From Methanobrevibacter sp. (GTDB lineage: Archaea; Methanobacteriota; Methanobacteria; Methanobacteriales; Methanobacteriaceae): 36,698 nt of DNA. The stretch is taken from NCBI RefSeq assembly GCF_017447225.1, contig NZ_JAFSNZ010000004.1, positions 1 to 36,698 of the forward strand, given 5' to 3'. The notes under the pieces were generated by a model that saw only the letters and a program-made list of their open reading frames with translations, searched no databases and was not told the DNA's origin. Made by a program: the position numbers and the translations under genes. This document shows, piece after piece, positions 1 through 36,698 of the stretch; positions within the stretch are counted from its first letter, which is position 1, and each line of letters opens with the position of its first letter.

Positions 1-45
1 ATAAAATATATAAATAAAATCAAAGAGAGCATCTGAACACTATTC
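1..45 (-). promoter_or_regulatory. Leftward promoter with upstream element shared with two other sites
   Basis: Read on the minus strand this stretch has GAATAGTGTTCAGATGCTCT, then 11 bases, then the TATA-like TTTATATATT (plus-strand bases about 5-14). Nearly the same upstream element and spacing occur on the plus strand at 29007-29046 and 31013-31053, each just in front of a gene. By analogy this should drive a leftward gene that begins outside the window. The sequence match is seen directly; promoter function is inferred. Confidence 0.45.
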
Positions 46-137
46 GTTCGACAGAAAAAAAATAAAAATGGTAAAAACTTTTAGTAATATACTATAATAA
101 AAATTTTTAAATAATTGAAAAATAATAATAAAATATA

Positions 138-237
138 GAGGTGCAATTACCTCCTTGAATTTTTAATTAAAAAATTCATTTGGTGATGATTTAATAAATG
201 TTTTTGCTGGAATGTGAAGTCTAACTTCACAAAAAAA
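138..237. terminator. Hairpins and T-run downstream of the esterase gene
   Basis: This gene-free stretch holds two short hairpins: GAGGT/ACCTC at 138-153, followed on the plus strand by a T-rich run, and GTGAAGT/ACTTCAC at 214-230 with a 3-base loop. The plus-strand A-run at 231-237 reads as a T-run on the minus strand right after the esterase stop, which suits euryarchaeal termination. The first hairpin could end a rightward transcript entering from the left. No coding region is supported in 46-252. Confidence 0.35.
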
Positions 238-252
238 CATTGATAACTATTT

Positions 253-1026
253 TTACAAAGTTTTAACAAATTCTTTAATATACTTATCACAGAATTCCCA
301 CGTATGCTCGCCTTCATCGCCAACAAAAGTCGCATCAACATCCTGAGAATTCAAAAACCTGTAAAAATCAGCATTATTTTCAAAAAGAAAGTCATCGATT
401 CCACAGGCCATATATATTTCAGGAATATCAGCGCACTTTTCAATCAGGTGTTTTGGATCCTTATCGGAACCCTTAACTTCATCCAGATTACCGAAAATTG
501 ACTCATAAAACTTTCTGGAATACAATACATTAGAGTTATCACCATAACTGACAATGTCATCAGTTATCAGTGCAGCAGAAATCATTCCTATTTTAGAGAA
601 GTTTTGACAATATTTCAATCCGTTTCTTATGGCACCATATCCACCCATTGAAAATCCTGCAATGAATGTGTCTTCCCTTTTATCAGATAGTGGGAAAATG
701 TTTCTTGTAATATCCAAGAGTTCCTGACCGATATACTCCCCAAAAAGCCTGTGTGAATCATAATCATCCAGATAAAAGCTGTTTTCTCCGCAAGGTATTA
801 CAATAGCTATTCCATGGTCTTCTGCAAATTTCTGGATTGATGTGTTTGCAAGGAAAATGTCATCACTGCCATAAAGGCCATGGAGCAGATATAATGTTCT
901 GTAAGGCTTTTCAACGATTTCTTCTGTGTCATTTAAAAAATGCAGGTTGTCTGCAGGAAGTATCACGCTTATTGATGTTCTTCTCTGCAGGCTTTTGCAC
1001 TTGATGTCTCCTCTAAACAGTACCAT
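253..1026 (-). CDS. Putative esterase (esterase D / PF00756-like alpha/beta hydrolase)
   Basis: A 257-residue cytoplasmic serine hydrolase of the putative esterase (esterase D/tributyrin esterase) family. An early LYLLHGLYGSDD block forms the oxyanion region, the nucleophile elbow GFSMGG places the catalytic Ser at about 126, and later Asp (CGIDDFLFE) and His (GEHTWEF) complete the triad. There is no signal peptide. I chose the ATG at 1026 because AAGTGA lies five bases before it; an in-frame GTG lies nine bases upstream within that site. The natural substrate cannot be read from the sequence; family members cleave short acyl esters or S-formylglutathione. It stands apart from the MATE gene upstream by about 50 bases. 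Confidence 0.85.
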   Translation of the reverse strand: MVLFRGDIKCKSLQRRTSISVILPADNLHFLNDTEEIVEKPYRTLYLLHGLYGSDDIFLANTSIQKFAEDHGIAIVIPCGENSFYLDDYDSHRLFGEYIGQELLDITRNIFPLSDKREDTFIAGFSMGGYGAIRNGLKYCQNFSKIGMISAALITDDIVSYGDNSNVLYSRKFYESIFGNLDEVKGSDKDPKHLIEKCADIPEIYMACGIDDFLFENNADFYRFLNSQDVDATFVGDEGEHTWEFCDKYIKEFVKTL

Positions 1027-1074
1027 TTGAATCACTTATTAATTATTATCAAATTTTTTATTTAAATCAGTTTT

Positions 1075-2430
1075 CTAGACTGCCCTATATTGCGTCCATT
1101 TATCCGAAAAGTATCTGTAAATGTACAGTCCTGCCCTTACGTACCAGTCTATAAACATTGCTATCCATGTTCCAAATACTCCAACTCCCATCCAGTCTGC
1201 TATGATGTATGATAATCCTATTCTGCATGTAAACATTACGGCAAGGCTTATGTACATCACGGATTTTGAATCTCCCGCTCCCCTAAACATTGCAGGTAGC
1301 GTGAATGATATCGGCCAGATTATTATTGCGAATATTCCGTGCCATATGACCATTTCTGTTGTCATTGCGGCAGTCTGTGGAGACAGCTGATATATCTCCA
1401 GAATTAACGGCAATAATGCAAAAATTGCAATGTTTATCAGCAGATGTGACAGGAATACAATTAGAATTATCTTCTTGTTGTAGTATCTTACCTGTTCATA
1501 GTCGTTTGCTCCGACACATCTTGATATTACTGCAGTAAATCCCAGATTGATTGCAAAACCCGGCAGCACTGAAAATATTCCGATTGCATATCCTACTGAG
1601 TTTGCAGCTATTGCCATTGTCCCGAATGTTGAAACAAGACTTAACACCAGAATACGGCCCAACTGGAAAAGTCCGTTTTCTATTCCGTATGGAATTCCAA
1701 CATTGAGAACGTTTTTAAGTATCAGCCAGTCAAATTTATGCTTTAAGGTTCTTTTGATGTGCAGGAGGTAACTTTCATCCAGGACAAAGTATAAAATCAC
1801 TATTGCTGAGAGAAAACGTGAAATAACAGTCGGAATGGCTACTCCTTCAACTCCCCATCCCAGATAATAAATACAGAATGCATTTCCCAAAACATTCAGG
1901 ATATCGCAGACAAGCATTATTTTCATTGGAAGTGATGCGTTGTTTGTCGTTCTAAATATTGCCGCTCCTGCGTTATATATTGCAATGAAAGGGATTGATA
2001 CTGCCACAATTAATAAATAAATATTTGCATTTGACCATACGTCCGCTTCTATTTGACCGAATAACACTCCAATGAGCAGAGATCTTGCCAACAGAACTAT
2101 CAGCATGAAAACGGTTGATGAGATTGCTGAAAACCAGATTAACTGATTGGAAGCGTTACGTGCTTCATCAATCTTGTTGTCACCCAGATATTGACCGGCG
2201 ATTACTGCACCCCCAGTTGCCAGTGCAGAAAATGAAAAAATAAGCAGTTGCATTAAAAAATCGACTAGGGAAACTCCGCTTATGGCCGCTTCTCCTAGTG
2301 ATGCAACCATTATGGAGTCCGCCAGTCCTACAAAAAATTCCAAAGCCTGTTCTATAAGCAATGGAATAAAGAGATAGAACAAGGCCTTGTTTGAAAACAG
2401 ATAACCTTCAGGAGTCTTAAACAGATTCAT
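1075..2430 (-). CDS. MATE family efflux transporter
   Basis: A 451-residue polytopic membrane protein with about 12 hydrophobic segments in two related halves, typical of multidrug and toxic-compound extrusion (NorM/DinF-type) cation antiporters. The N-terminal half carries the usual ALGEAAISGVSL and ALATGGAVIAGQYLG blocks, and the second half has the matching GAGDSKSVMY segment. It lies four bases after the flavoprotein gene, so the two are probably cotranscribed. Substrates are unknown. A second MATE gene at 8078-9400 is clearly a different family member rather than a recent copy. Confidence 0.9.
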   Translation of the reverse strand: MNLFKTPEGYLFSNKALFYLFIPLLIEQALEFFVGLADSIMVASLGEAAISGVSLVDFLMQLLIFSFSALATGGAVIAGQYLGDNKIDEARNASNQLIWFSAISSTVFMLIVLLARSLLIGVLFGQIEADVWSNANIYLLIVAVSIPFIAIYNAGAAIFRTTNNASLPMKIMLVCDILNVLGNAFCIYYLGWGVEGVAIPTVISRFLSAIVILYFVLDESYLLHIKRTLKHKFDWLILKNVLNVGIPYGIENGLFQLGRILVLSLVSTFGTMAIAANSVGYAIGIFSVLPGFAINLGFTAVISRCVGANDYEQVRYYNKKIILIVFLSHLLINIAIFALLPLILEIYQLSPQTAAMTTEMVIWHGIFAIIIWPISFTLPAMFRGAGDSKSVMYISLAVMFTCRIGLSYIIADWMGVGVFGTWIAMFIDWYVRAGLYIYRYFSDKWTQYRAV

Positions 2431-2433
2431 GTC

Positions 2434-3069
2434 TTATCTTATAAAGTTAGTAGCTACTTTCGGTTCAACCTCATGTTCCAAACCTTTTTCCTTACCCGCT
2501 TCGATACATTTCAGGAAGTATGCCATGTTTCTTGCAAGCTGTCTCATGGTACATAATCCCTCTTCATCCTGAAGTACCTCTTCCGGAGTGTTTCCGTGAA
2601 CCATATTCCAGTAGTATGAAGTGATAATAGGCATTTGGCTAATACCCATGAACTTGTTTAACTGATCATATGTTGCTGTGTTCCCGCCCCTTCTTGCAGA
2701 CACAACACTGGCTGCAGGTTTGAATCTGAACGCTTCACCACCAGTTGACTGTGAATTTGAGTAGAATGCCCTCCCAAGAAATGTTGTGATTCCTCCGGTT
2801 GCTGCAGCATAGTGGACTGGTGAACCAAATATGAATCCGTCAGCATCATATGCTTTTTTGACAAACTCGTTTACTCTGTCATTGTCAAATGCGCATTCAC
2901 CGATTTCCCTGCATTTGTAGCATGCAATGCAGCTCATCTGAGGTTTTGTTCCAATCCAGAATATTTCGGTTTCAATATCGTTTTCATTCAATATTTTTGC
3001 CACTTCGGATAATGCTGTGTATGTGCATCCGTTTTTGTGGGGGCTTCCGTTTAACAATAAGACTTTCAT
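2434..3069 (-). CDS. Iron-sulfur flavoprotein / NADPH-dependent FMN reductase family protein
   Basis: A 211-residue flavodoxin-fold protein. It opens with the FMN-phosphate loop LLLNGSPHKNGCT, then has a compact cysteine cluster CIACYKC-REIGE-C (CX2CX2CX5C), the pattern that binds a 4Fe-4S cluster in iron-sulfur flavoproteins (Isf) of methanogens. GSPVHYAAATG matches the second flavin-contact loop. Family members shuttle electrons or reduce O2 and peroxide. The start at 3069 is set by AGGGAG about seven bases upstream; an upstream in-frame start at 3093 would overlap apgM and has no ribosome-binding site. It is followed closely by a MATE gene. Confidence 0.85.
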   Translation of the reverse strand: MKVLLLNGSPHKNGCTYTALSEVAKILNENDIETEIFWIGTKPQMSCIACYKCREIGECAFDNDRVNEFVKKAYDADGFIFGSPVHYAAATGGITTFLGRAFYSNSQSTGGEAFRFKPAASVVSARRGGNTATYDQLNKFMGISQMPIITSYYWNMVHGNTPEEVLQDEEGLCTMRQLARNMAYFLKCIEAGKEKGLEHEVEPKVATNFIR

Positions 3070-3082
3070 ATAATTACTCTCC

Positions 3083-4303
3083 CTAAAATTCATTGATTAA
3101 TCTTGACATTAATTTATATCCTTCCTGTTTTTCGATTGAGCCTGTCTTTACACCCTCTTCATCGAATGATGTGCAGTTATCACCATTTTTATCTGATGAA
3201 TAGACCACTAAAGGCACGTCGTCACGTGTGTGTGTTCCGATTGAAATTGGTGTCGGATGGTCCGGCAGGATTGCTGCCTTAAATTCAGTGCCTTCAAGGC
3301 TGTCAATAATCGGTCCGACAATAAACTCGTCAATTCTCTCAATTGCCTTTACCTTTTCGTCTATCAACTGAGCGTGTCCCGCTTCATCAGGCGCTTCGAT
3401 ATGGATAAATAGTACATCATGGGTTTTTAAGGCTTCGATTCCATATTCTCCTTTTGCCTTATAGTCTGTGTCGAAAAATCCTGTAGCTCCAGGCACTTCA
3501 ATGACATCGAGATTGGCGAATATTCCTATTCCCTTAAGCAAGTCGACACCTGTGATTACAGCACCGGTAAGTCCGTAGGTTTCCTTAAAGTCAGGTAATG
3601 CCGGAGTCAGACCCTGTCCCCATAGCCATACCATATTTGCAGGACATTTTCCTTCAGCAATCCTTTTCTGATTGATTTCATGGTCTTTTAGAACATCTTG
3701 AGCTTCATACATGATGTCTCTCATTTTGATAGCCAATTCATCATCCCATGTTGTGTATTCAGTTAGGTTTTCACCTGCAATGTCATGTGGCGGCACCATG
3801 TCGAGATTTGCGAGAAGCTCAGCATCCTCATCATTGTCACATGAGTATACGAATAAATGCCTGTAGCTTATACCAGAATAGAACTTGCCCTTGAAGTTTT
3901 CATATTTTTCATTAAAATAATCATTTAATGCATCCATCAATACGGCAGCCTCTTCGGAGGTGATGTGGTCTGCATTGAAGTTGTGCATCATGTCATCTTT
4001 TTCAGTTATTGTGTTGCATCTGAAAATCACATCGGTAGGTGATGTTTCTATTCCAACACTTCCGGCTTCAAGAGGTCCACGTCCGGTATAGAAATCCGCA
4101 GGATTGTATCCGAAAATGCTCATGTTTGCAACATCAGATCCTGGAGTGTATCCGTCAGGAACATTGTTTGTAAATCCGCCAAATCCGTTTTTGGCTAATT
4201 TATCAATGTTTGGTGTTTTTGCTGCTTGAAGTGGAGTTTTACCATCTAATTCATCTATCGGAAGGTCGCTAGAACCATCAGGAATAAAAATTACATATTT
4301 CAT
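3083..4303 (-). CDS. apgM: 2,3-bisphosphoglycerate-independent phosphoglycerate mutase, archaeal type
   Basis: A 406-residue enzyme interconverting 3- and 2-phosphoglycerate in glycolysis/gluconeogenesis. It belongs to the alkaline-phosphatase superfamily. The start MKYVIFIPDGSSDLPIDELDG carries the first metal-binding Asp and PGSDVANMSIFGYNP holds the serine nucleophile region; near the C-terminus HIEAPDEAGH and LPDHPTPISIGTHT supply metal ligands. I start it at the ATG at 4303; a TTG at 4318 would add five residues but has no ribosome-binding site. It lies 31 bases after the homoserine dehydrogenase gene and is probably in one transcript with it. Confidence 0.93.
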   Translation of the reverse strand: MKYVIFIPDGSSDLPIDELDGKTPLQAAKTPNIDKLAKNGFGGFTNNVPDGYTPGSDVANMSIFGYNPADFYTGRGPLEAGSVGIETSPTDVIFRCNTITEKDDMMHNFNADHITSEEAAVLMDALNDYFNEKYENFKGKFYSGISYRHLFVYSCDNDEDAELLANLDMVPPHDIAGENLTEYTTWDDELAIKMRDIMYEAQDVLKDHEINQKRIAEGKCPANMVWLWGQGLTPALPDFKETYGLTGAVITGVDLLKGIGIFANLDVIEVPGATGFFDTDYKAKGEYGIEALKTHDVLFIHIEAPDEAGHAQLIDEKVKAIERIDEFIVGPIIDSLEGTEFKAAILPDHPTPISIGTHTRDDVPLVVYSSDKNGDNCTSFDEEGVKTGSIEKQEGYKLMSRLINEF

Positions 4304-4334
4304 ATTATCTAAGTCCAAAAAAAGAATAAAAAAA

Positions 4335-5354
4335 TTAGTATTTGGTTTTTAAAATACTAATTACGTCAGTCAACATCGCAGATGCAGTCTCAAGAGAACC
4401 TGCACCAAGTCCCATTACAGTAATGTCTCCAGCCAAGTCTGTCTTGATTGTAGCCATGTTTAAAGTTCCGCTTACATCATAGGAACTTCCTTTTTTAACT
4501 AAACGTGGAGATACCTTTAATGTATCAGGAGTTACTTCAGCTATTAATTTAATTAAATAACCGTCTTTGCGTGCAAGGTCGATTGCTTCTGAAGTGATAT
4601 TGGAAATACCTTCAACAATCACATCATCATAGGTTGCATCGATTCCTAAAAGGGAATTTGCCAAAATTACTGTTTTACATGCAGCATCAATACCTTCAAC
4701 ATCCTGGGTCGGGTCTGTTTCGGCGATTCCGAGCTCCTGGGATTCCTTCAATGTAATGTCATAAGGGGAACCTTCAGAGGTCATTCTTGATAAGATATAA
4801 TTTGTAGTACCGTTCAATATTCCGACAATTGATTTGATTCCGCAGGATGCGAGTGTTTCACGTGTGAAATTGATAATTGGCATTGCTCCGCCGACACTTG
4901 CCTCATATTTAAATTCAACACCTTTGTCTTTAGCTGTTTCAGTTACTTCCTTGAATTTAAGTGCCAAATGTCCCTTATTGGAGGTTACAACATCTTTTCC
5001 CTGATCGAATGCTTTTAATGTCAATGACAATGCAGGTTCAGCAGTTGAAATATTGGTAGGAGTTGCTTCCATTAACAGGTCATATTCAACAGCATCCAAT
5101 ACATCAAGACCTGATACGTCAGTACCATCGTTCGGATAAGTGGTTAGGTTACCTTCACTGTTTTTACTGTGAATAAGCAACATTTCATCCAAACCGTCCT
5201 GATTGATAGCAGAAGAAGATGAATCAGCGGCGGCTACAACTTTCAATTGCACGCCATATTTGTCTTTTATCATAGCTTTCTTTAATGCGATGGATTGGGC
5301 AATTCCCTGACCCACAGATCCGAATCCCATTATAATAATCCTACATTCCTTCAT
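4335..5354 (-). CDS. hom: Homoserine dehydrogenase
   Basis: A 339-residue NAD(P)H-dependent enzyme that reduces aspartate semialdehyde to homoserine, the branch to threonine and methionine. The N-terminal Rossmann motif is [24 protein letters not shown] carries the conserved lysine region, and [10 protein letters not shown] and [16 protein letters not shown] form the catalytic domain. It has no C-terminal ACT domain; an ACT-domain protein is instead encoded separately, eight bases upstream. AGGGAT precedes the ATG. Its product would feed metX and metY, which lie about 20 kb away in this window. Confidence 0.93.
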
Positions 5355-5362
5355 AATAATCC

Positions 5363-5848
5363 CTAAACCTCATTAATCATAAGTAATTCTTTTTCTTCAG
5401 AGATTTTTTCAATCTCATCAAATGCATACTGTTTTTTTCCATAAGCCACTTCAAGGTTAATCAGTGCGGTTGATTTCTTCTCACCGTCAAGCTTGATATC
5501 GAATCCGACCACATAAACGCCGTCCAATGCGTTAATCCTATCGGTAGTGTCTCTTACATCCCTGTCGACGATATGGCCGATTAAAATAGTGCTGACCAAT
5601 TCCTTATTGATGACACCATCCTTTTCAATGATGGAAATGTTCAAATCATCAAATCTTTGAATTACACGGTTAAGACTGTCTTGTTCACCTTCCAAAGTAA
5701 GCTGGACAGGAATTTTACCGTTTTCATTTTTAGCGTCTCTTTTATGGATTACAGTAACCAGATTAGCGCCAAGACCACTGATCGGTTCCAGTACGGAAAC
5801 TAGCTGACCCGGAACATCCAAAAGTTCAAGAACCAAATTCATTCTCAT
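5363..5848 (-). CDS. ACT domain-containing protein, likely regulator of homoserine dehydrogenase
   Basis: A 161-residue protein opening with a typical ACT fold ([31 protein letters not shown], about residues 3-75), a small-molecule binding module usually specific for amino acids. The second half ([23 protein letters not shown]...) looks like a second ligand-binding or dimer domain. Its position directly before hom suggests that it senses threonine, methionine or another end product and controls that enzyme in trans; this is inference from context. The start at 5848 is favoured because AGGTGA sits five bases upstream; an in-frame GTG at 5857 lies inside that site. Confidence 0.8.
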
Positions 5849-5869
5849 ATTACTCACCTTTAATCATAT

Positions 5870-6082
5870 CTAAATCCAATCAGCCTTTTTAACCTTAAGA
5901 TTGCCGTCTTTGTCAATATGTGCATTTCTTAAGATTTTTTCAGGGTTTTTCTCATGAGGCACGTCTTCACGAGTTAAGTTTAAGTTATCAGTAATATACC
6001 AGGTTTCTTCTGAATCCGGAATATTTTCCAAAGTCTTTGAAAATTCTTCTATAATCTTTTCTGCATCTTTTTCAATTGACAT
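5870..6082 (-). CDS. gatC: GatC-like protein (Asp/Glu-tRNA amidotransferase subunit C)
   Basis: A 70-residue acidic protein. The C-terminal half LTREDVPHEKNPEKILRNAH followed by DKDGNLKVKKADWI follows the GatC pattern LRED...NAP...G.F.VP, but it is shorter than bacterial GatC (about 95 residues) and has His-Ile where Ala-Pro is usual. GatC stabilises the GatAB amidotransferase that converts Asp-tRNA(Asn) or Glu-tRNA(Gln). No gatA or gatB lies in the window. It precedes the ACT gene by about 20 bases and probably begins the gatC-ACT-hom-apgM transcript. The assignment rests on a short motif. Confidence 0.65.
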   Translation of the reverse strand: MSIEKDAEKIIEEFSKTLENIPDSEETWYITDNLNLTREDVPHEKNPEKILRNAHIDKDGNLKVKKADWI

Positions 6083-6153
6083 AAAATTATGACTCCTACA
6101 TTTGTAAATAATATCTATATTTTTGTTATTTGATATTTATAAAGTTAAAGATT

Positions 6154-6693
6154 TCATCCAGTCCCTTCAGCTGAGGCATCAGAACCCTGTTGAGCATCTC
6201 CGGTACTTGCACTTCCACCATAATAATCATAGTAATAGTAATCATAATCCTCATAGCCCTCATCATATGCCACTTCCTCCTCAATGGCTTCATCGACATA
6301 TAAATCAATGACATTCAGATTACGGGACAGACTGGAAGCATTAAACTCTCCATTCCCCTCAAAGGTAATGTTGACTTTGTACTCTCCTTCAGAGACATTG
6401 GTTAAATTAAGTGAAGCCACACCGTCACTGCCCGTTTTGACTGTTTGGCGGGTAACCAATGTGCCGTTTTTATCATATATGGTTATATCGACATTCTCCC
6501 CAGCTATAGGAGTATTGTTCAAATCAGTTAACTTGACTATTACAGAATCGTTTGTGTAAACAGTATTGCTATTTAAAATCTTTATTGTTGAATCTTGTTT
6601 TGAAACAGAATGATTAGATGATAGTGCACTAGCAGCAACAATAACAAGTAAAAGAACTACTACCAGCAAAATAATTATTCTACCATATTTCAA
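6154..6693 (-). CDS. Membrane-anchored protein with Ig-like fold domain, acidic Tyr/Gly-rich tail
   Basis: A 179-residue surface protein. Residues 5-25 are a strongly hydrophobic N-terminal segment (signal anchor) without a clear lipobox. Residues about 35-130 form a small beta-sandwich-like domain (SVIVKLTDLNNTPIAGENVDI, then TVKTGSDGVASLNLTN and EGEYKVNITFEGN) resembling the Big/Ig-like repeats of methanobacterial adhesin-like proteins. The tail is low complexity, rich in Asp, Tyr, Gly and Ser. The start is a TTG at 6693 with GGGTGA four bases upstream; the nearby ATG at 6686 is out of frame. Function unknown; a small cell-surface or pseudomurein-associated protein is likely. Confidence 0.75.
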   Translation of the reverse strand: MKYGRIIILLVVVLLLVIVAASALSSNHSVSKQDSTIKILNSNTVYTNDSVIVKLTDLNNTPIAGENVDITIYDKNGTLVTRQTVKTGSDGVASLNLTNVSEGEYKVNITFEGNGEFNASSLSRNLNVIDLYVDEAIEEEVAYDEGYEDYDYYYYDYYGGSASTGDAQQGSDASAEGTG

Positions 6694-6824
6694 GAAATCA
6701 CCCCCAATTATTATATATTAATTATAAATTAAAAAGTATATAAAATATAATGATTTGATTTAAAAAAAGAAAAAAAATAGGGTTTTTGAAGCCTAAATAT
6801 GAAAAAAATGACTTTTAACCAATT

Positions 6825-7532
6825 TTAATTCATAAAACTAATATCCTGACGGAAAACCGAAGATAAGATATCACGCTTTTTTCCTTTAGATATCTTTTCA
6901 TCACAATATATTTTTTCAGTCAGAGGAATTATTTTACCCAAAGAAAAAAATTCATGCTTTTCATCAGATTTCAAATATAAGTCCACATCATAACCCATCA
7001 ATGTGGCTTTTTTGACAATATCCTTTTTAAATTCCAGGAATTCTTCATCAGTTATCAAATTATCTGATTTTAATCTGTCCAGAAATACATTATGATCTAT
7101 TTGGTAATATTGTTCACACCGGATGATATCATCAATTGACCATTTTTCAATATTGTTAATGCTCATGAAATCATATAATGCATATTCAGGCATCAGCAGT
7201 CCTGAAGCAAATTCATTGGCAAGATTTTCATCTCTGGACTTATTATTAAACTCACACATTCCAAAATTTTTTCCATCATACAACAGATGATATATCTCAT
7301 GAGCTATCGTGAAATTCTGTCTGCCTTTTGAATTATTAGAATTGATTAAGATTAAAGAGTTATTCTCATTTTTATAACAGCATCCACCGAAATTTTCCTT
7401 TAAAGGCATCCATATCAATGTCAAATTATCAATTTTATCAATAGCTGTTTGAAGCAAGTTTATTGGAGTGTAACAGTCAAAGCCCCATTTTTTTCTCAAT
7501 TCAACAACTTTAATTTGTGTCAATCTGTCCAT
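6825..7532 (-). CDS. ImmA/IrrE family metallopeptidase
   Basis: About 235 residues with the zinc-peptidase signature HEIYHLL (His-79, Glu-80, His-83) and the downstream third-ligand block ENLANEFASGLLMPE that defines the ImmA/IrrE (PF06114) family. Such proteases cleave or regulate a partner XRE repressor, as in ICEBs1 ImmA/ImmR and deinococcal IrrE/DdrO. The gene overlaps the 3' end of the XRE gene, so translation is probably coupled. I start at the ATG at 7532 (GGTG a few bases upstream); ATG 7535 and an upstream ORF extension to 7556 are possible. Whether the pair controls anything beyond itself is not visible here. Confidence 0.82.
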   Translation of the reverse strand: MDRLTQIKVVELRKKWGFDCYTPINLLQTAIDKIDNLTLIWMPLKENFGGCCYKNENNSLILINSNNSKGRQNFTIAHEIYHLLYDGKNFGMCEFNNKSRDENLANEFASGLLMPEYALYDFMSINNIEKWSIDDIIRCEQYYQIDHNVFLDRLKSDNLITDEEFLEFKKDIVKKATLMGYDVDLYLKSDEKHEFFSLGKIIPLTEKIYCDEKISKGKKRDILSSVFRQDISFMN

Positions 7533-7866
7533 CATAAACACCACTGTCCAACTCATTTAAAAGATTTAAATGCATCATCACTTCATTAACTTTTGCAATA
7601 GCATTTAAATCCATATTAGAATTGTTTTCTACAACAATTATATTTTCAACATCATAATCATCACTTATTCCCAACAAGTATTCATGAGAACAGGCATAGA
7701 GATTACATATCTTATTTGCCAATGTTAAGTTCAATGTTCTTTTTCCATTTTCTATTTTAGAAAAATTACTTTGATCAATCTCCAAATAATCTGCTAATTG
7801 TTTTTGTGTAAAATTATGCAGTTTCCTTAATTTTTTCAACCTAATGCATGTGATATTTTTATCCAT
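7510..7866 (-). CDS. XRE-family helix-turn-helix repressor
   Basis: A 118-residue regulator. Residues about 8-63 are a Cro/CI-type HTH (LRKLHNFTQKQLADYLEIDQ, then SNFSKIENGKRTLNLTLANKI), followed by a short tail that may mediate dimerisation or be the protease target. AGGTGA lies five bases before the ATG at 7866; an in-frame GTG at 7875 lies within that site. It forms a two-gene unit with the overlapping ImmA-type peptidase, and a perfect inverted repeat lies just upstream (7886-7930), suggesting autoregulation. Confidence 0.87.
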   Translation of the reverse strand: MDKNITCIRLKKLRKLHNFTQKQLADYLEIDQSNFSKIENGKRTLNLTLANKICNLYACSHEYLLGISDDYDVENIIVVENNSNMDLNAIAKVNEVMMHLNLLNELDSGVYDGQIDTN

Positions 7867-7885
7867 CAGCTTCACCTAAAAGTAT

Positions 7886-7930
7886 TATGACCTTAAAAGT
7901 TATTAAAGTTTATTATATGTTAAGGTCATA
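7886..7930. promoter_or_regulatory. Inverted repeat, probable operator of the XRE regulator
   Basis: TATGACCTTAA at 7886-7896 is matched exactly in inverted orientation by TTAAGGTCATA at 7920-7930, with a 23-base A+T-rich spacer. It starts about 20 bases upstream of the XRE start codon, so it spans or flanks the expected core promoter. Eleven perfect base pairs with CC/GG cores are unlikely by chance in this A+T-rich DNA. Binding by the adjacent repressor is inferred. Confidence 0.6.
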
Positions 7931-8077
7931 TCAAAAAATTAAAAAATTAAATCCAATGAAAACTTATTTAAAATTTAAATCAATTAAATAAATAAAGTTA
8001 AATTAATCAATATCCTGAAGTAATTACTTTAAAATAAAAAAAATAGAATAATATTTAAAAATAATAAAAAATAAAAA

Positions 8078-9400
8078 TTATGTAAAATATTTCTGAATCT
8101 TTTTCACATAATCTCTTGTGAAGAGCAACTGTATCAGGCTTCCAACGAAGTTTGCAGCAACAATACCATAATAGACTCCCATCTCACCCATGGAAATGAA
8201 TATCCAGATGAAAATCAAAGTCAAAACAATCTGCTTGAAGAAGGTAAAGCCCAAACTCAGATCCCCTCTTCCGAAACTCTGAAGGATACATCCTGAAATT
8301 ATACTCCAGCATGCAAATATTACATAAGGACACAATATTATTGTAACTTTGGTGATTTCGTCGTTAAGGCCTGCTCCGCCGAAAAGCATTGCCAGGTATG
8401 GTGAAAATACTGCCAATATCACTCCCATTGCAATGCACCCGATAAAACCGATTTTGTGAATATAGTTGAATGTATTCATGATTTCATCGGATTTTCTGGC
8501 TCCGAACAGCGCTCCGAAAACACTGATTGCACCTGTTCCGAAACCTACAGGAAGCATGACACCAATACTTATAAGCCTCCATACTGTAGTATAGACCGCA
8601 ACGGAATCCGTTGTTGCAACCATAACCAGAATGATGTTGATAACCATTGAAAAGAGAGACATCAGAATCTGCTCCATACTTGCAGGAACTCCCACTGAAA
8701 TTATGTCCCTGTAAATTGCCATATCCGTTGAATATGACCTGACGTCAATTGTATTGTCGTTTTTGATATAAGACCAGTAAAGATACATCAAAAGTCCGAT
8801 GAAGTTTGCAAGAACCGTTGCAATTGCCGCTCCGCTGACGCCCATGCCAAGATTATAGATGAATATCGGATCCAGAATGATGTTCAATGCTGCCGCAACA
8901 CCAATAGGTAATGTTGCCTTCACACCCTTGTTTTCAGATCTAAAAATTCCGCAATAGATGTTTTGAATGATGATTGTAAATCCACCAGCTATAATCCAAA
9001 GCCCATAATCACGGGCCAGGCCCAGAACGTTTGCACCACCAATAGCTATAAGCAGGGGATCCAAAAACAGAAGGATAAGGCCCGGAATCAGAATACTTAC
9101 AATAATACTTAAGACAACACCATGAGTCGCACTGTTTCCCGCATTTTTCATATCACCCCGACCGATAAAACGTGCAACAGATGAATTGACACCTGCGGAA
9201 AGTCCAATACCCAAACCGATAATGATAATGAATAACGGAGTCACAATACCTATGGCCGCCAAAGCATCGGCACCGAGACCGGACACCCACATTGCATCCG
9301 CCAGGTTGTTAATCATAGTCAGAAACAGTGAAAGAATCATAGGTATGCTCAAACCAATTATACTCTTTTTAGGATTAGTAATTAATTGTTCTACTTTCAT
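8078..9400 (-). CDS. MATE family efflux transporter
   Basis: A 440-residue inner-membrane transporter with about 12 transmembrane segments in two homologous halves. Diagnostic blocks are ALAAIGIVTPLFIIIIGLG and GLSAGVNSSVARFIGRGD in the N-half and GTGAISVFGALFGARKSDE in the C-half. GGAGAT precedes the ATG by about six bases. It is monocistronic, bounded by A+T-rich gaps of about 200 bases on both sides. MATE proteins export organic cations or other compounds using H+ or Na+ gradients; the substrate is unknown. Confidence 0.9.
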   Translation of the reverse strand: MKVEQLITNPKKSIIGLSIPMILSLFLTMINNLADAMWVSGLGADALAAIGIVTPLFIIIIGLGIGLSAGVNSSVARFIGRGDMKNAGNSATHGVVLSIIVSILIPGLILLFLDPLLIAIGGANVLGLARDYGLWIIAGGFTIIIQNIYCGIFRSENKGVKATLPIGVAAALNIILDPIFIYNLGMGVSGAAIATVLANFIGLLMYLYWSYIKNDNTIDVRSYSTDMAIYRDIISVGVPASMEQILMSLFSMVINIILVMVATTDSVAVYTTVWRLISIGVMLPVGFGTGAISVFGALFGARKSDEIMNTFNYIHKIGFIGCIAMGVILAVFSPYLAMLFGGAGLNDEITKVTIILCPYVIFACWSIISGCILQSFGRGDLSLGFTFFKQIVLTLIFIWIFISMGEMGVYYGIVAANFVGSLIQLLFTRDYVKKIQKYFT

Positions 9401-9595
9401 TAAAATATCTCCAAAATATTAAAAAAATAGTATGTAAATTGCTAAAAAGTTGAAAATTCTTTTTGAGTCATTTAATACTGAAACAACTTATTATTATAAA
9501 GAATGAACTTGTATAAAATAAGAACATGATAAATTAAATGAAAAGAAGTATATAAAGGTTTTTAAAATTAAAAAATAGAAAAATACCATATTATA

Positions 9596-9883
9596 TCAAT
9601 AGTACCTTGACTGAGACATCTTTTTTAATTTGACCGCATTTGTTTTACAATCAGTCTCGATGATGCCGGTTATCCTTTTAAGGATATCATCGCCTTCCGG
9701 CTTATCATGGTCCAGCAATTTTACAAATTCATCTGGATTTATAACCTTATCGGGAATTATACAATCATTATCCAAACCTTCAGCGATATACTTATTGGCC
9801 AATTCATCAACACTCATTTTTCTTAACTTACTTTTGATGGTTAATCTTTCCATTAATTTATCTTCAATTATTATGGTATTCAT
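9596..9883 (-). CDS. Small ribbon-helix-helix-like protein (antitoxin-like)
   Basis: A 95-residue protein. The first 40 residues (MNTIIIEDKLMERLTIKSKL, then RKMSVDELANKYIAEGL) follow the ribbon-helix-helix pattern of one beta strand and two helices seen in CopG/VapB-type DNA-binding antitoxins. The rest is polar and basic without a recognisable domain. GGGGTG precedes the ATG. No toxin-like partner gene is adjacent: the neighbours are a MATE exporter and a UvrA paralog. It may be a solitary regulator or an orphan antitoxin; the family assignment is from pattern only. Confidence 0.55.
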   Translation of the reverse strand: MNTIIIEDKLMERLTIKSKLRKMSVDELANKYIAEGLDNDCIIPDKVINPDEFVKLLDHDKPEGDDILKRITGIIETDCKTNAVKLKKMSQSRYY

Positions 9884-10171
9884 ACTTACACACCCCTAGT
9901 TAATTAGAGAAATATCTGAAGTCTAAAAAACTAAATTCGTTTATATTTCCTTTAAAGCAATGATTAATTGTAAATTATAATATTATTTCTTAATAGTATG
10001 GTTAAGTTATCAATATAATTCAATAAGTGAATAAGGATAAAATTGACAAATCCTCATTCAACAAATATCCAACGGTTTACCATTGGCAACCTAACATCAT
10101 AAGATGTTTAATTATTGTTTGAATTTTTTAACATATAAACTTTCCATATTCAAAAAATAATTTAAATTAAT
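9884..10171. other. Intergenic region without a recognised gene
   Basis: About 290 bases of mostly A+T-rich DNA between the RHH-like gene and the UvrA paralog. I see one small hairpin, AACATC/GATGTT at about 10093-10108, followed by T-rich sequence that could end a transcript, but no ORF with a ribosome-binding site. Confidence 0.4.
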
Positions 10172-12640
10172 TTATATAAGAAATAACTCTTTTTCAGCCA
10201 GATATTTACCTGTTAAGCTCTTTTCACAATCAATAATCTCCCTAAGATTACCGCAGGCCAAAATCTCCCCACCATTATTCTCATCATCGATTCCGATATC
10301 TATTATATAATCCGCATTGGCTATCAAATCCAGGTCATGCTCGATTACAATTACTGTGGCTCCCTTTTCAATAAGATAACCAAAGACGTTAATAAGCCGC
10401 CTTACATCCAATGGGTGAAGTCCTATGGTGGGTTCATCAAAAATGAACACTGAATTTTTCTGGGACTTTCCTATTTCAGAAGCCAGCTTCAATCTTTGGG
10501 CTTCCCCACCGGAGAGACTTGGAGTTGCCTCACCTAATGTAAGATACCCCAATCCTAAATAGGATAGTTTTTGAAGCTTTTTTGTAACCTTTGGAAATTC
10601 AAACAGTTCATTCAATGCCTCATCAACTGTCAGGCCCATAATGTCTGCAATGGAAAGTCCATTGTATGTCACTTCCTGAGCTTTTATACCATATCTGGAG
10701 CCTTCACAGTCAGGGCACGTCATTTCGACATCGGGCAGGAACTGAACGTCCATTGAAACAATTCCTGTTCCTTTGCAGGTTTCACATCTCAGTGACCCAG
10801 TATTATATGAGAAGTCTGACATCTTATATTCATCGCTTAATTTGGCAAATTCACGTCTCAGGTCATCAAGAACCTTTGAATAGGTTGCTACAGTACTTCT
10901 TACATTGTTTCCGATTGGAACGCTGTCGATAAGTTCAATTTTTTTAATCTCTTCACAGTTAACATCCAAAACTCCATCAGATAATTCATCACCGTCAATG
11001 ACTGATTTGACTGCAGGATAAAGGGCTTCCAGAAGAAGAGTTGTCTTTCCGCTTCCGGAGACTCCGCTTACAACGGTCAATTTACCTTTTGGAATCTTTA
11101 CATCCATTGGCTTGACATTGTGAATTGTTCCTGTTTTTATTCCAATAAAACCGTTTTCGAAGATGTCTTCTGACTTATCTCTGATGATGATATTTTCCGA
11201 ATTGGTGAGAAAAGGTGCAATCTGTGACGAATCATTCGTTTTGATTTCATCAAGAGGGCCTTCGGCTATGATGTTTCCTCCGTCAAAGCCGGCTTTCGGA
11301 CCCATTTCAATCATGTAATCTGCAATGTTGAGTATTTTTGTGTCATGGTCAACGAGAATGATTGAATTTCCGTCATCAACAAGCCTTCTGATTACGCTGA
11401 TCAGTCCTTCGACATTGTCGGGATGCAGGCCTATTGAGGGCTCATCGAGAACATAGAGCACTCCTGTGGTATGGTTTCTTAATGTCTTTGCCAGCTGGAC
11501 CCGCTGAAGCTCTCCTGTTGATAGGGTGTTTGAGGGCCTGTCAAGTGAAATGTAGCTTAATCCCAAATCAAGAAGTATGTTTGCATTGTCCATGAACTCC
11601 TCTGATATTACTTCTGCCATTTCCTTTAATTCTTCAGGTAAATCTGAAATAACTTCAGGAATCCATAATACAAGTTCCTTTAGTGTCATTTCACATGCTT
11701 TTGATATGTTGATTCCACCCAGTAAAGTCTGGTTAGCCTTTGAGTTGAGCCTTGTGCCCCCACATTCGCTGCAGATTTTGGTTGTGAGAAACTTGTTTAT
11801 CTTTGTTAAGCCTTTTTCTGTTTTTGCCTTTTTTAAAGCCTCTTCAATAGCTTTATGGGCGTTTCTGTATTCTGCATTGAGTTCAAAGAGCTTTCCGTTT
11901 TTTGACGGTATATTCACATATCTCTTAACTGCCGGACCATTGTAGACAATATCCTTTTCCTCATCAGTCAAATCCCTGAAGGCAACATCTACCCTTACGC
12001 CAAGCTCTCCTGCAACCCGATACATCCAGGATATTCCAAACTGGTTCCATGCATCAACCGCACCATCTTCAAGAGTTTTTGTCTCATCCGAAACCAGCTT
12101 TGTATCATCAACGTCACGAATAAATCCCGTTCCGCCGCATTCAGGGCATGCCCCATCTGAGTTGAATGCATATTCCTCGGCGCCTAATCCGTAGAATTCC
12201 TCACCGCACTCATGGCATCTGATTGGAATTTCACGGGCAACGTTTAGCGTCGGCTCCTGCATGTGTCCGTTGGAACAGAAATAGCTGCCGCATCTTGAAT
12301 ACAATAATCTTAATGAATTTAGAAGTTCCGTGGATGTTCCGAATGTTGATTGGATATTTGGGATGTTAGGCCTTTGGTGAAGAGCCAGGGCCGCCGGAAC
12401 ATACTGTATCAGGTCGACACTTGCCTTTCGGGTCTGTGAAATCCTACGTCGGGTATATGTTGAAAGGGCATCAAGGTATCTGCGTGAGCCTTCAGAATAG
12501 AGCACCCCAAGTGCTAAAGATGATTTTCCGCTTCCTGAAACGCCTGAAATAGCTACAATTTTTCCAAGAGGAATGTCCACATCAATATTTTTCAGGTTAT
12601 GGACTCTTGCTCCCCTTATGATTATCATATCCTGGTACAT
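10172..12640 (-). CDS. UvrA paralog lacking the UvrB-binding insert (ABC-ATPase)
   Basis: An 822-residue soluble ABC-ATPase with two nucleotide-binding halves. The first has Walker A GVSGSGKS (about 33-40) and signature LSTGELQRVQLAKTL with YVLDEPSIGLHP; the second has GVSGSGKTTLL, LSGGEAQRLKLA and IFDEPTIGLHP. Zinc-finger pairs include CHECG...CPECG, CSECGGTRLN and CETCKGTG...CPDCEGSRYG. Only about 40 residues separate the LLYSRCG block from YAFNSDGACPECGG, where true UvrA has over 100 more, so the UvrB-binding domain is missing. Such shorter paralogs are linked to drug resistance or unknown roles rather than classical excision repair. A TATA-like AATATATTTA about 30 bases upstream suggests its own leaderless promoter. 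Confidence 0.88.
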   Translation of the reverse strand: MYQDMIIIRGARVHNLKNIDVDIPLGKIVAISGVSGSGKSSLALGVLYSEGSRRYLDALSTYTRRRISQTRKASVDLIQYVPAALALHQRPNIPNIQSTFGTSTELLNSLRLLYSRCGSYFCSNGHMQEPTLNVAREIPIRCHECGEEFYGLGAEEYAFNSDGACPECGGTGFIRDVDDTKLVSDETKTLEDGAVDAWNQFGISWMYRVAGELGVRVDVAFRDLTDEEKDIVYNGPAVKRYVNIPSKNGKLFELNAEYRNAHKAIEEALKKAKTEKGLTKINKFLTTKICSECGGTRLNSKANQTLLGGINISKACEMTLKELVLWIPEVISDLPEELKEMAEVISEEFMDNANILLDLGLSYISLDRPSNTLSTGELQRVQLAKTLRNHTTGVLYVLDEPSIGLHPDNVEGLISVIRRLVDDGNSIILVDHDTKILNIADYMIEMGPKAGFDGGNIIAEGPLDEIKTNDSSQIAPFLTNSENIIIRDKSEDIFENGFIGIKTGTIHNVKPMDVKIPKGKLTVVSGVSGSGKTTLLLEALYPAVKSVIDGDELSDGVLDVNCEEIKKIELIDSVPIGNNVRSTVATYSKVLDDLRREFAKLSDEYKMSDFSYNTGSLRCETCKGTGIVSMDVQFLPDVEMTCPDCEGSRYGIKAQEVTYNGLSIADIMGLTVDEALNELFEFPKVTKKLQKLSYLGLGYLTLGEATPSLSGGEAQRLKLASEIGKSQKNSVFIFDEPTIGLHPLDVRRLINVFGYLIEKGATVIVIEHDLDLIANADYIIDIGIDDENNGGEILACGNLREIIDCEKSLTGKYLAEKELFLI

Positions 12641-12687
12641 AGGTTAATATATGGTAATTCAGTCTAAATATATTTTCATGAAAATTC

Positions 12688-13248
12688 TCATTTTTCTATA
12701 ATTTCAACATTTTCCAAAGATTTGATTTTATCAATTCTCTTGTTTAAAAGCAGCAATATTATCTTTAATGCTTTTGTGATTCCATTTTGCGATCTTTTAA
12801 ATAATGCTTCACTATTGTTTTCAGATAAATCTGCATAAACATCAGTGACTGTAAGAATTTCATAGCTGTCTGTTATAACGGATATTGCTCCACGGCCAAC
12901 TCCTGCAGTAGTTCCGATAGCCATATCACAATCGCTTAAATTCTTTACTGCTTGTGCCATGATTTTGCTTACTTTTTTATCTCCGGCTTCATCATAAACT
13001 TTAATTCCTTTAATCAGTTTATCCGGTTTTGGAGGATTTTCAACATTCAATATCTTTACAACAGCTTCTATTGTGGGGATAAATAAACTGCATGTTACGC
13101 TAAGTTCATTATAATCAAAATCCCCATAATCCTGAAGGTTTTCCACATATTCACATCCGAAGTTACCTTCATAATTCTGGGCTATTGCATGAAGTTCCCT
13201 TCCGATTTTTCCATGTGTGAAGCATTCAGCGGTTGCTATTTTTATCAT
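12688..13248 (-). CDS. hcgF: [Fe]-hydrogenase cofactor biosynthesis protein HcgF (UPF0254)
   Basis: A 186-residue protein of the UPF0254 family. The N-terminus MIKIATAECFTHGKIGRELH has Cys at position 9, the residue that in characterised HcgF forms a thioester with the guanylylpyridinol carboxylate on the way to the acyl-iron ligand of the Hmd cofactor. The glycine-rich DMAIGTTAGVGRGAI segment is also typical. It is the last gene of the leftward hmd-hcgA-F run and overlaps the 3' end of hcgE by 23 bases, implying coupled translation. Confidence 0.9.
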   Translation of the reverse strand: MIKIATAECFTHGKIGRELHAIAQNYEGNFGCEYVENLQDYGDFDYNELSVTCSLFIPTIEAVVKILNVENPPKPDKLIKGIKVYDEAGDKKVSKIMAQAVKNLSDCDMAIGTTAGVGRGAISVITDSYEILTVTDVYADLSENNSEALFKRSQNGITKALKIILLLLNKRIDKIKSLENVEIIEK

Positions 13249-13891
13249 TTTGATCTACCAGTAATTTTAAAGCATTCATTGTGATGATTTTTGCAACTTC
13301 ATCTAATGTATATGGAGTTACAGGTTCATTGTCCCTGATTAATTTGTTTGTTGTTAAAACCAAATGATTTTCAGTTATTCCTTCTTTTCTTAACTCTTCA
13401 ACAGCAGGATTTGAATCATCATATTCAGAGATATCCTTGATTTCTATATTCTCATCACCGAAACCGAATATTCCTGCAGTTCCTATTGTTTTTGCTCCTC
13501 TTTCATGGGCATGTTTTATTATCTTTGAAGCGACAGGTATTGTATTTCCTCCGGCAATAACTATAATCACCACGTCACCTTCAATCAAATCGATATTTTC
13601 ATCATCAATGTATTCCGGATAGCTTATGATATTTCTGAATTCTTCTTTGTGAGTGCATAGCTGTTTTATAAAATCAGGTTTGTATTGGCCTATTTCAGCT
13701 CCGTGAAGCGTGAATATCACATCGCCACCATCTATTTTTTGACCGTCAAATGCACCTATTATTTTAGGTCCTCCTCTGTGAACCTGCATCAGGTTTATTG
13801 CTATTCTTAAACCTAATCTTCCGCATCCTACCAAATCAATTCTTCCTTTAGGAACCTGCATATCTTCCATTTTTTGAATTTCATCCGTCAT
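13226..13891 (-). CDS. hcgE: [Fe]-hydrogenase cofactor biosynthesis protein HcgE (ThiF/E1-like)
   Basis: A 221-residue Rossmann protein related to ThiF and ubiquitin-activating E1 enzymes, with the nucleotide loop RIDLVGCGRLGLRIA at about residues 18-31 and a later VIIVIAGGNTIPVASK segment. In characterised HcgE the carboxylate of guanylylpyridinol is adenylylated, activating it for transfer to HcgF. The gene sits between hcgD (four-base gap) and hcgF (overlap), the usual order. The ATG at 13891 is preceded by AAGTGATA. Confidence 0.88.
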   Translation of the reverse strand: MTDEIQKMEDMQVPKGRIDLVGCGRLGLRIAINLMQVHRGGPKIIGAFDGQKIDGGDVIFTLHGAEIGQYKPDFIKQLCTHKEEFRNIISYPEYIDDENIDLIEGDVVIIVIAGGNTIPVASKIIKHAHERGAKTIGTAGIFGFGDENIEIKDISEYDDSNPAVEELRKEGITENHLVLTTNKLIRDNEPVTPYTLDEVAKIITMNALKLLVDQNDKNSNR

Positions 13892-13895
13892 ATTA

Positions 13896-14594
13896 TCACT
13901 TCAGTTCTTCTATCGGTTTTTTATCAATTACTTCTATGTCAATGTAAAGTTCATCCAGTATATCTCCAAGAGCATAGAGGCCGGGAACTTCGCTTTCATG
14001 ATGGTTCAAATCAATTAAGGTCACATTTACATTTTTGGCAAGGATTGCGCATTCCTGAGTCAAATCACCGGAAATCAGAATATTTAAATTCTTGTCCTTG
14101 GCCAATTCAATATAGTATGGATTTTTAAGGCCGAAACCTGAAATTATTCCAATATTTTCTACGAACTCATCATCACTCAAGTTATTCACAATTCGGACAT
14201 TGCTGAATTTATCAAGAATTGTCTTTTTCAATTCAGCAAATGTTTGATCTGCTTTGCACACCCGTCCTATTTTTGTTGAATCATCAAAATAACTTATAAC
14301 TTCAAGATTGAGAGTTTCTGCAAGGGCATCATTAGCTCCTCCATCAATGATATCCCAGTTTGAATGAATTACATATGTTGGTGTTTTCGGGACAAATAAC
14401 GGGGAGTGATGAGTTATTATCAGAGTATCATCACAGTCAGCATCGTCCTGAGGGAATAAGTCCATGTAAATTTTAATGGATTTGATATCCTGATTTAAGT
14501 CATACTCACCTTTAAATCCGATTTTATCATAGCTTAAAGCTAAAGATTGTGGTATTTTTTCATTTATAAATTCAATTATTTTTTTAAGTTTCAT
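13896..14594 (-). CDS. hcgD: [Fe]-hydrogenase cofactor biosynthesis protein HcgD (Nif3-like)
   Basis: A 232-residue member of the NIF3/DUF34 family. Metal-binding landmarks are visible: LIITHHSPLFVP near residue 70 and LIDLNHHESE near 200, giving the His/Glu set of a dinuclear metal site. HcgD has been proposed to traffic iron during assembly of the iron-guanylylpyridinol cofactor. Its ATG overlaps the stop codon of hcgC in an ATGA arrangement, so the two are translationally coupled. Confidence 0.88.
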   Translation of the reverse strand: MKLKKIIEFINEKIPQSLALSYDKIGFKGEYDLNQDIKSIKIYMDLFPQDDADCDDTLIITHHSPLFVPKTPTYVIHSNWDIIDGGANDALAETLNLEVISYFDDSTKIGRVCKADQTFAELKKTILDKFSNVRIVNNLSDDEFVENIGIISGFGLKNPYYIELAKDKNLNILISGDLTQECAILAKNVNVTLIDLNHHESEVPGLYALGDILDELYIDIEVIDKKPIEELK

Positions 14595-15379
14595 AAAATC
14601 ATTTCTGAGGTTATTTTGTTAATTTCTTCTCTAATCAGTTCATCCAAATCAAATGGGCTGATTGTTGATACCTTGAATGCATTTACATCAGTCAGTTCAA
14701 TGAACTTTTCGATATCTTTCTGTTTGAAGATGACTTCTTCTAAAAATCCCATTTCACAGGCACAGTAAAGCACACCTTCCCTTTCAAGAAATTTATTCAA
14801 CAGGTTCGTTAATATGCCTATCGTTAATGTCATTGTTCCGGATGTTTTGGTGTTGATTCCTTTAGTTTTTAAAATAGCTTTATTTTGTGAATTAACAGCA
14901 TTTAATCTTTCGTGAATGTTGTTTTTATCTTTTAGAAGTTTGTCATTGTCTTCAGCCACAGGATCTTCTATTATAAATGATTTAACATTTATTTCTGATG
15001 ACTGTTCAACAGAGATTCCTCCAAAGCCTGTCGTATCAATGACAACTTCTCCGGAATATATCAAATCAATGTCTGATGAAAATTCAATTTCATTTTTGAG
15101 ATTCCCTCCCAAATCAGTATGCAATAACTCTTCAAGATGAGGATAAATGTCAATTAATAGAATATTTTCATATTTTTCACTTAATCTTTTGACAATCCCC
15201 ACACCGGTGAAATAAGTTCCGATAACAACTATTTTGGTATTAACGTCAATGTTGAGGCTTTCAATATAATTAAAAACAGCTTCTGATTTTTTAGAAATGA
15301 TTTCATTGAAAATGTCAATTAGTTTTATTTCGGATTTTATTGTGAACACTTCAGAGGTTATTCCAGTATCAATATTCAT
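14591..15379 (-). CDS. hcgC: [Fe]-hydrogenase cofactor biosynthesis protein HcgC (SAM-dependent methyltransferase)
   Basis: A 262-residue protein with a Rossmann-like core: KIVVIGTYFTGVGIVKRLSE followed by ENILLIDIYPHLEELLH. Characterised HcgC is a SAM-dependent methyltransferase with a dehydrogenase-like fold that methylates C3 of the pyridinol precursor. The identification rests on this motif set and on the position between hcgB and hcgD. AAGG lies about eight bases before the ATG. It is separated from hcgB by four bases and overlaps hcgD. Confidence 0.87.
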   Translation of the reverse strand: MNIDTGITSEVFTIKSEIKLIDIFNEIISKKSEAVFNYIESLNIDVNTKIVVIGTYFTGVGIVKRLSEKYENILLIDIYPHLEELLHTDLGGNLKNEIEFSSDIDLIYSGEVVIDTTGFGGISVEQSSEINVKSFIIEDPVAEDNDKLLKDKNNIHERLNAVNSQNKAILKTKGINTKTSGTMTLTIGILTNLLNKFLEREGVLYCACEMGFLEEVIFKQKDIEKFIELTDVNAFKVSTISPFDLDELIREEINKITSEMIL

Positions 15380-15383
15380 AATT

Positions 15384-15866
15384 TTAACCTTCTATTTTTT
15401 TAAAGCCGATTTTTTCAAGAGCTTCACATGCCTCTTTATAAACTGCCTCTTCGATTGTCTTTTTATGAATCAGATGTGAAGGTGACATTCCCGCAGTCAG
15501 TATCCTTCCCTTATTGTCAATGAAAATCAGTAAAGATCCGGAACCCGGAATTCCAAGGCGTCCTCTAGCTATTATCAAATCAGCATCACTTTGGTCCAGC
15601 GCAATATAAGCTTTTGCAAGAGCAGGTATTCTGCTGGTATCTGCAGTATTGGTGTTAATCTGAAGTATTTTTGCTTCAGGCAATCCGTATTCTGTTAAGA
15701 CTTCGTTTAAAACTTCAACTTTAATTCCATTCTTATTTGGAATACATATTTTTTCAGCATTTATTATATAATCCTGAATTTCAGCAATTTCTTCAGGAGT
15801 GTCTCCGAATCTGGTGTTGTTTTCAGATTGCTCAAATGCATTTCTTATCATCTTTTCAAATGCCAT
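15384..15866 (-). CDS. hcgB: [Fe]-hydrogenase cofactor biosynthesis guanylyltransferase HcgB
   Basis: A 160-residue DUF3236-type protein. HcgB couples GMP from GTP to the hydroxypyridine to give guanylylpyridinol. Family landmarks are NTNTADTSRIPALAKAYIAL, DADLIIARGRLGIPGSGSLL and GMSPSHLIHK. The length matches the family. It lies about 25 bases after hcgA and four bases before hcgC in the leftward operon. The ribosome-binding site upstream of the ATG is weak. Confidence 0.9.
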   Translation of the reverse strand: MAFEKMIRNAFEQSENNTRFGDTPEEIAEIQDYIINAEKICIPNKNGIKVEVLNEVLTEYGLPEAKILQINTNTADTSRIPALAKAYIALDQSDADLIIARGRLGIPGSGSLLIFIDNKGRILTAGMSPSHLIHKKTIEEAVYKEACEALEKIGFKKIEG

Positions 15867-15890
15867 ATTATCATATCTTAAAAAAAGAGA

Positions 15891-16889
15891 TTAAATAGTT
15901 TGAGGTATCAAATCCAATTTTTCGATGACATTGACAACCTCATTATAGTTTCCGTATTCCGGAGATCCGACTCCTTTTACTTCATGAGGATAATTGTCGG
16001 CTATTACTGTTGCAAGATTGTTTGCACCTGCCTTAAGTGAGAATTCCACATTTTCCGGTCCGACTGTTGGAGTTGGCATTGTAATTGTAATTTCCGGATA
16101 CATTATTCTTGTAACGGCAACAATTTTCAGCTGTTCTTTCAGCGGGAACGGAGGGTGATTTTCCATCGGTGTGCCTTCATACGGATTAAAACCCATTATT
16201 GGAATTTCATTTAATGTCTTGAAATTGGATAAGTATCTTAAGTGTTTTATTCTATCCTCTTTGCTTTCGCCGAGGCCTAAAAGCAACCCTGAAGACAGTG
16301 CAATGCCCGCATCGCTTACTCTTTTACATGTAAGTATTCTTTGATCCAATGAATCACCGGGTTTTCTTTGATAAAATATCTCCTCTTTTATTGTCTCCAG
16401 ATTGCAGCAGATGGTATCGGCACCGAGTTCAGCCAATTCACGAACTGACTTTTCTGTCAGGTCTCCTCCAACATTCACAAGGATTTCCAAGTCAGATTGT
16501 CCTTTGACGATTCTGCAGGCATTTACTGCCTGTTTTCCTTTGTATCCATATCCTCCGGAACAGCTTACGCGTGGTATATGGGCTTCCTCGATGGATTTTA
16601 CAGCAGCCAATATTTCCTCATCAGATTTGTAGAATGCATTATAGTATCCTTTTTCTGAAGTTTCTTCTGCAAATCCACAATATTCACATCTAGGTTGAAT
16701 CTGGCATTTGTTTGTAAGGTGAACAGTTGAAGTTAACTTAATTACTTTTGATTGATTATCTCTTATCTCACAAGCTGTCTTGAACAATTTTTCCAAATCT
16801 TCATCATTTTCAATGTTTAACAATTCTAAAAATTCATCATCACTTAATTCTTGTCCTTGTTTTGCTTTATCTAAAATATTATCAATCAA
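15891..16889 (-). CDS. hcgA: Radical SAM protein HcgA (HmdB)
   Basis: A 332-residue radical SAM enzyme with the unusual cluster motif C62-X5-C68-X2-C71 (NKCQIQPRCEYCGFAEE), which is diagnostic for HmdB/HcgA in place of the common CX3CX2C. SCSGGYGYKG and GLLLGLGESKEDR are further radical-SAM blocks related to biotin synthase, ThiH and HydG. It is thought to act in forming the pyridinol ring. The start is a TTG at 16889 supported by AGGTG five bases upstream, and no in-frame ATG follows before conserved sequence. It is separated from hmd by 120 bases containing a hairpin. Confidence 0.93.
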   Translation of the reverse strand: MIDNILDKAKQGQELSDDEFLELLNIENDEDLEKLFKTACEIRDNQSKVIKLTSTVHLTNKCQIQPRCEYCGFAEETSEKGYYNAFYKSDEEILAAVKSIEEAHIPRVSCSGGYGYKGKQAVNACRIVKGQSDLEILVNVGGDLTEKSVRELAELGADTICCNLETIKEEIFYQRKPGDSLDQRILTCKRVSDAGIALSSGLLLGLGESKEDRIKHLRYLSNFKTLNEIPIMGFNPYEGTPMENHPPFPLKEQLKIVAVTRIMYPEITITMPTPTVGPENVEFSLKAGANNLATVIADNYPHEVKGVGSPEYGNYNEVVNVIEKLDLIPQTI

Positions 16890-16918
16890 TTTAACACCTT
16901 ACTCCAATTTATTAATGA

Positions 16919-16969
16919 TTAACTTATTTTTTAATGGTTATTTTGAGTAACAATTAAAAAATAAGTTAA
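16919..16969. repeat. Long perfect inverted repeat between hmd and hcgA
   Basis: The 17-base arm at 16919-16935 is exactly repeated in inverted orientation at 16953-16969 with a 17-base spacer. It lies between the hmd terminator-like hairpin and the hcgA ribosome-binding site. On the leftward transcript it would fold into a long A/U stem just before hcgA. It may act in attenuation, mRNA processing or as a regulator site; the structure is seen, the role is inferred. Confidence 0.5.
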
Positions 16970-16995
16970 AAAATTGTTGATAAAAATCAACAATT
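16966..16995 (-). terminator. Terminator-like hairpin after hmd
   Basis: Immediately after the hmd stop, AATTGTTGAT (16972-16981) pairs with ATCAACAATT (16986-16995) around a four-base loop; on the leftward transcript the stem is followed by a U-run (plus-strand A-run at 16968-16973). This has the form of an intrinsic terminator and would let hmd mRNA end separately from the hcg genes, with partial read-through. Confidence 0.55.
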
Positions 16996-17009
16996 ATAAC
17001 TTATTGTGT

Positions 17010-18023
17010 TTATTCATCTTTTCCTAAGTAATCTAATACAGTAGGTACAATTTCTGCTAAGGAACCAAAGTTCATGGAATCAGCAGTACCTAATAATGCA
17101 GCTGGGTTTAAAGCATCGTCCATTTTGTCGATACCTTCATTTTGCATTAATGCAGTTACTTGGGTTAAAGCTTCGTTAGCCATCATTTGTGCAAATCCAG
17201 CAGGTGCACCTAATATTTGGGTAACAGTGTCTCTGTAAGCTAAAATACCTGCATAGGTAATAGCAGTTACTGCGGAACACATGTCACATACAGGACCAAC
17301 CATGTTTGCAGGCAATGTGAATGCAGATCCTCTTGCTTTTTGACCTAAGTCCATTAAAGTGTCGATGGAAGCTTGGTCTGCGAAACCTTCAGCGATGTAA
17401 ACTTGTCCTTTCATTTCAGGTACTGCACCTGGGTGGTAGGAAGCTACATTGACATCAGTTCCTAAGTCTTCGAAGATTTTGTTTAATCCTGTGGTAGGAA
17501 TGGTACATGCGTGAGTTACGATTGCACCAGGTTTAATAGCATCAGCGAATTTTTCGATGATAGCAGGTTGCATACCTCCTTCAGGTAACCAGGTCATAAC
17601 CCAGTCAGCGTCAGCTACAGCTTCACGGTCATCGTTGATACATTTCATGCCTAAGTCTTCAGGGTGAGTAAAGTGAATTGCACCTTTTTCTGGTTTTGGT
17701 ACAGTTTCAGCTAATTCTGCAACTTTTTCTCTGATTGCAGGCATTACTTCTTCAGGATTTCCTGCTTTGTGAGCTGCAATTACTTCTGCATAATCGAAAT
17801 CATCTACAACAGTGAAGTCTCCGTCAAATACTGGGTCAGATACAACAACTTCATCTACACCAGCTAATTCTAATAATTCTGCACCCATTTCAATAGTTGA
17901 GTGAGTCATAGAAATGTTTTCTTTTCCGGTTGCTTCTGCAACTTCTACAGCTCTTGAGAAGTTGGTAATTCCACTTGCAGCGTGTGTTCTGTAACATCCT
18001 GCACCTAAAATTGCTACTTTCAT
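17010..18023 (-). CDS. hmd: H2-forming methylenetetrahydromethanopterin dehydrogenase ([Fe]-hydrogenase)
   Basis: The enzyme uses H2 to reduce methenyl-H4MPT to methylene-H4MPT in CO2-reducing methanogenesis and carries the iron-guanylylpyridinol cofactor. From the canonical start MKVAILGAGCYRTHAASGIT it is 337 residues. His-14 is present, and Cys-173 in THACTIPTTG corresponds to the iron ligand Cys-176, so this is catalytic Hmd and not an HmdII paralog. YHPGAVPEMKGQVYIAEG and GPVCDMCSAVTAITYAG are signature blocks. AGGAGA precedes ATG 18023. The frame extends upstream to a second ATG at 18083 with an almost identical ribosome-binding site, which would add 20 residues. The codons look highly optimised for expression. 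Confidence 0.96.
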   Translation of the reverse strand: MKVAILGAGCYRTHAASGITNFSRAVEVAEATGKENISMTHSTIEMGAELLELAGVDEVVVSDPVFDGDFTVVDDFDYAEVIAAHKAGNPEEVMPAIREKVAELAETVPKPEKGAIHFTHPEDLGMKCINDDREAVADADWVMTWLPEGGMQPAIIEKFADAIKPGAIVTHACTIPTTGLNKIFEDLGTDVNVASYHPGAVPEMKGQVYIAEGFADQASIDTLMDLGQKARGSAFTLPANMVGPVCDMCSAVTAITYAGILAYRDTVTQILGAPAGFAQMMANEALTQVTALMQNEGIDKMDDALNPAALLGTADSMNFGSLAEIVPTVLDYLGKDE

Positions 18024-18138
18024 TTTTTTGTCTCCTTTACCATCATCTTTTGAAAATCTTTCTTTTAATTTAGAAAGAACCATCTTTTTGTCTCCATAAT
18101 TGGATAACTTTTTTTAAATAAATTTATTTAAAAAAGTT

Positions 18139-18204
18139 TTACTACATGGTAAAAATATTATAATTGCTTTTTAATTAATTATGGTAGTTCATACCATGTA
18201 GTAA
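18139..18204. promoter_or_regulatory. 13-base inverted repeat upstream of hmd
   Basis: TTACTACATGGTA (18139-18151) is matched exactly by TACCATGTAGTAA (18192-18204), spaced 40 bases. The proximal arm abuts the hmd core promoter. A nested ATGGTA/TACCAT pair (18181-18197) shares the distal arm. Likely paired operator half-sites for a regulator of hmd; the protein is unknown. Confidence 0.5.
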
Positions 18205-18289
18205 TATTTATAATTTAAAAAGTGATACTATTTAAACCTTTACATTATGCTTAATTTAGTATTATTTTTAATATTACATTTCCTTTTTT

Positions 18290-18307
18290 AGTAATACTAG
18301 TATTACT
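18290..18307. promoter_or_regulatory. Perfect palindrome built from AGTAATACT
   Basis: AGTAATACT is directly followed by its reverse complement AGTATTACT, giving an 18-base perfect palindrome. The same nonamer recurs at 18331-18339 and 20297-20305, and its complement at 20014-20022, so copies flank hcgG on both sides. A regulator-binding site is the simplest reading. Confidence 0.5.
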
Positions 18308-18372
18308 TTTTATTTATTATTGAACAATAAAGTAATACTTTTTATTTTTAATAAAACAATCTAACAATTTAA

Positions 18373-18388
18373 TTTAGGTATACCTAAA
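18373..18388. promoter_or_regulatory. DtxR-like metal-regulator box upstream of hcgG
   Basis: TTTAGGTATACCTAAA is a perfect 16-base palindrome with the TTAGG...CCTAA core known from binding sites of DtxR/MntR-type iron or manganese regulators. It lies about 67 bases before the hcgG start, next to the probable BRE/TATA region. Iron control would make sense for a gene that builds an iron cofactor, but this is inference. Confidence 0.5.
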
Positions 18389-18454
18389 ACGAAAGATATT
18401 TATTAAAGATTTCACTGAAAAATATATAGTTAATTAATTTTTGGAGAACTTTTC

Positions 18455-19951
18455 ATGTATGATTTAATAAAGGATGCAGTTCATGACGATGATGCTGCAA
18501 TTGAAATATCAAAAATGGATAAAGACGTGACATCTGTTGTTGATGCAATTTCCGAGCTCTCGCTAGAAGAGACTATGAAATTGGGAATGCAGTTTAAAAG
18601 ATTCCCCTTAGGATGTGATTTGACTGAAGTGGTTGCAGGAACATGCGCCTCCGATTTGGAACTTATGGATCTTTTAGGAAACTGCAGACTGGCAGATACA
18701 ATAGGAGCTCCGATTCACATCTGCGCATATGCCTTTTCAGACATTGCAGAGAAATTTGGAATGAGAGGAGTTGAAGTAATGAAAAAGGTACATGAAATCG
18801 TTGACGTGCCTTTAGATTTGGATCACTTCGGTGAAAACGGTGCAATGAGACTTCCGAAAAACATCAGCGGATGTGGTGGAGAATGCTATAACAAAGGTCC
18901 TGCATTTACAGAATGCCCTCGGGGAAGAATTCATGAAAGACTTATAGATAAGGAGCTTTCAGAAAAGGACGATAAAGAGGAATGGATCAAGTTATCTTCT
19001 TCCGTTGCAGTCAATGTCACATCAGAACAGACTGGAGACGGCCATGCAGCACCTTTAAGAGAAGCCGAAGATATTGCAAATTTAGCCAAAAAATATGGTA
19101 GAGGTCTGGAATCAATAATGTTTGTTGGTGACGGATATGATGAAGTAATCACCGGTTTTGAAAAATCCATTGAAATTGGAGCTGATGTTATTGTAGTTGA
19201 AGGAGGTCCATTCAACAGATGTGAAAATACCACAGAATCTTTCGCAAAAACAATAGCTGCCGCAAGAATATTGTCACCAGGAAAAGTTGTCGCAACAAAC
19301 GGAGCATATGAACACGAAGTGAGGGCTGGTTTAAGGTCAGGACTGAATATGGTAATCACAGGTTTTCCGAAAAATCACCACGGATACATGTGCGGATATG
19401 AGCCTGGAACCGCAAGAAGAGGTAAATTTGGCCTTCCAAGAATTATGCAAATCATAAATGAAGAATTCCCAAACCGTGGACTTCCAGCGCAAAAACACGA
19501 TTTATTGGCAATAGCAACAGCAGTTAAGATTGCTGGACCTGAATACATCTATCCCGGAAAAATCGGTGCCTACCACATAGGAGATGCACACTGGGCAACC
19601 CTTGTTCATTCAAGAATGTATCAAAACATTGAACTGAAACATACATTAAATGAAATTGTCTCTCTTGCAGAGGGAAGCACAATATCATTGCATGGGGGAC
19701 GATTTATCTCATGGGTAATAGCTAATGAACTGGACAAATATGTTGACGAGATTATCATTTCAGATGTCGATGAATGGGTGTTGAAAAACAGTGTTGACAA
19801 TTTGCAAAATGTATTGAATTCAACAATTATCGCTGAAAAAGATGATAAAGCTGCAGCAGATAATGCAGACTTCTCAATAGCTTCATCAACCATGATTCCG
19901 ATAAAAGAAAACATTCTGAAAAAAGTTCCGAATGCTTTGACAATAGTTTAG
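18455..19951 (+). CDS. hcgG: [Fe]-hydrogenase cofactor biosynthesis protein HcgG (HmdC)
   Basis: A 498-residue protein of the HmdC/HcgG family, found only alongside Hmd and needed for cofactor formation by an undefined step. Features include a cysteine set SGCGGECYNKGPAFTECPRG near residues 137-156, a glycine-rich stretch VATNGAYEHEVRAGLRSGLN, the block KNHHGYMCGYEPGTARRGKF, and a C-terminal region (about 390-498) with fibrillarin/methyltransferase-like spacing (EGSTISLHGGRF...DEIIISDVDEW). GGAGAA lies eight bases before the ATG. It is divergent from hmd, separated by a region rich in palindromes. It completes the hcgA-G set. Confidence 0.9.
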   Translation: MYDLIKDAVHDDDAAIEISKMDKDVTSVVDAISELSLEETMKLGMQFKRFPLGCDLTEVVAGTCASDLELMDLLGNCRLADTIGAPIHICAYAFSDIAEKFGMRGVEVMKKVHEIVDVPLDLDHFGENGAMRLPKNISGCGGECYNKGPAFTECPRGRIHERLIDKELSEKDDKEEWIKLSSSVAVNVTSEQTGDGHAAPLREAEDIANLAKKYGRGLESIMFVGDGYDEVITGFEKSIEIGADVIVVEGGPFNRCENTTESFAKTIAAARILSPGKVVATNGAYEHEVRAGLRSGLNMVITGFPKNHHGYMCGYEPGTARRGKFGLPRIMQIINEEFPNRGLPAQKHDLLAIATAVKIAGPEYIYPGKIGAYHIGDAHWATLVHSRMYQNIELKHTLNEIVSLAEGSTISLHGGRFISWVIANELDKYVDEIIISDVDEWVLKNSVDNLQNVLNSTIIAEKDDKAAADNADFSIASSTMIPIKENILKKVPNALTIV

Positions 19952-20344
19952 ATTAGTTATAGTAATATTTTTTTAGAAAAAAGTAATCTTTTAATAGTAT
20001 TATTTTTAAAAAAAGTATTACTAATAATTTTTTATTTTTCCAAAGATTATATACAAAAAATTAATTAAAACAAATATTTTTAAGAATAACTTACCCATCA
20101 TCCATATTTATAAATTTTAATAGAAATTATTTCTTATTTTTACATTTTAACAATTTTATCCATTATGACTAATTAATACTAGACCATAAAAAATGACTAT
20201 AACAACATATTATCTAAAATTAATACATTATAATTATTCATTATTTATTATAAGAATTTTAATATAATTATATAATAAATAAAGCCAAAAACATCGAGTA
20301 ATACTTTAATAACATTTATATGGTTATTACTACTTAGTACTTTA

Positions 20345-20455
20345 TAGATTATCATAATTTATGATAATTCATAATATGTCAGGCTCAATTATCAAAATTA
20401 GCCGCCTCGTAAATAGCTACCGGACATAGCTATTTACTACTCTATCTTCTTATAT
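20345..20455 (+). ncRNA. Candidate structured RNA, unassigned
   Basis: Three consecutive stems can form: ATTATCATAA/TTATGATAAT (20348-20368), GGCT/AGCC (20382-20403) and GTAAATAGCTA/TAGCTATTTAC with a seven-base loop CCGGACA (20409-20437). A T-rich stretch follows and a TATA-like TTTATATGG lies about 25-30 bases upstream. The GCCGCC patch stands out against the A+T-rich surroundings. It matches no RNA family I recognise; orientation is a guess, and the stems could instead be operators or a terminator. Confidence 0.3.
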
Positions 20456-20505
20456 TTTTATATTCATAGTAAGTTTTAATCAAAACAATTTGTATAGGTG
20501 GTTTG

Positions 20506-20539
20506 AAATAACTACTATTTGATTTTTTAGTAGTTATTT
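20506..20539. terminator. Hairpin after the asparagine-synthetase-like gene
   Basis: AAATAACTACTA (20506-20517) pairs perfectly with TAGTAGTTATTT (20528-20539) around a ten-base loop, starting 27 bases beyond the stop codon of the leftward gene. It probably ends or protects that transcript. The TAGTAGTTA sequence also resembles the other AGTAATA-type repeats nearby. Confidence 0.4.
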
Positions 20540-20565
20540 AATCCTCCTCAAGGATTATGCAGAAT

Positions 20566-22011
20566 CTATAAAAATTCCTTCAAATCAATCTCAGGAATAA
20601 TCTTTTTTCTTAAAATCTTGTCGATTCCCGTGCCGTACTGGGCTGCCTTTTTAGGCCTGTAGGCGATTTCCTTGTCCAGCCCCTCATTGAATGCGAATTT
20701 TCTTAATATGTTTTTTCTTAAAACATCACCGGAACCTGAAATCTTGTTTTTGACGGGAAGATTTATTGCATATTCAACTAAGCTTTTATCCAGAAAAGGT
20801 AGCCTTATTTCAACTGAATTGAGCATTGTGCATGCATCGTCACGTTCAAGGTTTACATGATACATGTTGGAGATGTCCTGGCGGATTTCGAATTCAAGAT
20901 CACCTTCTTCATAGCTTTTCAGGTATCTGTTGTATCCGCCGAAAAGCTCATCAGCACCCTGTCCGGAAATTGCCACGTTCAACTTGTCCTCATGAATCAT
21001 TCTTGATGCGAAGTATGCCGTTAAGCCGACACCAATCTTCATCAGGTTATCGTCACCTATCGCATGGACGACTTCACCCAGATGTTTTCTTATAAGTTCT
21101 GGAGTTATGATTTGTGTCTTTAATGGAAGGTCAAGGTATTCGGCGGCGTATCTTGCGGCCTCAAGGTCCTTTGAGTTTTCACTGCCCACTGCATATAATG
21201 TTATGTCAAGCCTTTTGTTGCATGATATCTCCTCAAGAAGCATTGCCAAAATCGAACTGTCAACACCCCCTGAAAATATTACACCGAGCTTGTCTAATCC
21301 TTCAACTCTTTTGGAAACACTTAACTTTAATAGCTTGTCCAGCTTAGATGCATCGACTTCCATGATTTTTTCATAAATGTATTGTGTCGGAGCTACATCA
21401 TCCCAGTTAAAAAGAATATTTTCGGGCAATAATGTCTGAATCTCATCAAAGCCAAGCTCATTAAGACTGTCACGGGAAGATGCAAATGCGCACAAATCAT
21501 CGCCAACAGCATAAAACAGGGGTTTGACGCCCAACGGGTCACGTGCAATAGCCAAATTCTCACCGTCCCATACTGAAAATGCATAGTCTCCGTCAATGAG
21601 ATGAACGGCAGACTGGACGGCCTTAAGAAGATCACCATTATTGTAAAAGTCAATCAGATTAATTAATGCCTCAGCGTCTGATGTGATTTCACCTTCAACG
21701 CCAACCTTATTTAAAAAATTTCTGATAGTGCCGAAATTATATAAAGCCCCATCAAAAGTCAGAACAAGATTATCCTTAGATATCGGCTGGGGTGAAGATT
21801 TTCTGTCATGAATGTCATAAACACAAAGCAGATTATGGCCAAAAGCAATATCATATTCTTTTTCATCGTCAAAGCTATCCAAATCGATGCCATGGACAAT
21901 TTCATCCAAATATATGCCGGATGAATCAGGCCCGCGCATTTTTGATGCTTTTAACATTTTAATCAAATCATTTCCACTGAACTTTCCCTGAAGACCAACT
22001 ATTGAACTCAT
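20566..22011 (-). CDS. Asparagine synthetase-like protein with degenerate glutaminase domain
   Basis: A 481-residue AsnB-type protein. The C-terminal synthetase domain is intact: PP-loop FSGGVDSS (247-253), AISGQGADELFGGYNRY and the MLNSVEIRLPFLD block. The N-terminal Ntn-glutaminase domain is altered: it begins Met-Ser-Ser-Ile where AsnB has Met-Cys-Gly-Ile, so the catalytic Cys is Ser; LGHxRL has become FGHNLL, losing the glutamine-binding Arg; and the NGE motif is DGA. Asp-112 (SDAEAL) remains. It probably adenylates a carboxylate and uses free ammonia or another amine rather than glutamine. No ribosome-binding site precedes the ATG, so the mRNA may be leaderless. Confidence 0.85.
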   Translation of the reverse strand: MSSIVGLQGKFSGNDLIKMLKASKMRGPDSSGIYLDEIVHGIDLDSFDDEKEYDIAFGHNLLCVYDIHDRKSSPQPISKDNLVLTFDGALYNFGTIRNFLNKVGVEGEITSDAEALINLIDFYNNGDLLKAVQSAVHLIDGDYAFSVWDGENLAIARDPLGVKPLFYAVGDDLCAFASSRDSLNELGFDEIQTLLPENILFNWDDVAPTQYIYEKIMEVDASKLDKLLKLSVSKRVEGLDKLGVIFSGGVDSSILAMLLEEISCNKRLDITLYAVGSENSKDLEAARYAAEYLDLPLKTQIITPELIRKHLGEVVHAIGDDNLMKIGVGLTAYFASRMIHEDKLNVAISGQGADELFGGYNRYLKSYEEGDLEFEIRQDISNMYHVNLERDDACTMLNSVEIRLPFLDKSLVEYAINLPVKNKISGSGDVLRKNILRKFAFNEGLDKEIAYRPKKAAQYGTGIDKILRKKIIPEIDLKEFL

Positions 22012-22154
22012 AGTAATAACTATTGAAAGTGATATGATAAAAAAATTGCCACAGTAATTACAAGTCGGGACAATATTACCTCATCAAAAAATATAACTCC
22101 TTCATTGTTTTATTGATTTAAGGAAGTAAAATTGTTTAGAATGAAAACAAAGAA

Positions 22155-22162
22155 TTTATATA
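22155..22162 (+). promoter_or_regulatory. TATA box of the Rpn-like gene
   Basis: TTTATATA lies about 68 bases upstream of the ATG at 22223 in otherwise non-TATA sequence; transcription would start near 22187 and include the AAGGTGA ribosome-binding site at about 22210. Confidence 0.45.
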
Positions 22163-22222
22163 TCATTAAATACAATATTATACTGTTTAAATTATTTAAA
22201 TAAAAATTAAGGTGAAATAAAT

Positions 22223-23149
22223 ATGAATAGAAATGACGAAATTGAGGAAATGGTTGAATCCATGATGCGTGAGACAACACACAATCCCCGTGATTACTGT
22301 TTCAACTACATTGTCAGCAGATATCCAAAAGCGGCTCATGAATCATTTGGATTTCCAGGAAAATTCATCAAATCACTCGACAGAACCGTCTATAAAGAGG
22401 ACGGTTCAAAATTAGAGTTAGATATAGCTGAATTGGTTGGAAAAGACGGATTCATAACACAAAAATCAACAATCAATGTGGAACACCAGACTACTCCAAT
22501 AGAATATGGAAAGATAGACCCGATATACGACTACAAAATACATTTGATTCACCAAAACAATCTGCCATCGATTTCCTTTGTCATGACATCCATAGAACAT
22601 GAACAGGAAATGAAATGCTATACCTCACAGAACAATGTATTCAATGTATACCCTATTGTAGTGAAAGAAAAAGACATCTACGAAAAATTAAATATATTGA
22701 GAAACATAGATAATACTATCGAAATATCACAAAGAAAAGCAATGTACTTCCCATATATTGCAGTATTTGTCAAATATAATATAGACAAAAAGATACTTGA
22801 AGAATTATGCCATATATTCACACAAGTGAAAATGGACACATACCTCCGATTAGACATACACCATATTCTCAAAATAATGATTAAGGAGATTTTTAAAGGC
22901 AATAAACAAAAAACCAAGGAGTTGTTAACCATGATAACCAGAAAATTAACCGAAAAAGAATTTTGCGAATTAACACGAGAAGAACAATTCAAAGCAGACA
23001 TCGCACGAAAAAACGAAATAATAGAAAATAGAGATTATATGATGGCTAAAAAAGATAAAATGCTATATGAAAAAGAAAAAATGCTAGATGAGAAAGATGA
23101 AGAAATAAAAAAATTACAACAACAAATAATACTACAAAATTCAAAATAG
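22223..23149 (+). CDS. Rpn-like PD-(D/E)XK nuclease family protein with coiled-coil tail
   Basis: A 308-residue protein I do not recognise with certainty. LELDIAELVGKDG followed by STINVEHQTTPIEYGK and DPIYDYKIHLIHQ resembles the D...ExQ core of the Rpn/transposase-like PD-(D/E)XK nucleases (LxDxx...xEHQS), here at residues about 73-110. A middle region (150-240) follows. The end (about 242-308) is highly charged and heptad-like, with AKKDKMLYEKEKMLDEKDEE, probably a coiled coil. AAGGTGA precedes the ATG. The last third is repeated 340 bases downstream. It may be a recombination-linked protein of mobile origin; the catalytic residues need a profile search. Confidence 0.55.
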   Translation: MNRNDEIEEMVESMMRETTHNPRDYCFNYIVSRYPKAAHESFGFPGKFIKSLDRTVYKEDGSKLELDIAELVGKDGFITQKSTINVEHQTTPIEYGKIDPIYDYKIHLIHQNNLPSISFVMTSIEHEQEMKCYTSQNNVFNVYPIVVKEKDIYEKLNILRNIDNTIEISQRKAMYFPYIAVFVKYNIDKKILEELCHIFTQVKMDTYLRLDIHHILKIMIKEIFKGNKQKTKELLTMITRKLTEKEFCELTREEQFKADIARKNEIIENRDYMMAKKDKMLYEKEKMLDEKDEEIKKLQQQIILQNSK

Positions 23150-23399
23150 GATAACATATAATTATCCTAATTCTTTATTTTAAAAAAACGCCACAAAACT
23201 AATAAATTACAAACATCACGATTAAACATCACCCCCCACAACTAAAAAAAATAATAAAAGGTTGTTAACCATGCCACGAGAAAAATTTAAACAAAAACAA
23301 TTTTGCGAATTAACACGAGAAGAACAATTCAAAGCAGACATCGCACGAAAAAACGAAATAATAGAAAATAGAGATTATATGCTAGCTAAAAAAGATAAA
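22921..23399 (+). repeat. Direct repeat pair, 139-base unit at exact 340-base offset
   Basis: Bases 22921-23059 correspond to 23261-23399 with no net insertion or deletion. Both copies begin GTTGTTAACCATG; bases 22959-23041 are identical to 23299-23381 (83 bases), and only a 25-base stretch near the start and a few bases near the end differ. The repeat covers the charged tail of the Rpn-like gene. Confidence 0.85.
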
Positions 23400-23576
23400 G
23401 AACTAAATAAATTAGAAGTAGAATTAAATATGATAATCGCAATAAAAACTGCTACAATAATACTGCAATCTATCCAGATTGTAAATTTAAAAAAAATGAT
23501 TGAACTAAATGGAGAGATAAAAAGAATAGACGTATTATTAAAATTTCAACGTAATCTTATTAAACGATTCAAATAA
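23271..23576 (+). CDS. Duplicated coiled-coil tail of the Rpn-like protein (fragment or small gene)
   Basis: A 101-residue ORF whose first 43 residues nearly copy the upstream protein's tail: both share FCELTREEQFKADIARKNEI and the following ENRDYM(M/L)AKKDK. The nuclease-like part is absent. The remainder (NKLEVELNMIIAIKTATIIL and beyond) is new, partly hydrophobic and partly basic. There is only a weak AAAGG upstream. It is either the leftover end of a second, deleted copy or a small protein able to interact with the same partners as the full-length protein. Expression is unproven. Confidence 0.5.
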   Translation: MPREKFKQKQFCELTREEQFKADIARKNEIIENRDYMLAKKDKELNKLEVELNMIIAIKTATIILQSIQIVNLKKMIELNGEIKRIDVLLKFQRNLIKRFK

Positions 23577-23670
23577 TATATCATTTTCAAAAGCAAACAC
23601 CTCACCATATGAAAAATATAATAGGAATAATTTAAAAAAATTATTATCATAATATACAAAGTGTGGTAAT

Positions 23671-24951
23671 ATGAAAGACAATTATAGACAAAGAACCCTG
23701 GAAGTTCATGCAGGAGAGTTTCCCGATCCGGTAACAGGTGCAAGGGCAACACCAATATATCATACAAGCTCCTATGCATTTGAAAGCGCTGATAAAGCTA
23801 AAAAACTGTATGCTCTTGAAGAAGAGGGACACATTTACACAAGACTATCAAATCCGACTTCAGAAGTTTTGGAAAATCGTGTGGCTGCAATAGAAAACGG
23901 TGTTGGTGCACTGGCACAGTCAACCGGAATGAGCGCAATATTGTTATCAATTTTAAACATTGCGGGAAATGGTGATGAAATAGTATCATCCAATAACCTC
24001 TATGGCGGAACATATACATTATTCAAAAATACCATGCCCAATTGGGGAATCAAGGTCAATTTTGTTGACACTCATGATTTGGATGCATATAAAGAGGCAA
24101 TCAACGAGAATACAAAAGCAATTTATTGTGAATCAATAGGTAATCCTCAGCTGGACATTCCTGATTTTGAGGCATTGGCCGAAATAGCCCATGAAAACGG
24201 CATTCCATTAATTGTGGATAACACTTCAGCAATTACTATGGTCAAACCCCTTGATCATGGTGCGGATATTGTCGTTCACTCAGCAACCAAATTTTTATCC
24301 GGGAACGGTACAAGCATGGGTGGTATGATTGTTGATGGTGGAAAATTCGACTGGACAAACGGTAAATTTCCAATGTTTACTGAACCCGACGAGTCATATC
24401 ACGGACTGATATATTCCAAGGCTTTTGGAAATAAGGCATACATTACAAAGGCAAGAGTTCATCTGATGAAGGATTTGGGAACGGTTATGAGTCCTATAAA
24501 TGCATTCATGATTCTTCAAAGCTGCATGACATTGTCCTTAAGGGTCAATCAGCACTGCAGCAATGCACTGGAAATTGCCAGATTCCTAAAAGACCATGAA
24601 GCGGTTTCCTGGGTCAACTATCCCGGACTTGAAGATAATGAAAATCATGAGATGGCTGAAAAATACCTCAACGGCAACTACGGATGTATTGTGAGCTTCG
24701 GCATTAAAGGCGGAATCGAAGAGGGTAAGAAATTTATTGAAAGCGTTGAGCTTTTAAGCCATGTTGCAAACATTGCGGATTCAAAGACCCTTGTAATTCA
24801 CCCGGCAAGCACAACCCACTCCAATATGACCGAAAAGGAACAGCTTGACAGTGGAATCACACCTGATTTCATAAGAATGTCTGTCGGTATCGAGGATGTT
24901 CAGGACCTGATTGAAGACATTGACCAGGCACTAAAAAAAGCAATTAATTAA
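23671..24951 (+). CDS. metY: O-acetylhomoserine sulfhydrylase (aminocarboxypropyltransferase)
   Basis: A 426-residue PLP enzyme of the Cys/Met metabolism family, making homocysteine from O-acetylhomoserine and sulfide. Seen are [13 protein letters not shown], the phosphate-binding QSTGMSA turn, [28 protein letters not shown] with the Schiff-base lysine, [13 protein letters not shown], and the C-terminal [17 protein letters not shown] block carrying the substrate-binding region. The length matches MetY rather than the roughly 390-residue cystathionine enzymes. The metX gene, which makes its substrate, lies about 1.8 kb away on the other strand. A hairpin terminator overlaps its stop codon. Confidence 0.93.
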
Positions 24952-24980
24952 GAGGTTTAATCCTCTTTAATTTATTTTTA
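24950..24980 (+). terminator. Terminator of metY
   Basis: AAGAGG (24950-24955) and CCTCTT (24962-24967) form a stem around a six-base loop right at the metY stop codon, followed by TTAATTTATTTTTATC, a T-rich tract suitable for archaeal termination. Confidence 0.6.
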
Positions 24981-25029
24981 TCTGATTTTAATATTTTAAA
25001 TCTTATCAACACACCATTATTTTAAAAAA

Positions 25030-25046
25030 ATTATGTAAAAATAGGC
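25030..25046 (-). terminator. Hairpin possibly ending the leftward microprotein transcript
   Basis: GAGCT and AGCTC pair around an AAA loop in the otherwise A+T-rich gap after metY. On the minus strand it is followed by T-rich sequence (TATTTTTACATAATTTTTTT), which would suit termination of a short leftward transcript carrying the ORF at 25208-25282. Confidence 0.3.
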
Positions 25047-25207
25047 AGGAAGAGCTAAAAGCTCCCCTTATGAGTTAATTTCAAAATCAATCCAGTATGG
25101 TCAACGAGAAAAACAAACTTCCAAATATAATGGCTTGAATATCATATTTTTAAAAAACTCAATACCTGTCTATCAATCATCATCTACTAACTCAATCTTC
25201 TCTCCAA

Positions 25208-25282
25208 CTAAAGTAGAGATACAAAGTACGCTAAATAACTAATAGCTATGAAAACTATAGCATCTAACAGTACTAATGCCAT
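25208..25282 (-). CDS. Candidate 24-residue membrane microprotein
   Basis: An ORF of 24 codons plus stop, preceded by GGAGGT four bases before its ATG, the strongest Shine-Dalgarno match in the neighbourhood. The peptide starts MALVLLDAIVFIAISYLAYF and ends VSLL, i.e. one complete transmembrane helix with a single Asp. It sits alone in a 690-base gap between metY and azlD. It could be a small subunit or regulator of a membrane protein, or a membrane-active toxin-like peptide. No family is recognised and expression is unproven. Confidence 0.4.
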   Translation of the reverse strand: MALVLLDAIVFIAISYLAYFVSLL

Positions 25283-25577
25283 TTTTACCTCCAGAAGGAA
25301 GTTAAACAATATTTTGATAACCAATTCAAAACAACCTTCTTTGTTAATGAAGTTTTTCAATGACCAGTGGAAAATGTATTTAATACCAATGATATTTAAA
25401 AATAACTCATTTTTAAAAGCAATATTGCTTTAATCGAGTAAAAATCAAAGTAAAAGTAATATTATTTAAAATTAATAAAAATAAAAAAATTTACAGAAAA
25501 TAGAATAATATAAATATTATGAAAAATAATTATTTAATCAAGCAATATATGATAATCAATTATATATTCTTCTTTTA
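25283..25577. other. A+T-rich gap without a recognised gene
   Basis: Apart from the likely promoter of the microprotein ORF, I see no coding region with a ribosome-binding site and no tRNA-like fold here. Confidence 0.35.
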
Positions 25578-25618
25578 ACTTGGATAAAAAAGGCTTGAAT
25601 TTATATTTTTATCCAAGT
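25578..25618. terminator. Long hairpin downstream of azlD
   Basis: ACTTGGATAAAAA (25578-25590) pairs perfectly with TTTTTATCCAAGT (25606-25618) around a 15-base loop. It lies 21 bases beyond the azlD stop codon. On the plus strand it is followed by ATTTTTATAATATACTTTTTTT, so it is a better-formed terminator rightward, though no rightward gene precedes it. Confidence 0.5.
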
Positions 25619-25638
25619 ATTTTTATAATATACTTTTT

Positions 25639-25953
25639 TTAAAACATCGGAACTATTGAATAAACAGTTACTAATACCACTACTGTCAGAATAACGATAG
25701 CTCCCAAAGGAACCTTTTTCCAGGACAGTCCAGCCGCAACGATTGCACCGACAAGACCTATATACCATAGCTGATTGTCAACAGTCAGGACTCCCGGACA
25801 GATCAGTGCTGCAAGGGCCGTGTATGGAATCAGATTCAGGAATTTCTCAACTTTCGGACCGAAATTGAGCTTATCGACAAATATTGCCGGAATCAGACGG
25901 GGAATGAATGTCACCAGTGCACAGCCTAAAATAATAATGTTAATGTCAACCAT
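25639..25953 (-). CDS. azlD: AzlD family branched-chain amino acid transport subunit
   Basis: A 104-residue membrane protein with about four transmembrane segments and the AzlD motif ALVTFIPRLIPAIF near the N-terminus, then KVEKFLNLIPYTALAALICPGVL. AzlD pairs with AzlC to export branched-chain amino acids or analogues. Its ATG overlaps the azlC stop as TAATG, so translation is coupled. A strong hairpin follows the stop. Confidence 0.88.
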   Translation of the reverse strand: MVDINIIILGCALVTFIPRLIPAIFVDKLNFGPKVEKFLNLIPYTALAALICPGVLTVDNQLWYIGLVGAIVAAGLSWKKVPLGAIVILTVVVLVTVYSIVPMF

Positions 25954-26636
25954 TATTCAACCCCCTCGACCATATCCTCATCGTCAACTATGTACATTCC
26001 GATCAAAGCGCCTAAAAGCGTTGATATTATCAGTGACCAGTTTCCAACAACAAACTGAAGTATGACATTTAATATTGCTGTTATAACAACCAGAAGACCC
26101 AGACGCTTATTGTTTTTAACGGCTGGAACCAATATAGCAATGAAAAGTGCATATAATGAAATATTGAAACTGTTCGTCACTATCACAGGCAAAAAGTCCA
26201 GGACAAATACGCCTATTGCTGCTCCTAAAATCCATGAAAGCCATGATGTCATAGACAATCCCGTGTAAAACCATACTGATGATTCGTTTTCAAATGAAAA
26301 TATTGCAAATGTCTCATCGGTCACCAGATGTGCCGTTAGAATGTTTGTGAGAAGTGAATTTTCACTCATCTTATTGTAGACTGCAGTGTTCATTACCATA
26401 TACCTTAAATTAACGACAAAATTGGTTAATATAATAGCCAGGGCAGTTGCGCCGTTTGCAAGCATTGTGGCCGCAATTATCTCGCCGGCACCAGCATAGA
26501 CCAGAACTGAAAATGAAACTGTCTGGAACGGATTAAAACCGGCTTTCAGTGCAAGGGCGGCATAGCCTATGCCCATCGGAATATAGCCGAAAGCTATTGG
26601 AATAGCACTTTTGCACCCAAATAAAAACTTATCCAT
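25953..26636 (-). CDS. azlC: AzlC family branched-chain amino acid exporter subunit
   Basis: A 227-residue membrane protein with about seven hydrophobic segments. AIPIAFGYIPMGIGYAALALKAGFNPFQT is the typical AzlC opening, followed by SVLVYAGAGEIIAATML and NLRYMVMNTAVYNKM. With AzlD it forms the LIV-E type exporter (BrnFE/AzlCD). The ATG at 26636 has a GGTGA only at a distance of about 16 bases, so the start is somewhat uncertain. It overlaps azlD by one base. Confidence 0.88.
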   Translation of the reverse strand: MDKFLFGCKSAIPIAFGYIPMGIGYAALALKAGFNPFQTVSFSVLVYAGAGEIIAATMLANGATALAIILTNFVVNLRYMVMNTAVYNKMSENSLLTNILTAHLVTDETFAIFSFENESSVWFYTGLSMTSWLSWILGAAIGVFVLDFLPVIVTNSFNISLYALFIAILVPAVKNNKRLGLLVVITAILNVILQFVVGNWSLIISTLLGALIGMYIVDDEDMVEGVE

Positions 26637-26778
26637 TCTAGAACTAATAAAATCACCAATTTAAGTTAATTATAAAAAGTAGTCATAATAATTGTATATT
26701 TTCATACCAACCAAACACCATAAACATATAAGTTTAACTTTTCAAAAAAAATAGAAAAGTTTTACTTATAAGTTAAAG

Positions 26779-28245
26779 TTATGACATCATATTATTGATA
26801 TGGTCTGTTGTAATAATTCCTTCCACAACGAAATCCTCATCGACAACAGGGAGGCATGAGATGTCGAATTTTCTCATCATTCTGCTTATGTCCTCTATTG
26901 AATCTGATGAATAGCAGAATTTGACGGTTTTTGTCATGATGTCTGTCAGGCTTTCACAATTGGTTGCAATTGACTTTGACAAATCCCAGCTGGTGACAAT
27001 ACCTATTAATTTATTGTCATCGGTTACAACAGGCAAGTGAGTGACGTTTTTGTCAAACATCAGTCTTGCTGCCTTTTTGACACTATCCTCTTCCCTGATT
27101 GTCGGAACATCGGTTGTCATCAAATCTGCAACGATATTGTCAGATAAAAATCTTGATAAAAGATAATTTAGCTGTCCCTTTTCAAGCAGGAATGCATCAT
27201 GGCCGTAATTGGATTTGATTTCAGAAAATGACACTTCAACATCATTTGCGTTTAATGCAGCAACTATTTCAGTACTCTGTTCGGTCGGATAGAGCCAGTC
27301 TGAATCGACTGAAATGACTTCAAGTTTACATTTGATGTCCTTGAATCCGTCAATAAGTGAATTATTAACTGATAAATCAAATAAATCCACTGCTTTTGTA
27401 ATGAACAAGTAACTGTTGGCATCAAATCGCTTTACAAAGGATTCCCCCTGATGATGCAGGTAACTTTCGACCTGGAAATCCATTGAAAGGTCATAACTGA
27501 TTTCATCCTTGTCCTGAAGGTCACGTCCGAATTTGATGAACATTGACTCGTCGCTGAGATAAGTTATGTGGGCAATCATACGGGCTATGGACAGTCCGTT
27601 TTTAGGAATCTGACCTGTTCCATAGTAGTTTCCCTGCTTCCAGTTTGGATCTGAGACAATTGACTGGCGGCCAACCTCATTGAATGCAATCTGCTGAGGG
27701 GATGACCTTGCGGTTGTGGCTATCGGAACTGCCTTTTTCATCATGTCCGGATAGCTGACAATCCATTGAAGAACCTGCATTCCACCCATGGATCCTCCGA
27801 TAACTGCATACAGCTGATTGATGCCGAATGAATCAACCAGCAGCTTTTGAACGTCAACCATGTCCTTGATTGTAATGACTGGGAAATCCACACCGTATTC
27901 ATATCCGGTTTCGGGATTTATTGATTTTGGACCTGTTGTTCCTTTGCATCCTCCTAAAACATTGGAACAGATTATGAAGTATTTTTCACTGTCCAACACT
28001 TTTCCGGGACCGATTATTATCTCCCACCATCCAGGCTTTTTATCTCCTTCGTGCCAGCCTGCAGCGTGAGCGTCACCGGTTAGAGCATGACAAATCAAAA
28101 TGGCATTGCTTTTTTCCTTATTCAATTCACCATAAGTCTCATAAGCTATGGTGATATTGTCTAATGATTTGCCGCTTTCCAGTATGAAAGGCTCGTCAAT
28201 ATTCAAATATTGTGTCTCAACAATACCAACAGAATCCTTATCCAT
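26779..28245 (-). CDS. metX: Homoserine O-acetyltransferase with C-terminal CBS domain pair
   Basis: A 488-residue protein. Residues 1-370 are the MetX alpha/beta hydrolase: nucleophile elbow [12 protein letters not shown] with Ser-152, plus [11 protein letters not shown] and [10 protein letters not shown] for the Asp and His of the triad. Residues about 375-488 hold two CBS motifs ([18 protein letters not shown]... and [18 protein letters not shown]...), which bind adenosyl compounds such as SAM or AMP and likely give feedback control. This MetX-CBS fusion is known in methanogens. AGGTGA, which spans the stop of rnc, sits six bases before ATG 28245; an in-frame GTG at 28254 is less likely. 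Confidence 0.93.
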
Positions 28246-28250
28246 TAAAA

Positions 28251-28919
28251 TCACCTAATTAAATGTAAATTTTTCATAGCTTCTTTTGCAGCTTCTTGCT
28301 CAGCTTCTTTTTTATTCTTACCGATTCCGGTTCCCATTTCTTCATCATTCAGATATATTGCCATTATAAACGTCTTGTCATGTGGAACTCCATGCTCTTC
28401 AAGAAGTTCGTATCGGATTTTAGTCTCATGCGCGTCACAATACTCCTTGATTTCAGACTTGTAGTCATGGAAGAACACCATTTCCTCATCAATATGGCGG
28501 AATATAATCTTTGCAATGAACCTTTTCGTATATGCCAGACCCTGATCCAGAAACAGCGCTCCGAGGAATGATTCGAATATATCAGAAGTGATTGACAATA
28601 CCTCATTGTCTGTGAGATTCATTTCATCAACGGATACCTTCAAAAAATCCTTTAATCCAAGCTCGTGTGAATAATAGATTAAAGCTGACTGGCATACGTA
28701 ATTGGCCCTAAGTTTTGTCAGTTTACCTTCACCATATTTAGGATATTTCTTGTAAAGGTATTCGGAAACAAGCATGTTTAAGATTGAATCTCCAAGAAAC
28801 TCCAAACGTTCATAATCGTATTTTATACCATGTACCGTTGCGTATGAACCGTGCATGAAGGCCATCTTATAGTAGTCCTCATTGTTCGGTTCGATGCCAT
28901 ATTTCTCAAATAAATTCAT
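28251..28919 (-). CDS. rnc: Ribonuclease III
   Basis: A double-stranded-RNA endonuclease of about 222 residues. [11 protein letters not shown] (37-47) is the signature with catalytic Glu-40 and Asp-44, and [16 protein letters not shown] supplies Asp-113 and Glu-116. Residues about 150-222 form a double-stranded RNA-binding domain ending [19 protein letters not shown]. All catalytic residues are present. RNase III is common in bacteria but uncommon in archaea, so ancient transfer is possible. The start is uncertain: ATG 28919, ATG 28931 and TTG 28934 are in frame. It precedes metX, whose ribosome-binding site overlaps its stop. Confidence 0.92.
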
Positions 28920-29006
28920 GTTAAAGCCCATCAATTAATAAATATGATATTAATTATGGTATTTAATTTATTTAAACTTCATTATATATAACAATTGTGA
29001 TATTTA

Positions 29007-29046
29007 GAATAGTGTTCAAATGCTCTATCTCTTCGCTTAAATATAC
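29007..29046 (+). promoter_or_regulatory. Promoter with shared upstream element
   Basis: GAATAGTGTTCAAATGCTCT (29007-29026) is followed after ten bases by TATA-like TTAAATATA (29037-29045). Nearly the same element with the same spacing is found at the left window edge (minus strand) and at 31013. It would start transcription near 29068, 13 bases before the ORF. Confidence 0.5.
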
Positions 29047-29080
29047 ATTAAGAATAAAGTTCAATCAAGGATTTGGTACT

Positions 29081-29416
29081 ATGATATTGAACTGGAAAGA
29101 AGAAATAACAAAAATTGACCCTGACATGAAGTTCAGGGCACAGGGCGGATGGCTTAAAACAGTTGAAGAGCTTGACAAAAGCGTTGCAAACGGATACTCA
29201 CTTGTTGGAGATTTCGTAAAGGCAGGAGACTTCGAGGCAGAATACTGCGAAGGCATATACCTTGACTGCAACAAGGAAGGCAGCACCAAAAAACCACAGA
29301 CAGATTACCGTTTATTCAGATTCAGGGACGGTAAGGTAAGACTTCTTGATCTGGTCATTGACGCTCAAAGAAGCTGGGCACAGGACTTCTGGGATGCCGT
29401 GGAGGATGAAATCTAG
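29081..29416 (+). CDS. Conserved-looking small protein, function unknown
   Basis: A 111-residue soluble, acidic protein: MILNWKEEITKIDPDMKFRA, a central GYSLVGDFVKAGDFEAEYCE and a C-terminal DLVIDAQRSWAQDFWDAVED. No known domain is recognised. I start it at ATG 29081 behind AAGGA, since the upstream extension would run through the promoter element. Its stop codon overlaps the stop of the convergent gene. Codon use matches its neighbours, so it looks like a real gene. Confidence 0.7.
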   Translation: MILNWKEEITKIDPDMKFRAQGGWLKTVEELDKSVANGYSLVGDFVKAGDFEAEYCEGIYLDCNKEGSTKKPQTDYRLFRFRDGKVRLLDLVIDAQRSWAQDFWDAVEDEI

Positions 29417-29682
29417 CTGAAATATCCTCTCGGCATGAACTTGGAAACCCTTTTGACATCCCGATAGGTCGCAAAGCAGTTGTACTGCTCAAAAAGGATT
29501 ATGATATGGTCCATGTTTTGGGAAAAATTCTTTTCCTTGCCGTCAATTATACCTCTAAATTTCACACCAAAATCACCTGTGGCTGAAATATTGACCATTA
29601 ACTTTTCAGAGGAATCAGATCCTTCAAAAAACCTTTGAATCTCGGCAGTCTCGAAAAGCGGAGCCTTGATATTTAAAGCCAT
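29413..29682 (-). CDS. Small protein of unknown function
   Basis: An 89-residue protein beginning MALNIKAPLFETAEIQRFFE, with a beta-rich middle (LMVNISATGDFGVKFRG) and basic C-terminus (RDVKRVSKFMPRGYFS). No domain recognised. Its ATG lies inside the end of the 37-codon ORF upstream (ATGGCTTTAA), so translation is probably coupled. It converges tail to tail with the gene at 29081-29416, overlapping by four bases. Confidence 0.65.
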   Translation of the reverse strand: MALNIKAPLFETAEIQRFFEGSDSSEKLMVNISATGDFGVKFRGIIDGKEKNFSQNMDHIIILFEQYNCFATYRDVKRVSKFMPRGYFS

Positions 29683-29786
29683 GAGATTGTTTTGGCCTTC
29701 CGAAGCCTGACATAGTTTTCATGGATTTCGATAGAATCGTCATCATCCATTTTAGTAATTTTTACATAATTTTCGTCGCTGTACAT
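29673..29786 (-). CDS. 37-residue small ORF in the unknown cluster
   Basis: ATG at 29786 is preceded by AGGAGA six bases upstream. The peptide starts MYSDENYVKITKMDDDDSIE, continues IHENYVRLRKAKTISWL and stops ten bases into the next gene. It is hydrophilic, with an acidic first half and a basic end. The good ribosome-binding site, tight packing and overlap support translation, possibly as a short partner of the neighbouring products. No family is recognised. Confidence 0.55.
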   Translation of the reverse strand: MYSDENYVKITKMDDDDSIEIHENYVRLRKAKTISWL

Positions 29787-29795
29787 ATAATTCTC

Positions 29796-30206
29796 CTATA
29801 ATATGCAGTGGAATGAGCAGCAGTCACAGGTAGGATCCAAATAGCTGTCCTTAGGCACATTCTGAGCGGTCTGCATTAAAAGAGACACTTCAAATATTGC
29901 ATCAGGATTGTTGCTTACCTTTTTGGTTACATTGGACAAACCCCTGTAGTTAACAGGAATGCTGCCGGTCTGTGAAATGTCATAATAAAAGAGCGCTCCT
30001 GAGTTGACATCAGAGAAAAATTCATCCAACTGCTTAACTTTCTGTGGGGACATTGAAAAGTTGACGCTCATCAGCTTGTCCTGTCTTTGCTTGATTCCGA
30101 CATAAGCAATATTGACCGCTAATGCATCTCCACCATCTTTGGTAAAGACTATGCAGTCATCCAAATTAACATTTTCATTTTTGGCTAAATCTTTCAAATC
30201 AGACAT
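29796..30206 (-). CDS. Unknown protein with cysteine-rich C-terminus
   Basis: A 136-residue protein. The body (MSDLKDLAKNENVNLDDCIV ... LMSVNFSMSPQKVKQLDEFF) is a mixed alpha/beta domain I do not recognise; the last residues are DPTCDCCSFHCIL, four cysteines and a histidine within ten residues, suited to binding a metal or to modification. AGGTGA precedes the ATG by four bases. It leads a leftward unit with two smaller genes. A clear TATA box lies about 45 bases upstream. Confidence 0.7.
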   Translation of the reverse strand: MSDLKDLAKNENVNLDDCIVFTKDGGDALAVNIAYVGIKQRQDKLMSVNFSMSPQKVKQLDEFFSDVNSGALFYYDISQTGSIPVNYRGLSNVTKKVSNNPDAIFEVSLLMQTAQNVPKDSYLDPTCDCCSFHCIL

Positions 30207-30250
30207 GATATCACCTAAAAATATTTTTAAGTAAAATTAGAAATTCAAAG

Positions 30251-30258
30251 TATATAAA
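30251..30258 (-). promoter_or_regulatory. TATA box of the unknown leftward cluster
   Basis: On the minus strand AATTTATATACTTTG carries a consensus archaeal TATA box; transcription would begin near 30226, about 20 bases before the ATG at 30206. Confidence 0.55.
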
Positions 30259-30347
30259 TTTAACCATGCCTAAAAATTGTGATGATAATTAAAAAAAGTG
30301 GTTTGGATGAAGATTAATTTAATAATCTCCAATAATTTTATACCGAC

Positions 30348-30536
30348 TTAAACTAGTCTTTGCCTAGTAGTTGGTTTTTTGTTTTGCCAGCTGTATCTTC
30401 TTAATTTGCTGGATCTACCGAATCCACAAGAAGCACAGACTTTTTTACGTACGTGATAAGTGTTTTTACCACATCTTCTACATCTGATATGGGTCTTTTT
30501 ATTCTTTTTACCCATTGATGGAGTTCCCTTTGCCAT
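30348..30536 (-). CDS. rpl37e: 50S ribosomal protein L37e
   Basis: A 62-residue basic ribosomal protein with the zinc ribbon C-RR-C and C-AS-C ([20 protein letters not shown] followed by ASCGFG) and the usual C-terminal RRYSWQNKK. It is specific to archaea and eukaryotes and binds 23S rRNA. It follows the LSm gene by about 60 bases, an arrangement conserved in many archaea. A good AGGAGGTGTATCA-type ribosome-binding site precedes the ATG. Confidence 0.97.
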
Positions 30537-30598
30537 TGATACACCTCCTACATTATTTTAAATAAATTTAGTTATCTTAAACAATCATTGAATAATAT

Positions 30599-30838
<240 letters not shown>

Positions 30839-31012
30839 TTATATTACCATTAATTGTATTTTTTAAATTAGTTTTTAAAAGCAATCATTGATTTAACAAT
30901 TACCCGTATTAGAAATAATATAATCAAGTTTAGATAAGACAAAACCTAATTAAAACTAATAATAAATTATATGCTCTTACTAATATATAAATGTTAGTGT
31001 TAAAAGTAAAAA

Positions 31013-31053
31013 AAATACTGGTCAAATGCTCTCTCGCATTTTTATTATATATT
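31013..31053 (+). promoter_or_regulatory. Promoter with shared upstream element
   Basis: AAATACTGGTCAAATGCTCT (31013-31032), then 12 bases, then TTATATATT (31045-31053). It matches the elements at 29007 and at the window start. Transcription would begin near 31076, so the gene starting at 31079, which lacks a ribosome-binding site, is likely leaderless. Confidence 0.5.
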
Positions 31054-31078
31054 ATTCTCATTAAAAGATAAAAATATT

Positions 31079-31582
31079 ATGGCATTCAACAAAACCGAAT
31101 ACATCAACATATTAACATATATTCTATCCAACTGCTATGACAAGCCCCATGTTGGAAAAACTGTAATCTCAACAACAATGTATTTCATTGATTTCAACTA
31201 TTATGAAGTATACGGGGAGTCCCTGACCGATGAAGAATACGTTAAATCCAAAAAGGGAATACAACCGAAGCATTTCAATAAAATCACAGATGAACTGGTA
31301 GAAAGAAAAAGAATATATTTTCGAAAGGAGCCATATTATCACACCACGCTGCACAAGTATTATCTGACACATCTGCCGGACATACACTTCACAAAAAAGA
31401 AGGAAAAGATGATAAGTACAACTGTTAAACGGCTGATAACAAAGAATGCCACATCCATTCTTAAATATGCCAGCAGAGACCCTCCCTTTCAAATGGCTGA
31501 CTACAATGAAGCAATTGACTACAATAACGTATATTTAAGATATCCAAGATATTCCATCAGAAAAAAATTTATTAATTTATAA
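31079..31582 (+). CDS. Panacea (DUF4065/SocA-like) domain protein
   Basis: A 167-residue protein. TMYFIDFNYYEVYGESLTDE, EYVKSKKGIQPKHFNKITDE and LVERKRI match the Panacea/DUF4065 layout (LYFiD...y...G..lt...y....GP...). Panacea proteins act as antitoxins or protein-stability adaptors. No toxin is adjacent. The tail is basic (TKKKEKMISTTVKRLITK). Its promoter shares an upstream element with the gene at 29081, hinting at joint regulation. Similarity is from pattern only. Confidence 0.6.
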   Translation: MAFNKTEYINILTYILSNCYDKPHVGKTVISTTMYFIDFNYYEVYGESLTDEEYVKSKKGIQPKHFNKITDELVERKRIYFRKEPYYHTTLHKYYLTHLPDIHFTKKKEKMISTTVKRLITKNATSILKYASRDPPFQMADYNEAIDYNNVYLRYPRYSIRKKFINL

Positions 31583-31622
31583 ATTTATAATAAATATTAA
31601 TAATAAAAATCAGGTAAAAAAC

Positions 31623-32105
31623 ATGGCAATTAAAGTTAAAAAAAGAAATTTCTTAAAAAAGAAAAAAATTAAGCAAATAAAAAATGAATTAGGAGAATAT
31701 GGAGGACTGCTTGAAAACAAGAAAAATGTGGAAATCCTTGAAGCAGAACCAAATTCATTTATATTAGTGGACGGCGAACCATACATCATAATAATCAATG
31801 ATAAAGCATTCCCAACACTTAAAGCAGCGCTCGCCAATGAAATTGACGGCAAAACCGTTACTGTAGATATGGGAGCAGTACGTTTCGTTACAAACGGAGC
31901 AGACATAATGAGTCCGGGAATCGTAGCTGCTGACGACAATATTGAACCTGGAGATATCGTGTTGATTGTCGATGAAACACACCACAAGCCATTAGCTATT
32001 GGAGTAAGCCTAATAACCGGTGAAGAAATGGTTGAAAATGATTCAGGAAAAGCAATAGAAACAAAACACTTTGTCGGAGACGAAATCTGGAACTTTGAAA
32101 TATAG
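31623..32105 (+). CDS. PUA domain-containing RNA-binding protein
   Basis: A 160-residue protein with a very basic N-terminus (MAIKVKKRNFLKKKKIKQIK) and a C-terminal PUA domain at about residues 75-150, recognised by GAVRFVTNGADIMSPGIVAA and DDNIEPGDIVLIVDE. The layout matches archaeal DUF1947-PUA proteins related to MCT-1 and the C-terminal part of eIF2D. It probably binds structured RNA or the ribosome. It lies ten bases before arfB. Confidence 0.88.
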   Translation: MAIKVKKRNFLKKKKIKQIKNELGEYGGLLENKKNVEILEAEPNSFILVDGEPYIIIINDKAFPTLKAALANEIDGKTVTVDMGAVRFVTNGADIMSPGIVAADDNIEPGDIVLIVDETHHKPLAIGVSLITGEEMVENDSGKAIETKHFVGDEIWNFEI

Positions 32106-32115
32106 GTGAGTGAAA

Positions 32116-32808
32116 ATGGCTGAACTGAGATACAGAGCAGGAAACATAAGAGACCCGGGAGTACACAAAATAGGCATCATTGCACTTGGATCACATCTAG
32201 AAAACCACGGACCAGCATTACCAATAGATACTGACGCGAAAATAGGTGCTCACATCGCATTTCAATCAGCACTCAAATCAGGAGCCAAGTTTTTGGGAGT
32301 TATATTTCCGGCATACGAACTGGATGAAATTGATCATGGAGTGCACGTTTCACTGGATGTATTAAAAGAAAATGTGATAGAAACACTGAATTCAGCAAAA
32401 AGATTTTTGGATATTGAAAAGGTCGTTATAGTAAATGCACATGGAGGAAATTTACCGTTAATGGCCGAAATATGGGATATTGAAGAGCAGACTGATTTGA
32501 TTGTAGTAATGAACAACAAGATTATATCTTCAGAAGGCCCTCATGCAGGAAGCGGTGAACTGTCAATGGCAAAAGTACTGGGCATCATAAATGAAAATGA
32601 ACTGGATAAACAGGCAGACGTGAACAAATACGTCGAAGTTGGCCTGCACGGATTTAAAAAAGCACGTGAAAACGACCCGAACATTGAAGAAGGGGCACTG
32701 GACGTTGAAGAAAATGGAGTGTATGTTGATGAAGAATACGGTCAACAACTTTTCAATCTAGCTATCGATACAGTACTCTTCGATATTGAAAAATTACTTG
32801 ATTTTTAA
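32116..32808 (+). CDS. arfB: ArfB, formylamino-pyrimidine deformylase (creatininase family)
   Basis: A 230-residue metal-dependent amidohydrolase of the creatininase family. ALGSHLENHGPALPIDTD supplies Glu-29, His-31 and Asp-40 as likely metal ligands, with VNAHGGNLPL and GPHAGSGELSMAKV completing the site. ArfB removes the formyl group from FAPy (2-amino-5-formylamino-6-ribosylaminopyrimidinone phosphate) in the archaeal riboflavin and F420 pathway. AGGTGA sits six bases before ATG 32116; a GTG at 32110 is less likely. Confidence 0.9.
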   Translation: MAELRYRAGNIRDPGVHKIGIIALGSHLENHGPALPIDTDAKIGAHIAFQSALKSGAKFLGVIFPAYELDEIDHGVHVSLDVLKENVIETLNSAKRFLDIEKVVIVNAHGGNLPLMAEIWDIEEQTDLIVVMNNKIISSEGPHAGSGELSMAKVLGIINENELDKQADVNKYVEVGLHGFKKARENDPNIEEGALDVEENGVYVDEEYGQQLFNLAIDTVLFDIEKLLDF

Positions 32809-33161
32809 GCTTCAGTAGGATAAGTAGTGGTTTCTACACTACCCCCACCATCTGATGATGAACCTGATTCAGATTGTTGTGACGAAGATGTATCTTCTGT
32901 CGTTTCAACACTGCTTTGGGAGCTTTGAGAACTGCTGTCATCAGTGTAGGTCTCCACATAACCATCATCAGAAGAACTTGAATCATCATTAGAAGTTAAA
33001 TCAGTTAAATTACCAAATAATCCACCATCATCTGTTGTATTATTTCCCAAATCAAGATTTAAATGATATGTACCAGTCATTGCTGCAAAAACACCTGCAA
33101 AACAGAATGCAATAATTGCAACTACTAAAACAACTAAAATAATAGCCGGACGACTTGACAT
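32805..33161 (-). CDS. Small anchored protein with Ser/Asp-rich tail
   Basis: About 118 residues: an N-terminal hydrophobic segment (AIILVVLVVAIIAFCFAGVF) followed by an extracellular low-complexity region of Ser, Asp, Gln, Thr and Glu (SSSSDDGYVETYTDDSSSQS). AGGTG sits six bases before ATG 33161. It resembles the anchored protein at 6154-6693 only in layout. A surface-exposed linker or stalk is likely; no enzyme domain is seen. Its stop overlaps the arfB stop. Confidence 0.7.
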   Translation of the reverse strand: MSSRPAIILVVLVVAIIAFCFAGVFAAMTGTYHLNLDLGNNTTDDGGLFGNLTDLTSNDDSSSSDDGYVETYTDDSSSQSSQSSVETTEDTSSSQQSESGSSSDGGGSVETTTYPTEA

Positions 33162-33227
33162 GTTTAACACCTATAAAATTAATAACAATAATATGTCTGA
33201 TAAAATATATAAATTTATAGGAATATT

Positions 33228-33824
33228 ATGAAAACGATAGCAAAAGCAGTTCAAAGTGAAATAAATGTCAAAAAATCACAGTTCATATGCCATTTATTTC
33301 CAACTAAAAACAAAAAGGAAAGCAAAGAAATAATATTGAAAGTAAACGAGCAGTATAGCGATGCCACCCATAACTGTACGGCATATATAGTCTCTGACGG
33401 GGAAGGATTTGACGATGACGGAGAGCCTGGAGGAACTGCCGGAAAACCTATGATCAATGTGCTGAGAAAAAATGAACTGCACAATGTGACTGCTGTTGTT
33501 ACACGTTATTTCGGTGGAATTAAGCTTGGAGCCGGAGGACTTGTCAGGGCTTATTCAAAATCAGTTATGGAAGCCATCAGTGAGGCTGAAATACTTGAAG
33601 TGGAATCATATGACGTTTATACATTAACCTTTGAATATGGAGATATCAAATTGGTGGATGGGGAAGTGAGAAACAACAATCTGGAAGCAATAAATAAAGA
33701 TTATTCAGATAAGGTCGTCTATGATGTGGTGTCTAAGGATTTCAGAGATATAGAAAAAATATTTGAAAAATATAATGGTAAGATTAATGTCAGTTTTAAA
33801 AATAAGGAAGTTTTAGTTAAATAA
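33228..33824 (+). CDS. YigZ/IMPACT family protein
   Basis: A 198-residue UPF0029 family protein with the hallmark FDDDGEPGGTAGKPM and VTRYFGGIKLGAGGLVRAYS. The C-terminal part (about 130-198) is the small ferredoxin-like domain seen in bacterial YigZ. The related eukaryotic IMPACT controls translation under stress; the role in archaea is unclear. AGGAAT precedes the ATG. It converges with the rubredoxin cluster, with one base between the stops. Confidence 0.9.
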   Translation: MKTIAKAVQSEINVKKSQFICHLFPTKNKKESKEIILKVNEQYSDATHNCTAYIVSDGEGFDDDGEPGGTAGKPMINVLRKNELHNVTAVVTRYFGGIKLGAGGLVRAYSKSVMEAISEAEILEVESYDVYTLTFEYGDIKLVDGEVRNNNLEAINKDYSDKVVYDVVSKDFRDIEKIFEKYNGKINVSFKNKEVLVK

Positions 33825-33825
33825 A

Positions 33826-33936
33826 CTACTGCTCTTCAAAATAACTTGCGTCAACATCACATAATGGACAGATGTAATCTTCCGGTAACTCATCACCTTC
33901 ATAGACATAGCCACAGACTTTACATACCCATGCCAT
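33826..33936 (-). CDS. Mini-rubredoxin (36 residues)
   Basis: Encodes [20 protein letters not shown] followed by [16 protein letters not shown], with Cys pairs C5xxC8 and C23xxC26 that bind one iron. It lacks about 17 residues of the loop found in ordinary rubredoxins and resembles the isolated rubredoxin tail domain of rubrerythrin. Likely a cytoplasmic one-electron carrier, for example to rubrerythrin or flavodiiron proteins. GGAGGA lies seven bases before the ATG. Last of four tandem rubredoxin-type genes. Confidence 0.88.
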
Positions 33937-33986
33937 GGTTAATCCTCCCGTTAATTTTAAAAAAAAGTTTGGTTGAAGAACAAAAA

Positions 33987-34097
33987 TTATTGTTCTTCGA
34001 AATTACTAGCGTCTACACCGCACATTGGACAGGTGAAGTCATCTGGTAATTCATCAGCTTCGTGAACGTATCCACATACTTTACAAACGAATGCCAT
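33987..34097 (-). CDS. Mini-rubredoxin (36 residues), second copy
   Basis: Encodes [20 protein letters not shown] followed by [16 protein letters not shown]. It has the same size and cysteine spacing as the downstream copy and is closely related, pointing to tandem duplication. AGGAGA precedes the ATG. It has the shortened loop. Separated from the neighbouring copy by about 50 bases and from the 45-residue gene by 12 bases. Confidence 0.9.
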
Positions 34098-34109
34098 AAT
34101 TATCTCTCC

Positions 34110-34247
34110 TTATTCTACTTTACTGAACATGTCTTTTGATGCTCCGCACATTGGACATTTGTAGTCATCTGGGAGGTCTTCAAAAGCAGTTCCTTCTGCG
34201 TCATCGTCATATACGTATCCGCACATATTACATTTCCATTTAGCCAT
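34110..34247 (-). CDS. Short rubredoxin (45 residues)
   Basis: Encodes [20 protein letters not shown], then [20 protein letters not shown] and FSKVE. The iron ligands are C6xxC9 and C31xxC34, with the [17 protein letters not shown] signature intact but an eight-residue deletion in the loop relative to the 53-residue gene upstream. AGGAGA precedes the ATG. Function as electron carrier, probably in oxygen defence. Confidence 0.93.
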
Positions 34248-34320
34248 AATATTGTCTCCTTTATATTAATACCAATAAATTGGCTCATCATTATTAATTT
34301 TTAGTTTTTTAATATATAAA

Positions 34321-34482
34321 CTATTCTACTTCTTTGAACATTGATTTAGAAACACCACATTTTGGGCATTTAAATGCATCAGCAAGTTCGGAAAATGGGG
34401 TTCCCGGTTCAACTCCACGTTCAGGAATACCTTCATCTTCATCATAAATATATCCACAAAGTTTACATTTCCATTTAGCCAT
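34321..34482 (-). CDS. Rubredoxin (53 residues, full length)
   Basis: Encodes MAKWKCKLCGYIYDEDEGIP, then ERGVEPGTPFSELADAFKCP and KCGVSKSMFKEVE, the standard rubredoxin with CKLCGYIYD and CPKCGVSK iron-binding loops and the usual GIxPGTPF segment. GGTGA lies eight bases before the ATG. It is first in the leftward run of four. The 70-base gap after it may hold a separate promoter for the next three. Confidence 0.95.
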   Translation of the reverse strand: MAKWKCKLCGYIYDEDEGIPERGVEPGTPFSELADAFKCPKCGVSKSMFKEVE

Positions 34483-34557
34483 AAAAAACAGTCACCTTTG
34501 TTTTTGATATATTTATTTTAGAATAAGATAGTATAAATAGTTAATTAGAAAATAGAA

Positions 34558-35346
34558 TTATAATTTATTAGGAACTTTCAGATGGTCCGGAAGCGGTTTG
34601 ATTCTAGCAGGAGTACCAATAGCTAAGTAAAATGGAGGCACACTGTGAATTACAATAGCTCCCGCAGCCACAATTGACCCTTCACCAATTTCAACATTTG
34701 ATAAAAATGTAGTGTTTCCACCGATTGAAGCTCCCCTTCTTATACGGGGACCCTGAAGCTCATAGTTTATACGGACAGGATATTTGTCATTTGTAAAACA
34801 GGCACAAGGACCGATAAATACGTTATCTTCAATAACAGAATTTGTCGGAATATATACATTGGACTGGATGCTCACATCGTTTCCGATAATCACATCACCT
34901 TCAATTACGGTGTTTGTTCCAATCAGCACGTCATCCCCGATGTTGGTGTTTTCTCTTATCACCACATTGTGTCCTGTTCTGAAATTGTCCCCTATAACGA
35001 CATCATTATAGATGATTGAGTTTGATCTTATGGTATAATTGTTTCCGATGACAGGTGGTTTTGAGCTTGGAGAGTATTCGACACCGAACTGGATATTGTC
35101 CTTAGGGTCGAACTGTAAAGGTTGCCTTACCTGCGGTCTTTCATCGGCCACTAAAGTGTCATACTCATCACGTCTTTCGATAATTTGAGGTCTTTCGGCA
35201 TAACGTGGCGGTTCCTGCTGATAAACAGGCCTTTGCTGAGGCTGCCTTTCGGTTAACCTGGAATAGTCAAATTCATATTCTTCAGGAATGCGATTATTCC
35301 TTTTTTGTGGCTGTTTATCCTCAAGTGATGATGAAAATCTTACCAT
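34558..35346 (-). CDS. Left-handed beta-helix (hexapeptide repeat) acyltransferase with disordered N-terminus
   Basis: A 262-residue protein. Residues about 1-85 are low complexity, rich in Gln, Pro, Arg, Glu and Tyr ([20 protein letters not shown]) and surely disordered. Residues about 95-255 consist of hexapeptide repeats ([20 protein letters not shown], then [20 protein letters not shown] and so on), with the loop [13 protein letters not shown] and the IGTPARI end typical of WbbJ/PglD-like N- or O-acyltransferases. Such enzymes acylate nucleotide sugars for surface glycans, pseudomurein or protein glycosylation. AAGG precedes the ATG. Confidence 0.85.
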
Positions 35347-35521
35347 AATATCGAACCTTCAGTTAATTAAATTAAATAAATAGATGATTTAATTTATATA
35401 ATTCATTGATATATATACTAATTGGTCAATTTTCGATAGAGTTACACCCAAATACCCCTTACATAGTGACAAAATCTTTATATAACCTCAAATCCAAAGT
35501 AATATTAACGAAGGTGTAATT

Positions 35522-35812
35522 ATGCATTTAAAAGATTTACTTGACGATTTAGGATTAAGATTAAAATTACCGCAACACTGGTACTCAACTGACATCAGCG
35601 ACGATTTTGAAGAAGGAAAACTCATTAAAAATGAAGATATTGTAGTAATCGAAACTGAAATGGGAGATAAAAAAAGAAGAATAACCATAGATGTGGATGA
35701 CGGAATGTCCATTGTCACAATTCATCCGGGAGATAAGGAAATAGGCGTCAAATACCTTGACAACAAGGACGATTTCGAATACATCGGAAAAATCAGTGAC
35801 TTAAGAAATTAA
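35522..35812 (+). CDS. Small acidic protein of unknown function
   Basis: A 96-residue soluble acidic protein: MHLKDLLDDLGLRLKLPQHW, a lysine/glutamate-rich middle and a beta-rich end (RITIDVDDGMSIVTIHPGDK). No family is recognised. AAGGTG sits seven bases before the ATG, and codon use is normal for the genome. It is monocistronic and converges with the PAP2 gene, with 14 bases between stop codons. Confidence 0.75.
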   Translation: MHLKDLLDDLGLRLKLPQHWYSTDISDDFEEGKLIKNEDIVVIETEMGDKKRRITIDVDDGMSIVTIHPGDKEIGVKYLDNKDDFEYIGKISDLRN

Positions 35813-35826
35813 ATTTTTCCATATAA

Positions 35827-36375
35827 CTACTTTTCAACACCTACCCTCACCAATATTTTATCACCGTATTTATATACGAAATATGATGAAAGTGTTCCAA
35901 GCACCGCACCAACCACAACATCAAAAGGATAGTGAACACCACAATATATTCTTGAAAATGCTATCAGAAAACAGCACACCATTAAAACTGCCCTCAATAA
36001 TTTATTCTTATATCTGAAAATTAAAAAGCCTAAAACCGCAACAGTTGATGTTGTGTGTCCTGAGGGAAATGAATTGGGATCATTTTCCGTAATCAACAGA
36101 TGAACATCACTTAAGGCTACAAAGGGCCTCGGCTCCAAAAAGAGATTTTTCAAAACAAGCGCAATACCGTCGGCAATCAGCAATGACAATAAACATAATA
36201 CAGCAATATTTCTGACATTTCTCTTTTTGAATATGCTCGCTAAAATTATTACTGCAATACATATTGCAAACATTGCTTCAAATCCGCCCAGATGAGTGAT
36301 AAAGGGCATTATAATATTGAACAACGGATTTTGAAAACCATCATTTATAAAATAGAATACATCAACATTTAACAA
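35827..36375 (-). CDS. PAP2 family phosphatase (membrane)
   Basis: A 182-residue membrane protein with about five or six transmembrane segments and all three PAP2 motifs: KNLFLEPRP (76-84), PSGH (104-107) and SRIYCGVHYPFD (141-152), so the catalytic His pair is intact. Likely substrates are lipid phosphates such as polyprenyl diphosphate or archaetidylglycerophosphate. The start is a TTG at 36375 preceded by GAGGT about seven bases upstream; the nearby ATG at 36368 is out of frame. Confidence 0.9.
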   Translation of the reverse strand: MLNVDVFYFINDGFQNPLFNIIMPFITHLGGFEAMFAICIAVIILASIFKKRNVRNIAVLCLLSLLIADGIALVLKNLFLEPRPFVALSDVHLLITENDPNSFPSGHTTSTVAVLGFLIFRYKNKLLRAVLMVCCFLIAFSRIYCGVHYPFDVVVGAVLGTLSSYFVYKYGDKILVRVGVEK

Positions 36376-36698
36376 AGTAAAACCTCAAATAATATTATGA
36401 ATTTATCTTATAAATATTTCATGCTCCACATTACATCGCCATTAAAACTTACCTTTTCATTATAATATTGATTTTATCGAGTTATATTTAATAATAATAG
36501 TATATTGTACGAAAATAATTTAATAACTTATATACTTCCCCTAACATATATTTTACATAAACTAGGTTTTTAAAGAGGATTCACCATAATTCTCTAATTT
36601 AATACTTTTCATGTTTTTTACTAATTTCTAGTTATTTATGTGTTTATTTGATGTTTGGGTGACTTGTGTTGGTTATTTTTATTTTTAAGTATTATTCA
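36376..36698. other. Gene-free right edge with a probable rightward promoter
   Basis: No ORF with a ribosome-binding site is visible in these 323 bases. AATTTAATAACTTATATACTT at about 36519-36539 reads as BRE plus TATA, so transcription could begin near 36560 towards a gene or RNA beyond the window. Confidence 0.35.

Follow-up and report, generated by a model that had tools for sequence, protein, structure and literature searches.

The AsnB-type gene of a Methanobrevibacter sp. was found to carry a glutaminase half stripped of its catalytic Cys and N-G-E motif and a synthetase half under purifying selection, and this loss of the glutaminase is real, recurrent and biochemically readable. The gene lies in the window, by which we mean the whole stretch of 36,698 nucleotides analysed (contig NZ_JAFSNZ010000004.1, positions 1 to 36,698). 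We favour, at a rough probability of 0.68, an ammonia-dependent asparagine synthetase, the single AsnB-type enzyme of its lineage, whose pseudo-glutaminase domain folds yet is catalytically dead, with both the product and the nitrogen donor inferred.

Glutaminase and synthetase sites of the window protein

The 481-aa open frame falls exactly at 20566-22011 on the minus strand, and its AsnB-type product matched TIGR01536 (asparagine synthase) with 290.1 bits against the curated cut-off of 267.1, together with the Pfam families Asn_synthase, GATase_7 and GATase_6. Residues were numbered by aligning the window protein with E. coli AsnB from NC_000913.3, which gave the following features.

20566..22011, minus strand: asnB with pseudo-glutaminase domain, 481 aa (TIGR01536, Pfam, AlphaFold2, fold match)
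22006..22008, minus strand: Ser2 codon AGT replacing the nucleophilic Cys (E. coli AsnB alignment; also in the sister MAGs, L152 and L153)
21829..21831, minus strand: Leu61 in place of E. coli R49, a change seen across the lineage (110 of 131 rows have Leu)
21745..21753, minus strand: D87-G88-A89 replacing N-G-E of the oxyanion hole and glutamine network (E. coli AsnB alignment)
21253..21273, minus strand: PP-loop SGGVDSS of the synthetase domain (motif Asp in 131 of 131 rows)
20947..20967, minus strand: SGQGADE, where Gln351 takes the place of the E348 carboxylate of E. coli AsnB (130 of 131 rows have Gln)
20632..20658, minus strand: RPKKAAQYG, containing the catalytic Lys that corresponds to E. 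coli K449 (130 of 131 rows have Lys and 1 has X)

The frame opens with ATG-AGT, which places Ser at residue 2, the position of Cys1 in E. coli AsnB, and N74-G75-E76 of the E. coli enzyme are replaced by D87-G88-A89; the first-pass annotation had claimed both substitutions, and the alignment bore them out. Roles of the N-G-E residues in the oxyanion hole and glutamine network are described in a paper on human ASNS (PMC6748925). Among the features of a glutamine-hydrolysing AsnB, the window protein thus lacks the N-terminal nucleophilic Cys, N-G-E and R49, the Arg that holds the carboxylate of glutamine and that here aligns with Leu61, and retains both R30 and D98. The change from Arg to Leu, which had been counted as a further mark of a dead site, is present but was ruled out as such a mark, since it is lineage-wide and includes Cys-bearing relatives: of the 131 aligned family rows, 110 have Leu here, as do 59 of the 62 that belong to the genus, and the majority of rows with Leu bear Cys. 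Among the A2 rows, Arg was found in Methanococcales, Thermococcus and Nitrososphaera, and Leu in most Methanobacteriales and in Methanoperedens.

Ser2 is shared by two sister MAGs, G103 (L152, 94% identical) and G009 (L153, M. millerae SIG13, 83% identical), which carry DGA or DGV in place of N-G-E, whereas the relatives G014 and G096 (81% identical to the window) retain Cys. The annotation had regarded close homologs with Cys as grounds for suspecting a sequencing error, and such homologs exist at 81%, but the closer relatives share Ser, which makes Ser2 a real lineage change and rules out the error. A misplaced start was likewise ruled out, as none of the in-frame starts upstream has Cys as its next residue.

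In the synthetase half, the PP-loop SGGVDSS (pattern SGGxDS), D351, R387 and the catalytic K449 of E. coli AsnB are all kept, so that the earlier description of perfect synthetase motifs holds for these residues and fails, family-wide, for E348 and K376. K376 corresponds to Asp379 in the window (Asp in 131 of 131 rows), and E348 to Gln351, which lacks the carboxylate; Gln was found in 130 of 131 rows. A separate set of genome contigs had been collected with a pattern that includes SGQGADEL, which biases the Gln conservation within that set, and it was left out of the evidence. E348 mutants of E. coli AsnB reportedly fail to form beta-aspartyl-AMP, the carboxylate at this position being needed in the E. 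coli enzyme. In human ASNS, contacts of Asp-367 and Glu-364 to the aspartyl group are described (PMC6748925); in the window family the Asp is conserved and the Glu replaced. Gln351 is the weak point of the reading as an ammonia-dependent asparagine synthetase.

AlphaFold2 modelled both domains with pLDDT 95.2 and pTM 0.92, and the model has the two-domain AsnB fold; a folded glutaminase half is to be expected of AlphaFold2, because most alignment rows bear Cys. The best fold match was E. coli AsnB (1ct9; VIA Z 42.6, rmsd 2.1, 434 aligned), followed at lower Z by human ASNS (38.1), TsnB9 (37.8), beta-lactam synthetase (34.9) and carbapenam synthetase (29.7).

A second, normal AsnB, for which the first-pass annotation had suggested a search, was not found in the host genome (96.65% complete), where the other matches were PurF and a GltB-like glutaminase, and the window gene is the sole AsnB-type copy. 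Both of these proteins keep their Cys, so the glutaminase loss is gene-specific. Poisoning of the Cys by formaldehyde or methylene-H4MPT was set aside on the same ground.

Recurrence of the loss and selection on the gene

A search of 150 genomes gave a match in 133 of the order, of which 127 were used with one row per genome; fragments (G005, G071) and partial genes (G012, G044, G075, G152) were left out. Together with 4 rows from outside the order they form the 131-row alignment. Cys2 was absent in 26 of the 127 rows of the order, and Cys was present in 105 of the 131 aligned rows; within the genus, position 2 held Cys in 52 rows and Ser in 10. All 26 Cys-less rows had also lost N74 or E76, against 4 of the 105 Cys rows (L005 and L024 without E76, L041 and L044 without both N74 and E76), indicating that the changes go together and that intermediates exist.

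The tree was built only from columns of the synthetase domain, which hold none of the traits; the parsimony minimum on it was 10 changes for Cys2, 9 for N74 and 11 for E76, and the Cys-less rows formed 11 maximal clades, some of them on weak branches. The multi-row clades comprise the window with G009 and G103, L015 with L018, L134 with L135, and 12 rows in the genera g19, g21, g22, g24 and g27; L028, L030, L063, L065, L080, L111 and L039 (family f3) stand singly. Over 8 supported independent pairs, N74 changed in the same direction as Cys2 in 4.9 on average and in the opposite direction in 0 (median p 0.06, not significant), and E76 changed in the same direction in 6.0 of 8 on average (p 0.03).

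The stretch holding Cys2, R26 and Leu61 is largely gone in 8 rows (L113, L114, L120, L125, L130, L133, L136 and L137), which have a short leader before an NGE-like motif and keep the synthetase. In a model of the Methanobrevibacter cuticularis protein (L189, overall pLDDT 81.9), the residual N-terminal part, from about residue 14, is less certain. AsnB-type relatives from Bathyarchaea (L209, L226, L229) are also without Cys2, possibly a further independent loss. Adaptation to gut ammonium would be an attractive explanation for the loss of the glutaminase; many Cys-bearing rows also come from rumen or gut MAGs. The literature searched, which covered few of the subscription papers, contained no account of archaeal AsnB losing its glutaminase recurrently.

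Compared with its 94% sister, the window gene showed a dN/dS of 0.10 for the glutaminase part (0.048/0.486) and of 0.05 for the synthetase part (0.020/0.391); compared with G009, the two values were 0.14 and 0.06. Across pairs, which are non-independent and in many cases saturated in dS, the medians were 0.204 (glutaminase) and 0.093 (synthetase) for dead copies (n = 32), and 0.112 and 0.059 for Cys pairs (n = 795). These figures indicate that the synthetase is constrained and that the dead half is relaxed yet not free. With the defect recurring in independent lineages and the synthetase under purifying selection, the original picture of a dead glutaminase and a living synthetase, and not of a random pseudogene, is supported. 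The gene is nevertheless dispensable, as asnB had no match in 4 of the order's 90 good genomes. The asnB of the 94% sister (L055/L152 in G103, a roe deer MAG) is interrupted by one in-frame TGA close to the 3' end and codes for 461 aa in place of 481; this is either early decay or a sequence error, and on its account the window subclade may be losing asnB.

Gene context and the asparagine economy

After 30 of 129 loci had been set aside for short flanks, gatC lay within 3 kb downstream of asnB on the same strand in 83 of the 99 loci of the order that were kept, with a median gap of 185 bases. The conserved string in relatives runs asnB, gatC, an ACT-like protein, homoserine dehydrogenase and iPGM/proposed homoserine kinase. 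In the window, the string from gatC onwards is found at 3083-6082 on the minus strand, in the same strand and order as in relatives and 14.5 kb from asnB.

5870..6082, minus strand: gatC, the downstream partner of asnB in most relatives (NF000681 90.4 bits, cut-off 64)
5363..5857, minus strand: ACT-like domain protein in conserved position (weak ACT match, E 0.008)
4335..5354, minus strand: homoserine dehydrogenase (NF004912 457.8 bits, cut-off 373)
3083..4318, minus strand: iPGM / proposed homoserine kinase (NF003242 547.2 bits and TIGR02535 503.6 bits, both over cut-off)

The ACT-like protein is conserved order-wide between gatC and homoserine dehydrogenase and is possibly a regulator of this aspartate-family string. 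In the L234 stretch (G096), none of the searched genes was found within 20 kb. At L192:5971-7547, from an archaeon outside the well-sampled groups, gatC directly abuts asnB, and the pairing may be older than the order.

The window also holds a complete-looking FeGP cofactor/Hmd block at 12688-19951 (hcgF, E, D, C, B, A, hmd, hmdC). Its position between asnB and gatC was seen only in the window, although hmdC adjoins asnB in the 94% sister as well; in G014 and G009 the gap from asnB to gatC is about 8.5 kb and is without the block. Matches to hmd or hmdC lay near asnB in 3 of 228 loci, many of them short-flanked, and all three were copies of one sister contig. In G014, asnB stands at 982 kb and hmd at 518 and 1258 kb; within the genus, 47 of 67 genomes have an hmd match. 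The Hmd/FeGP genes beside the window asnB are a recent local arrangement, and the linked role that had been proposed for them was rejected. The shared repeats adduced for the same link were not convincing either, as 19900-22300 held only short AT-rich two-copy families. At 22223-23576, two adjoining ORFs (308 and 104 aa) have a common sequence stretch; the 308-aa ORF had no Pfam or NCBIfam match, and a relative (cluster c31) adjoins asnB in a few members of the genus.

AsnRS was over cut-off in 0 of 49 searched genomes of the order and in 4 of 61 overall, all more distant, and AsnA (TIGR00669) matched in 0 of 61. The host genome has GatB over cut-off, a second match of GatB/GatE type, and GatC, and the result for its lineage agrees with listed archaea that are without AsnRS (PMC9499178). 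With no AsnRS or AsnA match in the order and GatB and GatC in the genome, the product is probably free asparagine outside translation: Asn-tRNA would be made by GatCAB, leaving a non-translational role for free asparagine. In Methanothermobacter marburgensis, asparagine excretion was highest under ammonium excess and CO2 limitation, in a report whose available text leaves the gene behind it unnamed (PMC12881071); Cys is kept in all 8 f2 rows, which we take to be Methanothermobacter.

Nitrogen donor, alternatives and known systems

Our reading of the enzyme, which extends to its activity, ammonia donor, aspartate acceptor and physiological role, is an inferred one. The synthetase half would bind ATP and aspartate and form beta-aspartyl-AMP, which free ammonia would attack to give asparagine, AMP and PPi, and glutamine would supply no ammonia; free asparagine would then be a sink or store for nitrogen, or be excreted, and would not go into translation. 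PurF and AsnB can no longer use glutamine once Ser or Ala replaces their Cys (PMC3261824), and when the N-terminal Cys of E. coli AsnB is blocked, glutamine-driven synthesis stops and NH4Cl-driven asparagine formation continues (PMC10866355). These results suggest an ammonia-dependent synthetase, and the several separate losses of the glutaminase among relatives make the window enzyme probably ammonia-run. Asparagine as the product is indicated by the family, the fold, the gene string and the excretion by Methanothermobacter marburgensis.

That the archaeal SGQGADE subfamily is instead a separate amide ligase, which amidates or couples a different carboxylate and whose glutaminase loss is an accompaniment, seems unlikely. 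The family-wide replacement of E348 and K376 fits such a ligase, as does the lack of AsnRS in the order, so that translation needs no free Asn, and AsnB-annotated enzymes do amidate other acids, for example mDAP in Listeria peptidoglycan (PMC8554201). However, the nearest folds are the E. coli and human asparagine synthetases, TIGR01536 is matched over its cut-off, the gene string holds aspartate-family genes and gatC, and a member of the order makes free asparagine (PMC12881071). Furthermore, Gln is family-wide and most members have a full glutaminase, so that Gln does not track glutaminase loss. A role in amidating pseudomurein is disfavoured by the relatives in Thermococcus and Nitrososphaera, which are not known to have pseudomurein.

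It is quite improbable that the gene is on its way out, with selection relaxed once GatCAB made Asn-tRNA and with the glutaminase going before the whole gene. The synthetase half keeps dN/dS of 0.05-0.07 among the window, G103 and G009, the frames are open, and dead copies persist in deep clades such as the 12-row group, although asnB is absent from some near-complete genomes, the 94% sister has its in-frame TGA, in the window clade the N-terminal part has a dN about 2.5-3.2 times as high as the synthetase has, where Cys pairs show a median ratio of 1.95, and asnB was lost in gut-adapted Methanimicrococcus (PMC9723798). We give very little credence to a continued use of glutamine nitrogen supplied in trans by another glutaminase or GatCAB. 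The gatC gene adjoining asnB in 83 of 99 loci would suit this, but the adjacency is usual in Cys-bearing rows too and hence not tied to the loss, and GatC by itself is not known to be a glutaminase; selection on the pseudo-glutaminase domain, as for a docking or channel role, would also suit it, whereas no new glutaminase gene was seen beside the dead copies among neighbours that were clustered and annotated in part.

An ammonia-dependent asparagine synthetase raises the puzzle of why organisms should make free asparagine if they do not load it onto tRNA. A wider proposal is tentative and, on balance, doubtful: that the archaeal SGQGADE AsnB subfamily makes free asparagine or another amide outside translation, and that Methanobacteriales repeatedly and convergently switched from glutamine to ammonia. 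If true, it would provide a natural series of intermediates in the disassembly of an amidotransferase, down to partial deletion of the glutaminase, and organisms lacking AsnRS would have a second asparagine economy, apart from translation. AsnB is treated as a fixed glutaminase-synthetase fusion; in Table 1 of PMC3376133, which counts domain arrangement and not active-site state, asnB is 100% fused to glutaminase in 700 genomes and the 'No Glnse' form is absent. Repeated glutaminase loss with a selected synthetase offers intermediates for asking what the domain does beyond ammonia production. The annotation 'glutamine-hydrolyzing' is wrong for many species among these methanogens, with consequences for the metabolic modelling of rumen methanogens, and since TIGR01536 scores a dead copy over its cut-off, this label should be read with caution.

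Compared with known systems, the window protein is most like E. coli AsnB (1ct9) and human ASNS (6gq3), sharing the two-domain fold over the full length, the PP-loop, D351, R387 and K449. It differs from E. coli AsnB in the replacement of Cys1, N74, E76 and R49, in Gln for E348 and Asp for K376, and in length (481 versus 554 aa). Beta-lactam and carbapenam synthetases have an AsnB-like fold with a non-functional glutaminase-like domain, and a catalytic Tyr at the E348 position, where the window has Gln351. Their folds lie farther away, AsnB and ASNS ranking higher in fold and sequence, and the window gene is a single gene with no antibiotic cluster seen; an identity of the beta-lactam synthetase kind was dropped, as it ranks under AsnB by predicted fold (34.9 versus 42.6), although fold searches of this kind leave room for other families. 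The changed reaction that the first-pass annotation had drawn from these relatives was not upheld, given Gln instead of Tyr, a model nearest AsnB and a gene context of aspartate-family and Asn-tRNA genes, and the change relative to AsnB is more simply one of nitrogen donor than of reaction. AsnA would share the proposed overall reaction but belongs to an unrelated family. PurF' of Crenarchaeota is likewise a class II glutaminase without Cys, with its pathway context kept and ammonia use proposed (PMC3261824); it has a different synthetase domain and a normal PurF alongside, whereas the dead copy in the window is the only AsnB. The NAD synthetase family is similar in being an amidating enzyme with an adenylation step and forms with and without glutaminase, but the ammonia form is proposed to be ancestral there (PMC3376133), and the glutaminase form for the window family.
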